Source: an uncultured Eggerthellaceae bacterium (GTDB lineage Bacteria; Actinomycetota; Coriobacteriia; Coriobacteriales; Eggerthellaceae). From it: DNA of 64,000 bases. Shown in pieces: positions 1-64,000 of this stretch (position 1 is the first letter of the stretch; every line of letters starts with the position of its first letter). The position numbers were made by a program, and so were the translations under genes. The notes beneath the pieces are model-generated. The model had not been told where the DNA came from and searched no databases. It was given only the letters and a program-made list of their open reading frames with translations. The stretch spans positions 186,001-250,000 of the forward strand of contig CALULI010000002.1 in the NCBI GenBank assembly GCA_944321455.1, written 5' to 3'.

Positions 1-214
1 AAATCATCAAATGAACGTCAAGCGGCATATCAGTGATCGCGCGAAGCTGAGCAACAAAGGGAACACCGATGGTCAAATTAGGAACAAAGTGACCATCCAT
101 CACATCAACATGGATAAAATCAGCCTGAGCATCTTCAAGCATGTGAATGTCTCGCTCAAAATTCATGAAGTCAGCTGAAAGAATTGAAGGCGCAATTTTT
201 ACTTCGCCAAACAT
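1..214 (-). CDS. rpe: Ribulose-phosphate 3-epimerase, 3' part outside window
   Basis: The gene starts at an ATG at 212-214 behind an AAGGAG ribosome site and runs off the left edge, so only about 71 N-terminal residues are visible. They read [16 protein letters not shown], then a segment with [12 protein letters not shown] and DVHLM. These are hallmarks of the TIM-barrel pentose-5-phosphate epimerase family: the Ser of the PSILSAD strand, and the metal-binding His and Asp of HVDVMDG. The enzyme interconverts ribulose-5-phosphate and xylulose-5-phosphate in the cytoplasmic pentose phosphate pathway. It follows ogt on the same strand after 52 nt, so it is probably the tail of the same transcript. 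The assignment is firm although the gene is partial. Confidence 0.93.
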
Positions 215-266
215 GACAACTCCTTTTCGCACCAAGCGTGATTATGCCGTCGGTTTTCTATCATTG

Positions 267-752
267 TTATACCTGCTTTTGGGCATGTTTTGCCTCAAGA
301 TCAAGCAAAAACCGCTTAATGGGCAGTCCTGCTGCATAGCCAACCAAATTCCCGTTTACCCCAATCACGCGGTGACACGGAATAAGAATAGGCAACGGAT
401 TTTTATTGTTTGATCCCCCAACAGCGCGTCCTGAGCGCGGATTGCCAACGAGCGCTGCAATTTCGCCATAGGTACGCGTTTGCCCATACGGAATAGTTAA
501 AAGCGCCTTCCAGACCGCTTTCTGAAACGCCGTACCCTGGGGATTTAACGGAAGATCAAACGACGTGCGCTTGCCAGCAAGATATTCAAGAATTTCTGTT
601 GAAGCACGATTAGTAAGGGCTGTTGGCTTTTCCACACCAGGAAATTGAGCCACACCAAACGCCAGATGAGTAAGCGCCTGGCCATCGCTTGCTAATGTAA
701 TGCGACCGAGGGGCGTGTGGTAAACAAAATAAGTTTGTGTGTTTTGATCCAT
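267..752 (-). CDS. ogt: Methylated-DNA--[protein]-cysteine S-methyltransferase
   Basis: A 161-residue suicide DNA-repair protein that moves the alkyl group from O6-alkylguanine to its own cysteine. The active-site motif IPCHRVIG is intact, preceded by GRAVGGSNNKNPLPIL, and the helix-turn-helix DNA-binding part (TIPYGQTRTYGEIAALVGNP) is clear. Possible starts are TTG 758, GTG 755 and ATG 752. The ATG is preferred because the only ribosome-site-like sequence is a run of eight G (760-767 on the minus strand), correctly spaced for 752 but too close for 758. The G8 run fills the 16-nt gap after gpsA and could vary in length. Last but one gene of the block. Confidence 0.93.
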   Translation of the reverse strand: MDQNTQTYFVYHTPLGRITLASDGQALTHLAFGVAQFPGVEKPTALTNRASTEILEYLAGKRTSFDLPLNPQGTAFQKAVWKALLTIPYGQTRTYGEIAALVGNPRSGRAVGGSNNKNPLPILIPCHRVIGVNGNLVGYAAGLPIKRFLLDLEAKHAQKQV

Positions 753-768
753 CACCAATCCCCCCCCT

Positions 769-1782
769 TTATTTTGACTGTGCGATACCCCAAAATTCCG
801 TGGTCAGCGGTCGCGAAATAAGCGCCTGAGCAGCACGTGCAATAGAAGCGTTTTCCCAGACAACCGACTTGACCATCTCAGTGATAGGCAACTCTACGCC
901 GCAGCGCTCAGCCAAGGGCGAAATGGTTTTACACGCAAGCGCACCTTCTACAACCATGTGCGTTTTTTCGCAGAATTCCTCAAGCGATGTGCCCTGAGCA
1001 AGCTGCTTACCAAACGAACGGTTACGCGAATGCTCTGAGGTGCACGTAGCAATAAGGTCACCTGCGCCCGCAAGACCCATAACCGTCATAGCCTGACCGC
1101 CGCGTGCTTCGACCAAGCGGCTCATCTCTGCCATGCCACGCGTCATCAGCATGGCTGCCGTGTTATCGCCAAAACCAATGCCGTAGGAAATGCCTACACC
1201 AATCGCAATGACATTTTTAAACGCAGCGCACAATTCAACACCAACGTAATCATCGGAGGTGTAGCCACGAAAATACGGCGTACTAAAAAGATTGCGGAAA
1301 CGAACGGCGGTTTGTTCAGAGCGCGATGCAATAACCGTTCCCGAAGGAATACGCGCAATAACCTCTTCGGCATGATTAGGTCCCGAAAGCACCGCAAGGC
1401 GATCGGGGTTGCCAATCACATCGCCAAAAATCTCAACAGGCAAATAACCCGTATCTTCTTCGACACCCTTAGAACACACAATCAGGGGAGTGTTTTCTTC
1501 AAGCAGTGGCTTCATTTTTTGCGCGAATTCACGCAACGTCGAAGATGGCGTAACCACCACAACCGCTTCTGCCTCATCCAGACATTCTTCAAGCGAAGAA
1601 GTGCCACTGATCTGAGAAGGCAGCGTGGCATGGCTTAAATAGCGAATGTTTTTGTGGTCGCGATTAATACCTTCGGCAACTTCTCCCTTGCGCGCCCACA
1701 GCGAAACCGTATTGCCCGCATCTGCTAAGACTTGAGCAAGAGCTGTTCCCCATGAACCAGCGCCAACAACAGCTACCTTCAT
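769..1782 (-). CDS. gpsA: NAD(P)-dependent glycerol-3-phosphate dehydrogenase
   Basis: A 337-residue cytoplasmic enzyme that reduces dihydroxyacetone phosphate to sn-glycerol-3-phosphate, the backbone for phospholipids. The N-terminal Rossmann motif VVGAGSWGTALA, the segment VLSGPNHAEEV, and the catalytic-lysine region ELCAAFKNVIAIGVG followed by GLAGAGDLIATC are all present, and the length is normal. Its ATG overlaps the end of plsY by 4 nt (1779-1782), which suggests translational coupling. That is sensible because PlsY uses the glycerol-3-phosphate made here. Confidence 0.97.
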   Translation of the reverse strand: MKVAVVGAGSWGTALAQVLADAGNTVSLWARKGEVAEGINRDHKNIRYLSHATLPSQISGTSSLEECLDEAEAVVVVTPSSTLREFAQKMKPLLEENTPLIVCSKGVEEDTGYLPVEIFGDVIGNPDRLAVLSGPNHAEEVIARIPSGTVIASRSEQTAVRFRNLFSTPYFRGYTSDDYVGVELCAAFKNVIAIGVGISYGIGFGDNTAAMLMTRGMAEMSRLVEARGGQAMTVMGLAGAGDLIATCTSEHSRNRSFGKQLAQGTSLEEFCEKTHMVVEGALACKTISPLAERCGVELPITEMVKSVVWENASIARAAQALISRPLTTEFWGIAQSK

Positions 1783-2435
1783 GATGTCTTCTCCTTTTTT
1801 GAGCCGACACGGCTTTCAGTGCCTGACAAAAGACGTGAAATATTGGAGCGATGAGCCCAAATAACGGTAAGAGCAGCAAGGGTGCAACACACAACGCCTA
1901 CCCAGTCGCCCCAATAAAAGTACAGCGACAGGAAGGGGCAGATGGCAGCAGCGGCAATTGAGCCAACTGAGACATAGCGCGTCACAATAACCAGAAGAGC
2001 GAACAGGCCTACTTCAATAAGCATGCCCACAAAGCCAAACATGACCACTAAGCAGCCCACGGCAACCGCAATACCTTTGCCGCCTTTGAATTTAAGCCAA
2101 GGCGAAAAGATGTGTCCCCAGATGCAACCCATAAAGGCAAGTGCAACCAAGTCATGAGAAGACAAAAGCCCCGTTGAACCTGTGCTGGTCAAATAATCAG
2201 CGGCAACGAGAGCCAAAACGCCCGAGAGAACGCCTTTGCCAAAGTCCAAAACAAAGACTGAATAGCCACCAACTTTGCCCATCGTTCTAATGGCATTGGT
2301 GGTGCCAATGTTGCCTGAGCCATGTTCACGAATATCGGTGTGATAAAACACCTTTGAAATAATCAGGCCAAAAGGAATAGACCCTAACAGGAATGAAACA
2401 ACAAATAATGCCACATACACTACAACGGGATCCAC
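1779..2435 (-). CDS. plsY: Acyl-phosphate:glycerol-3-phosphate acyltransferase
   Basis: A 218-residue integral membrane acyltransferase that acylates position 1 of glycerol-3-phosphate from acyl-phosphate. Family motifs are LGSIPFGLII near the N-terminus, the glycine-rich GSGNIGTTNAIRTMGK, and KFKGGKGIAVAVG, the cytoplasmic loops that bind substrate. Several hydrophobic spans surround them. The start is GTG at 2433-2435 with AAAGGA upstream, only 2 nt after the der stop. Downstream it overlaps gpsA by 4 nt, so substrate synthesis and use are coupled. PlsC later in the same block supplies the second acylation. Confidence 0.95.
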   Translation of the reverse strand: MDPVVVYVALFVVSFLLGSIPFGLIISKVFYHTDIREHGSGNIGTTNAIRTMGKVGGYSVFVLDFGKGVLSGVLALVAADYLTSTGSTGLLSSHDLVALAFMGCIWGHIFSPWLKFKGGKGIAVAVGCLVVMFGFVGMLIEVGLFALLVIVTRYVSVGSIAAAAICPFLSLYFYWGDWVGVVCCTLAALTVIWAHRSNISRLLSGTESRVGSKKEKTS

Positions 2436-2437
2436 AA

Positions 2438-3751
2438 TTAGTCCTTTCGCTTAAAACGAAGCCTGATAGGCGTGCCTGTCAAATCAAACGTGGAGCGTAA
2501 TCTGTTTTCAAGATAGCGCTCAAAGGATGGTTCAATAATATCGGGATGGTTGCAGAAGAAGGTAAATTGCGGTGGACATGTGCCCGTTTGTGTCACATAT
2601 TTCATCTTGAGAATCTTCTTTCCCTTTGAAATAGTGTGACCGAAATCTCTAATTTCTTGGAGCCATGCGTTAAGGCGTGATGTTGAAATGGTCTGACAAT
2701 AATTGTCATACGCTTGGTTAATGGCGTTCCAAATACGATGAACGTTTTTGCCTGAAAGAGCCGAAATAGCAATAACGGGAGCATATCCTACAAAGGTTAA
2801 GCGGTCTTCAATGCGCTCGCGAATTTCCGCCTTCGCTTCAGGACCTTCAACCAAGTCCCATTTATTCAAAATGATAGCCATGGCACAGCCGCGTTCGGCC
2901 GCCATGCCTGCTACGCGCTGATCTTGGTCAGTCAGACCAAGTGTTGAATCAATAACTAACAGCACCACTTCAGCACGATCCATCGCACGCATAGCGCGAA
3001 CAAAGCCGTAATATTCAACATCTTCATCAATCACACTCTTGCGGCGCAAGCCTGCCGTATCAACAATGGTGTAATACCTGTCTTCATGAAAGACCGTCGT
3101 GTCAATAGCGTCACGCGTTGTTCCTGCTACATCAGAAACAATGGAGCGATCGTTGTTGGTCAGCTTGTTGGTCAGCGATGATTTGCCTGCATTAGGACGA
3201 CCAATAATGGCAACGTTGATAGCGTTAAGGTCCTCTTCGCCCGCATCATCTTCATCAGGAAAGAGCGAGACAATTTCATCAAGCAAATCGCCCGTGCCCG
3301 TACCGTGAAGCGCCGAAACAGGCCACGGATCGCCAAGACCAAGCTGCATAAATTCCCACATGGCATTGGTGTCTGCGGGGTTATCCAGCTTATTAACTGC
3401 CAGCAAAACAGGCTTGTTGGTTTTGCGCAAAATAACTGCAACGGCTTCATCGTCAGCGTTGATGCCCGTTTGTCCATCAACCAAAAAGACAATAACGTCA
3501 GCTTCGTCAGCTGCCATCAAAGCCTGTGAGCGAATGGAACTTTGGAAGGCATCGTCGTTGCCCATTTCAATACCACCCGTATCAATGAGGGTGAAAGCAC
3601 GGCCATTCCAGTCGGCATTATGATACGAACGATCGCGCGTTACACCGCGCATTTCGTGAACAATAGCATCGTTGTTTTCAGCAAGACGGTTGACGAAGGT
3701 TGATTTGCCAACATTCGGCCTTCCAACAACCGCAACAATAGGCAAAGACAT
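2438..3751 (-). CDS. der: Ribosome biogenesis GTPase Der (EngA)
   Basis: A 437-residue essential GTPase with two tandem G domains and a C-terminal KH-like domain that assists 50S subunit assembly. First G domain: Walker A GRPNVGKSTFVNRLA near residue 10, DTGG, and NKLD near residue 120. Second G domain: GRPNAGKSSLTNKL near residue 185, DTAGLRR, and NKWD near residue 298. The C-terminus ends with GTPIRLRFKRKD, as is usual. It lies within the conserved scp-rluB-cmk-der order of Gram-positive bacteria. The 52-nt gap to ispH upstream holds a short leader with AAAGG in front of the ATG. Confidence 0.97.
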   Translation of the reverse strand: MSLPIVAVVGRPNVGKSTFVNRLAENNDAIVHEMRGVTRDRSYHNADWNGRAFTLIDTGGIEMGNDDAFQSSIRSQALMAADEADVIVFLVDGQTGINADDEAVAVILRKTNKPVLLAVNKLDNPADTNAMWEFMQLGLGDPWPVSALHGTGTGDLLDEIVSLFPDEDDAGEEDLNAINVAIIGRPNAGKSSLTNKLTNNDRSIVSDVAGTTRDAIDTTVFHEDRYYTIVDTAGLRRKSVIDEDVEYYGFVRAMRAMDRAEVVLLVIDSTLGLTDQDQRVAGMAAERGCAMAIILNKWDLVEGPEAKAEIRERIEDRLTFVGYAPVIAISALSGKNVHRIWNAINQAYDNYCQTISTSRLNAWLQEIRDFGHTISKGKKILKMKYVTQTGTCPPQFTFFCNHPDIIEPSFERYLENRLRSTFDLTGTPIRLRFKRKD

Positions 3752-3803
3752 AGCTACCTTTCTTCGCTTATCTTTTGACTGTGACTATCAGCATAGCACG
3801 GAA

Positions 3804-4658
3804 CTACGCTTGCGGCGCTACCTGCTCGATAGCAGCTATAACCGCATCAATCTGATTTTCGGGCGTTGACGCTCCGGCGGTAACACCCACGACCGAGCAG
3901 CCCTCAAACCATGATGGGTCAATTTCTTCAGGGCCTTCAACGTGATAAGCCACACGACCATGAGCTTGACATAACTCAAACAGGCGCGTGGTATTTGACG
4001 AATTGCGGCCACCAATTACCACCATGCAGTCGGCTTCTTCGGCAAGTTCTGCAGCAGAGCGCTGACGCTGCGCTGTCGCAAAGCAGATGGTGTCTTTCAC
4101 CAGCGGCTCAATCCCCCGCTCACGCAACGCAGAAACAACACCATCAAGCTTTTCGCGCGATTGGGTTGTTTGCACCACTACCCCAATGTTGCCTTCCAGC
4201 TGTTTGGGAATATCAGCCGCACCATCAACAATGGTGCACTGACCACCCTTGCTGCGCGCATAAGCTGAAATGCCTTCAACCTCAGGATGTCCCGCTTCGC
4301 CTACCACCAACACGTGATAGCCATCTTGAGCCATCTTAGCGGCGGCCTGCTGTGCGCGCATAACGTGAGGACACGTTGCATCAATAACGGTGTAGCCTTT
4401 TTCAGACAGAAGCGAAAGTACTTCAGGCGCAACGCCGTGGGAGCGAATGACAACGGAAGAAGCTGCGATGTCATCAATCGAATTGCACGCCGTGATGCCG
4501 CGTGATTCAAGGTCTGTTACGACGCGCGGATTATGAATTAAGGGACCTAATGTGCATACCGAAGGCTGCTCACAAGCTGCCTTGTTGGTCATATCTAACG
4601 CGCGCTGAACGCCGTAGCATGCGCCTGCATGCTGAGCTCGTTTTACCACAAAAGCCAT
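3804..4658 (-). CDS. ispH: 4-hydroxy-3-methylbut-2-enyl diphosphate reductase
   Basis: A 284-residue [4Fe-4S] enzyme for the last step of the MEP isoprenoid pathway, giving IPP and DMAPP. The three cluster cysteines lie in AGACYGVQRAL, DATCPHVMRAQQ and KDTICFATAQRQ. IRSHGVAPEV and GGRNSSNTTRLFELC are also typical. An open frame extends 24 codons upstream, but the conserved N-terminus begins at MAFVVKRAQHAG (ATG 4656-4658), preceded by GAGAGGT, and the extra part would overlap plsC. It immediately follows plsC. Confidence 0.96.
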   Translation of the reverse strand: MAFVVKRAQHAGACYGVQRALDMTNKAACEQPSVCTLGPLIHNPRVVTDLESRGITACNSIDDIAASSVVIRSHGVAPEVLSLLSEKGYTVIDATCPHVMRAQQAAAKMAQDGYHVLVVGEAGHPEVEGISAYARSKGGQCTIVDGAADIPKQLEGNIGVVVQTTQSREKLDGVVSALRERGIEPLVKDTICFATAQRQRSAAELAEEADCMVVIGGRNSSNTTRLFELCQAHGRVAYHVEGPEEIDPSWFEGCSVVGVTAGASTPENQIDAVIAAIEQVAPQA

Positions 4659-4668
4659 GAATACCTCT

Positions 4669-5499
4669 CTACTGAGCTTGGTAGTCAGGAGCATCTTCCA
4701 CCGCGAATCGCTCGATGGGATGCTCTGCAAAAATATCCGTATAGTCTTTTGATTCGGGGAATAATTCTTTCATGTTTACCTCAGTGGGCGAAACGTCACG
4801 CGAAAGGGCAAATGCTTCGCGCATGACGTACCACGTGCACGCATCAAGGCGTTCGTCTTTAGGCAAAAAGTCAAACGATGACAGCGCAACAGGTTCGCCA
4901 AACACAGCGGTGATTTTAGGGAAACGGAAAAACTTTCCCTTTTGCTTTACCTGATCAATGTTGCGAAGACCTAAAGGAAGCAAGGGGGCTTTGCCCATAC
5001 GTGCAATCAACGCCGCACCGCCATGAAGCGCAGGGATACGTCCGCCTTTGCCACGGCGTGTTCCTTCAGGAAAGATACCGACCAGTTCGCCATTTTTCAG
5101 CATGCGCGCCGCACGCTTCAGGGCAACGCGGTCAGCTTCATCGCGCTTGATAGGAAACGCACCAGCGTGAGAAAGGATTCGTCCCAAAATGCCGCCCGCT
5201 GCTTCAAAGAGCGAATCACGTCCAATCAGGCGCACCCACTGCGTGGGTCGCACCGATAAAAACATGGCGATAACATCCAGGTAGGAAACGTGCGGAGAAA
5301 CAACTACGGCGCCGTTTTTCTTACCTTGAAATTTGCGCACACTTTCCTGATTTTTAACCGAAAAGCGAAACAGGACCTTCATAAAGACGCTGAAAAAGCC
5401 CGACAAAAAGCAGATGAGCGGGTACGGAAGATGATTGGTGCTGTCGTTGCCGCCAAAGGGGCGATCCCAATAATCTTCATGTACGGGAAAGAAAGCCAT
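4669..5499 (-). CDS. plsC: 1-acyl-sn-glycerol-3-phosphate acyltransferase
   Basis: A 276-residue membrane-associated acyltransferase that converts lysophosphatidic acid to phosphatidic acid. The catalytic HX4D motif appears as SPHVSYLDVIAMF near residue 95 and the glycerophosphate-binding motif as GIFPEGTRRGKGG near residue 163. A hydrophobic segment (YPLICFLSGFFSVFMKVLF) near the N-terminus probably anchors it. It follows cmk by 20 nt, and the cmk-plsC pairing is seen in other Gram-positive genomes. The C-terminal 60 residues are acidic and without a recognised motif. Confidence 0.92.
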   Translation of the reverse strand: MAFFPVHEDYWDRPFGGNDSTNHLPYPLICFLSGFFSVFMKVLFRFSVKNQESVRKFQGKKNGAVVVSPHVSYLDVIAMFLSVRPTQWVRLIGRDSLFEAAGGILGRILSHAGAFPIKRDEADRVALKRAARMLKNGELVGIFPEGTRRGKGGRIPALHGGAALIARMGKAPLLPLGLRNIDQVKQKGKFFRFPKITAVFGEPVALSSFDFLPKDERLDACTWYVMREAFALSRDVSPTEVNMKELFPESKDYTDIFAEHPIERFAVEDAPDYQAQ

Positions 5500-5519
5500 T
5501 GAGCTGTATTCCTTAATCC

Positions 5520-6197
5520 TTACTGGTCCATGCGCTCACGCGCGTAGGAACAAATTGTTTCAATAATGTCTTCAATATAGTGGCCCGTTGAATCCAGCAA
5601 AAGCGCATCTTCAGCTGGCCTGAGCGGTGCCGTTGAACGATTTGAATCGACTTCGTCACGACGCTCAATATCGGCCAGCACCTCTGCATAATCGATGGAG
5701 CCAATGCCGCGATCAACGTTTTGGCGAACGCGACGATGAGCACGCTCTTCAGCAGATGCCGTCAGAAAGATTTTCAATTCCGCCTGAGGAAAGACCACAG
5801 TACCAATATCGCGGCCTTCAACCACATAGTTTCCGCTCAGGCCAATGCGACGCTGCTGATCTAAGAGTGCTTCGCGCACGGCAGGCGTTGCCGATACGGG
5901 AGATACCGCCTTGTCAATTTCGGCCGTTCTAATTTTGTCCGTTACCTCAACACCGTCAATATATACTTCGCGTGGAACAGGGTCGCCTGCGGCATGTCCA
6001 AACGAAATGACTGATTCGCGCGCAAGAGAACCAAGGGCTTCTTGATCATCAAGAGCCACTCCCCTGCTGAGTGCCTTATACGCAATAGCGCGATACATGG
6101 CACCCGTATCAAGACAGGAAAATCCTAATTTTTTTGCTACCGCTTTAGCAACCGTTGACTTGCCAGCACCTGATGGTCCATCAATAGCAATAATCAT
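5520..6197 (-). CDS. cmk: Cytidylate kinase
   Basis: A 225-residue (d)CMP kinase of nucleotide salvage. The P-loop DGPSGAGKSTVAKAVAKKLG is at residues 5-24. CLDTGAMYRA follows, then VEGRDIGTVVFPQAELKIFL, the RDIGTVVFP signature of bacterial CMP kinases. Length is standard. The ATG overlaps the aroA stop by 4 nt (6194-6197). A second, divergent cytidylate-kinase-like domain occurs fused to a membrane protein at 42031-43407; the copy here is the orthodox housekeeping one. Confidence 0.96.
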   Translation of the reverse strand: MIIAIDGPSGAGKSTVAKAVAKKLGFSCLDTGAMYRAIAYKALSRGVALDDQEALGSLARESVISFGHAAGDPVPREVYIDGVEVTDKIRTAEIDKAVSPVSATPAVREALLDQQRRIGLSGNYVVEGRDIGTVVFPQAELKIFLTASAEERAHRRVRQNVDRGIGSIDYAEVLADIERRDEVDSNRSTAPLRPAEDALLLDSTGHYIEDIIETICSYARERMDQ

Positions 6198-7522
6198 CGC
6201 GTGAGCCTTTCAAGACTTTCAAGAAACTGTGGGAAGCTTACTTTAACGGAGTCGAAGTTAACCACATCAATAGGCTGGTTGCCGCACAAACCAACCAGAG
6301 CCCATGTCATAGCCAAGCGATGGTCTTTGCGCGAATCAAAGACTAATCCTTCAGGAATTTCCAGATCAGGCTGGCCTTCGATATACAGATCGTCGTTTTC
6401 AGTCCACACGCTTACGCCTAACATAGTCAGGCCTTCCACGATGGCATCAAGACGGTTGGATTCCTTCTTGGTAAGTTCGCTTACCCCTCTGAATACCGTA
6501 ATGCCCTGCGCATGAGCTGCCACCAGGGACAATACCGGAATTTCGTCAATTTCGCTGGCGATATGCTGGGATGGAATTTCGCAACCAACCAAATTATCGC
6601 TATATGCAGCTTCAATAATGCCGAACGGCTCCTTGCCTTCGGTTCCAACATGGCGAACCTCAATGGAAGCACCCATGCGCTCAAGCGTGCGGACAAAACC
6701 AATACGGCCAGCGTTCAAGCTTACATTTTCAACCTGCAGGGAGCTGCCTGGCTTTAAGAGCGCCGCGCAAATCAAGAATGCTGCCGAGGAAGGATCACCC
6801 GAAACATCCACTTCAGCAGCCTGCAAGGTAACAGGACCCGTAACATCAGCGCTTCTAAAGGAAGATCCGACCGTTACGCCAAATTCTGGCAGCATCAATT
6901 CAGTATGATTGCGCGAAGGAGCAGGTTCGTTAATGGTGGTTTTACCGTCAGCACCTAAGCCAGCAAGCAGTACCGCTGATTTCAGCTGAGCAGATGCCAT
7001 CGGGGAATCGTAGGTGATAGCCTTCAGCTGGCGTGAACCCTGCTCAATCACGGGCAAGTTTTCTTTTGCATCAGGCTCAAAGCGAACGCCCATCTTCATG
7101 AGTGGCGCAATAATACGGCGCATCGGACGGCTTTGTAGCGATTCGTCGCCCGTAATCTCAACACGAATATCCCATGGCGCCAAAACACCCATCAGCAAAC
7201 GTGCTGTTGTGCCTGAATTGCCACAATCGATAGGTTCGGTTGGCTGGGTAGGACCATCTGATCCCCAACCCGTGATACCGCCCGCAAGAGATCCATCAAG
7301 CTGGCGTTCAAGAGATACCGTAGCACCCAGAGCCTTAACTGCTGTAATGGTTGAGCGAACATCCGCAGAATCAAGCACACCTGTTAAACGCGATGTACCT
7401 TGCGCCATAGCGGACAACAAAATAGCACGATGCGAAATAGATTTATCACCAGGCACCGTAATAGCGCCATCCAATGGCTTATCAAGCGGATTGATACGCG
7501 TAGAGTTACGTGTGTTATCCAT
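6194..7522 (-). CDS. aroA: 3-phosphoshikimate 1-carboxyvinyltransferase (EPSP synthase)
   Basis: A 442-residue shikimate-pathway enzyme that joins phosphoenolpyruvate to shikimate-3-phosphate. PGDKSISHRAILLSA near residue 25 carries the substrate-binding Lys, CGNSGTTARLLMG is the GNAGT-type motif, and DGKTTINEPAPSRNHTELML, GDPSSAAFLICAALL and KESNRLDAI are further family blocks. It overlaps tyrA by 8 nt upstream and cmk by 4 nt downstream. TyrA acts further along the same aromatic pathway, so this is a small aromatic amino acid unit inside the block. Confidence 0.96.
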   Translation of the reverse strand: MDNTRNSTRINPLDKPLDGAITVPGDKSISHRAILLSAMAQGTSRLTGVLDSADVRSTITAVKALGATVSLERQLDGSLAGGITGWGSDGPTQPTEPIDCGNSGTTARLLMGVLAPWDIRVEITGDESLQSRPMRRIIAPLMKMGVRFEPDAKENLPVIEQGSRQLKAITYDSPMASAQLKSAVLLAGLGADGKTTINEPAPSRNHTELMLPEFGVTVGSSFRSADVTGPVTLQAAEVDVSGDPSSAAFLICAALLKPGSSLQVENVSLNAGRIGFVRTLERMGASIEVRHVGTEGKEPFGIIEAAYSDNLVGCEIPSQHIASEIDEIPVLSLVAAHAQGITVFRGVSELTKKESNRLDAIVEGLTMLGVSVWTENDDLYIEGQPDLEIPEGLVFDSRKDHRLAMTWALVGLCGNQPIDVVNFDSVKVSFPQFLESLERLTR

Positions 7523-8663
7523 GATTTTGCTCCTTAGAAAACAAGGGATTAAACGAAATCCTGAACCCTGCTTTAATTAATTGCGTGGACAGTTTTCCAA
7601 TATCGCCTTCGTCGGTCAGAATCAAGCTTAACACTGCACTTGAAGACGTAATATGGTCTATTTCAATGGACTGAATATTGCATCCAGCCTGGCTTGCGAT
7701 GGTAGTAACTTCTGCAACAATACCCTTGCGGTCTGTCAAAGGAATGCGCACCTCAAGCAAATCTTCGGTCGCAGGAACCCAACGCGCAGGCAAGGCACGG
7801 CGCGCATCAGAGGCACGCTTGAGCAATGCGGTAAAGCGTTGTTCATCCTTGTTTTCAAGCGCTACCGAAAATTCTTTCAGAATATCTTGCACTTCGTTGA
7901 GGCCTGAAACAATTTCATCAGCATTATCAAAAGCAATACCTGTCCATAATAAGGGTGACCCCGCAGCAATACGCGTGGAATCCTTAAAGCCACCCGCCGC
8001 AAGACGGAAGAGCGCCTCCTGATCCCCCGCATGGCGCACCGCAAGTTCCACAAGCGATGAAGCAACAAAGTGAGGAACATGACTCACAATAGCAACCGCT
8101 TCGTCGTGCGTTTCCCGCGACAAGCTAACTACACGCGCGCCTAAGCTGGTCAGCGCTTCGTGAAGATGCGCAAACAGTTCCGCAGAGGTAGTTTCGTTAG
8201 GACAGAGCACCCAATGAGCACCTTGGAACAGGTCATCGTGGGCGCCTTCAATACCACTTTTTTCAGAACCCGCCATGGGATGTCCTGGAATATAGCGCTC
8301 AGGATACGGAAGAATGGCTTGAGCTTGTTTGCTTACCATGGTCTTCGTTGAGCAGGTATCCGAAATGAGGCCCTGATAATCAGCTTGAGCAAGCACCTCA
8401 AAATAATGAGCGGTTTCAGGAATAGGGGTGGCAATCATTACCAGATCACTGGCGCCAAGCGCGTCAGCAATAGCGGGATCACTATCACGTAAGCCTTTGC
8501 TAATCCAGCCCTTTGCAAGACCACTTTCCAGCGCCTCTTCAGAAATATCAATGCCAATAATTTCTGCTTCAGGGTGTGCGCGATGGTAGGCGCCAGCAAA
8601 GGAAGCGCCAATAACCCCTAACCCAATTACGGTGACTGTTTTGAAATGTGTATCCATGCGCAT
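7515..8663 (-). CDS. tyrA: Prephenate dehydrogenase with C-terminal ACT domain
   Basis: A 382-residue enzyme that oxidatively decarboxylates prephenate to 4-hydroxyphenylpyruvate for tyrosine synthesis. The Rossmann motif VIGLGVIGASFAGAYHR is at the N-terminus. SDTCSTKTMV, IPGHPMAGSEKSGIEGA (catalytic His region) and VSHVPHFVASSL follow. From about residue 305 an ACT-like domain (VRIPLTDRKGIVAEVTTIAS) is typical for tyrosine feedback control. The start may be ATG 8661-8663 or the ATG two codons later. The 99-nt gap upstream contains a 16-bp tandem repeat array. Confidence 0.94.
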   Translation of the reverse strand: MRMDTHFKTVTVIGLGVIGASFAGAYHRAHPEAEIIGIDISEEALESGLAKGWISKGLRDSDPAIADALGASDLVMIATPIPETAHYFEVLAQADYQGLISDTCSTKTMVSKQAQAILPYPERYIPGHPMAGSEKSGIEGAHDDLFQGAHWVLCPNETTSAELFAHLHEALTSLGARVVSLSRETHDEAVAIVSHVPHFVASSLVELAVRHAGDQEALFRLAAGGFKDSTRIAAGSPLLWTGIAFDNADEIVSGLNEVQDILKEFSVALENKDEQRFTALLKRASDARRALPARWVPATEDLLEVRIPLTDRKGIVAEVTTIASQAGCNIQSIEIDHITSSSAVLSLILTDEGDIGKLSTQLIKAGFRISFNPLFSKEQNHG

Positions 8664-8672
8664 ACAAACCTT

Positions 8673-8736
8673 TAACTCGTGCGTTATCTAACTCGTGCGC
8701 TATGTAACTCATGAGTGATCAAACTCACACGTTATC
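8673..8736. repeat. Four imperfect 16-bp tandem repeats
   Basis: Units: TAACTCGTGCGTTATC (8673-8688), TAACTCGTGCGCTATG (8689-8704), TAACTCATGAGTGATC (8705-8720), AAACTCACACGTTATC (8721-8736). They fill most of the gap between rluB and tyrA. The first two differ at two positions and the later copies are more degenerate, the pattern of a minisatellite. No protein function is implied. Confidence 0.85.
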
Positions 8737-8762
8737 TCAAAACAATTCTACCACGGCAGCTT

Positions 8763-9566
8763 TTAAAGATTGGTTAGAGCAGAAACCTCTTTGTCACCCA
8801 ACAGGCGAAACGATCCTTCAGTCAGATCACCCAACGCAAGCGGACCAAAACTTCTGCGATGAAGCCTCACCACAGGGTTTCCAACTGCTTCGCACATGCG
8901 CTTAACCTGACGTTTTCGCCCTTCGTGAATGGTAAGCAGAAGATGCGTTTGATGGTGCTGTTTATCACGCTTGATAAGGCGAACGTCGGCTGGCGCGGTG
9001 CGACCATCCTCAAGATCAACACCCTCGCAAAGCTTGCGCGCTGAAGTATCAGAAAGTATGCCTTTGACCCACACCTCATAGCATTTATCGACGTGATGAC
9101 GGGGGTGCAACAAGATATTGCCCAATTCGCCATCAGTGGTAAATAAGAGAAGTCCCGTCGTGTCTTGATCAAGACGCCCTACAGGAAATAATCCTGGGTA
9201 GGTATCAACAGGAACAAGATCGGCCACCGTAGGTCTGTTAAACGGATCAGACATGGTGGTGAGATACCCTGCTGGCTTGTTGAGCATGAGATAGATGTGG
9301 TCTTGTTCTAACCGAACAGGATGGTTGTCAAACATAACCACGTCATGCGCAGGATCAACCTTGGTGCCCAGTTCGGTAACCACTTCTCCATTGACGCTCA
9401 CACGCCCCTGGCAAATAAGTTCCTCGCTGGCACGACGCGATGCCACGCCCGCACGTGCAAGAAACTTCTGCAAACGCATGGTTGTGCAGTTGTCGGATTC
9501 GTTGTTGCTCAAGGTATTGTTACTCAAGGTGCTGTTGCTCAAGGTGTTGTTGTTAGGTTCGCTCAC
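8763..9566 (-). CDS. 23S rRNA pseudouridine synthase, RluB family
   Basis: A 267-residue RsuA/RluB-type pseudouridine synthase. After a low-complexity N-terminus, an S4 RNA-binding domain begins at MRLQKFLARAGVASRRASEE. The catalytic block is GRLDQDTTGLLLFTTDGEL with the conserved Asp, and GRKRQVKRMCEAVG is the C-terminal family motif. The GTG at 9564-9566 is the longest start. The first 29 residues carry an in-frame repeat of about five codons (S/N-N-T-L-S). An alternative ATG at 9477-9479 starts exactly at the S4 domain but has no ribosome site. It lies beside scpB, as in most Gram-positive bacteria. Confidence 0.93.
   Translation of the reverse strand: MSEPNNNTLSNSTLSNNTLSNNESDNCTTMRLQKFLARAGVASRRASEELICQGRVSVNGEVVTELGTKVDPAHDVVMFDNHPVRLEQDHIYLMLNKPAGYLTTMSDPFNRPTVADLVPVDTYPGLFPVGRLDQDTTGLLLFTTDGELGNILLHPRHHVDKCYEVWVKGILSDTSARKLCEGVDLEDGRTAPADVRLIKRDKQHHQTHLLLTIHEGRKRQVKRMCEAVGNPVVRLHRRSFGPLALGDLTEGSFRLLGDKEVSALTNL
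9508..9562. repeat. 15-bp in-frame tandem repeat in the rluB N-terminus
   Basis: On the plus strand the core CTCAAGGTNNTGTT recurs three times at 15-bp spacing between about 9508 and 9555. It encodes repeated Ser-Asn-(Asn/Ser)-Thr-Leu on the minus strand. The unit is a multiple of three, so copy-number change would leave the reading frame intact. Confidence 0.8.
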
Positions 9567-9568
9567 GA

Positions 9569-10411
9569 TTAGTCGTCTTCGTCGAATTCAAGTTCATCAA
9601 AGTTGATCTTATCAACCACGCCAACGCTGGAGCGCAAAGCATCATCAAGCATTGCTTGCATCTGTTGCTGTAAGGCTGAAGGGGTTGCTTCGCCTGCGCC
9701 TGCTGCAATGCCTGTACCTACTGCTGCTGCACCTGCCGCAATACTTACGCCCACGGCAGCGCTCGACCCCGCCCTTGCGCCTGCATCTGCTGGCGAAAGA
9801 CTTGTCTCAAGAGCAAATTCACTTTCGATATCACGTGGCGCAAGAGGACTTAAGCGCTCAGCAATAAGAGCGCGCGTTTCTTCGTCTGGTGCAAATGATT
9901 CCAAATCAGGAAGATCGGCCACCGATCGCAAACCAAACTTTTCCAAGAATGTTCGCGTTGTGGCATAGAGAACAGGATTTCCTGGCACATCGGCCGTCCC
10001 TGCTTCGCGCAGCAAGCCCTTTTCCACCAATGAATTTACCGAACTGTCAGAGCTCACTCCGCGAACAGCCGAAATTCCCTGACGGGTAATAGGCTGGCAA
10101 TAGGCCACAATAGCAAGCGTTTCCAAGGCCGCCTGAGAAAGCTTGCGGGTATCCCACGACAAAACGTATTCTTCGATCAGTTCATGATACTGAGGATGCG
10201 TTGCTAAGCGCCATCCACCAGCAACCTCTTGCAGCTGAATCCCGCGGTTCTGAGCACGATACTGTTCGCGCAGATCATCAAGCGCTTCTTCTACCTGAGC
10301 AGGATCAACCTGCAACATATCAGCAAACGTTAACACCGTTACTGGCTCATCAGTAACAAAGAGCATAGCCTCCAACGCTCCTGGCAGCTGTTCGCGTGTG
10401 AAACCTTCCAC
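9569..10411 (-). CDS. scpB: Segregation and condensation protein B
   Basis: A 280-residue protein with two winged-helix domains at residues 1-185 (LPGALEAMLFVTDEPVT; KLSQAALETLAIVAYCQPITR; VLYATTRTFLEKFGLRSVADLPD). It bridges ScpA and SMC in the condensin complex. The C-terminal 90 residues are an Ala/Gly-rich low-complexity tail (ADAGARAGSSAAVGVSIAAG) with an acidic end. Such a tail is absent from shorter orthologues of about 190 residues, so the protein is extended. The start is GTG 10409-10411 with a good GGGAGG ribosome site. It sits 9 nt after scpA. Confidence 0.95.
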   Translation of the reverse strand: MEGFTREQLPGALEAMLFVTDEPVTVLTFADMLQVDPAQVEEALDDLREQYRAQNRGIQLQEVAGGWRLATHPQYHELIEEYVLSWDTRKLSQAALETLAIVAYCQPITRQGISAVRGVSSDSSVNSLVEKGLLREAGTADVPGNPVLYATTRTFLEKFGLRSVADLPDLESFAPDEETRALIAERLSPLAPRDIESEFALETSLSPADAGARAGSSAAVGVSIAAGAAAVGTGIAAGAGEATPSALQQQMQAMLDDALRSSVGVVDKINFDELEFDEDD

Positions 10412-10420
10412 GTATCCTCC

Positions 10421-11215
10421 CTAGTCCTGATGCGTAACAGAATCAAATACTTCGTCTTTAAGAACCAACGGTTCGCTCTCTTCGATGTACGAAATTGCAA
10501 TATCACCAAACAGTTCATCTTGGCTTAAGCGAACCATTGAGCGCTTGAACAGCTCAAGCAACGCCAAGAAGGTCACGACCACCACATGGGGATCGGTTTC
10601 ATTATCAACAAAATCAGAAAATCTCATGCGCTTGTTCTTTTGCACCTGGTTATAGATTGTTTCCACCTGCGTCTCCACAGGAATAACACGCCGTGCAATG
10701 TGCTCTGACTCAAGCAAGAAAACATCCTTGCGCGCAAAGCAGCGCGCACAACGACGTCCTAAGTCATCTAAGCTGACACCTTCCAAGTAGTCTGGCATCA
10801 AGTTTAAGAATTGTGCGTCAGGACCGAACGGACGTGTGTGGCTTCGCCCTTGCGCTTCAAAACGGGATTGCAGCGAGCGGGCAGCATTTTTGTACGTCTT
10901 GTATTCAATAAGGTGAGCAATAAGCTGTTCACGCAGTTCGTTTGGTTCAAGGTCTTCGAATTCTGGCTGTTCTGCCTGATCATCGTCTCGCGGCAACAAA
11001 CTAGCTGCTTTAAGCTCCAGAAGCGTCGAAGCAACCAACAAAAAGTCACTAGCCACATCCAAATCAAGCGATTGCATGCGCGCTACTTCGGCCAAATACT
11101 GGTCGGTAATTTCAGCAAGCGAAATAGAACCAATATCAACCTTTTGCTTGCTTACCAAATACAGCAAAAGATCAAACGGACCTTCAAAACTTTCTATGCG
11201 TACACGATATGACAA
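10421..11215 (-). CDS. scpA: Segregation and condensation protein A (kleisin)
   Basis: A 264-residue kleisin of the SMC-ScpAB complex that organises and segregates the chromosome. The N-terminal SMC-binding region YRVRIESFEGPFDLLLYLVSK is diagnostic, followed by DIGSISLAEITDQYL and an acidic linker. The C-terminal winged helix includes VVVTFLALLELFKRSMVRLS. The start is TTG at 11213-11215, supported by GAAAGGA 8 nt upstream and by the conserved N-terminus. Neighbour scpB follows directly. Confidence 0.95.
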   Translation of the reverse strand: MSYRVRIESFEGPFDLLLYLVSKQKVDIGSISLAEITDQYLAEVARMQSLDLDVASDFLLVASTLLELKAASLLPRDDDQAEQPEFEDLEPNELREQLIAHLIEYKTYKNAARSLQSRFEAQGRSHTRPFGPDAQFLNLMPDYLEGVSLDDLGRRCARCFARKDVFLLESEHIARRVIPVETQVETIYNQVQKNKRMRFSDFVDNETDPHVVVVTFLALLELFKRSMVRLSQDELFGDIAISYIEESEPLVLKDEVFDSVTHQD

Positions 11216-11253
11216 ATATCGTTCCTTTCAGTTATTCGTCAAAGCCCTTCAAT

Positions 11254-11928
11254 CTAAAGGCCCATCAAAAGCGTTGCTAGATTACCTGCTGTCACCTGGA
11301 GATATATACCAATGATATCGATATGGAGTACATACGGCACCAAGAACAGGACTACCAAAAATATGGGGAGCGCATAGCGCTGAATCTGATAATACTTCGG
11401 AAGATACTTGCGTGGCAAAATGAGCGCAAAAATAGACGAACCATCCAGCGGCGGTATTGGTAGCAAGTTGAAGAACATCAGATACAGGTTGGTTGTAATA
11501 AGTAGCGGCAAATACAGGGCGTAGATTATCAAGGCGAAATCTATTCCCGAGGGCGTGTAAAACAGACCCATCACCGCATAGATAATGGCTGCTATTGCCG
11601 CTAAGAGGAAATTGCCCATCGGACCTGCAAGACCAACAATCAAATCCCCCTTGCGCGGGTCTTTAAAATTGCGCGGGTTATACGGCACCGGTTTGGCATA
11701 ACCAAAAATGGGTCCACCCATCAAAATCAGAAGTCCTGGCAGAATTACCGTTCCGAATGGATCAAGATGCTTAAGCGGGTTCAAGCTAAGGCGCCCCTGC
11801 GATGCCGCCGTTTTGTCCCCCAGAAGATACGCAGCAAACCCGTGCATAAATTCATGAAAGACCAGCGCAGGCACAAACGCTAAAATGCTGCAAACAATAA
11901 TGACTATGTGATACGTTTCGTAGGTCAT
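11254..11928 (-). CDS. Site-2 protease family (M50) membrane metallopeptidase
   Basis: A 224-residue multi-pass membrane protein with the zinc motif HEFMH (ALVFHEFMHGFAAYLLGD, near residue 24) and a second conserved block with LPIPPLDGS near residue 157, giving the third zinc ligand Asp. This layout is the short rhomboid-length M50B family found next to scpA in many Gram-positive bacteria. It probably cleaves within membranes, but the substrate cannot be read from sequence. It follows trmL by 9 nt and precedes scpA by 38 nt. Confidence 0.9.
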   Translation of the reverse strand: MTYETYHIVIIVCSILAFVPALVFHEFMHGFAAYLLGDKTAASQGRLSLNPLKHLDPFGTVILPGLLILMGGPIFGYAKPVPYNPRNFKDPRKGDLIVGLAGPMGNFLLAAIAAIIYAVMGLFYTPSGIDFALIIYALYLPLLITTNLYLMFFNLLPIPPLDGSSIFALILPRKYLPKYYQIQRYALPIFLVVLFLVPYVLHIDIIGIYLQVTAGNLATLLMGL

Positions 11929-11937
11929 AGAGCAAGT

Positions 11938-12429
11938 TTAGCGTAATCCTTCAAAGCCATTTTGACGAAGCGCCTCATAGACCCCAATGGCAACCGAATT
12001 TGCCAAATTGAGCGAACGAAGCGATTCGCGCATAGGAATACGCACGCATGATGATTCGTAGCGCTTCAAAATATCGTGATCTATGCCGCGGCTTTCGCGC
12101 CCGAAGATCAGGTAGACCTCACCTTCGTAGGTGCAATCAGCAAACGAATGCTCTGCCCAGCCAGTAAAGAAAAAGAGCTGCTTGTTGGCATGATCAGCTA
12201 AGAACTGCTCCGTGCAGGAATGGCGAACAATCTCTACCTTATCCCAGTAATCAAGCCCTGCACGGGTAAGGTTTTTCTGCGTCAAGCGAAAGCCCATGGG
12301 CTCCACCAGGTGCAACGTGGCACCCGTACATGCACAGGTACGCGCAATGTTGCCCGTATTTTGCGGAATCTCAGGCTCAAACAAAACCACATGTAAATCA
12401 AGATTGTTGTTCTGTGATACTGTTTCCAC
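11938..12429 (-). CDS. trmL: tRNA (cytidine(34)-2'-O)-methyltransferase, SPOUT family
   Basis: A 163-residue SPOUT methyltransferase that 2'-O-methylates the wobble base of tRNA-Leu isoacceptors. Signature blocks are LFEPEIPQNTGNIARTCA, LIFGRESRGID and RIPMRESLRSLNLANSVAI, which together form the trefoil-knot SAM site. The start is GTG at 12427-12429, abutting the stop of the ABC-F gene with no gap. AGGAG 9 nt upstream lies inside that gene. Confidence 0.93.
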   Translation of the reverse strand: METVSQNNNLDLHVVLFEPEIPQNTGNIARTCACTGATLHLVEPMGFRLTQKNLTRAGLDYWDKVEIVRHSCTEQFLADHANKQLFFFTGWAEHSFADCTYEGEVYLIFGRESRGIDHDILKRYESSCVRIPMRESLRSLNLANSVAIGVYEALRQNGFEGLR

Positions 12430-14517
12430 CTAGGCCATCTCCTGCTGTCGCTTGATTTCTTCCTCTACTTCTTCGGAAAGCAAAATCCATTCCTCTTCAT
12501 GTTCTTCAAGTTTCTTTTTTAGCTGTGCATGCTCAGCAATAATATCGCTTGACGAATCCTCTTTGGTGTAAAACTCTGGGTCAGCCAGAAGAGCCAGCAC
12601 CTCTTTCATGCGCGCCGACTCTTTTTCAATGAGGATGTCTAATTCCTTGAGGCGCTGACGCTGCTTTTTGAGCGCTGTATACGCGCGGTTGCGCGCTTGA
12701 GCCTCAAGGCGCTTTTGCTCCTTGGTCTTTGGTGCAGATCCTCGAGGCGCCGTAAGCGATTCGCTTCCCGCTTTGCGCGGCGCAGCTTCTGGCTTTTCAG
12801 CATGAGAAGAACGGCGAATATGATTAACGTTTACCTTGGTTGGCTGGTTTTTGGCAGGCTTTGCTGCTGTGGTTTGCTCAAACATATCATCAACCAACGA
12901 TTCGCCCGTTTCAGGGTCCTTATCAAGCTGACCGCTCTTGAAAAGGTAGTAGTCGTAGTCGCCATCATAGGACGTAACGGACCCAGGCTTAATTTCGATA
13001 ATGCGATTAGCTATCGCACGAATCAGGTGGCGGTCATGCGTAATTAGCACAATGGTGCCTTCGAACTGCGATAGCGCCTGTTCCAAAATGTCAGCACTCG
13101 CAATATCAAGGTGGTTAGTTGGTTCATCTAGGCAGAGAAGCGGGCGTGGCGCAACAAGCATTTTCGCCAGCGCCAGACGGCACTTTTCCCCACCAGAGAG
13201 AACCGACACCTTCTTATCAACATCATCATTAGAGAACAAAAAGGACCCCAGCAGCGTGCGAACCTGCGAAATGCTCCAACCAGGAGCCGCATGGTCAAGT
13301 TCCTCAAACACCGTGTTTCCTGGATGCAATTCCTCAAGCTGATGCTGAGCAAAATAGGTTTTTGTTACGTTGGTGCCATAGGTAATACTGCCTGAATCGG
13401 GTTGTAAAACGCCTGCCACCATCTTGAGCAATGTTGACTTGCCAGCACCGTTTGGTCCCACGAGCGCAATTTTTTCACCACGATAAAACTTGAGGTCGCA
13501 TCCATCATAGATAACCTTGTCATCAAATGACTTGTGGATGTCGTTGATAGAAACTACCAAGTCCCCCGTACGTGGCGGTTGCTGAAAGTTGAAATGCACC
13601 TTCTTGCGCTCAGGAGGAATTTCAATGCGCTCCATCTTTTCAAGCTTACGCACGCGGTCCTGAACCTGCTTTGCCTTAGTAGCCTTATAGCGAAAACGCT
13701 CAATGAAGGCTTCCATGTGGGCAATTTCTTCAGCCTGTTTGGCTGCTTGCTCACGCAACAATTCCAGACGCTCTTCACGCTGTTTGAGGTAGGCAGAATA
13801 GTTTCCCTTGTACAGGCGAACATGTCCGCCATCAATTTCGGCAACGCGATCAACCATGTTGTCCAAGAATTCGCGGTCATGCGAAACCACAATAACCGTG
13901 CCTGAATAGCTGCGCAAAAACCCTTCAAGCCAGGTAACACTTTCAAGATCAAGATGGTTGGTTGGTTCGTCAAGGAGAAGAACTTCGGGATTGCGGGTGA
14001 GCAGCTTAGCAAGCGCAATACGCATCTGCCAGCCACCTGAAAATTCAGTGGTCAAGCGCTTCATGTCTTCTTCTTTAAAACCAAGGCCAAACAGCACCGA
14101 GCGAACGCGTGCCTCAAGCGAATAACCACCCATTGATTCGTACATATCACGCGCGCGACCGTAAGCATCAAGCTGTGCCTGCGTGGGGTTATCCCCTAGA
14201 TCAGCTTCAAGTGTTTTCATGCGTTCTTCTTGGGCAAGAATTTCATGCTGGGCAGACAGAACCTCTTCGAAAATGGGATTCTCCCCCATTTCAATAGCTT
14301 CCTGTTCCAGGTAGCCAACACGTACCCCTTTTGCAAAGACCACCTTACCTGAATCTGCATCCTCAACACCAGAGATAATGTTGAGCAAGGTTGTTTTGCC
14401 TGCACCATTAGGCCCAACAAGCGCTAGACGGTCGTGCTCTTCCAGACGCAACGAAACGTCGGAGAAAAGCACCCGCGCACCAAAGGATTTTGAGATATGT
14501 TCAAGTTGCATAATCAT
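12430..14517 (-). CDS. ABC-F family ATP-binding protein
   Basis: A 695-residue soluble protein with two ABC domains and no membrane segment. First domain: [16 protein letters not shown], signature [30 protein letters not shown]. Second: [45 protein letters not shown]. Between them is the charged linker of ABC-F proteins (near residues 240-310). A lysine/glutamate-rich coiled coil fills the last 100 residues, as in the Uup/YheS group. ABC-F proteins act on the ribosome, as translation factors or antibiotic protection; which applies here cannot be told. A TACAAT box 8 nt before the ATG and no ribosome site suggest a leaderless mRNA. It is the first gene of the minus-strand block. Confidence 0.9.
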
Positions 14518-14525
14518 GACGATTT

Positions 14526-14531
14526 ATTGTA
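14526..14531 (-). promoter_or_regulatory. -10 box of a probably leaderless promoter before the ABC-F gene
   Basis: On the minus strand TACAAT lies 8 nt before the ATG at 14517, so transcription should start at or within 1-2 nt of the start codon. The -35 region (TCATTG at 17-nt spacing) is weak. No Shine-Dalgarno sequence is present. Confidence 0.5.
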
Positions 14532-14566
14532 GCGCAACCGTCGATGATCAATGAGATATGCACAAT

Positions 14567-15496
14567 CTAGTCAAAGAAAATATAGTGCGGATCGCTGGTG
14601 TCAAGCTGATTTTCTTTTACGTAGTCAATGAAATTATCAACGCAATACGGGTGATAGTTCTTTTCGCTATAGACCAGATAAATCACGTGACAAAATTCGC
14701 GCTTTTCCTTTTCGTTGTTGTAGAAAGGCCGCACAACAACCCCATTAACATTGCGCAAGAAGAAGGTGTCAAGCATCAACGCAACCGAAGGACCATTTGC
14801 TGCAAATCCCGCCAAGATAGATTCGTCTTCATACGAATACTTCACGTTATCAATGTCGCATTTACTCAAGAAACGCTTAACTGATGAACCAAGCGGAATG
14901 TCATCGCGATACGAAATAAGCTCATGTCCTTTTAGATCATCAGGCACAAGATAGTCCTTTTCAGCAAGAGGCGAATCGCTGCTCATGGCAACCACAAACT
15001 TCTGTGCCACAACAGGAAGGGACACCATGTGGTCCATCTTGTCATTACAAGCACAGAACACCACGTCATAGACGCCTTTATTAAGGCTATCAAGCAACAG
15101 CTGAGAAGGCTTCTGGCTGATATTAAATTCGTATTGATGATCAGAAAAAGCACGATAGCCATTAAGCAAACAAGGAATATAGTCTGTCTGCAGCGTGATA
15201 ACGCACCCAAGGTCAATGGTGCCTCCGTCGCTTTCACCCGAATAGCTTTTCATGATGGCAACACCTTTATCAAGCTGTTCAAGGGCAGCGTTAACGTAGA
15301 TCAAAAATTCAGCGCCGTATTTTGTCAGCTCAACATTGCGGCCTGCCTTTTGAAAAAGGGAAATCCCCAGTTCCTGCTCCAATGACGAAATAGAGCCTGA
15401 AAGCGTAGGCTGCGTAATAAATAGCTCCTTCGCGGCACGGGTATAGTGCTGAAGTTCTGCTAATTTGCGGAAATAATAGAGCTGAGACAAGTTCAT
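14567..15496 (-). CDS. LysR-family transcriptional regulator
   Basis: A 309-residue regulator. The N-terminal winged helix is typical: YYFRKLAELQHYTRAAKEL then TQPTLSGSISSLEQELG, with the rest forming a periplasmic-binding-like effector domain. The effector is unknown. It lies 254 nt downstream of fixX in the same direction but has its own promoter (TGCTATAAT) and two inverted repeats in front of it, which suggests autoregulation. Whether it controls the fix genes is open; LysR genes usually control divergent neighbours, and this one is co-directional. A clear fix terminator separates them. Confidence 0.93.
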   Translation of the reverse strand: MNLSQLYYFRKLAELQHYTRAAKELFITQPTLSGSISSLEQELGISLFQKAGRNVELTKYGAEFLIYVNAALEQLDKGVAIMKSYSGESDGGTIDLGCVITLQTDYIPCLLNGYRAFSDHQYEFNISQKPSQLLLDSLNKGVYDVVFCACNDKMDHMVSLPVVAQKFVVAMSSDSPLAEKDYLVPDDLKGHELISYRDDIPLGSSVKRFLSKCDIDNVKYSYEDESILAGFAANGPSVALMLDTFFLRNVNGVVVRPFYNNEKEKREFCHVIYLVYSEKNYHPYCVDNFIDYVKENQLDTSDPHYIFFD

Positions 15497-15521
15497 AGCA
15501 ATAGCGCCTTCTACCGATTGA

Positions 15522-15569
15522 CTATAATCTTTAATTATAGCAGAAACCGATAGATATTAGACTATCTAT
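15522..15569 (-). promoter_or_regulatory. Promoter and two LysR-type dyads upstream of the lysR gene
   Basis: On the minus strand an extended -10 TGCTATAAT (15534-15542) lies about 37 nt before the ATG. It is embedded in the perfect inverted repeat CTATAAT-N5-ATTATAG (15522-15540). A second inverted repeat, ATAGATA-N6-TATCTAT (15550-15569), lies just upstream and fits the T-N11-A form of LysR sites. This is the layout expected for autorepression or activation by the LysR protein. Confidence 0.6.
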
Positions 15570-15687
15570 AGTAAAAACTAGGATTGCAGGAATCTATAAG
15601 GAAGCCCTTTCCCCACAACGCATGTTCCTAGGGCTCATGTTTTGATAGCTCAAGCCATAAAGCGATTGCGAATCTATGAGCTGACTA

Positions 15688-15719
15688 CAAAAGAAGGACC
15701 TGCACAAAGCAGGTCCTTC
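15688..15719 (-). terminator. Rho-independent terminator after fixX
   Basis: An 11-bp perfect stem (15693-15703 with 15709-15719) with a 5-nt loop is followed on the minus strand by CTTTTGT. It lies 32 nt after the fixX stop and closes the fix operon. Confidence 0.85.
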
Positions 15720-15750
15720 GCGTGATTAGCGTATCTAATCGGGCTAAATC

Positions 15751-16050
15751 CTAGCCAAAACGATATTCGATACCCATGGTAGGCTGTGGATACTCCCACT
15801 TTTCAAGAATGGTTTCACCGCAGATCATACGGCAGGTGCCGCATTCAAGACAACCAGCGTAGTCAAAGATTGGCTCGTCGCCTTCTTCTGGGACCTTGTA
15901 GAGTGCAGCTGGGCAGCACTTAACCAGTTTCAAGAACTCAGGATCGGAAGCCTTAACGCCTTCCTTCAACTTGATGTGAGCATTTTCCTCGTCAACATTG
16001 AACTTGTTGAGGGAAAGCTTCTCATCAACATTAACCGTAATTTCGATCAT
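15751..16050 (-). CDS. fixX: FixX ferredoxin-like protein
   Basis: A 99-residue ferredoxin-like partner of FixC. Cysteines occur as C..C near residues 44-45 (LVKCCPAALYK) and in the block DYAGCLECGTCRMICGE, enough for one [4Fe-4S] cluster as in other FixX proteins. It probably passes electrons from FixC to an acceptor. The ATG overlaps the fixC stop by 4 nt, so the two are co-translated, which fits a 1:1 complex. Confidence 0.94.
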   Translation of the reverse strand: MIEITVNVDEKLSLNKFNVDEENAHIKLKEGVKASDPEFLKLVKCCPAALYKVPEEGDEPIFDYAGCLECGTCRMICGETILEKWEYPQPTMGIEYRFG

Positions 16051-17333
16051 AGAGACTTCACCGCCTTCATAGCAAACTTAGCAAGCTTGAAGAGACCCAT
16101 CTTCTTTACAACAGGCATTGCGATCTGCATTACGTGCTGACGAGGCTCACCGTTGTTCTTGAAGAGCGGAGTCATGATGTCACGAAGCATCTCAGGAACA
16201 CCGCGGAACATCATAGGAGAAGTTTCGAGGAATTCTGGTGCGCTTTCGTAGAGTTTCATATCGCGCATAACGAACGAATTGTCCAGCATGGTCTTGTACT
16301 GAGCCAAACCAGCCTTAGAAGTGTCGCCTGCATCGAGAGCCTTGATAGCAGCTTCGCCAGCAATCTGGCCAGAAGCAACTGCCAAGTCCATGCCGCGAAC
16401 CGTGTAACCAAGGTTCATGCAGAGCATTGCTGCATCGCCAGCAACCAAAACGCCGTCGCCAACGATTTCTGGCATCATGTGGAGGCCACCTTCAGGTACA
16501 ACGTGACCAGAGTATTCAACCGTCTTACCATCGCGGATAAGTGGAGCAATTTCTGGGCGCTGCTTGAAGTTTTCAAGCATCTGATATACCGGGATGTCCT
16601 GCTTGAGTACTTCGCTCATCGTTGCAACAATACCAACCGAAACGCTGTCCTGGTTAGCATAGATGAAAGCACCACCAACGATACCGTTGGAGCAGTCACC
16701 AGCGAAGAGCCAAGAAGAACCTTCGCCTGGGTTGCAGAGGAAACGGCTTTCGATAACTTCAGCAGGAAGTTCGATGGTTTCCTTAGCACCAACAGCGACC
16801 TGGTTGATTGCAGGAGCCTTCTTGGAAAGACCTGCCTTAGAGGTGAGAAGAGAGTTAACACCGTCAGCAAGAATAACGACGTCAGCGGTAATTTCATCGC
16901 CAAAAGCAATAATGCCGCTGACCTTGCCATTCTCAATGATCAGGTCTTCTACAGCGATGCCGTAAATGTATTCAGCACCTGCATTTTCAGCCTTTTCAGC
17001 AAGCCACTGGTCGAATGGACCACGGAGTACTGAATAGGATTCGTTTCCTGCTTCTTCCAATTCACGAGCAGAGTAATCAACCGTGAAGTTGGAATCAGGA
17101 GACATAAGAGAAATACGCTCATGAGTGATCTTACGCTGCAAAGGAGCATCCTGATAATCAGGGAATACCTTAGCGAGCGAATGCGTATAAATACGACCAC
17201 CGGTCATGTTCTTTGCACCAGCGTAGTTACCACGCTCAACAACAAGAACAGCCTTGCCGGCAGACGCTAGGGTGTAGGCAGCTACGTTACCTGCGCAACC
17301 TGCACCGATGACAATCGCATCAAAGTCGGCCAT
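16047..17333 (-). CDS. fixC: FixC flavoprotein (ETF:quinone-oxidoreductase-like)
   Basis: A 428-residue FAD protein that takes electrons from the ETF (FixAB) and delivers them, with FixX, to quinone or another acceptor. The FAD-binding motif DAIVIGAGCAGNVAAYTLA is at residues 4-22. GDGVLVAGDAAMLCMNLGYT near residue 295 is the second FAD block. The open frame extends 30 codons upstream, but MADFDAIVIGAG at ATG 17331-17333 has a proper AAAGGA and matches the family; the extension runs through the terminator hairpin. Unusually, a strong hairpin with a T-run separates it from fixB. Confidence 0.95.
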   Translation of the reverse strand: MADFDAIVIGAGCAGNVAAYTLASAGKAVLVVERGNYAGAKNMTGGRIYTHSLAKVFPDYQDAPLQRKITHERISLMSPDSNFTVDYSARELEEAGNESYSVLRGPFDQWLAEKAENAGAEYIYGIAVEDLIIENGKVSGIIAFGDEITADVVILADGVNSLLTSKAGLSKKAPAINQVAVGAKETIELPAEVIESRFLCNPGEGSSWLFAGDCSNGIVGGAFIYANQDSVSVGIVATMSEVLKQDIPVYQMLENFKQRPEIAPLIRDGKTVEYSGHVVPEGGLHMMPEIVGDGVLVAGDAAMLCMNLGYTVRGMDLAVASGQIAGEAAIKALDAGDTSKAGLAQYKTMLDNSFVMRDMKLYESAPEFLETSPMMFRGVPEMLRDIMTPLFKNNGEPRQHVMQIAMPVVKKMGLFKLAKFAMKAVKSL

Positions 17334-17354
17334 ACGATTCCTTTCAAAATGTGA

Positions 17355-17391
17355 ACACAAAAAAGCAGAGCACAGTGGTTCTGTGCTCTGC
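17355..17391 (-). terminator. Intra-operon terminator/attenuator between fixB and fixC
   Basis: GCAGAGCACAG (17365-17375) and CTGTGCTCTGC (17381-17391) form a perfect 11-bp stem with a 5-nt loop, followed on the minus strand by TTTTTTGTG. It lies 18 nt after the fixB stop and about 22 nt before the fixC ribosome site. This is a full intrinsic terminator inside a four-gene cluster, so fixCX are probably transcribed less than fixAB unless there is read-through control. Confidence 0.85.
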
Positions 17392-17409
17392 AAATAATAC
17401 CCTAAAACC

Positions 17410-18294
17410 TTACAGTTTTTCAATCAAAGCAGGGATAACCTTGTAAAGGTCACCAACAATGCCGTAGTCGGCCTGCTTGAAGATAGGTGCGTTCTGATCC
17501 TTGTTAACAGCAATGATCGTTTCAGCGTTAGTTACGCCAACCATGTGCTGCATCTGACCAGAAATACCCAATGCAAAGTAAGCCTTAGGAGCAAGGTTCA
17601 AACCAGAAACGCCAATGTAGAGGTTACGTGGCATCCAGTCAACGTTCTCAGCGAGAGGACGAGAGCAACCGAGTTCGCCGCCAACCTTAGCTGCGAGATC
17701 GCGAGCCATCTGGAGGTCAGCTTCTTCAGCGAAGCCACGGCCAGCACCAATAACTACATCGCACTTAGTAAGGTCAGCACCCTCACGAGGTACTTCCTTG
17801 GTGCCCTTAAGTACAAGAGCCTTAGCAGGAGCAGTGTAAGCAATGGTTTCTACCGTGTCGGTACCCGTTGCTTCACCAGGCTGGAAAGCGGTAGCAGCTA
17901 CGGTGTAGAACTTAGCACCGGTTGCCTTCTGCTTCATTTCTGCAAGACCGCCGAAGTACATGTTGGTTACGGTGTCGCCATCAAAAGAAGCAACATCGGA
18001 GATAACAGAAGCGCCAGCCTTTGCAGCAACCATACCACCGAGGATCTTGTTGCGAGGGGTTGGCTCGATGAGAACAACATCAGGCTGTTCTGCATCATAA
18101 ACTGCCTGAACACCAGCTACAGCGTTTTCAGCTGCTTCGCCTTCAGGAAGTTCAACGTCATAAGCCTTATCAGCAATACCAGTCTGAGGAGCGCCCTTAA
18201 CAACTGCAAGAACAACTTCATCAGCAATCTGACGTGCGCCTGCGCAAAGATCGCGCTGGCCGTCAAGAGATTCAGCTAAAACTAATGCTTTCAT
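17410..18294 (-). CDS. fixB: Electron transfer flavoprotein alpha subunit FixB
   Basis: A 294-residue ETF alpha subunit that binds FAD and forms a heterodimer with FixA to carry electrons to or from acyl-CoA dehydrogenases. The C-terminal FAD domain shows VVIGAGRGF, LGCSRPLAENVDWMPRN, YIGVSGLNLAPKAYFALGIS and the GISGQMQHMVGV block. The conserved N-terminus starts at MKALVLAES (ATG 18292-18294); the longer frame lacks support. Codons are biased to those of highly expressed genes. It is followed by the terminator hairpin before fixC. Confidence 0.95.
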   Translation of the reverse strand: MKALVLAESLDGQRDLCAGARQIADEVVLAVVKGAPQTGIADKAYDVELPEGEAAENAVAGVQAVYDAEQPDVVLIEPTPRNKILGGMVAAKAGASVISDVASFDGDTVTNMYFGGLAEMKQKATGAKFYTVAATAFQPGEATGTDTVETIAYTAPAKALVLKGTKEVPREGADLTKCDVVIGAGRGFAEEADLQMARDLAAKVGGELGCSRPLAENVDWMPRNLYIGVSGLNLAPKAYFALGISGQMQHMVGVTNAETIIAVNKDQNAPIFKQADYGIVGDLYKVIPALIEKL

Positions 18295-18316
18295 GTAATA
18301 TACCGCCTTCTCTAAA

Positions 18317-19069
18317 CTACTTGAGAGCCTCGGCAACAGCGGCTGCAAATGCATCGATGTCGCCTTCAGCGAAGATCTCGTTCTTACGTGGGGTCATTTC
18401 AGGAGCCTTGATGTCCTCAACTTCAACCTTAGTTTCGAGAGCACCAGCAAGTCCTTCAACAGAAGAAGGCTTCTTGCCTGCAGCAAGAATCTCACGCATA
18501 CCAGGAATACGTGGGGTTGCCACATTAGGAGATACAGAGATTACGGCAGGAAGAGGAACTTCAATTTCCTCAACTTCGTCTTCGAGCGTACGCTCTACAA
18601 CAACCTTGTCGCCTTCAACCTTGAGACCAGTAACTTCGTTAATTACTGGAACATCAAGAGCTGCAGCGAGCTGTACGTCTACCTGACCAGCATAGAGGTC
18701 AGCAGAACCGTCACCGCAAAGGATCAAGTCATAGTCAGATGCGTTTGCATCAACGATGCCCTTGAGAACCTGTGCGGTTGCATAAGAATCGGCAGTCTCG
18801 AGAGAATCATCAGCAACCATGAAGAGTTCGTCGATACCGCGGGAAAGAATGTCCTTCTTTACCTTGGTGTCGTCAGCCTTCGTGGTAGAAGCGCTAATTG
18901 CAACAACGGTACCGTCGTTGTCAGCTGCGAGCTGAGCAGCAGCTTCAATAGCGTTCGTATCGTAGGTGCTGATAATCTGACGTGCCTTGGAGTAGTCAAG
19001 GCTGCGGTCGCCAGAAACGAAGATGTCCTGGTCGTCAGCCACTACTTTGACTGCAACAACAATTTTCAT
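18317..19069 (-). CDS. fixA: Electron transfer flavoprotein beta subunit FixA
   Basis: A 250-residue ETF beta subunit. MKIVVAVKVVADDQDI at the start, YDTNAIEAAAQLA, LCGDGSADLYAGQVDVQLAAAL and LPAVISVSPNVATPRIPGM (the recognition loop that docks onto acyl-CoA dehydrogenases) are all typical. It pairs with FixB, 22 nt downstream. AGGAG precedes the ATG. The gene sits directly after the CaiA-like dehydrogenase, giving the order dehydrogenase-fixA-fixB-(terminator)-fixC-fixX. Confidence 0.95.
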   Translation of the reverse strand: MKIVVAVKVVADDQDIFVSGDRSLDYSKARQIISTYDTNAIEAAAQLAADNDGTVVAISASTTKADDTKVKKDILSRGIDELFMVADDSLETADSYATAQVLKGIVDANASDYDLILCGDGSADLYAGQVDVQLAAALDVPVINEVTGLKVEGDKVVVERTLEDEVEEIEVPLPAVISVSPNVATPRIPGMREILAAGKKPSSVEGLAGALETKVEVEDIKAPEMTPRKNEIFAEGDIDAFAAAVAEALK

Positions 19070-19154
19070 AACTTTCTTGCTCCTATTCTCGTTTGTATTC
19101 TCTACAAAAGTGAGATCAAAATCTTAGCAAGCGTAAAGCCGAGATAACTTTTGC

Positions 19155-20306
19155 TTACTTGTATGCCTTAGGTACTGCACGACCTGCGATGTAGTCCATA
19201 ACCTCGCAAGTACCACCAGCGAGCATGTTACCACGGAGGTCACGCCAAATACGACCAACACGTACTTCGTCGGTGTAGCCCAAACCACCATAAATTTCGA
19301 TGCAGTTGTCTGCAACCTGGAGATGAGCACGGGTACCCCAAGACTTCAACATAGCGATGTCAGCATTGATGGATTCACCCTGGTCAAGCTTCCAGAGGCA
19401 GTAGTAGAGCCACCAACGAGACTGCTGAAGAATGGTTTCATTTTCGGTGATGAGGTCCTGAACACGTGGGTTGGTAACAATTGGCTTGTTGAATGCAATA
19501 CGATCCTTAGCGTACTGGATAGCGTCATTCTGAGCAGCCTGAGCAAGACCAAGACCCTGAGCAACAACCAAGCAGCGTTCGAACTCAAAGTTCTTCATAA
19601 GAAGCAGCCAGCCATTACCTTCGCCACCAACGCGCTGATCTTCGGTAACTACTACGTTGTCGAAGAATACGTCTACGAAAGGTACGGTGTGCTGACCAAG
19701 CTTGGTCAAGTGAGCAGTAGAAACACCTGGGGTGTCACGCTTTACCAACCAGAGAGACATCTTGTTGTTTTCACGAGCAGGATCTTCGTCCTTGCAGATT
19801 ACCAAGAGGTAAGGTACGTCAGCACCGTTGGTAACCCAAGTCTTCTGACCATTGAGTACATAAGTACCGTCAGCCTGCTTCTTAGAGGTCATGGTCATGC
19901 CCATGTTGTCAGAACCAGCAGCTGGCTCAGAGAGGCAAAGTGCTGCTACAGACTGACCAGACTTTTCATATTCTTCCATGATGACAGAGGACTGCTCAGG
20001 AGTACCGAACTCAGCAAGGTCAGCGCAAGCGAGCATACCAGTCATGAAAGGAGTCATAGCACCAGTGAACTCATAAAGCTTTTCGGTCATGAGACCCAGG
20101 GTAACGTGATCCGTTGGGATACCGCCAACTTCTTCAGGAAGACCCATGAATGGGAAGCCAGCGTCACGATAAGCATCCTGAGCTTCAGCTGAAACCTGAT
20201 GGTTTTCATACATTTGGCGTACGGATTCGTCATCAAAGTAACGATCTGCATACTCCTTCAGGGATTCAACAAGAAGCTCTTGTTCGTCGGTAAGACCAAA
20301 ATCCAT
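19155..20306 (-). CDS. CaiA-like acyl-CoA dehydrogenase
   Basis: A 383-residue flavin acyl-CoA dehydrogenase. MDFGLTDEQELLVESL resembles the CaiA start. CLSEPAAGSDNMGM binds FAD, LNGQKTWVTNGADVPYLLV and YGGLGYTDEVRVGRIWRDLR are family blocks. The usual catalytic Glu position near the C-terminus reads MLAGGTCEVM, with Gly in place of the Glu of the EGT-type motif. CaiA (crotonobetaine reductase) is recalled to share this feature. The start at ATG 20304-20306 has GGAGAAGGAG; the upstream 20 codons are leader. Probably reduces an enoyl-CoA using FixAB electrons; the substrate is unknown. No carnitine-specific cai genes are nearby. Confidence 0.9.
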   Translation of the reverse strand: MDFGLTDEQELLVESLKEYADRYFDDESVRQMYENHQVSAEAQDAYRDAGFPFMGLPEEVGGIPTDHVTLGLMTEKLYEFTGAMTPFMTGMLACADLAEFGTPEQSSVIMEEYEKSGQSVAALCLSEPAAGSDNMGMTMTSKKQADGTYVLNGQKTWVTNGADVPYLLVICKDEDPARENNKMSLWLVKRDTPGVSTAHLTKLGQHTVPFVDVFFDNVVVTEDQRVGGEGNGWLLLMKNFEFERCLVVAQGLGLAQAAQNDAIQYAKDRIAFNKPIVTNPRVQDLITENETILQQSRWWLYYCLWKLDQGESINADIAMLKSWGTRAHLQVADNCIEIYGGLGYTDEVRVGRIWRDLRGNMLAGGTCEVMDYIAGRAVPKAYK

Positions 20307-20829
20307 ATTCTTCTCCTTCTCCTCGCCTTCTTTATAAAAAGGAGGCGAACGTAGTCCTGGCAGCACAATACGCCAGAATTGGACTTTCTGATGAGTAAAA
20401 GTTTGAGGTTACAGAATGTAAGTGTCCAATAGGATATTCATGCAGCTTAGAGCACGGATTGATAGGCTGAATCTATGAATAGCCAAATTCCTTTACTAAT
20501 TATTATTGGAGCTGTGAATTTTTCGTTTCTCATAGAAAAATTAAGCAACCGTCAACCCACAGAGATCCAGATTTGACCACATAAACGATGGCGTGTAATG
20601 CCGATTACGGGCAATAGTCTACCGCCTGCGGTAGCTGGTTTTTAAAGTATTGATGAAAGAAAAGAAATCAATAGATCATTCCTATAGAACAGGATAGTTA
20701 ACGTCTTTATTACCTATTGGACACTCTCTTAAGCTGTGATGATAAACTCTCAATTAGCGGAATATCCGGAATCTGCCGCATTATGGTTCAAAGGCATAAG
20801 CCTTAACACAAACCGAATAGGAGGGTTTA
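20307..20829. promoter_or_regulatory. Divergent control region between the two acyl-CoA dehydrogenase genes
   Basis: The 523-bp gap separates the two start codons. It contains a perfect 13-bp inverted pair: AGTGTCCAATAGG at 20421-20433 and its reverse complement at 20713-20725. These sit 114 and 104 nt from their respective start codons. TTGGAC inside the right copy could be a -35 (GATAAA 18 nt later). Between them are the dyad AATTTTTC-N10-GAAAAATT (20517-20542), the palindrome CTACCGC-CT-GCGGTAG (20619-20634) and one small open frame (20475-20576). The symmetry suggests one regulator acting on both genes. Confidence 0.7.
20475..20576 (+). CDS. Possible 33-residue small membrane protein
   Basis: ATG at 20475 opens a 33-codon frame: MNSQIPLLIIIGAVNFSFLI followed by a charged, polar tail (EKLSNRQPTEIQI). 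One hydrophobic segment of about 18 residues with a positive/polar tail is what a single-pass small membrane protein looks like. There is no convincing ribosome site (TAGG 10 nt upstream only), and it lies inside the divergent regulatory region, so it could be chance. Listed as a candidate only. Confidence 0.2.
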   Translation: MNSQIPLLIIIGAVNFSFLIEKLSNRQPTEIQI

Positions 20830-22053
20830 ATGAATCCAAATGCAACTATTACCGACGAGCAGTTTAAGCAGTACCTCAAAGAGGTACGCGAAATGGTCGA
20901 AGGTCCTTACACTGAATGGCAGAAGGAAATCGAGGTAACCAACAGTTTCCCTGAGAAGTTCTATCAGTCCAACATTGAGCACAACATCTATCGTTTTGCT
21001 CTCCCTGTTGAGTACGGCGGATGGGGCCTCTCCGAAAAGGAAATCCTGCAGGTGCAGGAAGAGTTCTCTCGTGGTCCTTCGGGCATGCGTATGCACATGC
21101 ACTATGCAGCTGACCTTAACTGGCGCATCCTCGCTGACTTCGGTCAGCCTGAGGTAAAAGAGAAGTATATGCCTCTCTTCCAGGATAAGACCATCTTCAC
21201 TAACTTTGCTCTCACCGAGAAGACCGGCGGTACTGGTGCTGACCTTCACTCCACTGCAGTATGGGACGAAGAAAAGGGCAAGTGGATCCTCAACGGCGAG
21301 AAGTGGCTCATTTCTCACACCGACTGCTCTCAGTTCTCTTACGTTATTGCTGTAACTGATCCTGACAAAGTTGGCGACGAGCGTCTCTCCGCATTCTTCG
21401 TACCAATGGACAAGCCAGGCTTTGAACTCGTTCCAATGCCTCACATGATGGGCTGCCGTGGTTCTGGTCACACCGGTCTGAAGTTCACCAATGTTGAGCT
21501 CGAGCCAGAATTGATGCTCGGCAAGCGCGGCGAAGGCATGAAGGTTGCTATGCACTCTCTCGCTGTTTCCCGTGTACACATTGCTACTTCTAACCTCGGT
21601 ATTTCTCAGCGTATGTTCGAGATGTCCATCGCTCGTGCTCGCGACCGCGTAACCTTCGGTAAGCCTATCATCAAGCGTCAGGCTATCCGCGTTAAGCTCG
21701 CTAACATGCAGATGATGATCCACGCACTCCGCTGCTGCATCATCGACTTCTGCGATGACTTCGATCTCGACAACCAGGGTGAGTACGTAAACGAAAAGGC
21801 TGCTATCTGCAAGCTCTTCTCTATCGACACTGTTCGTCTCGTCTCTGACGAAATGCTTGAGATCTTCGGTGGCGACGGTTACTTTGAGGATTCTCCTTAT
21901 GGTCCTACCGAACTTCTCTATCGTGACTGCCGCGCTATGTGGCTCGAAGAAGGCGCTCCTACCGTACAGCGCATCACCATTGCTAAGGGTATTGAAGATC
22001 ACGATGGTACCCTCGAATACCAGACCTGGATCGCAGGTACGAAACTCGACTAG
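20830..22053 (+). CDS. Acyl-CoA dehydrogenase family protein
   Basis: A 407-residue acyl-CoA dehydrogenase transcribed away from the fix cluster. FAD/substrate blocks are FALTEKTGGTGADLHSTAV, WILNGEKWLISHTDCSQFSY, and FGGDGYFEDSPYGPTELLYRDCRA. The C-terminal catalytic region WLEEGAPTVQRI keeps a Glu where the CaiA-like neighbour has Gly, so the two are not redundant. The start has an excellent AGGAGGG. Codon choice is strongly biased (CTC, CGT, GGC), as for an abundant protein. A strong terminator follows. It probably exchanges electrons with FixAB. Confidence 0.9.
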   Translation: MNPNATITDEQFKQYLKEVREMVEGPYTEWQKEIEVTNSFPEKFYQSNIEHNIYRFALPVEYGGWGLSEKEILQVQEEFSRGPSGMRMHMHYAADLNWRILADFGQPEVKEKYMPLFQDKTIFTNFALTEKTGGTGADLHSTAVWDEEKGKWILNGEKWLISHTDCSQFSYVIAVTDPDKVGDERLSAFFVPMDKPGFELVPMPHMMGCRGSGHTGLKFTNVELEPELMLGKRGEGMKVAMHSLAVSRVHIATSNLGISQRMFEMSIARARDRVTFGKPIIKRQAIRVKLANMQMMIHALRCCIIDFCDDFDLDNQGEYVNEKAAICKLFSIDTVRLVSDEMLEIFGGDGYFEDSPYGPTELLYRDCRAMWLEEGAPTVQRITIAKGIEDHDGTLEYQTWIAGTKLD

Positions 22054-22100
22054 TTCTGGTCCTTTTAAACCAAGAATTTATTCTTGGCAAGATTCCGGGG

Positions 22101-22132
22101 ACAGGGGAAGCGAAAGCTTCCCCTGTTTTTTT
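22101..22132 (+). terminator. Rho-independent terminator after the acyl-CoA dehydrogenase gene
   Basis: A perfect 11-bp stem (22101-22111 with 22116-22126), GAAA tetraloop and a T7 run. It ends the plus-strand transcript 48 nt after the stop codon. Confidence 0.93.
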
Positions 22133-22214
22133 ATATTTGTCCTATATGCCCAAAAAGAGTTCTGGAACAAAAAAGCCATCGAAGACAATACTTCGATGGC
22201 TGATTGCATTTCTA

Positions 22215-22289
22215 TGGTGGGCCCACCCGGATTCGAACCGAGAACCAAAGGATTATGAGTCCCCTGCTCCACCATTGAGCTATGGGCCC
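22215..22289 (-). tRNA. tRNA with CAT anticodon (elongator Met or Ile2)
   Basis: A 75-nt cloverleaf on the minus strand: acceptor GGGCCCA pairs with TGGGCCC, D-arm GCTC...GAGC, anticodon loop CTCATAA, T-loop TTCGAAT, encoded CCA (22215-22217). The anticodon is CAT. Elongator Met and the lysidine-modified Ile2 tRNA share this loop and cannot be separated with certainty by eye. The outer anticodon-stem pairs are two G-T wobbles. It is not an initiator, since the acceptor end is fully paired. Confidence 0.9.
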
Positions 22290-22610
22290 TAATTTGATAT
22301 TCCTAATGTGGCATATATCATGCGGTGTTTTATTGTAGCCTATTTCGCTCTAACAGCCGAAATAAACATATTTCTTTCTTTACTTTCTTCTGTGAGAAGT
22401 AAAACGCCCTCTCGCAGCTACTTTTCCGTTTCGTTATCCGTGTGTTCTGCTGCCTTTCAAAGGCCATGCCGCTCAAAGACCCTATCACCCAAAGCTCACG
22501 AAAGAATAATTTTAGAATCCTCCCGCATAAACAATTACGTTTCTTCCTTATTTTGCGTATGCTGTACAAAAGATTATTTCTCATGTTTCTATCTTCGGTT
22601 AGGAAATGCC
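22290..22610. other. Non-coding leader between the CAT tRNA and ade
   Basis: About 320 nt without a supported gene. The open frame running through it lacks the composition of a protein (Ser/Arg/Cys-rich) and precedes the conserved ade start. I see no purine-riboswitch-like core, no strong hairpin with a T-run and no clear promoter. The tRNA promoter must lie at its left end on the minus strand. Confidence 0.5.
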
Positions 22611-24435
22611 ATGCTTGACGCCTTCTGCACAGCGCCGCTTTGGGAATGCAACCAAACCCTTATCAATGTTGCCCAAGGAAAACAACCTGCCGATATTGTT
22701 ATTCGTCACACAACGCTTGTTAATGTTTTAACCCATGAGCTGCTTGAAGATGCAGACATTGCCCTCTCATGCGGACGTGTTGCCTACGTAGGATTCGCAG
22801 GCAACACAGCCCAGCATTGTATCGGTGATCAGACCCAGGTTATTGATGCTCATGGCACTTATGCCGCTCCTGCGTTCATGGATGCTCATATCCATGTTGA
22901 ATCAGCCATGATCCCTCCTTCCGAATACGCGTGTGCTGTTGTTCCTCACGGAACCTCCGCTATCCTGTGGGATCCCCACGAAGCCATGAATGTAGCTGGC
23001 ATTCCCGCACTCAAACAGCTCATTGCAAACGCTCATGAAGTCCCCCTTAAGTGTATGATCACACCCGGATCCTGTATTCCAGCGGTACCAGGCTTTGAAG
23101 ATACGGGTTCTTCCATCAACGCTGATGAAATTCGTGAGCTTATGGCTCTTCCTAACGTTGTTGGCTTAGGTGAAATGATGAACGATCCTGGCATTCTGTC
23201 AGGTGATTTCCAGACGTTAGCAAAAGTTAATGAGACGCTCAAATCAGGTAAGACCGTAACGGGCCACTTCACTATGCCTGACCATGATCAAGCCCTTAAT
23301 GCCTACGCTGCAGCGGGTATTTCGAATTGCCACGAATCAACCCGCGTGGAGGATATGATTGCTAAACTGCGCCTTGGCATGTACGGCTTCATGCGGGAAG
23401 GTTCTGCATGGCATAACTTACAAGAGCTCAGTCAAGCTATTACCGCCTATCACATTGACCCCCGTATGATCTGCCTTGTCTCCGATGATATGCACCCTGA
23501 AATGCTTGTTTCACAAGGTCACCTTGATAGGCTTTTGCGCATGGCGGTTGCCAATGGTATTGACCCTATTACTGCGCTTCAGATGGTTACCATCAATGTT
23601 GCTCAATGTTTTGGCCTTGATCGCGATATGGGTTCTCTTACCCCAGGTAAATGCGCAGATATAGTGCTGCTCGAAGATCTTGAATCGTTTAACGTAGTGC
23701 AAACCTTTATCGATGGCGCACTGGTTGCCAAGCAAGGAGAAGCGCTCTTTTCTCCTCCACACTTTACTTGGGAAGACTTTATGCTCAATACCATGCGTAT
23801 CAACATGCCTATCACAAAAGAAACCTTCGCTATTTCTGCAAGCGAATCCGCCCGTACCACGCAACAGGCAACGGTGCGCGTTATTGCGTCAGAGAGCGGT
23901 AGCACCTTGACCGCTGAGGAGATCCATCATCTTCCCGTGCACAATAACCATATTGAATGCGATCCTGAACACGATATCTTAAAAGCCTTTGTGTTCGAAC
24001 GACATCACCATACCAACAGCTACGCCTATGGTTTTGTGCGCGGATTTGGTATTCACGGAGCGCTGGCGCAAACCGTAGCACACGATGCTCACAATCTTCT
24101 TGTTGTCGGAGACAATGATGAAGACATGGCACGTGCCGCCAATGAGCTTATTGCATGCGGTGGTGGAGAAATTGCTGTTTGCGATGGCGAAATCCTCGGC
24201 AAAGTGGAACTTCCCTTATTAGGCCTTATGAGCGACAAAAATGTTCATGAAGTAGCCAAAGAAGTTGCGCAGATGGAACACGCTTGGCAAACCATGGGAT
24301 GCTCTATGGCATCACCTTTTATGACAATGGGGACTCCTTTCCCTTGCATGTATTCCTGAGCTGCGCCTGACCAACAAAGGCTACGTTGATTGCATCAACT
24401 ACCTCTTTGCTCCACTTGAAGTGCCCAAAGACTAA
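22611..24435 (+). pseudogene. ade: Adenine deaminase, frameshifted near the 3' end
   Basis: An amidohydrolase that deaminates adenine to hypoxanthine. DAHIHVESAMIPPSEYACAV near residue 90 binds the metals. AILWDPHEAMNVAGIPAL, GHFTMPDHDQAL, CLVSDDMHPEML and PLLGLMSDKNVHEVAKEVAQ match the family. The start is ATG 22611 after TTAGGAAAT. The frame stops at 24359 with an abnormal end (FMTMGTPFPCMYS). Removing one base from the GGGG at 24329-24332 restores MGLLSLACIPELRLTNKG and continues to a stop at 24433-24435, giving the conserved C-terminus. So about 34 family residues are out of frame. It may be a real mutation, a sequencing error, or slippage at G4. The truncated product is 582 residues. Confidence 0.9.
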
Positions 24436-24537
24436 ACGTGATAACCGCTAAGCTGTGCACGGAAGATTCGCAGGTCGTAGTTATGCGGCTTCGCACTTTC
24501 GCACTACACCGAAACCGCACCTCACGCCAATTGATCA

Positions 24538-24566
24538 GCGACAAAAACCTTCGCAACCTTTACAAT
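24538..24566 (+). promoter_or_regulatory. Promoter of a probably leaderless helicase mRNA
   Basis: GCGACA (24538-24543), 17-nt spacer, TACAAT (24561-24566), then 7 nt to the ATG at 24574. With this spacing transcription should begin at the start codon. No ribosome site is visible. Confidence 0.55.
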
Positions 24567-24573
24567 AAAGCGC

Positions 24574-25815
24574 ATGACTACTACATCTTTTTCTTCATTA
24601 CAGCTGTCTCAACCCGTTTTGGCTGCTCTTAACAACATGGGTTTTACTGAGGCAACCCCTATACAAACAAAAGCCATCCCCGAAGGCATGCTCGGTCGCG
24701 ATGTATTGGCTGCTGCGCAAACAGGAACTGGCAAGACACTTGCCTATTTAGTGCCTATCTTTGACCAAATGGTGCGTTTCTATGGTTCTAAGCGCCCTAA
24801 AGGCAAAGGTCCCTATGCACTTGTTTTGGCGCCCACACGTGAATTAGCACAGCAAATTGCTGATTGTGCTACTACGCTTGCTAATGAAGCATCGTTTCGT
24901 GTTGCAAGCGTTATGGGTGGCAAAAAATACACCACACAGATCAATAAGCTCAAACAAGGTTGTGACGTTTTGATAGCAACGCCAGGACGCTTGATTGATC
25001 TGCTTGATCAACACGCACTTTCGCTTCGCAATGTTCACTATCTTGTTCTTGACGAAGTTGATCGCATGATGGACATGGGTTTTTGGCCTTCCGTAAGCTC
25101 CCTTATCAAACAGGTGCCTGAAAAGCGTCAAACATTCCTGTTGAGTGCTACCCTGTCTTCAGAGGGGCTTACTAAAGCTTCTCTTATTCAGAATGATCCC
25201 GTTCATATTGAAATCACGCCAACCACGGAAACGGCAGACACCGTCAAGGAATACCTGCTTCCTGTTTCCGCGCGCCAAAAACAGGATTTACTTTTAGCGC
25301 TTCTACATGAAAAAGGCTCTAGACGTGTATTGGTATTTACCCACACCAAACAGGAAGCTGATCTGTGCGCTCATAAACTGCAAAACGACCAGATAAATGC
25401 GGAAAGTATTCACTCTGACAAGCCTCAGCGCAAGCGTGACAAAATCCTAGAGCGCTTCAAGAAAGGATCGCTTGATGTGCTGGTTGCCACTGACGTGTTG
25501 GCACGCGGCATTGATATCAATGATGTGCACTATGTGGTTAACTACACGGTTCCTGATTCTCCCGATGACTATATCCATCGCATTGGGCGCACGGGACGCG
25601 CGGGCGCCCAAGGAGCCGCCTACACTATGATGGCTCCTGAAGAGCTGCTTACTCTGCGCGAAATTGAATACCACACCACCACTATTTTGGAGACACTGGA
25701 CGTAGCTTCCTTTGATTATCAGGATGACCGCTTAGTTCCTGATCCAAAGCGCCCTCACAAGCGTGGCGCAAAGCGCGGACACGGAACACGCAGACTTCGT
25801 CTTGGTCGCCGCTAA
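24574..25815 (+). CDS. DEAD-box-type ATP-dependent RNA helicase with a DEVD motif
   Basis: A 413-residue superfamily 2 RNA helicase of the RhlE/DbpA general type. Q motif: MGFTEATPIQTKAIPEGM. Motif I: AAQTGTGKT. Ib: ATPGRLIDL. Motif II reads LDEVDRMMDMGF, with Val in place of the usual Ala (DEVD rather than DEAD). Motif III: LLSATLSS. Motifs V-VI: ATDVLARGIDI and HRIGRTGRAGAQG. The C-terminus is short and basic (KRGAKRGHGTRRLRLGRR), probably an RNA-binding tail. It likely remodels RNA or ribosome precursors. Expected to be leaderless. Confidence 0.93.
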   Translation: MTTTSFSSLQLSQPVLAALNNMGFTEATPIQTKAIPEGMLGRDVLAAAQTGTGKTLAYLVPIFDQMVRFYGSKRPKGKGPYALVLAPTRELAQQIADCATTLANEASFRVASVMGGKKYTTQINKLKQGCDVLIATPGRLIDLLDQHALSLRNVHYLVLDEVDRMMDMGFWPSVSSLIKQVPEKRQTFLLSATLSSEGLTKASLIQNDPVHIEITPTTETADTVKEYLLPVSARQKQDLLLALLHEKGSRRVLVFTHTKQEADLCAHKLQNDQINAESIHSDKPQRKRDKILERFKKGSLDVLVATDVLARGIDINDVHYVVNYTVPDSPDDYIHRIGRTGRAGAQGAAYTMMAPEELLTLREIEYHTTTILETLDVASFDYQDDRLVPDPKRPHKRGAKRGHGTRRLRLGRR

Positions 25816-25924
25816 AAGCTGCCCTAAAAAATTTAGAATTGGCGATCAAAAATTACTAATATCTGTTGCATTGATCTGAGGATTGATTATAATAATAAAT
25901 CGCGTCAGAACTGATGCACCGAAT

Positions 25925-25999
25925 TCCTCGGTAGCTCAATGGCAGAGCATCCGGCTGTTAACCGGAGGGTTGTAGGTTCGAGTCCTACCCGGGGAGCCA
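25925..25999 (+). tRNA. tRNA-Asn(GTT)
   Basis: Acceptor TCCTCGG pairs with CCGGGGA; D-arm GCTC...GAGC; anticodon loop CTGTTAA gives GTT (Asn); T-loop TTCGAGT; discriminator G and encoded CCA at 25997-25999. A terminator follows 10 nt later. Confidence 0.96.
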
Positions 26000-26009
26000 G
26001 AAATTTCCA

Positions 26010-26031
26010 AGCACCACTCGGTGCTTTTTTT
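26010..26031 (+). terminator. Terminator after tRNA-Asn
   Basis: AGCACC (26010-26015), loop ACTC, GGTGCT (26020-26025), then T7. The T-run overlaps the stop codon of the convergent membrane-protein gene, so the tRNA transcript ends where that gene ends. Confidence 0.9.
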
Positions 26032-27052
26032 ATGCCCTGAACGCCTCTTCGAGTTCGACATCTTTTTCATAGACGCCAACTTTGCCGCGAATCAAACACA
26101 ACTGTTCACTGCAGTTAGCGCATGACAGCGATGCATTTGTTTCTTCCGCAAAGCGCTCAGGATAAAAGAATGCCTTCACTTCCCAACGCAACAAAATGAC
26201 AAGCGATAAAGCAAAGAATGCTCCTGTAAACACATTGAGCGCAAAGAGCATAGGTGTAGCTACCATGATGGCATCCCAATTGAAAATCTGACAGGTAGCA
26301 CAGCATCGATTCCGCATGAAAATAATCTGCAGCGGACACCACAACACCACACATACCATGTCAAACCAGAAATAGAACAGCACCCACAACGCTGCTAGCG
26401 AAGGCGACATCCACCCCATTGCATATGCCACTACCACCACAATAGCATTAAGCAAAATCCAGAAAAACGCGACGGGTAGGATTTCCTTCAAACGCCGCAT
26501 ACGCAAGAGATGACGCGCCTTAGAGTTAGTGTCTAAATCAGACTCATTGAAGGGCAATGCCCTCATAAAATCAACGTCATGAGCAATATGGCGAAGCTCT
26601 TTTGAAACGTCATCTTTTGCTTCAAACAAAACCGTACGTACTTCTTCAAGGCGTTGTTCAATGTTTTCCTTCGGATGGGAATGCCAGCTATCCGCTTTAA
26701 TACGACCCGTTTCAATCATTTCAGAAATACGCTTCAGCACCGCGTCTAAACTTCCCCCAAAGGTGTTCTTGGTGGGAATCTGAAAGAACTCATATTGCTT
26801 AAGGGAGCCGATGGAAATATGCGCGCGCGAACTAAACTTGCTGACAAAGTCAAAAAGAAGAGCAATTCCAACGAAATCAATAAAATTAAACCCGCCTGCA
26901 ATACCCAGGTTTTCAAGTGTGAGTTGGAAACGATCACATACAAAGAAATAAATACCACAGGCAAACAGAACCGTTCTTATGACAAGAGAACGAACGTAGT
27001 GCATAAACATGCGTGTTGGCATTTTGCGTTGTGTGTTCACCTGAGCTTGCAT
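26030..27052 (-). CDS. Membrane protein with cytoplasmic helical insert and Cys motifs, function unknown
   Basis: A 340-residue protein I do not recognise. Two hydrophobic spans lie near residues 23-70. An apparently soluble, charged helical region follows (about 75-195: SEMIETGRIKADSWHSHPK, VSKELRHIAHDVDFM). Then come about four hydrophobic spans (near 190-290), and a C-terminal tail. Cysteine groups CCATC near residue 249 and CANCSEQLC near residue 313 could bind a metal together. The ATG at 27050-27052 is only 7 nt after a TATAAT box with GTGATA at 17 nt, so the mRNA is probably leaderless; later in-frame ATGs exist at codons 11, 15 and 17. Neighbours give no clue. Confidence 0.75.
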   Translation of the reverse strand: MQAQVNTQRKMPTRMFMHYVRSLVIRTVLFACGIYFFVCDRFQLTLENLGIAGGFNFIDFVGIALLFDFVSKFSSRAHISIGSLKQYEFFQIPTKNTFGGSLDAVLKRISEMIETGRIKADSWHSHPKENIEQRLEEVRTVLFEAKDDVSKELRHIAHDVDFMRALPFNESDLDTNSKARHLLRMRRLKEILPVAFFWILLNAIVVVVAYAMGWMSPSLAALWVLFYFWFDMVCVVLWCPLQIIFMRNRCCATCQIFNWDAIMVATPMLFALNVFTGAFFALSLVILLRWEVKAFFYPERFAEETNASLSCANCSEQLCLIRGKVGVYEKDVELEEAFRA

Positions 27053-27059
27053 AACTCAA

Positions 27060-27088
27060 ATTATACTGATGAATTACCGACGTATCAC
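27060..27088 (-). promoter_or_regulatory. Promoter of a probably leaderless mRNA for the 340-residue membrane protein
   Basis: On the minus strand GTGATA (27083-27088), 17-nt spacer, TATAAT (27060-27065), then 7 nt to the ATG. No Shine-Dalgarno sequence. A hairpin CACAGG-TGAG-CCTGTG (27086-27101) overlaps the -35, with a T5 run on its plus side; no plus-strand gene feeds into it. Confidence 0.55.
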
Positions 27089-27163
27089 AGGTGAGCCTGT
27101 GTGTTTTTGATGACACCGCTCTGCCGCAATGCTCAATGCCGCCAAAAGCGATTAAGACTACCC

Positions 27164-27499
27164 TTAGTCGCGCTGCTTTGCCAGTGCGTTGCGCAATGTC
27201 TTGAGTACCTCTATTGCCGCAGGTAACTCATCAACTTCAAACGAATCCAGTATCTCCTGAACATCGTCAGAGAGCTTCGCCTTGTCGGACTTCGGTGCAT
27301 CGAAAAGCAGGGCATCCGTGCTAACGGAAAGCTCTTCGGCAATCTTTACTAATACGGGCAGACTCAGCTTCGTATTCCCCGTCTCTATGTGGCTCATATG
27401 TGTAACAGAGATGCCGACCTTGCCTGCCAGCGCCTCCTGTGACAACCCGCACGCCTTGCGGTATCTCCGTATGCGCTGCCCAATGTCAAAGTATTTCAT
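27164..27499 (-). CDS. XRE-family helix-turn-helix regulator
   Basis: A 111-residue regulator. The HTH covers residues 5-60: IGQRIRRYRKACGLSQEALA, then GISVTHMSHIETGNTKLSLP. This is the Cro/CI-type fold common in plasmid and phage regulators and in stand-alone bacterial repressors. The acidic C-terminal third (SDDVQEILDSFEVDELPAAI) probably dimerises. The start at ATG 27497-27499 is favoured by the conserved HTH spacing and GGCGGTGA upstream; eight more codons are possible. A large palindrome about 100 nt upstream (27596-27624) may be its operator or a terminator. Target unknown. Confidence 0.88.
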   Translation of the reverse strand: MKYFDIGQRIRRYRKACGLSQEALAGKVGISVTHMSHIETGNTKLSLPVLVKIAEELSVSTDALLFDAPKSDKAKLSDDVQEILDSFEVDELPAAIEVLKTLRNALAKQRD

Positions 27500-27595
27500 G
27501 CAATCACCGCCCATTTGAATCACGACAGCTTGAATCGTATGGGCGTTTTTCTTTCGTTATACAGTCAGTAAGCCTATCTAATAAGGATTCATTTT

Positions 27596-27624
27596 AAGCC
27601 GCATCCGTTAAACGGATGCGGCTT
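27596..27624. other. Large palindrome in the accessory patch
   Basis: AAGCCGCATCCGTT (27596-27609) and AACGGATGCGGCTT (27611-27624) are perfect inverted copies around one base. It is followed on the plus strand by ATTTTGTT. No plus-strand gene lies upstream, so it is either an orphan terminator from lost DNA, an operator of the XRE gene, or a mobile-element end. Confidence 0.7.
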
Positions 27625-27741
27625 ATTTTGTTCTGAGCTGACAGCCATTTCACCACAGTTGCTTAATAGTGGATCGGAATACATCACGAGAGGATGCCTT
27701 CGGCATCGGGTGACTTTGTGGAGTAGAAAGGAGATCCAATT

Positions 27742-28119
27742 ATGACAGAGAACGCAAAGCAGCTCCACAACAGCAACGATGAGGTCATGTGGCGCATGAG
27801 GGCGCTCAAACACACCGCGCGCTCCCTCGCCGCCAAGGCAAAGGAACTAGAACGGATGGCAAAGGCAGATGCGAACATACCAGCCATGGATAAAGCATCA
27901 CTAGAGCAGGTACTGCGTCGCATCGACAACGTGATGGAATGGCGCTTCGTTGACGTGCTCGGCGAGGTTCAGCTAGATGCAGACATCCTAACGCAGAGCA
28001 TCGACTTTGAGACCCTGCGAACCCTGCGCCAGTGCGTCATCCAGGCTATCGTGGATAACAAGCAAGCGGAAAGTGAGGCTGAAAAAGAGCAGTATCGCCG
28101 CCAAATCCAGGAAGGGTGA
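27742..28119 (+). CDS. Coiled-coil protein of unknown function, possibly cut short
   Basis: A 125-residue charged helical protein (ARSLAAKAKELERMAKAD, DNKQAESEAEKEQYRRQIQE) with an excellent ribosome site (AAAGGAGATCC, 5 nt to the ATG). I do not recognise the family. The TGA stop at 28117-28119 is followed by 61 further open codons in the same frame, ending at a TGA at 28303-28305. They begin SLLALLEHKLAIMDTNTAP and stay charged. This suggests an original protein of about 187 residues with an in-frame stop mutation. Base composition is more G+C-rich than the flanks. With the XRE gene and the 27596-27624 palindrome it looks like a remnant of an integrated element. Confidence 0.55.
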   Translation: MTENAKQLHNSNDEVMWRMRALKHTARSLAAKAKELERMAKADANIPAMDKASLEQVLRRIDNVMEWRFVDVLGEVQLDADILTQSIDFETLRTLRQCVIQAIVDNKQAESEAEKEQYRRQIQEG

Positions 28120-28427
28120 TCCCTGCTCGCTCTACTTGAACACAAGCTCGCGATTATGGATACCAACACCGCACCTCGATTGCATCGCAATGACGTAATC
28201 GAGGTGCAGACGTTCGGAAAAGAGATGGACAGAATACCTGCAAGAAAAGACACCAAGAAACGCATCTTGTACTCTAAAACGTGCAGGACGAAGCGCTACG
28301 CATGATAGATGCCACTACACAGAGTAACTACGCATGACAGACGATACAGCATAGGGTAAGGTTGTACAAAATTATAGATTTGAGCGATTTATGCGCGAAA
28401 ACTCTGATGTATGAGAGGTTTTGAAAA
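28120..28427. other. Probable gene remnant and short repeats before the phosphatase gene
   Basis: The first 186 nt continue the frame of the preceding ORF after its stop. Then comes a degenerate 32-bp tandem pair (28296-28359; both begin CTACGCATGA). The last 60 nt probably hold the phosphatase promoter; a clear -35/-10 pair is not evident. No separate gene is supported. Confidence 0.5.
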
Positions 28428-28892
28428 ATGATACAAATTCTCTTCGTCTGCCATGGCAACATCTGCCGCTCCCCTATGGCTGAATTCATCATGAAAGAAT
28501 ACGTTCGCCAGGCTGGCTTAGAAGATGAAATCCACGTTGAATCTGCCGCTATGCATCGCGACGAATTAGGCAGTGACATCCATTGGGGAACGCAAGAAAT
28601 TCTGGATCGCTATAACATTCCTCATACCCCGCGAGAAGCTCATCTTGCACGCAAAGCAGACTATGAACGATTTGACTACATCATTGGCATGGATCGTTAC
28701 AACATGCGCGATATGTTGCTCCTGTTTAGCCGTGATCCTCTTCACAAATGCAGCTTGCTAATGGATTGGGTAGGTGCCTCACGTGATGTGGCCGACCCCT
28801 GGTATACGGGAGATTTCGATACTACCTATGATGACGTTGATGCAGGCTGCATTGCGCTGCTGGAGCATATTAAACAAAGCTTACAGAGATAA
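28428..28892 (+). CDS. Low-molecular-weight protein-tyrosine-phosphatase
   Basis: A 154-residue cytoplasmic phosphatase. The P-loop FVCHGNICRSPMAE at residues 6-19 has the nucleophilic Cys8 and Arg14 of the C-X5-R motif. The general-acid Asp is in VADPWYTGDF near residue 125. Length matches the family. Such enzymes act on protein phosphotyrosine or phosphoarginine; no kinase is adjacent, so the substrate is open. A GAGAGG ribosome site precedes the ATG by 8 nt. Confidence 0.94.
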   Translation: MIQILFVCHGNICRSPMAEFIMKEYVRQAGLEDEIHVESAAMHRDELGSDIHWGTQEILDRYNIPHTPREAHLARKADYERFDYIIGMDRYNMRDMLLLFSRDPLHKCSLLMDWVGASRDVADPWYTGDFDTTYDDVDAGCIALLEHIKQSLQR

Positions 28893-28953
28893 CAGCCTCC
28901 CCTGCCTTAATGCCCCGTATAATAAAGACAAACGCTAAAAGAACGATGCAATT

Positions 28954-29008
28954 TGAAAGAGTGTGTAGCTTGAGAGGCATATAACCTGAAAGAGCGTGTA
29001 GCTTGAGA
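28954..29008. repeat. Two direct repeats of 22 bp at 33-bp period
   Basis: TGAAAGAGTGTGTAGCTTGA plus GA (28954-28975) recurs at 28987-29008 with one mismatch (T to C). They lie in the intergenic region before the AlbA_2 gene. Confidence 0.85.
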
Positions 29009-29059
29009 AAGCGCTGCACAACCACACTCTCAGTCAACACAAGCACGTGAGGGAATATC

Positions 29060-30343
29060 ATGTATAGTCCGTTTCGCAACGAACAAGGTCAGCCGAAAGA
29101 TCTAGCTGATGTTACTTATGAAGACCTCTACCAGCTGGCAGATCTTGACGAAGGCTTCGTTCTTGAATTTAAGCGGACGTGGAATGATAGCGTTCGCAAA
29201 AAGATCCCCAAGATTATTGCTTCCTTTGCCAATTCTCGTGGTGGTTGGCTGATTATTGGTATTGCCGACGATGACAAGTCGCTTTGCCCCATCCCTCGCA
29301 TCTCTGCTGATTTTTCGCAAATTTTTGGCGAATTGTGCCGTCATCATGTATCCCCTGCGCCCCGCTTCGATGCGCGCTTTATCGCTGATCCTGCCAACTC
29401 AAATCAAGGCGTTGTAGTGGTTCAGGTTCATGAAGGCGACTTTCCGCCCTACGTCGCTGATGGCATTGTGGAAATCCGCGAAGGTTCAACATCGGGCCCT
29501 GCACTTGGATCGGCCCTGGTGGAACTCTATGGCAAAGCCACTAAGCGAACGCAAGAAATTCGCGAATTTTGCCAACGCAGCGTCTGGTATCCCGGCGACA
29601 ACAACACCACCCTCAACCAACGTCGCGTACCTATTCCTCTATTCAGTCTGTATTTATTCCACATGGGAAGCAGAGCAAATCAAACTATATCCCGCAGCGT
29701 TATCGATGATCACGTTAACGCTATGCGTTCTGCCTTTGCGCAACAAGCAATGGAATGCCACGTACAGCACGCTCACGACTCCCTTATCATCCGCGCATCG
29801 GTAGCAATTCCAGGCGGACCTGCCCATTCTGCCATTGAGCTTTTCCCTGATGAATCCATGAAGCTTACCGTTCCCGCCATTATGTTAGAACTTGATTCTT
29901 ACAACAAAGCCGTCGATGATCTCAGGCAGGATGGTATTGAAATTGATCCCAGCGCCCGATTCATTGGTGCAACCCGAACTTTGAAGCGCGTCACGCGTAT
30001 GGCATCGCTGCTTGATCGGTATGTTCGTGAGCGCAGTCTTTCGTGGACCAGCTACGCCGTTGCCTATGAATTGGAAAACATGGAGGGTGTTATGCTGTGG
30101 TCGGAAAGGGAAACGTATCGAAATTACGTTCGCAACCACGGCCTACTCTTTTGTGGAACCACTGATGGTCGCAGTCGTATTCGCTATTTAGATGATGGCG
30201 AACACGATTCCTTCCGCGCACGCCAGTTTGCGGGCAGTCATTTCTTTGAGGCCTGCGGTTTGCCGCTTGGTTCGCCCGATCCTGAAGACAACGAATTAGT
30301 TGACGCGCTGTTGCGTGGTGGCAAACCTTATCATGCTGAATAA
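29060..30343 (+). CDS. AlbA_2 (Schlafen-type) domain protein
   Basis: A 427-residue protein. The first 150 residues match the AlbA_2/Schlafen domain: GFVLEFKRTWNDSVRKKIPK, IIASFANSRGGWLIIGIADD, and a terminal strand VADGIVEIREGSTSG. This domain is linked to nucleic-acid binding or processing in regulators and some defence proteins. The remaining 280 residues are not recognised; they contain mixed alpha/beta segments and no membrane span. The gene stands alone between a phosphatase and a convergent transporter, so context does not decide its role. Start ATG 29060; upstream GTGAGGG is a reasonable ribosome site. Confidence 0.8.
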   Translation: MYSPFRNEQGQPKDLADVTYEDLYQLADLDEGFVLEFKRTWNDSVRKKIPKIIASFANSRGGWLIIGIADDDKSLCPIPRISADFSQIFGELCRHHVSPAPRFDARFIADPANSNQGVVVVQVHEGDFPPYVADGIVEIREGSTSGPALGSALVELYGKATKRTQEIREFCQRSVWYPGDNNTTLNQRRVPIPLFSLYLFHMGSRANQTISRSVIDDHVNAMRSAFAQQAMECHVQHAHDSLIIRASVAIPGGPAHSAIELFPDESMKLTVPAIMLELDSYNKAVDDLRQDGIEIDPSARFIGATRTLKRVTRMASLLDRYVRERSLSWTSYAVAYELENMEGVMLWSERETYRNYVRNHGLLFCGTTDGRSRIRYLDDGEHDSFRARQFAGSHFFEACGLPLGSPDPEDNELVDALLRGGKPYHAE

Positions 30344-30415
30344 CTCTTGCGAAGTTAGCTTTTGCGAGACGACAAGCTTTGTCAGCCTGAATAAGACCGC
30401 AAACAAAAGCCAGCT

Positions 30416-31657
30416 TTACGAAGCGTAGACGCCTGCGAACGAAAGCGCTGCGTACAGCACCAAGAGCAACGCAAGAAATACGACGTTATAAAACGTAAAG
30501 GTGCGAATATAGTCGCTTTTCTTCGCGAAACCCGCCGTGGTGATCAACTTAAACGAAATGATGCTTGCCATAGACGCAATCAAGGTTCCCAAGCCGCCTA
30601 TATTGGTACCAATAATGAGCGCGCACCACTGATCGGTAAAACCTGACAAAAGCAACGCAGCAGGCACATTACTGATAATCTGACTCAGCGCCACTGAAGC
30701 AATTACAGGAGCAGCACCAATCAACTGAGAAACCACCTCATGAACAAGAGGAATGCGTCCCATATTGCCCACAAAAATGAACAGCGCAATAAAGGTTAGC
30801 AGCAAGCCGTAATCAACACGAACAAGAATCTTGCGGTCAATCAGCAACACAACTACCAAGATAACCGCACCAACCAGATATACATTGACCAGATCTGCTA
30901 CTGCGCAAAGGCAAGCCACAAACAATACTGCATAGACCACAGTACAAAACAACTTGCGGACAGGTAGTGATCGGCGCGTGATGATATCTCGCAAAAGATG
31001 GTGGTGCTCATGGTTGTCTTGGTCAGGCGAGACATCTTGGCTATCAGCTGTCAACTGGTTTGTGCGGTTCTGCACCGCAGCACTACCCTTTGAGCGCTTG
31101 CGAAAAAGAAACGCAATCATCACGCCCAACACAACCGCAACCGTTGCCGTATAGGGAGCCATGAGCGCAACGAACTCAAACACATCAAACCCTGATGCTT
31201 GGAACAGATACAAATTCTGGGGATTACCCATTGGCAACAACATGCTGCCCAAATTCGCGGCAATTGTCATCAAGACAACCACAATCACCATGCAATCGTC
31301 CATATTGGCTTTATGCATGATCACCAGCGCAAAGGGAACAAACGTAATAAGTGCAACGTCGTTGGTGATAAACATGGAGCAGAAAAAGGTTAGCGCTATA
31401 AGCGCGCCCGCAATCATGGCCTGCGAACGCATGTAGGAAACAACCCATTCGCCCATAATGCGAATCACACCAAGAAAACGCAAACCTGTTACAACCGTCA
31501 TCAAGCAAAACAAAAGCACAATGGTGTGCCAGTCAATGTAGCTGAAATAGCCTTCGTCAGGCGCAACGGCAATACAGGATACAAGCGCCGCAACGCAAGA
31601 GACAAACAGCACCGAATCTTGCGTGATAAAGGCGCGTATTTTTTCCATCACCCTCAT
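30416..31657 (-). CDS. ArsB/NhaD/CitMHS-type ion transporter
   Basis: A 413-residue membrane protein with about 10-11 hydrophobic spans. MTVVTGLRFLGVIRIMGEWV, FITNDVALITFVPFALVIM and LLPMGNPQNLYLF match the ion-transporter superfamily that includes arsenite, Na+/H+ and dicarboxylate carriers. The second inverted half shows SNVPAALLLSGF and GTNIGGLGTLIASMASIISF. The substrate cannot be set. The start is ATG 31655-31657 (or 31646-31648, beside GAGGGTG); both overlap or touch the rlmKL stop, so the two are probably co-transcribed. A longer TTG start is unlikely. Confidence 0.85.
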   Translation of the reverse strand: MRVMEKIRAFITQDSVLFVSCVAALVSCIAVAPDEGYFSYIDWHTIVLLFCLMTVVTGLRFLGVIRIMGEWVVSYMRSQAMIAGALIALTFFCSMFITNDVALITFVPFALVIMHKANMDDCMVIVVVLMTIAANLGSMLLPMGNPQNLYLFQASGFDVFEFVALMAPYTATVAVVLGVMIAFLFRKRSKGSAAVQNRTNQLTADSQDVSPDQDNHEHHHLLRDIITRRSLPVRKLFCTVVYAVLFVACLCAVADLVNVYLVGAVILVVVLLIDRKILVRVDYGLLLTFIALFIFVGNMGRIPLVHEVVSQLIGAAPVIASVALSQIISNVPAALLLSGFTDQWCALIIGTNIGGLGTLIASMASIISFKLITTAGFAKKSDYIRTFTFYNVVFLALLLVLYAALSFAGVYAS

Positions 31658-33960
31658 GCGTTCTTTGTTAAGAGATAGCAAAAATGAATACGCGGATTGC
31701 GCGAGAAATCTTCAGGAATAGTTTGTGCCGTGATGTTTTCTATGGTAAGGCCCAAGGCAGCGATAGCCTGCTCATCAAGCTTGAAGCTGCGAAGATTGCC
31801 TGAAAAGACAATGGTGCCCCCTGGCGCAACAAGACGAACCACCTGCGCCAACAATTCAGCATGATCGCGCTGAATATCCCAGGTGCGCTGCCCCATTGTT
31901 TTTGAATTAGAAAACGTCGGCGGGTCAAGAAAGACCACATCATAGAGCCCTTCGGCACTGCCCGACCCAGCAGGATGCTGTGTCACCCACGACAAAACAT
32001 CAGCACGCACAAAATGATGCTCAGGGCCCGTAAAACCACAACGCTGCATATTGCGGCGCGCCCAATCCAAATAGGTTTGACTCATATCAACAGTTGTGGT
32101 CTCTTGCGCGCCCTGTGCTGCTGCGTGAAGGGTTGCCACACCCGTATAAGCAAACAAGTTAAGAAAGCGCTTACCACGCGCTAGAGAACCCACCAAAACG
32201 CGCGTTATGCGATGATCCAAGAACAGACCCGTATCCAAATAACCCGACAGATCAACTTCAACCGACAAGCCATCTTCTTCAACCACAATACGATGCGATT
32301 GATGCGTTTCCTGGTGATACTGTGAACCACCCTTATCTTGACGGCGAACACGCGTAAACATCCGTTCTTCAGGCACATCACACAGCGTCTGCACAACACT
32401 GCACGCATCGCGGAAACGCCGTGCCGCTTTTTGAGGGTCAATTTCTTTCGGTGCTTGATATTCGCTCACCAGCACAAAGAGCACCTGCGTGTCTTTTTCT
32501 TCAAACACATCTACCGCAACCGCATAATCGGGAAGGTCGGCATCGTAGACACGATAGGCGTGAATACCATACTTTGCTGCCCATTTGCGGCGTGTCTTGA
32601 GCATCTTGCGAAAACGAGCGGCAAATTGTTCAGCGTGTCCCGACGATACCGCAACTGACACCTCTTTACCGTCAAGAGTGACAAGGTCAAGCTGCTCGTT
32701 GCGCGATGTTCCCAGCTGGAAATCACGCAGAGTGGCTTCTAGTGCACCGTTGTACACCGCAAGCGTGCGAGTAGCATCAAAGCCAATCTCAGAATCAAAC
32801 AGCGCATCAGGCGTGATAACGCACATGCGCCACGCTTCAGAGAGAGCCGCAAGACCTAAAGCAGCATCCTTATAAAAGGCGTTCAAGCTATCACGCATAA
32901 GACGAACGCCGTAGGGCGGATTAAACGCAATAAAGCCTGGTTTATCTGTATCAATATCAAAGCGATCAAGAAGTTCAGGTAGTTGCGCAATATTGGCACA
33001 AACAAGCTGAACAACACCCGCAAGGCCTGCGCGGCGGGCATTGCCCTGTGCAATTTCAATCGCCTTTGGATCAATATCGGATCCAATCAGAAGCGGGGCA
33101 TGCTTAAGGCCTTCCTCAAAACGATCATCAGCTTCAGCAAGAAGACCATCAAAGGCATCCGCATCAAAATCTGCATTGCCCTCAAAGCCCCAATAATCGC
33201 GCGAAAGGCCTGGTGCTCTGTCAGTTGCCATCATGGCCGCTTCAAGCACCAGCGTGGCACTGCCGCACGTCGAATCAATAAAGACAGGGGCATCAATAAG
33301 CCCGTCTTTGCCTTCACGCTTGGCTTGGGCACGGCGGCGCGCAGGTGAAGCAAGCCTATCCCAGCCGCCCCACACCAGCATGCCTGCAGCCAGCGCTTCC
33401 TTGAGAGGCGCTTCGACCGATTCGCCCTGAACACGATAGCCACGCCTGTGGAGTGACTCACCCGCATAATCAAGCGAAATAGTGGCTTTCTTGTTGTGAA
33501 TGGAAACCCAGAGCGCTACATCGGGGCGATGCGGTGCCACATCAGGGCGAACGTCACGCGCCTCGCGCAAGGCATCGCACACCGCATCTTTTACCTTTAA
33601 GGCACTAAACTGCGAATTGCGCAGCGCGTCATTGCCGCCACGCGCGGTAACTGAAATAGTGGCACGCGGGCCCGCAAAGCGCTGCCAAGGAAGCGCTTTT
33701 GCTCCTTGATAGAGAGCATCGGCGCTGGTTGCATCAACGCGCCCCACCACGCGCAACACGCGCGAAGCAATGCGCGACCACAGACATACCCGATAGCCAT
33801 CTGTTTTTGAGCCAAAAAAAGCAACGCCACTCTTCAAGGGTCGAACACGCTTGACTCGCAGACGCTTAAGTTCGTCTGCGAGTACGTGTTCAAAACCTTG
33901 AGGGCACGTTGCGAAAAATTCAATCAAGCCATCGCTGGCCTGAGTAGTGGTAGGACTCAC
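31654..33960 (-). CDS. rlmL: Bifunctional 23S rRNA methyltransferase RlmKL
   Basis: A 768-residue fusion. N-terminal THUMP-like region (FFATCPQGFEHVLADELKRL), then the RlmL-type m2G methyltransferase with FIDSTCGSATLVLEAAMMA and AFNPPYGVRLM (NPPY motif). The C-terminal RlmK-type m7G domain carries LNLFAYTGVATLHAAAQGA and VVFLDPPTFSNSKTM. It modifies two guanines of 23S rRNA (2445 and 2069 in E. coli numbering). The start is GTG 33958-33960, 5 nt after the rpoD stop. The fused form is best known from gamma-proteobacteria. Confidence 0.93.
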   Translation of the reverse strand: MSPTTTQASDGLIEFFATCPQGFEHVLADELKRLRVKRVRPLKSGVAFFGSKTDGYRVCLWSRIASRVLRVVGRVDATSADALYQGAKALPWQRFAGPRATISVTARGGNDALRNSQFSALKVKDAVCDALREARDVRPDVAPHRPDVALWVSIHNKKATISLDYAGESLHRRGYRVQGESVEAPLKEALAAGMLVWGGWDRLASPARRRAQAKREGKDGLIDAPVFIDSTCGSATLVLEAAMMATDRAPGLSRDYWGFEGNADFDADAFDGLLAEADDRFEEGLKHAPLLIGSDIDPKAIEIAQGNARRAGLAGVVQLVCANIAQLPELLDRFDIDTDKPGFIAFNPPYGVRLMRDSLNAFYKDAALGLAALSEAWRMCVITPDALFDSEIGFDATRTLAVYNGALEATLRDFQLGTSRNEQLDLVTLDGKEVSVAVSSGHAEQFAARFRKMLKTRRKWAAKYGIHAYRVYDADLPDYAVAVDVFEEKDTQVLFVLVSEYQAPKEIDPQKAARRFRDACSVVQTLCDVPEERMFTRVRRQDKGGSQYHQETHQSHRIVVEEDGLSVEVDLSGYLDTGLFLDHRITRVLVGSLARGKRFLNLFAYTGVATLHAAAQGAQETTTVDMSQTYLDWARRNMQRCGFTGPEHHFVRADVLSWVTQHPAGSGSAEGLYDVVFLDPPTFSNSKTMGQRTWDIQRDHAELLAQVVRLVAPGGTIVFSGNLRSFKLDEQAIAALGLTIENITAQTIPEDFSRNPRIHFCYLLTKNA

Positions 33961-33965
33961 GAAAC

Positions 33966-35363
33966 TTAGTCTTCCAGATAATCCTTCAGCTTCTGAGAGC
34001 GAGAAGGATGACGCAGCTTAGCTAAGGTCTTGGATTCAATCTGACGAATGCGCTCGCGCGTTACGCCAAATTCGCGTCCAACCTCTTCAAGCGTGCGAGG
34101 ATGACCATCTTCCAAACCAAAGCGCAAGCTGATAACTTTGCGCTCACGTTCGGCAAGGCCATCAAGCGTCTTTGCCAACTGCTCTTGCAGCATAGAAAAG
34201 CTTGCAGCATCAGGAGGAACAACAGCAGCATCGTCTTCAATAAAGTCGCCCAGCTGAGAATCCTCTTCTTCACCGATAGGTGTTTCAAGGCTTACGGGCT
34301 CCTGAGAGATCTTCTGAATTTCGCGGACACGCTCAGGCGTCAAGCCCATTTCCTCTGCAATTTCTTCAGGGGTAGGTTCGCGACCGAGCGACTGCAAAAG
34401 CTGACGCTGAATACGAACCAGCTTGTTGATGGTCTCAACCATGTGAACAGGAATACGGATGGTACGAGCCTGGTCTGCAATAGCACGCGTAATTGCCTGG
34501 CGAATCCACCACGTTGCATACGTGGAGAACTTAAAGCCCTTGGTGTAGTCAAACTTTTCAACTGCGCGAATAAGGCCCAAGTTGCCTTCCTGGATAAGGT
34601 CCAAGAACAGCATGCCACGACCAACGTAGCGCTTCGCAATAGAAACAACCAGACGAAGGTTAGCTTCAATAAGCTGCTGCTTTGCATCAAGACCAACCTG
34701 CTCAACACGCGTCAAGCGGCGGCGTTCGCGGCGTTCAAGCTGAATGCCTTCTTCTTCGGCTTTTTCCAGTTCCTCAGTAGCAGCAACACCTGCTTCAATC
34801 TTCATAGCAAGGTCAATTTCTTCTGCTGCCGTAAGCAGGGAAACCTTACCAATCTCTTTGAGATACATACGCACGGGGTCGCCCGTAAGCATAGTGACGG
34901 ATGTGTCGGCGGTGTGCTTGCGCGCACGCGTGGTCTTTGATTTTGCAGAAACCTTAGGCACCGCAATTTCACCAGGAGCCTTCAGTTCTTCTTCAGGAAT
35001 GCCATCAAGCAATTCTTCATCAGACAGAGATGCATCATCGTGCAAATCATGATCTTCGGCTAAATCTGCCATGCCCGCATCGGCCGTATCTGCACTTGCT
35101 GTTGCCTCTGCCTTTTTCGTGGTTGCCTTCTTCTTAGGAGCAGCCTTTTTAGACTGAGTAGTCTTTTTGGCTGTTGATTTTTTAGAAGTAGTTGATTTCG
35201 TTGTTTTTTTCTTCGTTGTTTTCGCTTGAGAATCATCCGAAGATACATCTTGAACTTCTTGGTTTTCAGCCGCTTCAGTTTTAACTTGTTCTGTTTCGGA
35301 CACTGACGTTTTGCTCTTAGATGACGTCTTGGATGAGGTAGATGTGGATGAGGCTTTTGCCAC
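33966..35363 (-). CDS. rpoD: Primary RNA polymerase sigma factor (SigA/RpoD)
   Basis: A 465-residue housekeeping sigma factor. Region 1.2: [20 protein letters not shown]. Region 2: [20 protein letters not shown] and [20 protein letters not shown]. Region 3 follows. Region 4 [23 protein letters not shown]. The first 120 residues are a low-complexity Lys/Ser/Thr/Ala stretch ([20 protein letters not shown]), as in actinobacterial SigA. The start is GTG 35361-35363, preceded by AAAGGAATAAGC; the longer TTG start has no ribosome site. A TATAAT at 35424-35429 (minus strand) may be its promoter. Confidence 0.96.
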
Positions 35364-35423
35364 GCTTATTCCTTTCGATCCGTTCGTAACCAATCGTTTT
35401 GGTCGGAATCAAAACATCATGTC

Positions 35424-35452
35424 ATTATATCTCATTATGTGATGTATTTATA
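35424..35452 (-). promoter_or_regulatory. Possible rpoD promoter
   Basis: TATAAT on the minus strand at 35424-35429, 60 nt before the GTG. The -35 position (TATAAA at 17 nt) is poor. A loose inverted repeat (CATCA...TGATG, 35415-35444) surrounds it. Confidence 0.4.
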
Positions 35453-35471
35453 AAGTAAGATGAGCAAAATA

Positions 35472-37745
35472 TCACAGAAGACTTATAGGATCAATGTCGA
35501 TAGCAACATTGACGTCTTCGATGGTTTTACGCTTACGGAAATACGGTGCCAAAACTTCATCAATTGATCCATCGTCAAGAGGCGCTTTCAGCAGAATATG
35601 GTAGCGCCACACCCCACGCAAGCGCGACAAAACACACGGGGTTGGTGCAAACAACTGCCAGGACTGCTTGTGCGCTTCACCAAGACACGCCTTGATTTCA
35701 CGATAGAGCGCATGACTTGCCTGCACTACGCTATCTTCTGATCTTCCCCACAGCAAAATGTTAGCAAGGCGAACATAGGGCGGATAGTTAAGATCTTTGC
35801 GCAGGTCCAGCTCATAACTTAAAAATGTATCGCGATCATAATGGGCAGCTGCACGGATGGATGTATCAGTTGCCTTATACGTTTGCACGATAACGTGACC
35901 TGCCAAATGAGCTCTGCCGCAGCGCCCCGCTACCTGCTCAATCAGATCAAAGGTGCGCTCGGAGCTGCGAAAATCAGGGAGGCAAAGCATGGTGTCAGCG
36001 TTGATAACGCCAACCAACGTCACATCATCAAAATCAAGACCCTTTGCAATCATCTGAGTGCCCAACAACACAGCCGCATCCGCTTGTGCAAAACGCTCAA
36101 GCAAACGCTGGTGATCACCTTTGTGAGAGGTGGTATCGGCATCCATGCGCACAATTTCGCAATCATGTCCTTCAAGAAGGTTGCACAGTTCGCTTTCCAC
36201 CCGCTGCGTTCCCGCACCAAAACGGCGCAAGTAGGGGCTTCCGCATTCGGGGCATACCGCAGGAACAGGGCGCTCATAGCCGCAATGGTGGCACACTAAT
36301 TTGGCACCCTTTTCGTGATAGGTCAGAGAGGTAGAACACGACGTACACATGGGTACATATCCGCACTCGCGGCAAAGCAAAAACTGTGCAAATCCACGCT
36401 GATTAAGCAGCAATACCGCTTTTTCTTTGCGCTGTAGAGCCTGGAACAGTGCAGTCTGAAGAGTACGCGAAAACATACGGCGATTACCTGAACCAAATTC
36501 TTTGCCCATATCCACCACCGTAATGGGCGGCAAAGGCTTGCCGTTTGCACGTGAATTCATAACAGCCAATGACCAGTTAGGATTATAGCGGGCCTGATAC
36601 AGTGCTTCGATAGAAGGCGTTGCCGAACCTAACACCAACGTGGCGTTTTGCTGTTCGACCATCCACTGAGCTACATCGCGCGAAACATAGCGGGGAGCCT
36701 GATCCTGCTTATAGCTTGACTCGTGTTCTTCGTCGATGATAATCATGCCAATGTTGGCAAGCGGCGCAAACAAAGCACTGCGCGCACCTACCACAACGCG
36801 TGCCTCGCCTGAGCGAATCATATCCCACTGATCGAAACGCTCACCGTTACTCATCCGCGAATGAAGAACCGCAACGGTGTCTCCAAAACGTCCGCGAAAA
36901 CGCGCAACTGTCTGAGGGGTCAAAGAAATTTCGGGAACCAAAACAATAGCGCTTCGTCCCTGCTGCAACACTGTTTCAATGGCACACAGATAGACTTCTG
37001 TTTTGCCTGAACCAGTAACACCATCAAGCAAAACAGTCTTACCGCTTTGCTGTTGATAGGCATGATTGATAGTTTCTAAGGCACGTGCCTGATCATCGGT
37101 TAACGCGTGCCTGGTGCCCGTTGGCTTGAAAACATCACTGTGTACCGTATCCTGGCGCATGCGACGACGACGCTCTACCCGAATAACGCCCTTCTTTTCA
37201 AGTGCTGTCAGCACGGCATTGACTGATCCATACTCAGCCGTTAAATCTGCCACGCGCAAGTCGCCCGCCTTGAGCGCTTCAAGCACCGCTTTTTGTTTGA
37301 CGGCAGTTTTGCGCGGTGTAAATTCATCAGCTTCAGGCAAGCGGGAAACCCAGCGGTCATCCACTTCATGCGTTGCAGGTTGCACAACCTCCCACGTTCG
37401 ATCAACGCGCACCATACGAGGCACGCCTCCAGGAGGAGTAAACAGGCGAACACATGAAGAAAGGGGCGCAATGTAGCGCTGCGCTAAAAAGCGAGCACAG
37501 CGTGCGCCTAAATCATTAAAGTACGAATGAGAAAGCACCTGCTGAATATCTTTGAGCGTAATGGATTTATCACACGCATTATCTTCGGCAATATCCATGA
37601 CAAAACCCACGCACGCACGACGCCCAAAGGGCACCAAAACTGCACACCCGACAGCGCAATCATCAAGCCCATCAGGAATGCGATAGGAGTATTCCCTATC
37701 AAGCGATTGGGTTGGGATATCAAGAACAACCGAAGCGATGCGCAT
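35472..37745 (-). CDS. priA: Primosomal replication helicase PriA
   Basis: A 757-residue 3'-5' DNA helicase that restarts stalled forks. An N-terminal DNA-binding domain is followed by Walker A LLDGVTGSGKTEVYLCAIE near residue 242 and DEEHESSYKQDQAPRY. The zinc region has eight cysteines (CRECGYVPMCTSC, VCHHCGYERPVPAVCPECGS) near residues 460-510. GTQMIAKGLDFDDVTLVGV and EQVAGRCGRAH are helicase motifs V-VI. It lies 5 nt downstream of metK; a metK-priA pair occurs in several actinobacteria. Confidence 0.96.
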   Translation of the reverse strand: MRIASVVLDIPTQSLDREYSYRIPDGLDDCAVGCAVLVPFGRRACVGFVMDIAEDNACDKSITLKDIQQVLSHSYFNDLGARCARFLAQRYIAPLSSCVRLFTPPGGVPRMVRVDRTWEVVQPATHEVDDRWVSRLPEADEFTPRKTAVKQKAVLEALKAGDLRVADLTAEYGSVNAVLTALEKKGVIRVERRRRMRQDTVHSDVFKPTGTRHALTDDQARALETINHAYQQQSGKTVLLDGVTGSGKTEVYLCAIETVLQQGRSAIVLVPEISLTPQTVARFRGRFGDTVAVLHSRMSNGERFDQWDMIRSGEARVVVGARSALFAPLANIGMIIIDEEHESSYKQDQAPRYVSRDVAQWMVEQQNATLVLGSATPSIEALYQARYNPNWSLAVMNSRANGKPLPPITVVDMGKEFGSGNRRMFSRTLQTALFQALQRKEKAVLLLNQRGFAQFLLCRECGYVPMCTSCSTSLTYHEKGAKLVCHHCGYERPVPAVCPECGSPYLRRFGAGTQRVESELCNLLEGHDCEIVRMDADTTSHKGDHQRLLERFAQADAAVLLGTQMIAKGLDFDDVTLVGVINADTMLCLPDFRSSERTFDLIEQVAGRCGRAHLAGHVIVQTYKATDTSIRAAAHYDRDTFLSYELDLRKDLNYPPYVRLANILLWGRSEDSVVQASHALYREIKACLGEAHKQSWQLFAPTPCVLSRLRGVWRYHILLKAPLDDGSIDEVLAPYFRKRKTIEDVNVAIDIDPISLL

Positions 37746-37750
37746 CGTAT

Positions 37751-39007
37751 TTAAGCCTGCTGAATGTAGGACTTCAGCTGATCAACGCGATCGGTGCGCT
37801 CCCAGCTAAATTCGGGAAGTTCACGACCAAAATGTCCGTAGTTGGAAGTCTTGCGATAAATGGGGCGACGAAGATCAAGATCCTCAATCAAAGCGGCAGG
37901 GCGAAGATCGAAGACATGGCGAACTGCCTGTTCAATTAAGGCTTCGTCAACTTTGTTGGTGCCAAACGTATCAACCATGAGCGACACCGGATGCGCCACA
38001 CCAATAGCGTAGGCAATTTGCACTTCACAGCGGTCTGCTAAACCAGCAGCAACCACATTCTTGGCCACCCAGCGTGCAGCATACGCACCTGTGCGGTCCA
38101 CCTTCGTGCAGTCCTTGCCCGAAAAAGCGCCACCGCCGTGACGACCCATACCACCATAGGTATCAACAATAATCTTGCGGCCCGTAAGGCCCGCGTCCCC
38201 CATAGGACCACCCACCACAAAGCGACCTGTTGGGTTGATGAACAGCTCCGTATTGGTAATGTCAAAGCCTAAGTCATCCATCACTGGCTTGATAACCTGC
38301 TCAATAACATCAGCTTCAAGTTCTTGATGGGTAACCTCTTCGGCATGCTGCGTTGAGAGCACAATAGTTTCAATAGACTGCGGCTTGCCATCAACATAGC
38401 GCACGCTTACCTGCGTTTTGCCATCGGGGCGCAGATACGGAATAAGTGCCTGCTTACGCACGTAGGCCAAGCGCTCAGCCAAGCGATGTGCTGCAAAAAT
38501 AGGCAGCGGCATCAACGTCGGGGTTTCGTTGCAGGCATAACCAAACATCATGCCCTGATCCCCTGCACCTGTTTTGGAATAAACATCGTCATCAGTACCT
38601 GATTGCGCTTCCCATGAGCAGTCAACACCCTGGGCAATATCAGGAGACTGTTCGTGAATAGCATTCAGCACACCACAGGTCGTGCCGTCAAAGCCATACT
38701 TTGCGCGGTCATACCCAATATCAAGCAGCACTTCGCGCACAATAGCAGGTACATCAACGTAGGCCTGGGTACGAATTTCGCCCGTTACCAAAATCAGGCC
38801 CGTTGTTGCCAGCGTCTCGCACGCACAGCGAACCGCCTGAGGATCAGCAGGCTGACCCGTTGGTGAAATATAACCCTGTTCTGCCAAAGCAATTTCTTTA
38901 GCCAAAACAGCATCTAAAATAGCATCAGAAATTTGGTCACATACCTTATCAGGATGACCTTCGGTAACTGATTCACTCGTAAAGACATATGAAGAAGATT
39001 CAGACAT
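37751..39007 (-). CDS. metK: S-adenosylmethionine synthetase
   Basis: A 418-residue enzyme making S-adenosylmethionine from ATP and methionine. [20 protein letters not shown] at the N-terminus, [16 protein letters not shown] (hexapeptide motif), [20 protein letters not shown] and [18 protein letters not shown] are diagnostic. The frame continues 30 codons upstream, but the family start is [10 protein letters not shown] at ATG 39005-39007 with AAAGAG. No SAM riboswitch is seen in the 127-nt upstream gap, which is shared with the divergent ATP-grasp-like gene. Confidence 0.97.
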
Positions 39008-39044
39008 GCGCCAACTCTTTCTTATGGTTTTAATGGTTGCAGAT

Positions 39045-39105
39045 AATGTAGCATATCGCCTCCTTGGATAGCGACACACCAAGCAACACACAACCATGCT
39101 ACACT
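39045..39105. promoter_or_regulatory. Divergent extended -10 promoters for metK and the ATP-grasp-like gene
   Basis: TGCTACATT on the minus strand (39045-39053) and TGCTACACT on the plus strand (39097-39105) are both extended -10 (TGnTAnnnT) matches. They lie 37 and 29 nt before their start codons. The shared ATGCTACA/TGTAGCAT forms an 8-bp inverted pair. The -35 boxes are weak. Confidence 0.5.
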
Positions 39106-39134
39106 TTTCCCATCACCTTGATGAAAGGATCCTT

Positions 39135-40505
39135 ATGCCAAGCAATAAAGCTTTGACTGACGAATATTTTGCCATCATGAATGACGAATGTGATGGGGAT
39201 ATTACAGGACGTCGCGACGCATTTCATTACATGCAATCATCTACTGCTATTGTTAAAAAGCGCGTCGTGGCTTCGTCGTTTATTCCTCGCCTGTTCAACG
39301 ATCAGTCATGGCAGGCGTTTAAGACCATCGCTGAAACCACCCACACAATTCTGTGCAAGGTTATTACCGAATATCTCAACAACCCAGCATATCGATCGGT
39401 CTTTGACTTTGATGATCGTCTTAAAGAATTAATCCTGCTTCCGCGCGGCTATGATGCCATCCTCCCCTTCGCACGCATTGATGTGTTCCTAAACGAAGAA
39501 ACGCTTGAATGCGGTTTTTGCGAATTCAACGGCGACGGATCGGCGGGCACGAACGAAAATCGCGAAATTACCAACAGTATTATCAATTCGCAAACCTATA
39601 CCCGCTTTGCCCAGCGCCACAATGTTGAGCCTTGTGAGTTGTTTGCGTCCTGGGTCAATGAATTTATTGCCATCTATAACACATATAACCACCGCGTTGA
39701 AAATCCGCGTTTTGCCATTTGTGACTATCTTGAATGTGGTGTGGTTGATGAATTCAAGGTGTTTAGCACCTACTTCAAAGAGCTTGGCTACGAATGTGTG
39801 GTCTGCGATGTGCGCGATCTTCGCTTTGACGGCACGGTTCTGCGCACCAAGGATGGACTTGAAATTAATGCCATCTGGCGCAGAAGCGTCACGAACGATG
39901 TTATTGATCACTGGGATGAGTCGCAGGATTTAATTGAGGCATTGCGCCATGAAGCGGTTGCACTTATTGGTAGCTTTGCAGGCCACCTTGTTCACGACAA
40001 GCAAATTTTCGAAGCACTGCGTCACCCGCAAACCCAACAGATTTTGACGGCAGAAGAAAATGCTTTTGTTGAGCGCCACGTACCTAAATCCTATTTTCTG
40101 GATAGTAACGATATTGATATTGCCCGCGTTAAAGCCCAGAAGGATTCCTGGATTATTAAACCTACCGACAACTATGGCGCAAAGGATGTCTATGCGGGCG
40201 TATTTCAAACCCAAGAAGAATGGGAAGAATTGGTTGATCGCTTTGCAAACAGCGTAAGTGGACAGCCTTTTATTGTTCAAACGTTTATCACGCCGTACCA
40301 AACCCGCACATTAGCACCCGATACTGATATTGATAGCTTACGTGATAGCGAAGTAGACACCCAAGGAGTTCCCTACAACAACCTCAGTGGTCTTTATCTG
40401 TACAACGGACACTTTAAAGGAATCTTTTCGCGATTAGGACCCTACCCTGTTATCAGTAAACAGCACAAAGGCATGACCGCGGCCACCCTCCACGTATGCG
40501 AATAG
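39135..40505 (+). CDS. Glutathionylspermidine synthase-like / ATP-grasp protein
   Basis: A 456-residue protein. CGFCEFNGDGSAGTNENREI near residue 134 and IIKPTDNYGAKDVYAG near residue 335 look like the substrate and ATP-binding parts of the circularly permuted ATP-grasp ligases, which include glutathionylspermidine synthase. No amidase domain is present, so it would be a bare ligase; the substrates are unknown. The start at ATG 39135 is set by GATGAAAGGAT; 13 more codons are open upstream. The C-terminus carries FIVQTFITPYQTR and GLYLYNGHFKGIFSRLGP, also ATP-grasp-like. Divergent from metK. Confidence 0.65.
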   Translation: MPSNKALTDEYFAIMNDECDGDITGRRDAFHYMQSSTAIVKKRVVASSFIPRLFNDQSWQAFKTIAETTHTILCKVITEYLNNPAYRSVFDFDDRLKELILLPRGYDAILPFARIDVFLNEETLECGFCEFNGDGSAGTNENREITNSIINSQTYTRFAQRHNVEPCELFASWVNEFIAIYNTYNHRVENPRFAICDYLECGVVDEFKVFSTYFKELGYECVVCDVRDLRFDGTVLRTKDGLEINAIWRRSVTNDVIDHWDESQDLIEALRHEAVALIGSFAGHLVHDKQIFEALRHPQTQQILTAEENAFVERHVPKSYFLDSNDIDIARVKAQKDSWIIKPTDNYGAKDVYAGVFQTQEEWEELVDRFANSVSGQPFIVQTFITPYQTRTLAPDTDIDSLRDSEVDTQGVPYNNLSGLYLYNGHFKGIFSRLGPYPVISKQHKGMTAATLHVCE

Positions 40506-40544
40506 GTACCGTTTGCCCTACAGCATGAAGAAAGATTAAGCGCT

Positions 40545-41342
40545 ATGGTTAACCATCTTGTCCGCATACTAATAAGCATTGCCACCACCCTTGCTCTTGC
40601 CTATAGCATATTTGGCGTAGGGTTTTTGGTATGCACATCCCCTAGCGCCACCAACATGATAGGAAGCACCTTTTCAGGTTGGGAACACAGCGTCTTTCCC
40701 GAAGAAGACATGGCCGCCATTGCCGAATCTGTTCGCTCGTTTGCCATTGATGGAACCGATTCAGAACAGCTGTACAACCAGGTAACCACCGCAATTGAAG
40801 AAAACTACCCTGCTTTGGCAGACGTGTTTAATCAGGGATACGTTGATACATCTGAATCAGAAGCGCTGAGTGCCATCACAGGATCTGACAGCTTAGCTGA
40901 TTTGGAAGAGGAGTATTCATTTCCCCAGTCAGCGCTTTCACATCTTGCTGACTGCACGCCCCTTTTCACAACGGTCACCATATCAATTGGCGTTGTCTGC
41001 GGAGCAGCCATAATCGGTCTTATTGTCATTGGTATTTTTTGGGGTCGCCGTGACGTTGGCAAGGTTATGATAGGCGCCTCAAGCCTGCTTATTGTTCTGC
41101 TTTTTGCCTTGGGCATTTGGGCGATTGTTGATTTCAATTCACTCTTTACCTTTATGCACCTTGCCCTGTTCCCACAAGGCAATTGGACCTTCCCTGCAGA
41201 TTCGTTGCTTATTCGCTTATTCCCCGAAGCCTTCTGGCTCATGATGGCGGTGCTGTGGCTTGCAATCAGCATTGCAACGGCCCTTATTGTGGGGCTTGCA
41301 GGCCGCATAATAGGTTTCGGCGCCCGAAGACGCCGAAAGTAA
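40545..41342 (+). CDS. Integral membrane protein, DUF1461/TIGR01906 type
   Basis: A 265-residue protein with a hydrophobic segment at residues 7-32, a large extracytoplasmic acidic loop (about 35-140), and three or four further spans. The signature FTFMHLALFPQGNWTFPADS, LLIRLFPEAFW near residues 200-230 matches the DUF1461 family of Gram-positive bacteria, function unknown. A basic C-terminus (GARRRRK) is cytoplasmic by the positive-inside rule. It follows the ATP-grasp-like gene by 39 nt and may be in its operon. Confidence 0.85.
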   Translation: MVNHLVRILISIATTLALAYSIFGVGFLVCTSPSATNMIGSTFSGWEHSVFPEEDMAAIAESVRSFAIDGTDSEQLYNQVTTAIEENYPALADVFNQGYVDTSESEALSAITGSDSLADLEEEYSFPQSALSHLADCTPLFTTVTISIGVVCGAAIIGLIVIGIFWGRRDVGKVMIGASSLLIVLLFALGIWAIVDFNSLFTFMHLALFPQGNWTFPADSLLIRLFPEAFWLMMAVLWLAISIATALIVGLAGRIIGFGARRRRK

Positions 41343-41383
41343 ACAATCATCTTATGAAATTAACTGAGCACCAGCACGTTTCC

Positions 41384-41827
41384 CTATGCTAAGCGCTTGC
41401 CTACTTCTTGTGCGGCAAAGGCTTTATCAAAGTTGCCGCCCGTGCGCTTCGTAAGTTCGCCCATCACGCGACCCATATCCTTTTTTGTAGTAGCACCAAT
41501 TTCGGCAACAACGGTATCAATCAAAGCTAGAAGTTCATCTCCTGCTAACTGCTTGGGCAAATAGCCCTCCAGAATTGCAACCTGTTCGGTCAAGCGATCA
41601 GTGCGCTCTTGGTCATTGCCTGCCTTGATAGAGCCATCGAGTGTTTCTTTGGTCTGCTTGATGGTGCGCTTAAGCATGGCATCAACGTCGCTGGTTTCAA
41701 TTTCTCTGCGTTCGTTAACTTCGATGTTCTTCAGTTCGCCATGAACCATACGCAAAATGCTCAAACGATTTTTATCCTTTGCCTTCATGGCGTTTTTAAT
41801 TTCATCTAACAGCTCTTGATATTCCAC
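41384..41827 (-). CDS. GatB/YqeY domain protein
   Basis: A 147-residue protein of the YqeY family: RLSILRMVHGELKNIEVNER, EQVAILEGYLPKQLAGDEL and KKDMGRVMGELTKR are typical. The fold is shared with the tRNA-binding tail of GatB, so it may bind tRNA; its role is not established. The start is GTG 41825-41827 with AAAAGGAGAT. It is convergent with the DUF1461 gene, 41 nt away. Confidence 0.92.
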   Translation of the reverse strand: MEYQELLDEIKNAMKAKDKNRLSILRMVHGELKNIEVNERREIETSDVDAMLKRTIKQTKETLDGSIKAGNDQERTDRLTEQVAILEGYLPKQLAGDELLALIDTVVAEIGATTKKDMGRVMGELTKRTGGNFDKAFAAQEVGKRLA

Positions 41828-42030
41828 GGTATCTCCTTTTCAAACCTACGGTTTATTCCTGCACTTATTCTTACAAGTAGTCTTGCGTTCAACCCTTCGT
41901 AAACCCTGCATTTATGATGGTGATAGGGCTGGTATTTCTTGAAGCGCAACGGCAATTGTCTTATAACAGATACTGCCGCGCTAGGCGCTGTTCGTATCCC
42001 TTGCGCGACTTTTGTCGAGAAAGGAGATAT

Positions 42031-43407
42031 GTGAACTTCGCCGAGCGTTGGACGGCTACCTTTGATAAACCGATCCCTAACATGCTATTGCGCTGCATCA
42101 TCATGATAACAGGGCTTGGCTTTGTTGCCTTTGCTGTTGCTCTTTCACGTGCGACAGGACTAGGCACTTCACCCATCTCTTGCGTGCCTGCAGTCCTCAG
42201 TTATATTACGCCTTACACCATTGGCGCTATAACCTTTTTCATGAATCTTATATTTATTGCGCTCCAAGTTGTGCTTCTACGCAGAGACTTCAAGATTGTG
42301 CAGCTGCTCCAAATTGCCTTTGTTGGTCTGTTTTCACTTATGATCGACCTCTTTGTTCCGCTTTGTCATGTGTTTCCTATGGACAACTACGCCTGGCAGC
42401 TTTTCTTCACCCTTATCAGCATCATATGTACAGCTTTTGGTGTATTCCTTGAAGTCAAAGCTTCTCTTATTTGCCTACCAGGTGAAGGTGTTGTTGTTGC
42501 CATTTCGCGCGTTACCCATATTGAATTTCCAAAATGCAAAATTTCTTTTGACACATCATTGGTTGTCATCGGCACGGTTATTTCTCTTATTGCCATGGGA
42601 GCACTCAACGGTGTTCGTGAGGGCACTGTTGTCTCAGCACTGACGGTTGGGCTGTTTGTTAAGCTCTTCAATAAGATATTTCCTCACTTTGAGCGTTTTG
42701 CACCCTTGGCTGGCCACCTTTCTCTTATGCCTACTTCCGAGCCTGAACCGCAAAGTGCTACTGAGGCTGATACCGCCGCACCAAAACCTTTGGTTATCAC
42801 TATTTCACGTCAATATGGTTCAGGTGGTCGTGAGATAGCGCATCTTGTGGGAGATATGCTCAACATCAGAGTCTATGACCGCACGCTCATTCGTCTGACC
42901 GCCGAAGAATCTGGCTTGACCACTGATTTTGTACGTAAAAACGAAGAGGACATTCGCCGCGGTATTCTCTATAACTTGTATTCACAAAATTACGCCTACA
43001 TCGGTGCCACACCATCTGAGACCGATTCGCTTTTCTTGGCACAGGCACGAACCATTACCCGTTTAGCAGACCACGAAAGCTGTGTATTGGTGGGACGTAA
43101 TGCAAACTTCATCCTGGCCAATCGCGAAAACTGCTTCAATGTCTTTATTCATGCTCCGCTTGAAAACCGCATTGAGCGCGTCATGAAGCGCGACAATCTT
43201 GCCTCACGTGAAGAAGCCATCAGCACCATTGAACGCATTGATCATGAACGCCAAAACAATGCGCGCACCTATACCAACAAGGAGTGGGGCCATATTACCG
43301 ACTATCACTTAAGCGTGGATAGCTCACTGCTTGCTCCTGAAGAAACAGCAGCACTCATTGTTGACGTTGCCCTTGAAGCAACAAAACAGCACAGCCCTCA
43401 GGCTTAG
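42031..43407 (+). CDS. Fusion of a YczE/YitT-type membrane protein with a cytidylate-kinase-like domain
   Basis: A 458-residue two-part protein. Residues 1-235 hold about six membrane spans (LRCIIMITGLGFVAFAVALS, GLGTSPISCVPAVLSYI, GVFLEVKASLICLPGEGVVV), resembling YczE/YyaS-like membrane proteins. A Pro/Glu/Ala linker (SEPEPQSATEADTAAPKP) leads to residues 255-455, a cytidylate-kinase-like domain: ITISRQYGSGGREIAHLVG replaces a classical P-loop, and VLVGRNANFIL, HAPLENRIERVMKRDN and YHLSVDSSLL follow the family. The start is GTG 42031 with AAAGGAGATAT; the longer frame lacks a site. The kinase half would be cytoplasmic. Function unknown. Confidence 0.82.
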   Translation: MNFAERWTATFDKPIPNMLLRCIIMITGLGFVAFAVALSRATGLGTSPISCVPAVLSYITPYTIGAITFFMNLIFIALQVVLLRRDFKIVQLLQIAFVGLFSLMIDLFVPLCHVFPMDNYAWQLFFTLISIICTAFGVFLEVKASLICLPGEGVVVAISRVTHIEFPKCKISFDTSLVVIGTVISLIAMGALNGVREGTVVSALTVGLFVKLFNKIFPHFERFAPLAGHLSLMPTSEPEPQSATEADTAAPKPLVITISRQYGSGGREIAHLVGDMLNIRVYDRTLIRLTAEESGLTTDFVRKNEEDIRRGILYNLYSQNYAYIGATPSETDSLFLAQARTITRLADHESCVLVGRNANFILANRENCFNVFIHAPLENRIERVMKRDNLASREEAISTIERIDHERQNNARTYTNKEWGHITDYHLSVDSSLLAPEETAALIVDVALEATKQHSPQA

Positions 43408-43478
43408 CCCACGAAACAGATAAATGTCGTAATAAAATGTCGTATCATAAAGCCCATACCCTACAGGAAGGATTATTT

Positions 43479-44981
43479 ATGGCATCTGCTGATTCATCAA
43501 GACCCGTACGTGTGCGCTTTGCTCCATCTCCAACTGGAGAACTTCACATTGGTGGTGCACGCACTGCTATTTATAACTGGGCTTTTGCTCGTTCTCATGG
43601 TGGATCTTTTATCCTTCGCATTGAAGACACTGACCCTGAACGCTCCACGGAAGAAAACAAGCAGGTCATTTTGCGTTCCATGAAGTGGCTTGGCCTTGAT
43701 TGGGACGAAGGCCCTGAAAAGGGTGGCAACTTTGGTCCCTACCTTCAGACTGAGCGTTTTAACACCTATACCGATGCGCTTGAACAGCTCAAGAAAGCAG
43801 ATGCAGTATATCCCTGCTTCTGCACCAAAGAAGAACTTGACGCCAAACGTGCTCAGGCAGAAAGCAGCGAAGGCGGCTATTCAGGCTATGACCGCACGTG
43901 TCGCAGCTTGTCAAAAGAAGAAGCGCAGGCACGCATTGATGCAGGTGAGCCTCACGTATGGCGCCTTAAGGTTCCTGAAAACCACGGCCCTATCGAATTT
44001 GAGGATGCGGTTTATGGCCATATGAGCTTTCCAATTGATGTTATGGACGACATGATTTTGGTCCGCAGTGACGGCACTCCAACCTACAACTTTGCCGTCG
44101 TTTGCGATGACACCAACATGGAAATCACCCATGTTATCCGCGGCGATGACCACCTGTCTAACACGCCACGCCAGATTCTCATTTACGAGGCACTTGGCAA
44201 GCCCGTTCCTACCTTTGCGCATCTGTCGATGATTTTGGGTGCAGACGGCCGCAAACTCTCAAAGCGCCGCAATGCTACTTCGGTTGAAGAATACGCCAAA
44301 AAGGGCTATCTCCCTGATGCGTTGGTTAACTTCTTGGCGCTGCTTGGTTGGTCACTTGATGGCGAAACCACCATCATCGACCGCAACACCTTGTGCTCTC
44401 ATTTTGATCTTGATCGCATCACGAAAAAGGATGCTATCTTTGACGAAACCAAGCTTGAATGGATGAATGGATCCTACATTCAAACCATGGGTGCAAGCGC
44501 CTGGGTAGATGCCGTTGAGCCCTTCTTGGTAGAAGCTGGCTTGTGCACCGCTGAAGATATTTCAGAAAATCGCAGCTGGTTTGAAGCGCTCTATCCACTG
44601 GTTGCCGAACGCTCAAAGCTCTTGGGTGATGCTGTTGAAAAGCTTTCCTTCATCTTTGATGGCCCTACCGTTCACCTGGACGAAAAATCAGTCAATAAAG
44701 TACTGAAAAAGGAAGGCAGCCGCGCTGACGAAGTACTGCGTGCAGTTCGCGACATCTTGGCTGATACCTCCATTGCGTGGGAGTGTGACCCACTGCAAGA
44801 TACCTGCCGTACCCTTACGGAGACGCTTGATCTGAAGGCAAAGTTTATCTTCCAGCCTATCCGTGTTGCCGTAACTGGTTCGCAGGTTTCTCCTCCCCTG
44901 TTTGAAAGCATTGAGTTGATGAAGCGTGAAGACGTGGTAGCACGCATTGACTACACGCTCCATGAAGTCTTTGGTGACTAA
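43479..44981 (+). CDS. gltX: Glutamyl-tRNA synthetase
   Basis: A 500-residue class I synthetase that charges tRNA-Glu. VRFAPSPTGELHIGGARTAI has the HIGH-type HIGG, and GADGRKLSKRRNATSV the KMSKS-type KLSKR. FPIDVMDDMILVRSDGTPTY and DDHLSNTPRQILIYEALG are typical. The start is ATG 43479 after AGGAAGG; 14 extra upstream codons are leader. A GatB-tail-like protein is nearby, but no GatCAB genes are in the window, so whether the enzyme also charges tRNA-Gln is not known. Confidence 0.96.
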   Translation: MASADSSRPVRVRFAPSPTGELHIGGARTAIYNWAFARSHGGSFILRIEDTDPERSTEENKQVILRSMKWLGLDWDEGPEKGGNFGPYLQTERFNTYTDALEQLKKADAVYPCFCTKEELDAKRAQAESSEGGYSGYDRTCRSLSKEEAQARIDAGEPHVWRLKVPENHGPIEFEDAVYGHMSFPIDVMDDMILVRSDGTPTYNFAVVCDDTNMEITHVIRGDDHLSNTPRQILIYEALGKPVPTFAHLSMILGADGRKLSKRRNATSVEEYAKKGYLPDALVNFLALLGWSLDGETTIIDRNTLCSHFDLDRITKKDAIFDETKLEWMNGSYIQTMGASAWVDAVEPFLVEAGLCTAEDISENRSWFEALYPLVAERSKLLGDAVEKLSFIFDGPTVHLDEKSVNKVLKKEGSRADEVLRAVRDILADTSIAWECDPLQDTCRTLTETLDLKAKFIFQPIRVAVTGSQVSPPLFESIELMKREDVVARIDYTLHEVFGD

Positions 44982-44993
44982 GAATAGTGGCAG

Positions 44994-45080
44994 CTGAAGC
45001 ATTCATTACGAGAAACGTTGATGACTGAAACACTCGCAACCAGAAACATTGGTAACTGAGGCATTCGTGACGGAGGAAGT
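44994..45080. repeat. Imperfect 31-bp tandem repeats before the polyferredoxin gene
   Basis: Units begin at 44994 (CTGAAGCATTC), 45025 (CTGAAACACTC) and 45056 (CTGAGGCATTC), each 31 nt, the third running into the coding region. Units 1 and 2 share AGAAAC and end TGATGA/TGGTAA. The array supplies the ribosome-site region (CTGAGG) of the next gene. Confidence 0.75.
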
Positions 45081-46152
45081 TCAACAAAGCAACCCACAAC
45101 AACCGCTTCGTGCTCAGATTTTTCCGCTCAAACGCTATTGCACGCGCGCGGCAGGTTCTGAGTGCAAGCGGTGTCAACTTGTTTGCCCTCATGATGCCAT
45201 TTCGTTCAACGAACAAAACCAACCCTGCATTGACAACGATCGCTGCACGCGCTGCGGGTTATGCCGTGGCGTGTGCGACGCTTTTGCCTCTGAGCGCATC
45301 ACGCTTCTTGATTTAGCTGATCGCGCTATGCGTTATGCCCAGGACGCGGGCCCGCTCTTTTTTACCTGTGCAGAAGCCGTTGAAGACACTACGGGTTTGC
45401 ACCAGAACGTGTTTGTTCTTCCCTGCTTGGCATCGCTTCCTCCTGAGCTGTGGGCACATCTGCTCTTACAAGGAGCCTCCGTATTCATCCATTGTGATTT
45501 TGATCGCTGCAAACAGTGTGCATGTGCGGGCCCTCAAGCAGAAGCGCTGTTTAGCTATGCCTTTTCAACAGCAGAAACGTGGTCGGGCAAGACGCTCAAT
45601 TTCTCTGATGATCTGCCTAATGAAGAATCAGTTCTTGAATTCTACGAACACCCTGACGAAATGGACCGCCGTGAAATTTTTTCATCGGTGTTTAACGAAG
45701 CCAGCGATATTGCAACAGGCAAATACCGCCAGCGCAAATCAAAATCGCAAAGCAGCTTCCACGAACAACGTGAGCGCATGAAAGCGCGCGGTCATATTCA
45801 ACAAGGCAACAATCTTACCCTGCAAGAGGCTATCCAAAACGCACCAACAAAACGCCGCTGGGCGCGTCAGCAGCTCTTAGCAGATGCTCTTCAGAATCAT
45901 CCCCGCCAAGCAGCCCAGATTGAGCGCTGGTATGCTGAAACTAATGATGTGCTTTGCAACAAAACAAAAACGTGCATTGATGTGTGCCCCACGCATGCGC
46001 GTACCTTTAACGAAGAAACTCAGATGGTTGAGGTAGACAGACGCTATTGCATCGCCTGTGGCGCGTGCGTCAACGCCTGCCAGAATCACGCCTGCTATTT
46101 AGAAGAAGGCACCGCACTGGATTTATTAGATTGGAAGGAATCTGATGGTTAA
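45067..46152 (+). CDS. Multi-cluster 4Fe-4S ferredoxin-type protein
   Basis: A 361-residue cytoplasmic iron-sulphur protein. N-terminal cysteines ECKRCQLVCPHD and NDRCTRCGLCRGVCDA suggest two [4Fe-4S] clusters. A middle CKQCACAG follows in FDRCKQCACAGPQAEAL. C-terminal CIDVCPTHA and YCIACGACVNACQNHACY suggest two more. Between them is a charged helical region (SFHEQRERMKARGHIQQG). It probably shuttles electrons, but no partner oxidoreductase is adjacent. The GTG at 45067 (CTGAGG upstream) is chosen; TTG 45049 is possible. Its end overlaps the thioesterase gene by 8 nt. Confidence 0.82.
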   Translation: MTEEVQQSNPQQPLRAQIFPLKRYCTRAAGSECKRCQLVCPHDAISFNEQNQPCIDNDRCTRCGLCRGVCDAFASERITLLDLADRAMRYAQDAGPLFFTCAEAVEDTTGLHQNVFVLPCLASLPPELWAHLLLQGASVFIHCDFDRCKQCACAGPQAEALFSYAFSTAETWSGKTLNFSDDLPNEESVLEFYEHPDEMDRREIFSSVFNEASDIATGKYRQRKSKSQSSFHEQRERMKARGHIQQGNNLTLQEAIQNAPTKRRWARQQLLADALQNHPRQAAQIERWYAETNDVLCNKTKTCIDVCPTHARTFNEETQMVEVDRRYCIACGACVNACQNHACYLEEGTALDLLDWKESDG

Positions 46153-46546
46153 CGAAGAAAACACCTTGGCAGAAATTCAAGATTACTTTGCTGCTGACCG
46201 CTTTGCTACCGAAGCAGGCTGCACCATTGTTGAAGCAAAAGCGGGTTATTGCGTTGCAGAGCTTCCCATTACCGATCATCTGTTAAACGCGAACAATACC
46301 GTTATGGGCGGTGCCACTTTCACCTTGGCTGATTTCGCCATGGCTGTTGCTGCAAATCTTGATAATAAACCAACAGTATCCATTGCATGCAATATCCGCT
46401 TCTTTGGGGTTGCAAAAGGATCGAAGCTTATTGCTACCTGCACCACCGACAAAGCAGGAAGGCGCGTTGGTTTTTACCGCGTTGATGTCTGCGATGATCT
46501 GGGCAACAAGGTAGCTAGCTACGAAGCAACGGCAAGCCGCTCGTAA
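46145..46546 (+). CDS. PaaI-type hotdog thioesterase
   Basis: A 133-residue hotdog-fold protein. The core ITDHLLNANNTVMGGATFTL contains the N-x-x-G-x-x-x-GG region where catalytic residues lie in PaaI-like thioesterases (Gly replaces the usual His before GG). ADFAMAVAANL is the following central helix, and a strand KGSKLIATCTTDKAGRRVGF ends the domain. It likely hydrolyses an acyl-CoA. It overlaps the polyferredoxin gene by 8 nt with AAGGAAT as ribosome site, so the two are co-translated. Confidence 0.87.
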   Translation: MVNEENTLAEIQDYFAADRFATEAGCTIVEAKAGYCVAELPITDHLLNANNTVMGGATFTLADFAMAVAANLDNKPTVSIACNIRFFGVAKGSKLIATCTTDKAGRRVGFYRVDVCDDLGNKVASYEATASRS

Positions 46547-46583
46547 TGCCTCAACGTGCGACGTTCATAGCGATAGCGAAGCA

Positions 46584-46648
46584 CCAAAAGCAGCTTTTGG
46601 GCGTTTGTGTTCCTTAGGACGTTTATTCTCTTTTGGATGTTTGCTTTC
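46584..46648. repeat. Palindrome and imperfect 17-19-bp repeats between convergent genes
   Basis: CCAAAAGC-A-GCTTTTGG (46584-46600) is a perfect palindrome. It is followed by CTTTTGGGCGTTTGTGTTC (46594), CTTAGGACGTTTATTCT (46613) and CTTTTGGATGTTTGCTTTC (46630). The palindrome may help end transcription of mfd or of the thioesterase gene, though neither side has a clean T-run. Confidence 0.5.
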
Positions 46649-46649
46649 T

Positions 46650-49600
46650 TTAGCTTTCCTGTTCAAACAACGTTTTGATATAGGCAAAAACGGTAGTAAG
46701 CGTTGATTCGTCTTCCTCTTTGGTTACAACCCGCATAGGAACCATCATCTTCTTTTTGTCTGCAAGATAGCGCCCTGCTCGACGTCTCAACGCTGAAGCC
46801 TGCGCCTTCGAAAGCGTAATAGGTTCAACAACCAGCTTTCCGCCCGTTACTGAAATGGTTGAAATGCCATGTTCATTCGCAAATGCTTTCAGGCGCGCTT
46901 TTTCGAACTGATTGATCGTGGCCTGAGGCATTTCAGGATGCTTCGCCAACAATTCCTCATAGATTTCGTTAACCGCATCAACGCTATCAGCATGAGCAAT
47001 TTTGCGATAGTAAAGCACGCGCTCATCCGCATCGGGCAGATACTCTTCAGGAATATAGGTATGATCAGGCGTGTTAACCACAATGTCTGACAACGCTGGT
47101 GGCAGGTAATCGGTGCTAGCAGAAGAACCTTCGCGCGCTTGCGTAACCGCTTGAGCAAGCATCTGAGCAAACAGGTCAAAACCAACCGCTGACATATTGC
47201 CGCTCTGCTCTGCTCCCAGCAAGCTGCCCGCGCCACGAATTTCCAGGTCACGCATAGCTACACGCATGCCGCTACCCAATTCGGTATGTTCATTAATAGC
47301 GGTTAGGCGCGCCGTAGCCTCTTCGGTGAGCGGCACATTATCAGGAAACATAAAGTAGGCATATGCCTGAGTGGACGACCTGCCCACACGACCCTTCAAC
47401 TGGTACATCTGAGCAAGTCCAAGGCGCTGCGAATCTTCGATAATAAGCGTATTGGTGTGCGGATTATCAATACCACTTTCGATAATGGTGGTTGCTACCA
47501 ACACATCAAGTTCTCCCGCAGAAAAGTCCTCCATCACGCGTTCAAGCTGCTCTTTCGTCATTTGACCATGCGCAACACCCACGCGCGCTTCGCCAACGGC
47601 CTGCTGTACACGCTTGACCGCTTCATCAATCGAGCGAACGCGATTGCTGACATAGTAGACCTGACCACCTCGCTGCAGTTCGCGCCTGATAGCATCAGAA
47701 ACCACATCGGGATCCCATTCGCCCACGTGAACCTTGACAGGACGACGATCATCAGGAGGTGTCAAGATAAGACTCATATCGCGCACACCCGATAAGCCCA
47801 TCTGCATGGTACGAGGAATAGGCGTAGCGGATAAGGTAAGCACATCAATGGATTCGCGCATGTTTTTAAGCTGCTCTTTATGGCCCACGCCAAAACGCTG
47901 TTCTTCATCAATGATCACAAGACCTAAATCATGCGGATTAACATCACGCGAAAGCAAACGATGGGTACCAACCAGCACGGCCACATCGCCCGAAGCGAAG
48001 CCTTCAAGGGCTGCTTTTTGCTGAGCAGGCGTACGGAAGCGCGAAAGCACTTCCACCTTCACATCGAAGGGCTTAAAGCGCTCAGAGAAGGTGGTGTAGT
48101 GCTGCTGTGCCAAAATAGTAGTAGGACACAACACCATAACTTGCTTGTTATCCTGCGTTGCTTTGAAGGCCGCACGAAGTGCAACTTCGGTTTTGCCAAA
48201 ACCAACATCGCCACAGATAAGGCGATCCATAGGACGCGCAGACTGCATATCTGCTTTCACGTCCGCTATAGCAGCAAGCTGATCAGTTGTTTCCTGGTAA
48301 GGAAACGCTTCTTCCATTTCCATTTGCCAGGGCGTATCTTCGTGATAGCGATACCCCTGCGTAGCAGCGCGGCGGGTATACACGTCAACCAAGTCAAAGG
48401 CAAGCTGCTTTGTTGCTTTACGTGCCTTGTTAAGAGCACGTGACCAGTCAGATGTATTAAGACGCGTCAAGCGAGGGCTTGATCCCTCTGGCCCAACGTA
48501 GCGCGTTAAACGGTCAAGCTGCTCAACCGGAACATAGAGCTTGTCGCCTTCGGCATATTCCAACAGCAAATAATCACGCTCTACCCCACCAACATCTTGG
48601 CGAACAATCGAGCGAAAGAAGGCAACGCCATGCGCTGCATGAACGACATAGTCGCCTGGCTTAAACGGAAATGTGATTTCAGTAACGTCAACACGCTTGC
48701 TCCGACGCACTGCCATCGAGCCTTGCGTATCGGCCAGCGCAATCAATGCTAGCTTAGCAGCAGGAAAAATCATACCCAAAGGAATATCAACATCCACTAT
48801 GGTTACCACGCCGCGCTTGAGCTTTGTTGTATCACTGCCAACCACGTCAAGTTCTTCCACAAACGGAATCCCGCGATCAACCAACTCATATTTCATGTCG
48901 GTTCGCGCGCGGAAGTTGGGCACCGAAAACACAATGCCAAAGCCCGCCTGCACCAGCGAATGAAAACGACCGAAAAGTTTTTCGGGATCCCCTGCTACAT
49001 CAACACGCTTGACCACCAGTTCGCTATCAAGCGTTGCGCCAAGACGCATGATGGACACATAGGTTGCGCGGGGGTTTTCGCCAAAATTCAAAGCCTGCGC
49101 AGAAACAAACAAGTTCTCAACGGGAATAGAGGTACCCTGTGCCACCTTTGCGTAATCATCAAGAGTATGAAGCGCATCATCGACCAACGAACGTGGCTCA
49201 ATCAACACCGTCAGCGTGTTCTGGTTGAGATAGTCCCCCATGGTTTCTGTCTTGTCATAGAGATACGGAATCAAAGCATCGGGATACGCGCGCGTATCAT
49301 CGTCCAAACACGCCACCAATTCACGTAATCCTGTATTGGTTTGCGCAGGCATATCCAAGCGCTCATGCGCACGACGGCTCCCCCGTGTGGTCACATCAAA
49401 CTCACGCACGGGATAAATCGAAACGCGCTCAAGCGAAGAAATAGTCTGTCCTGTTGAAGGGAGAAAACGACGAATTTCATCAACTTCATCACCAAAGAAA
49501 TCAAGGCGAACAGGATAGGCAAGATTGCCTGGATAGACATCGATCAAACCACCACGAACGCAAAACGTGCCTGGCCCCTCAAGTTCGCCCGTGTTTTCGT

Positions 49601-50135
49601 ATCCAAACGATACAAGAGAGCTCACGACATCCTCAAACGATTCAATGCCTGGATGAGCGCCGTCGCTGACATCCTCACCAACCGCCAGCTCCAGCGGACG
49701 CGCGATCATACGCCCAGCTGGTACCATGCGCTTCAACAGAGCACGCGCAGAAGTAACAACCACGCAGTTTTTGCCCGACTGAATAGACCAGAGCGCTTCC
49801 ATACGACGTGCTATTTCAGCAGGCTTGCGCTGCGGGTCAAACGAAAAGGGATTATCGCTGCGCTCCACGAAGCGAAAGACCGCCTCATCACCAAGAAATG
49901 ACGCAACCGTACGAGCAAAATTATCAGCAGCTTCTTCGCCTGCTGTTACCACTAACGTTGGTTGCGGATTGCGCGCAAAGCGTGCCGCAACCAAAAAAGG
50001 GCGCGCTGACGACGCAACACCAACAGTTGCATCTTCGCCGCGGTCGAGCTTTTCCCAAAAGTCGCTCAGCGCCTCGGACTTATCTATGTATGACGACAAC
50101 AAATCAATAAGCATGCGTTGTTCAAAATCCTTCAT
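46650..50135 (-). CDS. mfd: Transcription-repair coupling factor Mfd
   Basis: An 1161-residue ATP-dependent translocase that removes stalled RNA polymerase and recruits UvrA. The N-terminal UvrB-like region (VLIEPRSLVDDALHTLDDYA) is followed by the RNA polymerase-interacting domain with DYVVHAAHGVAFFRSIVRQD near residue 500. Helicase motifs include CGDVGFGKTEVALRAAF (Walker A), DEEQRFGVGHKEQLK and LSATPIPRTMQMGLSGVRDM. Motifs VATTIIESGIDNPHTNTLII and YQLKGRVGRSS follow, then a TRCF C-terminal domain. Full length. It is divergent from nth, only 90 nt between start codons. Confidence 0.97.
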   Translation of the reverse strand: MKDFEQRMLIDLLSSYIDKSEALSDFWEKLDRGEDATVGVASSARPFLVAARFARNPQPTLVVTAGEEAADNFARTVASFLGDEAVFRFVERSDNPFSFDPQRKPAEIARRMEALWSIQSGKNCVVVTSARALLKRMVPAGRMIARPLELAVGEDVSDGAHPGIESFEDVVSSLVSFGYENTGELEGPGTFCVRGGLIDVYPGNLAYPVRLDFFGDEVDEIRRFLPSTGQTISSLERVSIYPVREFDVTTRGSRRAHERLDMPAQTNTGLRELVACLDDDTRAYPDALIPYLYDKTETMGDYLNQNTLTVLIEPRSLVDDALHTLDDYAKVAQGTSIPVENLFVSAQALNFGENPRATYVSIMRLGATLDSELVVKRVDVAGDPEKLFGRFHSLVQAGFGIVFSVPNFRARTDMKYELVDRGIPFVEELDVVGSDTTKLKRGVVTIVDVDIPLGMIFPAAKLALIALADTQGSMAVRRSKRVDVTEITFPFKPGDYVVHAAHGVAFFRSIVRQDVGGVERDYLLLEYAEGDKLYVPVEQLDRLTRYVGPEGSSPRLTRLNTSDWSRALNKARKATKQLAFDLVDVYTRRAATQGYRYHEDTPWQMEMEEAFPYQETTDQLAAIADVKADMQSARPMDRLICGDVGFGKTEVALRAAFKATQDNKQVMVLCPTTILAQQHYTTFSERFKPFDVKVEVLSRFRTPAQQKAALEGFASGDVAVLVGTHRLLSRDVNPHDLGLVIIDEEQRFGVGHKEQLKNMRESIDVLTLSATPIPRTMQMGLSGVRDMSLILTPPDDRRPVKVHVGEWDPDVVSDAIRRELQRGGQVYYVSNRVRSIDEAVKRVQQAVGEARVGVAHGQMTKEQLERVMEDFSAGELDVLVATTIIESGIDNPHTNTLIIEDSQRLGLAQMYQLKGRVGRSSTQAYAYFMFPDNVPLTEEATARLTAINEHTELGSGMRVAMRDLEIRGAGSLLGAEQSGNMSAVGFDLFAQMLAQAVTQAREGSSASTDYLPPALSDIVVNTPDHTYIPEEYLPDADERVLYYRKIAHADSVDAVNEIYEELLAKHPEMPQATINQFEKARLKAFANEHGISTISVTGGKLVVEPITLSKAQASALRRRAGRYLADKKKMMVPMRVVTKEEDESTLTTVFAYIKTLFEQES

Positions 50136-50158
50136 ATCTCAAGACGAAGCCTATCTCG

Positions 50159-50164
50159 TATAAT
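50159..50164 (+). promoter_or_regulatory. Possible nth -10 box
   Basis: TATAAT lies 61 nt before the nth ATG in the divergent mfd/nth gap. The -35 is not clear. Confidence 0.4.
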
Positions 50165-50225
50165 TTGTACCAGAGATACAACTTCGATAGTATCCATTTG
50201 TCCACCCGCAACAAGGAAATCCCGT

Positions 50226-50888
50226 ATGCCACGCGAAAAAATGACCGATAAACGCGCCCGCGCCATTGCTGTAGCAGAGCGCATGGACCAGCATTACCCT
50301 CAAGCAGAGTGTGCTCTTCATTATACGACGCCCTTTACGCTAACGATTGCCGTTCTTCTGTCTGCTCAAACAACGGACGCATCCGTCAACAAAGTAACGC
50401 CACAACTCTTTGAACGTTACCCAACAGCTGAAGCAATGGCCCAGGCAAACCCTGAAGACGTTGCCAAGATTATCCACAGTCTGGGCTTTTATCGAAACAA
50501 GGCCAAAAATTGCGTTGCCTGTGCGCAAATGATTATGAGTGATTTTGGTGGCGAAGTTCCTCGTACGATGGAAGAGATACAAAAGCTTCCTGGCGTTGGT
50601 CGCAAGACTGCCAATGTGGTCTTAAACGAAGCGTTTGGGGTTGTAGAAGGAATTGCGGTTGATACCCATGTGTTTCGCATAGCTCATCAGCTTAAATTCT
50701 CATCTGCTGACACACCTGCAAAAACCGAACAGGATCTACTCAAACTGTACCCACGCGAGTATTGGGAGCAGGTAAATCATCAATGGGTCTTGTTTGGACG
50801 CGAATACTGCATCGCGCGACGACCGCGCTGTGCTGAATGCTTCATCGCAGATCTCTGCCCTGCTGGTAAAAAACTCATTAAACAATAA
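50226..50888 (+). CDS. nth: Endonuclease III
   Basis: A 220-residue base-excision repair glycosylase/AP lyase for oxidised pyrimidines. The helix-hairpin-helix LPGVGRKTANVVLNEAFG carries the catalytic Lys (near residue 123), and GIAVDTHVFRIAHQL the catalytic Asp. The C-terminal C-X6-C-X2-C-X5-C cluster (CIARRPRCAECFIADLC) binds [4Fe-4S]. The start at ATG 50226 has CAAGGAAAT; the longer frame overlaps mfd and lacks homology. With mfd it forms a divergent repair pair. Confidence 0.96.
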   Translation: MPREKMTDKRARAIAVAERMDQHYPQAECALHYTTPFTLTIAVLLSAQTTDASVNKVTPQLFERYPTAEAMAQANPEDVAKIIHSLGFYRNKAKNCVACAQMIMSDFGGEVPRTMEEIQKLPGVGRKTANVVLNEAFGVVEGIAVDTHVFRIAHQLKFSSADTPAKTEQDLLKLYPREYWEQVNHQWVLFGREYCIARRPRCAECFIADLCPAGKKLIKQ

Positions 50889-50931
50889 TTATTTAAGCTG
50901 TAGGCACCAATAGATATAGCTAGACAAAAAA

Positions 50932-51300
50932 TTATTGTGTGTTGTTTTTTGAGTCGTTTTGGTATGAATTACGCGTAAACACCTCTGGGCCATAAAGCGC
51001 ATACTGATTGCACCACTCTTTAATACGATGACGATTTGCGATTTTATAGCGCTTCATAACCTCAACTATTGGCACTCCGTTTTTACGATCTTGCACAGCA
51101 GCTAATTTTGTTTCGACAGAATATGAGCGAGAACACTTTTCAGGATGCTTATATAAATCCGCCCCTAACACTCTCCATGCGTAAGCCCATTCACGCACTG
51201 TCTCTACATTTACATTTAGTTTGGTTGAAACAGCTTTATAGCCATAACCTGACTCAAATAATTCAAGAACTTCCAGGCGTTTTGCTTGACTTATACGCAT
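50932..51300 (-). CDS. Orphan IS3-OrfA-like helix-turn-helix protein
   Basis: A 122-residue protein with two helix-turn-helix units: RLEVLELFESGYGYKAVSTK with VNVETVREWAYAWRVLG, and ETKLAAVQDRKNGVPIVEVM with HRIKEWCNQYALYG. This tandem is the OrfA DNA-binding half of IS3/IS150-type transposases. No OrfB integrase (DDE) frame lies upstream or downstream on this strand. It is either a decayed insertion sequence or an OrfA-derived DNA-binding protein now near the adhesin. The start ATG 51298-51300 is set by the HTH; 22 further codons are open. An inverted pair (ACAATAATT/AATTATTGT) brackets the stop-proximal gap at 50884-50936. Confidence 0.8.
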   Translation of the reverse strand: MRISQAKRLEVLELFESGYGYKAVSTKLNVNVETVREWAYAWRVLGADLYKHPEKCSRSYSVETKLAAVQDRKNGVPIVEVMKRYKIANRHRIKEWCNQYALYGPEVFTRNSYQNDSKNNTQ

Positions 51301-51447
51301 ATAAATCGCACTCTCTTTCGCGATACGCGACGAGGTTTCAATAGAGATCATTGAGAAATGGAACACAGAGACACTTGAACTGATAGACGAGCCAAAAAAC
51401 GAAGCAAATATTCAATTTTGGCTTAATTTCAAGATGAATTTCATGAA

Positions 51448-51476
51448 GGTCCTGAAGTCTCGAAGACTCCAGGACC
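51448..51476 (-). terminator. Hairpin after the giant surface-protein gene
   Basis: A 13-bp stem (one G-T pair) with a TCG loop, 8 nt after the stop at 51484. On the minus strand the following sequence is only moderately T-rich (TTCATGAAATTC), so it may be a weak terminator. Confidence 0.55.
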
Positions 51477-51483
51477 GTTGTGA

Positions 51484-54400
51484 TTATTTGTTCTTAGACC
51501 TGAGTTTTCTATAAGCAACAGTACTCATCACAATTGCCCACATGCCAAGCAGGCCAAATGCTCCCGCAAGAAGCGTCAAAATCTTATTGTCACCCGTTTT
51601 AGGAAGCTCTGTTCCTGGCAGAGGCTCATTGTTCAAGGTGATGACTGCTATTCCACTGCTTTCAATAGCTGAAGCATTTTGCTTCATATCAGCAGCCGAA
51701 GTATCCGCGATCTGCACTGTTCCGTCTTCGAATACCAGCAAATCAAGCGAGCCACTTGGTTGCGCATAGCCCTCAGGAGCCTTCGTTTCCGTAACGGTAT
51801 AAAGTGTTCCTTCAGCAGAGCCCGTCAGCTGCAACTGGTGGAAGACGATGCCATTTTCGTCAGACGTAAACATCTTTTCCGTCTGACCATCAGGGAATTC
51901 GCCTTCGACTCTGAATTCAGCACCAGCCAAAGGAGCTCCGTTAGGTGCCTGCTTTATCAGCGTTACCTCTAATGGATTATTCTCTGCCGTTATTGCATCT
52001 TTTGTCTGACCAATAGCAAATGCTGCTGGCGGGAAGAACCCTGCATCGATAGTGCCGTCAGCCTGTACCGTGAAAGTAAGCGTGTCGGTTAACAACTCAT
52101 AACCTGCAGGTGCTTTCGTTTCGGCAAGGGTGTATTCCTGACCCGCAATTAAACCAGACAGAACAGCCGTGCCATCTTCGCCTGTTGTTGCGGTCACCGA
52201 ATGGCCTGCAGTACTGCCAACATTAGAGTCTGTAGCAGTAGCGGTAAATTCAGCGCCAGGCAATAAGCCCTGTCCGCCATCTGTCTTGGTAATAGTTACC
52301 TCAACAAGATGATCGGTTGCGCTAATAACTGCCATATCACCATCAGTAGAGGCAGTATAGGCACCCGTACCATTCTTGCCTGCTACAGCAGCAGATTCCG
52401 TAGCGGAACCTTCGCCCGCAGTCGAGGAATCAGCCGTAGCCGTAGCGCCATCGGTAACGAGAGAAATCACGCCATCGGTACCAACCGTAAACTCGACAGA
52501 ACCAGCTAACTCGTAACCACTAGGAGCGGTTACTTCAGTAATGGTGTAGTTCTCGTTTGCGATTAATGCCGCAGAAGGAATGCTTGCCACACCATTAGCA
52601 TCAGTTGCGCTCAGAGTTATCTCGGTTTCATTTGCGTAGTCACCCGCAAAGGTTCCCTGGACAGTAAAGATTGCATTTGCAAGTGGCGTGCCTGCTTCGT
52701 CAGTCTTTACCAACTTGGCTTCAATTGGAGTATCGGCAGCAGTAAAGGTTACAACGCCATCCTCCCCTTCAGCTACGGTATAGCCCTCAGGTGCACCCTG
52801 TAAGGTAACCGTGCCTTCCTTTTCAACCGTGAAGGTTACATCGGACAGTAATTCATAACCTGCAGGTGCAGTTACTTCGTGCAGGGTATAGGTGGTACCA
52901 GCGATAAGATTCTCGAGCGCGATGGTACCGTTTTCGCCGACGGAAACATCAGCATACGGCTCACCTTCAGCGGACTCGCCCTGATACAGCTCAAAGACCG
53001 CACCCGGAAGTGCGAGCTGCTCGTTGGCGCTGCTCGTCTTTGCAAGCGTCACCTCGATGGGCGTGTCGTGCGCTGCCAAGACGATGTTGTCGTCTATCTC
53101 GGAAATGACGTAGCCCTCTTCGCCCTCGCCTGCTTGCTCGAAGCCTTCAGCAGGGGCGATCTTGCCGTTCTCATCAACGCTAAACGTGAAGGGTTCGAGC
53201 GTCTCGTAGTACGCAGGTGCCGTGTTTTCAGTGAGCGTATATTTCTGTCCTGCGATCAAACTATAAGTTGCTCCCTCATATGGCAGACCAGCGAACGAAA
53301 CTGTACCATCTGTTGAAGTAAACGGAATGTCGAGCTTTGCTGTCACGTGCGTCTTATCGTTCACAAAGGTGCCGGACAAAGTGAATTCGCCGCCCGCCAG
53401 GTTCGTGTCGCCCAGGTCCTTCTTCACGAAGCCAACCTCGATGGGCTCGTCGGAAGCAACGATAGTAACATTGCCCTGCTCGACGCTATAACCATCTGGT
53501 GCGGTGCCCACAATGCTAACCTCGCCGTTTTCGCCCACGGTAAACTCAAGCGTGCCCGTGCGAAGCTCGTAGCCATCAGGCGCCTGCTTCTCGGTCAGCT
53601 GGTAGGTCTGGCTGCTCTTGAGCTCGGTATCGATATCAATTCTGCCATTTTCGTTCGTCTTGAACTCGCGCGTCTCAATTTCATTAGAGCCAGCGAACTC
53701 GCCCACAATCTCGAAGACTGCGCCCGGCAGCTTCGTTGTCGTATTGTGCGCATCCACCTTCACGATGCCGATCTCGATGGGCTCGTTAACAACCTGCACT
53801 TCGAACTTGTTGGCGTCGACTCGCGTATATCCCGTCGGGGGCATCTGTCCCGCAAGCTGGCCGTCGGTCACAGATCCGAGCACGCGAATCGTACCGTCGT
53901 TATCGACCGTCACGCGCATCGTGCCTTCGACCTTTTCGTAGCCTTCTGGTGCCTTGGTCTCGGTGATGTCGTAGGTGCCACCCACAATGAGATAAGCGCT
54001 CATACTGAGCGTACCGTCTTCACCCGTTCGCATCGTCTGAGCTTCAGTTGGATGAGCACCGGCGGCAAACTTCGAACCATTTACTGGTGTAATGGTGAAC
54101 TCAGCCCACGGCAGCGTCTCGCCCGGCGTGCCATCCTCGTTATCAGGGGCGCGCTTGGTAATCTGGAGCTCGACCGGATCGTTTTTCACAGTAAGCGAGA
54201 TTCGATTATCGTTCACCGTATACCCTGCAGGGTAATCCGCCTCAGCAAGCGGGTTTTCCTGCGCGTCTGTCACCACAATCTCGCCACGTTCGTTCATCAT
54301 GAAATAAAGCGACTCACTCAGCTGGGTATAGCCGTCGGCGGGCTTCGTCTCGCTCAGCTGGTAGCGCACGCCGCCCATGAGGCCGGCGTCCACATGGATA

Positions 54401-57400
54401 TAGCCGTCCTCGTTCGTGGTGTAGGTATGTGTCGTGTTCTTGTCCATGCACAAACCATAAAGCGTGAACTCAGCGCCCTCGAGCGCGTCACCATCGTCGT
54501 TCACCTTCAGGATGTCAATCTCTTCGTGGATGTTCGTCACCATGAAGGAGTAGGCATTGTCTGCCTGCCCATTCTCGTCGAGATCTGCCCACGCATAGCG
54601 CTCGGGCAGGTCGCCGTCTACTGCAAGCGATCCGTCCTCCTGCACCGTCACGGTGAGCACGGCATCCGCCGGGTCATAGCCGCTCGGCGCCTTGCTCTCG
54701 TAGATGGTGTAGGTGCCACCCACCACAAGCTGGCGCACCAGCTCGATATGACCAGTGGAATCGGTCGTAAGCGTCACGGTCTTCGTGGCCTCGTCGTAGG
54801 TGCCCGCAGCAAACTCGCTCGGCTGCGCGAACTCGGAGTTGCCCTGCGCCGCGATCTGGAACTCAGCGCCGGCAAGCGCCTGGCCAGCGTCGTTCTGCTT
54901 GTTGATTTCCAGGCTCGTGGGCGTGTTACGCACGGCGTTCGTGCCAGTAAGCGTCGGGTTCAGATGCGTGCGATCGATAGTGAGGTTGCCGCTCGTCACA
55001 CGATGGTTATCGGCGGTCGCGGAATCAGTGTAGTTGAAGTAGCCATCCGCTGGTGCAGTCTCGACGAAACGGTACGTGCCCCATTTGAGATTCGTGACCT
55101 TGATCTGACCTGCGGTGGAAGTCTGGGCATCGCCCTCGAGAGCCATGTTGTCATCGTTCATAGCGTACGCGTTGCCCGTCACCAAGCCCTCGGCGATAGC
55201 CTCCCACGTTTGCCCGTCTTCGCCCAGGCGCTGCAACTCGAAGGTCGCGCCGTTGAGCGCAGTGTTGTTCAGACCGGTCTTGGCCATCGTCACAGAACCA
55301 CGTTGCGGCACATTAGGAATGCCCTGACCCGCCACGAACGTACCATCAGCGCTGGTCACCTTAAAATCGATGTCAGCGCCGTCGCTGACGTTCTTGATAT
55401 CGAAGGTCGCATCGTCATCAGCGTTGTCGATGGTGAACGTCGCACTGAACCCGTTGCTCGTGTACCCCGTCTGGGTGGATTTCTCGGTCAGGGCATACGC
55501 GCCTTTCTCGAGACCAGAAAGCTCGAGCGTGCCATCTTGGCCAGTCTTCACTTCTTTGGTCCAGCCTTGGAACGCATCGCCTTCCGGATCGTAAGTCAAC
55601 GTGAAGACGATGTCCTGGATGCCTTCGTTCGTCTCGGTATCGAACTTATGCAGCTTCACCCCAGCGGTGAAATCCTCGTTGGCCATCGTCGCATCGACAG
55701 TCTTGCTGGTGTACGCGTAATGCGTGTCCTGCGTGATTGTCATTTCCGGCGACTTCGCGGCATCGCCAGACGGCATCACAGCACCCGGCGTGGCATCTTT
55801 CTCAAGGAAGTAATACGTGCCCTCGGGCAGGCCCTCGGAGAGTTTGGTGTACTTGTTATCGTACTTAGCCTTGAAGTCGTCGCTCACCGCGGTGCCGTTG
55901 TTCACCGTGGCGATGATGCCCTGAGCGTTCGTGGCAAGGTCGCTCGCCACGAGCAGGTCATCGCCGTTCGAGTTCACCTGGTACAGGTCGAAGACCGCGC
56001 CAGCGAGCGCAGCCTGGTTCGCACCGCCCACCTGGCCGTCATCGGTCACATACTTCGTAAGCTTGAGATGACCGCGCAGCACCGGGTCCTGAACGCTCAC
56101 CGTGATGGTACCGCCGGGGTTAGCGCCCTCAACATCGAGCACGTCGTTATTACCGCTCTGTGTTGCGGTCACGTTGCCGTTGTTCGCAATCGTGATGGTC
56201 ACGTCCGGCGCCTTGGCATAGCCTTCGGGCACCGTACCCGTCTCCTTCACGGTATAGGTACCGGCAGGCAAGCCGACAATGAAGCCGGCGTTGTCACCGG
56301 TCATCTCGGTGCCGCCCGTGGTGGGGTCGGTCGTGCCATCGGGCCAAACCGTACTTGAAACCACACCATTCACATCTTTCCAAACAGCATAGATAGTACT
56401 GCTCGCGTTGCCTGTGCCATAGACAGTGAGTTCAATGTCGCGCAGGTCCTCGGGCTCGGTTTGACCCTCGGGCGTGAAGTCGCTTACCTTGTCGAAGGTG
56501 AAGCGCGTTGCCACATTCGTGATGGCTTCATTTTCCTGCGCGCCCGGCTTTCCTGCCGTAGCTCCAGCGGTCACCGTCGTGCCCGCTGCGTCGTGCCCAT
56601 TCGCGTTCTGGTTCCCTGTAGAGCCATACAGCGGATAGAAGCCCTCGGCAGAGCCGCTGGTCTCTTCTGCCCAGTAGACATACGGCCTGTCATCGGCGTT
56701 GGCGGCCGGCAAACCATTGTATGCGAACTCCCATACGCCATCGCTATTGGCATCAGTCCACACGGGCTGACCGTTGTTGTAGATATAGGTTACCTGCTGC
56801 GCCTGGCTATAGGTGGTATCGCCCGTCTTGTACGCACGGTACAGCATCATCGTAGGGAAGTCCCTATCTGCAATATTCGGAGCGACCCCTGTGTCGAAGT
56901 CCTCCCACGCCTTGGTGCCAGTCAGGTTGACCGTGCGCAGCGTGTTGGTGAACGTCTGACTATCGGGTGTCTGCTCATTGCCTTGCGTAGAGCTCACCAC
57001 GTAATAGCGATAGGTGACGTCGTCAGTCGTAGCTGCGGTGCCCTTAGTGTCCGTTGCCTCGGTAACAGGCTCGACGCTTTTATCCGTCACGTCATAGCCA
57101 CCAGGCACTTGCTCGACGACGCGGTACTCATATTTCTTACCGTCCTGGTTGCAATCGGGCAGGTTCTTCCACTCAACCGTTGCAGACTGGCCATTGCCCG
57201 TGATGGTCTGGGAGACGATGCCCTCGGCAAGCGGGTTATCGACAACCGCTTGTCCTGCACCGTACTCCATGAGCCAATGCCAGCCCTCATCGCCGGAACC
57301 CTCAAGACGCTGCTGCAGCAGATAGGTCACTTCCCAGTTGCCGTTAGCGCCGTCAGGACGCGTGTTCCAGGCATCTTGCGTGTTGCCGTTGACATCGCCT

Positions 57401-60400
57401 TCCCAACTCTTCGTGGCGGAGATGCTCGTCGTCTCGAGTGTGTTGGTTATCTCGCTGTGATAGCCATCGTCCGCATTACCCGTCTCTTCCTGACTCGGCT
57501 GATACGGGTGATACGTATTGTAAATCGAGCCGTTGCTGCCCGGCTCGTCGGCCTTCGGTGCCTCTATCTCCTGATCGCCGATAGCAATCTCGACCGCGCG
57601 GTATTCGATGGTAAACAACTCACCAACATACTCGGGTATTTCACTGATACCCGCCATGGGCAAACCCGTCCATGACGCGTTCCAGCCGTTGTCTGCCCTC
57701 AGCTCTCTAACAATAAAATCTTCGGTGATGCCCGCAGCCTGGAGTTCTTCTTCAGTGGCGTATTCCGTATCGAGAAGCAGCTGGCGAGCGTTTTCCCATG
57801 AACCATCAGCAGGGATGGTGTGCGGGCCACCATCTGCCGACTGGTAGACCAGTCGCGCTTGTAACTGCACCGTCACCGACGTCGGTCGCAGTCCATATGG
57901 ATCTTCTCCATCCTTCCAGTCTTTGTGCACCGATATCGAGCCGCGCAGCGCGTTACGCAGCGCGAAGCTCGGGTTTTCGGCCGATGCGGAAACCGTTGCC
58001 TCTCCCGTGACGACGTCGTAATAGCTGTCGGCCGTGAGCCCGGCGTTGCCGATGCCCATCTTGTTCAAGTCTTCGGTGATCTTATATTGATAGGCCGTGC
58101 CATCAGGCGCCCACTTGGGCAAGTTGCTGATGGTGACCGTATAGTTATTGTCGCCGACCGTTTCATCGAGAACGTAATAGTACGGGTCTTCCGCTACGGT
58201 ATTCTGCAGCAAGCCCTGACCCTTGAGGTCGACGGTCTGGTTATTGCCAATCTGCTCGACAGTAAGGCCCTTCCAGAATTGCTCCACAGTAGGACGCATG
58301 TTGAACATGCCGTTGTAGTCATCCCACGTCTTAGTGCCCGTGAGATCGATGGATTCGGGCGTGTATTCGTTCTTGAACGTCACGTCGGGCGTAGTGTCAC
58401 CCGGAGTGACGGTGCCGTCTTCGGCGACCTCGTCTTTCGCCAGTACAGTGCCCGTCACTTTGTTCGTCGCTGTGCCCGTGTCGGAACCGCCAGGCTCAGG
58501 CGCCTCGACGGTGCCCTGCTCGGGACACAGCGCACCGGAGCTTACGCCGCCCTCGACGGCTTTGCCCGTGCCGTTCACGTTCTCAGCGGCAACATTGCCC
58601 ACATTCACCGTGGTCTTGTAGCCGTTGATGTTGTGTTCGACCACGTAGTACTGCCAATAGCTGCCGTCGGGCGCGTAAATATCAAGCCCGCTGAACGTGT
58701 ATTGTGCTGTGGTTGTTTCCTCGCCAGCATCCGTGATCGTCAGACCAGGAGTCTGCGTAGCGCCTTGCTTGAGCATGTCGTTTGTCAGCGTCACGCTGTC
58801 CACCAGCGCCGCAGCGCTCTTCACTCCCTCGTCGTTGATGTAGTAGCGGTACACGTCGAACGTCGTCGCAGGGTACAGGTCACCCGCTTCGCGCTCGGTG
58901 TAGTGCTTCTGCACCGTAAGGCTACCCGTATCAGAGGTGTAGATGTTGCGCAGCAAGAACGAGCCCGTCTCGCCGTGCTCGATCACGTAGATACCGATTG
59001 AATCGTCATCGCTGTCGCACAGCTCGCAGAAATCGGTGGTGTTGATGAATTCAGTTGTTGGCCCACCAGGCTGATTGAGCAATCCCCACGGCACCTCAAT
59101 AGCACGATACTCATAGAGTTCGCCATCTTCTGTATAGCGCGGAAGCAGTTCAGCGCCTTCGGGCAACGTCGGACTGTCTTCATCCAACGCCGCCGTCACG
59201 CCCTCTTCGGTATTCTCGCCCGTATATGCCAGACGATACGTGTACTGATTGTTACCCTGCGATACCAGATCGGATGTCCAGGCAATGGCGCTGGTGCCAT
59301 CGGCGAACTTCCAATTGCCTTCGTCATTCGTCTCGAACTTCAACGATGGCCACGTGTCTTCTCCAGCAACACGCTGCTGGATATAGACCGTGAGCTCGGG
59401 CAAGTCAGCCTGCGCCACATTGCCAGGCACGTTCTCCCACAGCTTCGTGCCGCGTGCCACGAGGTTGTCCGTCAGCTTGTTGACGAACGTGCCTCCCTCG
59501 TGAATAGCCCAGTTAGAGCCATCCTCGATCGATGCAGGATCATTATTCGTCGCATTCGTCTGGATGTTCACTGCCTCGGGATCGCCGTTAATATCCATGT
59601 TGGCGCCATTAGCATCAGTGAAAGTGTCCCTGAACGTCACGGGCGTGTAATCGAGAGAAGAACCATCAGCTGACATGGACTCCGTTGCAAAATACACGTA
59701 TTCGTTACCGTTGCTGTCATACGAAGGTAAATTTGCGATAGAACAGGTCTGGTCGTATTGCGCGTCCGCGCTGCCCTGCGCGCCCGTCCACAGCCAGTTT
59801 ACGTAGTCATCGACCGGTTCCGGATCACTATAAATCGCTGCGCCATCAGCGCCGCGCTCAATCGTCATACGATAAAGCGTGAGATAAATATCCGGGCGCT
59901 GCTTGAGCTGGTCGTTCACGTACTGGTCGCTCCAGTGCTTATGGAAGACCACCGTGCGCGTGGCCTGACGCGTGTTGGTGAACTCATAGGTCTGCTTATC
60001 GTGGAAGTGCTGGGTGCCTACTATATAGTCTCCCACTTCCTTGGTGCTGGTGTACTCGCCGGCATTTTCGTCTGGAGCCCAGCGCTCGCTCACATCGTAG
60101 TGAACAACGTTGCCATTGCTGTCGTACTTGGGAAGCCCGTGGAACGCATAGGCGAACGTGTTTTGCGTAAGATCAGGCTTCATCGTCATGACGAGCACTT
60201 GCGAACCATCGATATTTTCTATACGCACACCATCTGCTGTTGTAAGCTGCTCTCCCTCGGCATCAAGAACTGGGATGCGGTTTTCGCTAACCTGAACCCA
60301 AGCTTTCCCTTCCGCGTCAATAGAAAACGCATCGGCATACTCCGTACACGAGAGTACGAGTTCTGCTTTAGGGCGATTGGTGTGATCAACGCCATCGTTC

Positions 60401-63400
60401 CAGATTTTGGTGATATCAATATCAATTAAGCCTAAACGGCGATTTGTCGCCGTAACAGCACTCATAGCATCATTGTATTCACCTTCGGTAGCAGTTGGCG
60501 TTCCGCTAACTTGATAGACATGATCCTCTGTTGCCACACGATACGTGTTTTCAGTGCTCTCGTAGTCCCAACCAATGTTGATCCAGTCTGTTGAGATGCC
60601 CTTATCCGCATAGGCATTCTGTGCATCCTGGCCGTCATTGGCGCCGCTCACAATCGGATACTGCGTACCATCGTCGCCGATGAGGTACTTCTCCTCAATC
60701 CTGAATTGCTTATAAGACACATCGCCAATGGGCACGTCTACTTCCGCAAACCACGAATTATCAGCAGAAAGCGTGATGTTGGAAACTACCACCTCACCTG
60801 CATCGTAGTGATAAAGCTCGTCCGTTGCGGGGTCGATGTTCTGCTTTGCTGTCATGGATGTTGTGGCAACCAAGTCGACAACAACGGGCAGGCGGTGCGA
60901 GGCATCGTCACCGTCGTTCCAATTCTTGATAAGACGAATTTCGGAACCTTCGCCCGGACCGACCGTGTTCTCAATGCGTGTCGTATGCGTGTCGGCATCG
61001 TAGGTTCGCTCGGTATGCCAGCCAGAGGGCGCCTGCTCCAAAACCATATAGGTGTAGTACACGCCGCCCTCGTCGTATTTAGGTAGGTTCTCGAACTCGA
61101 AATGATACGACGCCGTCTCCATTACGCGCACATCCTGACCCAAGTTGGATATAGTCGTCCAATCAGAATCAACAGTGCCGTCCATTTCAAATGAACCAAT
61201 AAGCACGCCATCTTGGAACAGGTCCATCGTGACTTTGCCGCTCGTGTCCAAGTCGGGATAGTCGGGATAGCCGCCATCTTGTGGTTTGATCTGAGCCAAA
61301 GTGCCGTCGGGCTGCTGCCAGAATTTGTCAACACGTTCATAGGTAGTGTTGTCAAAACGGTTGGTGATGGTATTGGTTTCCTCGTCGAGCGTGGAGGTAA
61401 AGTTTAGCTGCTCTTGTTCGCCTTCAATATTCTCTAGCGAAAGCGTAAAGGTGCCGCCGCCCTTGTCGTCAGATGTAAAGTTGGTTTTCTGGTCACCCAA
61501 AGTGACGTTAGACTCAACCCAGCGGTACTCAAGTTCTCTACCCTGCGAGTCATATTTCGGGAACGTCTCACTAAACGTCTGTGTCAGTTTTTCTGAAAGC
61601 CAGCCATTAATTTCGTGCTTGTTGTCTGTGTTCTGCCATTCGCTATTCTGACCAAAACCAGGATTTGCCAGACGCTGCTGCAACGTGAACTCAACGGTCA
61701 CGTCCTTCAGCGAATCCTGAAAAGCTGCGATTTCCCAGGTTTTAGTAGCTTCGACAGGAATTGTACCTGTCAGACGGTTTGTGATAGTGCCGCCATTGTA
61801 GATGAAAGGGTCTTTGGTGCGATCTGCCGCAGATAAATCGACACGCGTGTCTTCCGTGTCTTCATAGTTGGGAGCGGTATCGGTGACGGCGCCGTTCGCG
61901 TCCACGGTGCCATACACCGTCTCGTAGCCCGTAAGGCTTGAATCCTCACGTAGCGCATAGATGTAGGGGTAGCCGTCCGGATCGTACTTGGGCAGCTGGT
62001 CGATGGCATCGCCGTACTTTTCACGCAGCAGTTTGTTGAGATCAACCGTGCTGTCGCTTTTCTCCGGAATTGTAACCGTGACGAACTCGACCGCATTCAT
62101 CGACGAGCCCGGATTAGAAGTGCCCGAGGTGACGGCGTTCAGCTGCACCTGCGCGGCCTGAGAATACGAGCTGTTCGTGGAATAACGCCACAGCGAGAAA
62201 GTGGTCTCAGGACGGTTGTCTTTGTTGTCGCCGTCCAGCCAGACCTTGTTGGCATCGTACGACGTCTGGCCTATGGGGCGCAGCGTCATAGTGCCACCAT
62301 CGTGCAGGAGGTTCGTGGAGCTGCCGTGGCTGGGAGAGTCGGAGTTGTTGTAGGAAGGCTGGAAGTAGTCCTGCCCCTGCTGCCCCTCGTGATGATCCTG
62401 GAACTGAATGTAGTAAACGATGGGCGAATTGTTGACATCATACATGGGCAAGACTGCGGTGATAGTCGCTGTCTTACCGTCCTCACTGAATTCGACCGTA
62501 AACTCACGGCCCCGTTCTGCGAAAGATTGAACCATCTCTGCGATCGAAGGGAATTGTGTTGGATCTTCAACGTACTCGTTGTCGATCATAGCACCGAAGC
62601 GGAAATCATCAGCATGCTCTTCATTGGCGAAATTCGCGCCGAAAATCTGCTCGAGAGGGTCGTCGCCGATATTGCCCTTGATCGTGAACGTGTACTCTTG
62701 CGTAAGCATGTAGTAGCGCTGTCCGTCCTCGCCCTCTGCTGTCGGGCTGATAGCACCACTGTCGTTATCACCGTAAATGTAGTCTGCGGACAGACCATTC
62801 GTGTCGTTGATGCGCCACGTAATCGAAGTCGTTTCGGTTTGAGACACCATGCTTGGCGAGCCATCAGGGTTATACGAAGGTTTACCGTCTTCGTCCGTAG
62901 CCTGAGTGGTGGTGATGGTATTCAGCCTCGTGGGAAGCCCAGATGCTTCGGCATGCCAGGTGCTCACGGAAACCGAGCTCATTACCACTCCACGTACCCA
63001 GCTGGGCGTTTGCCCATCCGGAATATGCAACGCCTCGCGCGCCGACGTCGTAAGGCTGCCGTTCTTATCGATGAGTTGTATCCACGTTTTCCCGCCGTCA
63101 AGCGTGAACTCGGGAATAATGCTTGCGCCGTAACCAGTCATATCAGGGCGCTTGGCGCTGTTATTGTCACACCAAGTAATGTTCATTGCAGCACTACCGC
63201 TGTAATTGTCCAGCGAATAGATCGTAGTTGATTCAGCGAGCGAATTGATGCCGTCGTCAGCAGTTTGCGCTGCCACATCACCATTTGTCACTCCAAGCAC
63301 AGAACCCAATGCGCCAAGAGGATTATGAGTATTGTGCCATGCATCCAACACCGCTTGTTTGGTAGGAAATACCACATCAACGTTATTCTCTGTACCATCT

Positions 63401-64000
63401 TCAGCAGTCTGAGCCGTCCAAGTCTGCTTCAGCTCTTGATTGTCACCCAAAAACGCTGCGCTAAACGTTGCTTTCAAATCCACAAAGCCGCGCACAACCG
63501 CGTTGATATCTTCTGTTGCGCCCGCTTCAACAAAGGTGATTTTCAGTTCGCCGTTTTCCACCTTGGCATCGGCAATTTTTTCGGTTGTTTCAGTTCCGTC
63601 TTCATTCAGGCGGAATACTTCATAGGTTTGATTTTCGAAAGTAAGGAAATTAGGAAGAGTTGTTTCAATCCAGTCGCCCACCAGAAGCTTATCTTCACCT
63701 GGATTGAGGTTGAAATCTACACGGAACGTTGCAGGAAGAGTAGAAGGAAGGTCGTTATTTTCAAGCGATTCAATTTCAGAAGTTTCAACCGTAAGCTTTG
63801 CGTCTAAATCGCAGGCATCCAGTTTGGACTGCCATGCAAATGGATCGCGCTGATCTGCGGTTTCATTTGAATTGATGGGAGAACTTTCTTTTGTATTTTT
63901 AGCATCTTCGAGACTGTCTTGAGTATCACTATTTAGATCTTGATAAGAAGAATCTTTATTGTCCAGACCCGAATTACTGTATTCATTATTTGATTGTGAA
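51484..64000 (-). CDS. Giant LPXTG-anchored CnaB/SpaA-repeat surface protein, 5' end outside window
   Basis: At least 4171 residues; the frame is open to the window edge, so the start lies beyond 64000. The first visible part is Ser/Asn/Asp-rich, then SpaA/SdrG-like adhesin sequence (LPATFRVDFNLNPGEDKLL). From about 62240 to 56920 there are about 12 CnaB-type domains, each starting with K-x-W/Y (NKVWLDGDNKDNRP, IKNWNDGDDASHR, TKIWNDGVDHTNRP, GTKTWDDYNG). From about 56500 to 51950 there are about 13 SpaA/prealbumin-type domains with YTLxE-x-x-APxGY motifs. The C-terminus has LPKTG (51592-51606), a hydrophobic span and a basic tail (RKLRSKNK) for sortase. The domains are expected to form Lys-Asn/Asp isopeptide bonds. 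It probably acts as a long adhesin or stalk. No sortase is in the window. Confidence 0.93.
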   Translation of the reverse strand, partial: SQSNNEYSNSGLDNKDSSYQDLNSDTQDSLEDAKNTKESSPINSNETADQRDPFAWQSKLDACDLDAKLTVETSEIESLENNDLPSTLPATFRVDFNLNPGEDKLLVGDWIETTLPNFLTFENQTYEVFRLNEDGTETTEKIADAKVENGELKITFVEAGATEDINAVVRGFVDLKATFSAAFLGDNQELKQTWTAQTAEDGTENNVDVVFPTKQAVLDAWHNTHNPLGALGSVLGVTNGDVAAQTADDGINSLAESTTIYSLDNYSGSAAMNITWCDNNSAKRPDMTGYGASIIPEFTLDGGKTWIQLIDKNGSLTTSAREALHIPDGQTPSWVRGVVMSSVSVSTWHAEASGLPTRLNTITTTQATDEDGKPSYNPDGSPSMVSQTETTSITWRINDTNGLSADYIYGDNDSGAISPTAEGEDGQRYYMLTQEYTFTIKGNIGDDPLEQIFGANFANEEHADDFRFGAMIDNEYVEDPTQFPSIAEMVQSFAERGREFTVEFSEDGKTATITAVLPMYDVNNSPIVYYIQFQDHHEGQQGQDYFQPSYNNSDSPSHGSSTNLLHDGGTMTLRPIGQTSYDANKVWLDGDNKDNRPETTFSLWRYSTNSSYSQAAQVQLNAVTSGTSNPGSSMNAVEFVTVTIPEKSDSTVDLNKLLREKYGDAIDQLPKYDPDGYPYIYALREDSSLTGYETVYGTVDANGAVTDTAPNYEDTEDTRVDLSAADRTKDPFIYNGGTITNRLTGTIPVEATKTWEIAAFQDSLKDVTVEFTLQQRLANPGFGQNSEWQNTDNKHEINGWLSEKLTQTFSETFPKYDSQGRELEYRWVESNVTLGDQKTNFTSDDKGGGTFTLSLENIEGEQEQLNFTSTLDEETNTITNRFDNTTYERVDKFWQQPDGTLAQIKPQDGGYPDYPDLDTSGKVTMDLFQDGVLIGSFEMDGTVDSDWTTISNLGQDVRVMETASYHFEFENLPKYDEGGVYYTYMVLEQAPSGWHTERTYDADTHTTRIENTVGPGEGSEIRLIKNWNDGDDASHRLPVVVDLVATTSMTAKQNIDPATDELYHYDAGEVVVSNITLSADNSWFAEVDVPIGDVSYKQFRIEEKYLIGDDGTQYPIVSGANDGQDAQNAYADKGISTDWINIGWDYESTENTYRVATEDHVYQVSGTPTATEGEYNDAMSAVTATNRRLGLIDIDITKIWNDGVDHTNRPKAELVLSCTEYADAFSIDAEGKAWVQVSENRIPVLDAEGEQLTTADGVRIENIDGSQVLVMTMKPDLTQNTFAYAFHGLPKYDSNGNVVHYDVSERWAPDENAGEYTSTKEVGDYIVGTQHFHDKQTYEFTNTRQATRTVVFHKHWSDQYVNDQLKQRPDIYLTLYRMTIERGADGAAIYSDPEPVDDYVNWLWTGAQGSADAQYDQTCSIANLPSYDSNGNEYVYFATESMSADGSSLDYTPVTFRDTFTDANGANMDINGDPEAVNIQTNATNNDPASIEDGSNWAIHEGGTFVNKLTDNLVARGTKLWENVPGNVAQADLPELTVYIQQRVAGEDTWPSLKFETNDEGNWKFADGTSAIAWTSDLVSQGNNQYTYRLAYTGENTEEGVTAALDEDSPTLPEGAELLPRYTEDGELYEYRAIEVPWGLLNQPGGPTTEFINTTDFCELCDSDDDSIGIYVIEHGETGSFLLRNIYTSDTGSLTVQKHYTEREAGDLYPATTFDVYRYYINDEGVKSAAALVDSVTLTNDMLKQGATQTPGLTITDAGEETTTAQYTFSGLDIYAPDGSYWQYYVVEHNINGYKTTVNVGNVAAENVNGTGKAVEGGVSSGALCPEQGTVEAPEPGGSDTGTATNKVTGTVLAKDEVAEDGTVTPGDTTPDVTFKNEYTPESIDLTGTKTWDDYNGMFNMRPTVEQFWKGLTVEQIGNNQTVDLKGQGLLQNTVAEDPYYYVLDETVGDNNYTVTISNLPKWAPDGTAYQYKITEDLNKMGIGNAGLTADSYYDVVTGEATVSASAENPSFALRNALRGSISVHKDWKDGEDPYGLRPTSVTVQLQARLVYQSADGGPHTIPADGSWENARQLLLDTEYATEEELQAAGITEDFIVRELRADNGWNASWTGLPMAGISEIPEYVGELFTIEYRAVEIAIGDQEIEAPKADEPGSNGSIYNTYHPYQPSQEETGNADDGYHSEITNTLETTSISATKSWEGDVNGNTQDAWNTRPDGANGNWEVTYLLQQRLEGSGDEGWHWLMEYGAGQAVVDNPLAEGIVSQTITGNGQSATVEWKNLPDCNQDGKKYEYRVVEQVPGGYDVTDKSVEPVTEATDTKGTAATTDDVTYRYYVVSSTQGNEQTPDSQTFTNTLRTVNLTGTKAWEDFDTGVAPNIADRDFPTMMLYRAYKTGDTTYSQAQQVTYIYNNGQPVWTDANSDGVWEFAYNGLPAANADDRPYVYWAEETSGSAEGFYPLYGSTGNQNANGHDAAGTTVTAGATAGKPGAQENEAITNVATRFTFDKVSDFTPEGQTEPEDLRDIELTVYGTGNASSTIYAVWKDVNGVVSSTVWPDGTTDPTTGGTEMTGDNAGFIVGLPAGTYTVKETGTVPEGYAKAPDVTITIANNGNVTATQSGNNDVLDVEGANPGGTITVSVQDPVLRGHLKLTKYVTDDGQVGGANQAALAGAVFDLYQVNSNGDDLLVASDLATNAQGIIATVNNGTAVSDDFKAKYDNKYTKLSEGLPEGTYYFLEKDATPGAVMPSGDAAKSPEMTITQDTHYAYTSKTVDATMANEDFTAGVKLHKFDTETNEGIQDIVFTLTYDPEGDAFQGWTKEVKTGQDGTLELSGLEKGAYALTEKSTQTGYTSNGFSATFTIDNADDDATFDIKNVSDGADIDFKVTSADGTFVAGQGIPNVPQRGSVTMAKTGLNNTALNGATFELQRLGEDGQTWEAIAEGLVTGNAYAMNDDNMALEGDAQTSTAGQIKVTNLKWGTYRFVETAPADGYFNYTDSATADNHRVTSGNLTIDRTHLNPTLTGTNAVRNTPTSLEINKQNDAGQALAGAEFQIAAQGNSEFAQPSEFAAGTYDEATKTVTLTTDSTGHIELVRQLVVGGTYTIYESKAPSGYDPADAVLTVTVQEDGSLAVDGDLPERYAWADLDENGQADNAYSFMVTNIHEEIDILKVNDDGDALEGAEFTLYGLCMDKNTTHTYTTNEDGYIHVDAGLMGGVRYQLSETKPADGYTQLSESLYFMMNERGEIVVTDAQENPLAEADYPAGYTVNDNRISLTVKNDPVELQITKRAPDNEDGTPGETLPWAEFTITPVNGSKFAAGAHPTEAQTMRTGEDGTLSMSAYLIVGGTYDITETKAPEGYEKVEGTMRVTVDNDGTIRVLGSVTDGQLAGQMPPTGYTRVDANKFEVQVVNEPIEIGIVKVDAHNTTTKLPGAVFEIVGEFAGSNEIETREFKTNENGRIDIDTELKSSQTYQLTEKQAPDGYELRTGTLEFTVGENGEVSIVGTAPDGYSVEQGNVTIVASDEPIEVGFVKKDLGDTNLAGGEFTLSGTFVNDKTHVTAKLDIPFTSTDGTVSFAGLPYEGATYSLIAGQKYTLTENTAPAYYETLEPFTFSVDENGKIAPAEGFEQAGEGEEGYVISEIDDNIVLAAHDTPIEVTLAKTSSANEQLALPGAVFELYQGESAEGEPYADVSVGENGTIALENLIAGTTYTLHEVTAPAGYELLSDVTFTVEKEGTVTLQGAPEGYTVAEGEDGVVTFTAADTPIEAKLVKTDEAGTPLANAIFTVQGTFAGDYANETEITLSATDANGVASIPSAALIANENYTITEVTAPSGYELAGSVEFTVGTDGVISLVTDGATATADSSTAGEGSATESAAVAGKNGTGAYTASTDGDMAVISATDHLVEVTITKTDGGQGLLPGAEFTATATDSNVGSTAGHSVTATTGEDGTAVLSGLIAGQEYTLAETKAPAGYELLTDTLTFTVQADGTIDAGFFPPAAFAIGQTKDAITAENNPLEVTLIKQAPNGAPLAGAEFRVEGEFPDGQTEKMFTSDENGIVFHQLQLTGSAEGTLYTVTETKAPEGYAQPSGSLDLLVFEDGTVQIADTSAADMKQNASAIESSGIAVITLNNEPLPGTELPKTGDNKILTLLAGAFGLLGMWAIVMSTVAYRKLRSKNK

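Follow-up and report, generated by a model that had tools for sequence, protein, structure and literature searches.

A giant surface protein of Coriobacteriia with two unmixed classes of stalk domains and a predominantly position-specific stalk

The giant gene and its domain classes

The window analysed here, a 64,000-nucleotide stretch of the genome of an uncultured, gut-type Eggerthellaceae bacterium, contains most of a giant surface-protein gene (51484–64000, minus strand). The open frame starts at an ATG at 64311 (L004:3312), which is preceded by an AGGAGGG ribosome site and leaves 311 bases outside the window. The protein, whose residues are numbered from this ATG, comprises 4,275 amino acids, with a computed mass of 462 kDa and a pI of 4.15 (strongly net acidic). 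The gene is probably its own transcription unit, since a strong terminator (14 pairs and a T-run) lies between it and the flavin oxidoreductase gene upstream.

From the N to the C terminus, the protein is organized as follows (all features being on the minus strand): a signal sequence and a Ser/Asn-rich acidic linker, as read directly from the sequence (residues 1–149; 63865–64000 and on to 64311); a head (residues 150–679; 62275–63864); twelve CnaB-type domains, C1–C12 (residues 680–2598; 56518–62274); thirteen SpaA-type domains, S1–S13 (residues 2599–4234; 51610–56517); and, from residue 4236 on, a C-terminal sorting signal made up of LPKTGD, a hydrophobic stretch and an RKLRSKNK tail (51487–51609). 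The LPKTG ending proposed in a preliminary description of this DNA was thus located at residues 4236–4240 (51592–51606). The same description had rightly placed CnaB-type domains in the N-terminal half and SpaA-type domains in the C-terminal half; it had missed the N-terminal head.

To delimit the two classes, the 25 domains were scanned singly against Pfam. The SpaA family (PF17802) was matched above cut-off by all thirteen S domains, and Cna_B (PF05738) by eight of the twelve C domains; C12 and C2 matched the latter at E=0.002 and 0.28, and no Cna_B match was obtained for C4 and C7. In these scans there was no cross-class match at E<=1, either of a C domain with SpaA or of an S domain with Cna_B. 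Leave-one-out models built from the giant's own domains assigned 25/25 domains to the correct class, which rules out the possibility that both tiers belong to one generic class. A simple count gives a probability of about 4e-7 that a random order would fall into one block of 12 domains and one of 13 with no mixing. The claim of about 12 CnaB-type followed by about 13 SpaA-type domains, unmixed, therefore stands with these exact numbers: over the full gene, including the part beyond 64000, the two classes are not interleaved and behave as separate families. Both families belong to the same Pfam clan (Transthyretin, CL0287; PMC8286594) and are therefore homologous folds. As the preliminary description had proposed, we also modelled the fold: the model of the C11–S2 junction (pLDDT 83, pTM 0.71) resembles the TIE, SpaC and RrgB isopeptide stalks and shaft pilins (Foldseek). 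An extra degenerate CnaB-like domain is probable at the end of the head; in some relatives, the equivalent region is scored as a C domain.

The triad required for an intramolecular isopeptide bond (Lys, catalytic Glu and Asn/Asp) is present in all 25 domains. In a full-length alignment with 13 relatives, identity to the giant is 99% in the 55 triad columns, versus 44% in the 2,611 other columns, while non-triad Lys, Glu and Asn residues, used as controls, are conserved at 18%, 31% and 24%, respectively. The triads of C1–S8 are near-invariant, and those of S9–S13 are only partly comparable across relatives because the orthologous positions are missing in most of them. We infer from this conservation that isopeptide bonds may form in up to 25 domains. 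Since the full triad occurs in every domain of both halves, nothing indicates that the halves differ in rigidity, and the rigid basal stalk with a different distal half that had been suggested is not borne out. As to orientation, the SpaA-type domains are nearest the wall and the CnaB-type half lies farther out, below the N-terminal head.

Positional orthology and turnover along the stalk

Relatives were sought in 140 genomes of the same family, in a class-wide sample of 400 genomes and in a phylum sample of 397 genomes. A homologue of the head was found in 10 of the 140 same-family genomes (7 genera). In the class-wide sample, 25 genomes matched, five of them weakly (E 3e-5 to 8e-4), the strong matches including two further families. 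The phylum sample gave no indication of a spread beyond Coriobacteriia, as its three matching genomes all belong to the same order or family. A first scan of genome contigs with the giant's own head as the sole query gave no match.

Giants of 3,587–4,595 residues occur in three Coriobacteriia families (Eggerthellaceae, Coriobacteriaceae and Atopobiaceae), with members in Rubneribacter, Aphodovivens, Enorma, Collinsella and Olsenella. The size of the protein, correctly anticipated to exceed 4100 residues, is therefore ordinary for the family rather than exceptional, and small beside two LPxTG-type frames of 23,000–24,000 residues. The latter are uninterrupted frames found in two same-family genomes, one of 24,208 residues (L132–L138, G135:C1:28327-100950) and one of 23,378 residues that has a hydrophobic, signal-like segment close to its N terminus (L139–L143, G010:C1:16794-86927); both carry an LPITGD/LPQTGD-type C-terminal sorting signal and none of the giant's C or S domains.

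Nearly all complete giants (about 12 relatives) consist of 11–13 C domains followed by 8–14 S domains; the exception is a relative of 4,595 residues (L092), which has 11 C domains and one S domain, then other sequence. Frames that are broken or short in the assemblies (relatives L025, L026, L087/L097, L089/L107 and L095) were left as assembled. The sorting signals of the relatives vary (LEKTGD, LSKTGD, TPKTGD, VPDTGD). Directly downstream of the giant gene of one relative lies a second large secreted-protein gene with a similar signal sequence (L024:1-2760, minus strand, genome G066).

We then compared the domains one by one with those of 12 relatives. Best hits were collinear in 137/144 cases for C1–C12 and in 45/48 cases for S1–S4 (182/192 together), and they beat the best paralogue within the giant in 187/192 cases. 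By contrast, S5–S13 gave collinear best hits in 46/108 cases and hits better than the paralogue in 62/108. C1–C12 and S1–S4 are thus, as judged from these comparisons, one-to-one positional orthologues, roughly 30–65% identical across families, whereas paralogues within the protein score only 22–40 bits. The leave-one-out scores separate the SpaA-type domains in the same way: 17–29 bits for the divergent S1–S4 (54931–56517), whose triads are invariant, and 54–81 bits for the homogeneous, wall-nearest S5–S13 (51610–54930). Collinearity and leave-one-out scores together therefore define three tiers rather than two. The closest relatives retain S5–S8 or S5–S9, and even these have not kept S10–S13 in position. 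Comparison between genera, with one genome per species, suggests that the S5–S13 segment turns over while the remainder stays fixed. The fixed order of the domain classes, on which the preliminary description had built, is kept in some 12 relatives across the three families; LPXTG-type anchoring and reach as the likely role of the protein are supported as well. The sharper evolutionary boundary, however, lies at S4/S5 and not at C12/S1.

Conservation is not confined to the triads: C1–C12 contain invariant, domain-specific motifs, such as QRPDIYLTLYR and DSDDDSIGIYVIEHGETGSF. The head, by contrast, is the fastest-evolving part of the protein and is less conserved than the domain array.

Phylogenetic incongruence and the genomic site

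The closest relatives of the giant (51–61% identity) are found in Coriobacteriaceae and Atopobiaceae, the closest Eggerthellaceae giant being only 45% identical. Consistently, a tree of C1–C12 groups the gene with those of Coriobacteriaceae/Atopobiaceae (support 100/100), and a tree that joins all Eggerthellaceae rows in a single clade is rejected (p-AU 8e-5). No homologue of the head and no related gene was found in four congeners. In one of them (G001), both flanks are present without the giant, nth being followed within about 1 kb by a homologue of the gene at 68694; in another (G004), the same flanks enclose a different gene. The GC3 of the giant gene is 0.62 overall and reaches 0.77 mid-gene, versus 0.44–0.49 in sampled neighbouring genes. 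Because its nearest relatives lie in other families, it is missing from the same locus in two congeners and its GC3 is foreign, the giant gene seems to have moved between families by horizontal transfer, as a whole gene of about 13 kb. Gene loss in the congeners could account for the empty sites but does not explain the tree.

GC3 drops to about 0.37–0.41 at either end of the giant gene, as if a host-like signal and head on one side and the last SpaA-type domains on the other surrounded a foreign core. Directly downstream lies a gene for a 144-residue protein with a transposase-type helix-turn-helix (HTH_28/HTH_Tnp_1; 50932–51366, minus strand), which falls inside the stretch missing from congener G001. 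As for the upstream flavin oxidoreductase, a further congener (G002) has two copies of it (69% and 76% identity; L124:2875-4827 and L124:16307-18355) that flank about 11 kb near the same nth locus, which is thus a variable genomic site.

Head, anchoring and possible functions

By sequence, the only resemblance of the head to a known family is to Big_8, and it lies below cut-off (E=0.025; the best value in a relative is 0.003): no Pfam match was above cut-off, and alignment searches against solved structures returned nothing below E=0.35. The AlphaFold model (pLDDT 78, pTM 0.49) suggests a Big_8-like beta-sandwich followed by two degenerate CnaB-like beta domains. Foldseek matches of this model are dominated by adhesins and pilins (FnBPA, BcpA, RspB, ClfA, SdrE and CNA; E 9e-8 to 4e-5), with global TM scores of only 0.15–0.33, as expected if the arrangement of the domains is uncertain. 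MSCRAMM adhesins (FnBPA, ClfA, CNA N2–N3) were thus the first folds found, but with low TM. Given the low TM scores to adhesins and the sub-threshold Pfam results, adhesion is a putative role of the head, which the model suggests.

The sorting signal scores above cut-off with TIGR01167. The sortase gene expected elsewhere in the genome was found: the single Pfam sortase, of class B by TIGR03064, lies on another contig, and there is no sortase cluster beside the giant gene. In three genomes of one other genus (G344, G368 and G328), the only sortase gene is found about 7–12 kb downstream of the giant and shares its strand.

Taken together, these observations lead us to regard the giant, with a probability of roughly 0.7, as a single-chain, wall-anchored fibrillar adhesin in which a locked rod of 25 domains presents an N-terminal head. 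After secretion, the only sortase of the cell, a class B enzyme, would link LPKTGD to the peptidoglycan. With its Glu as the catalyst, every one of the 25 CnaB-like or SpaA domains would form a Lys–Asn or Lys–Asp isopeptide bond; the resulting rod, stiff and resistant to proteases, would measure very roughly 100 nm (estimated from about 4 nm per domain) and would display an MSCRAMM-like, fast-evolving head. S5–S13, nearest the wall, would act as an adjustable spacer whose domains are gained, lost or homogenised, and C1–C12 with S1–S4 would form a fixed part, whose domains cannot replace one another and which moves as one block in transfers between families. What the data show directly is the set of domains and their order, the conserved triads, the orthology by position, the turnover from genus to genus, the incongruent phylogeny and the empty site in congeners; bond formation, rod length, the anchoring enzyme, and the function and binding partner of the head are what we infer beyond these data.

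The name given to the protein by NCBIfam (NF033902) would instead make it a sortase-polymerised pilus subunit, that is, a major pilin of the SpaH/EbpB type. The match is strong (160.9 bits for a cut-off of 95), and the C11–S2 folds do resemble shaft pilins. However, the best stretch covers only positions 340–487 of the 540 of the profile, and nine stretches match because the SpaA domains are repeated, which is what causes the NCBIfam match. Furthermore, a sequence search revealed no [WY]xxxVxVYPK-like motif in the giant, there is no adjacent pilin-specific class C sortase (the genome's one sortase being of class B), and a chain of 4,275 residues speaks against a pilin. We therefore reject this reading, which has hardly any chance of being correct, and see no sign of the assembly function that had been put forward as an alternative to reach. 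Only slightly less improbable is a non-adhesive surface protein, be it a cell–cell spacer, a coat or a means of aggregation between the Coriobacteriia themselves: the strong net acidity and the lack of any confident adhesive domain by sequence would fit, but the fold matches of the head are mostly adhesins and pilins, and its status as the fastest-evolving part is expected of a ligand-binding tip.

A more serious competitor, though still an unlikely one, is an ordered multi-ligand scaffold in which each C domain has its own surface and its own partner (host or bacterial ligands, or contacts with neighbours), so that the order is immutable. The one-to-one orthology of C1–C12 and S1–S4 across families, set against the low scores of the paralogues, argues for it, as do the invariance of the domain-specific motifs and the lower conservation of the head relative to the array. 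Indeed, the conservation of C1–C12 beyond the triad is greater than a mere spacer would require and counts against a plain rod. On the other hand, we found no known ligand-binding domain inside the array, and positional orthology is equally expected from an old, diverged array whose dissimilar repeats are unable to recombine. The position-specificity of C1–S4 may reflect either interfaces between neighbours or separate ligands. We also entertain, tentatively and with no great confidence, the idea of a mobile, position-coded scaffold of about 4,000 residues: 16 of the 25 domains would be individually specialised and non-exchangeable, with their own surfaces in a fixed order, in one gene spreading between families, the head and the wall-proximal segment being free to change.

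The wall-anchored fibrillar adhesin that we favour has recognizable counterparts. Fibrillar adhesin-like proteins with SpaA/Cna_B stalks have been described (PMC8286594), and isopeptide domains have been surveyed (PMC12617251). Like these adhesins, the giant combines an N-terminal head, an isopeptide stalk of the Transthyretin clan and a C-terminal LPXTG; its 12 CnaB-type and 13 SpaA-type domains, with the folds modelled at the junction, are repeated stalk domains of the rod-forming kind. It differs from them in that its head is below the Pfam cut-off, its stalk classes are segregated and 16/25 domains are fixed in position across three families. Another counterpart, the 318.6-kDa protein AggLb of Lactobacillus paracasei, likewise has a leader, a long array of CnaB-like repeats (20, preceded by adhesive N-terminal domains) and an LPXTG-type end, but its repeats are almost identical (PMC5014864), whereas those of the giant are highly diverged and of two classes. 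In Periscope proteins, a rod of tandem domains sets the projection distance of the tip (PMC8201768), and in the giant, too, domain number varies, in S5–S13 and between genera. Tandem Repeats Finder detected no DNA tandem repeats in 51484–64000, which rules out long high-identity repeats of the Periscope type. The best reading is therefore that of a new family within the known fibrillar adhesin kind, unusual for its fixed order and gene mobility; we found no paper on this family in the literature searched.

The usual view of adhesin stalks is that of generic, repetitive spacers; here most of the stalk is strongly position-specific. The separate wall-side segment, free to turn over, makes the family a natural experiment on what must stay fixed in a long adhesin. 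The family also links gut Coriobacteriia whose adhesion is little studied (relatives in Collinsella, Enorma, Olsenella and Rubneribacter). Finally, the same genome encodes another surface protein that carries SpaA, about 1,000 residues long and with a Listeria/Bacteroides-type repeat below cut-off (L030:436-3216; G000:C6, from about 150262 on).
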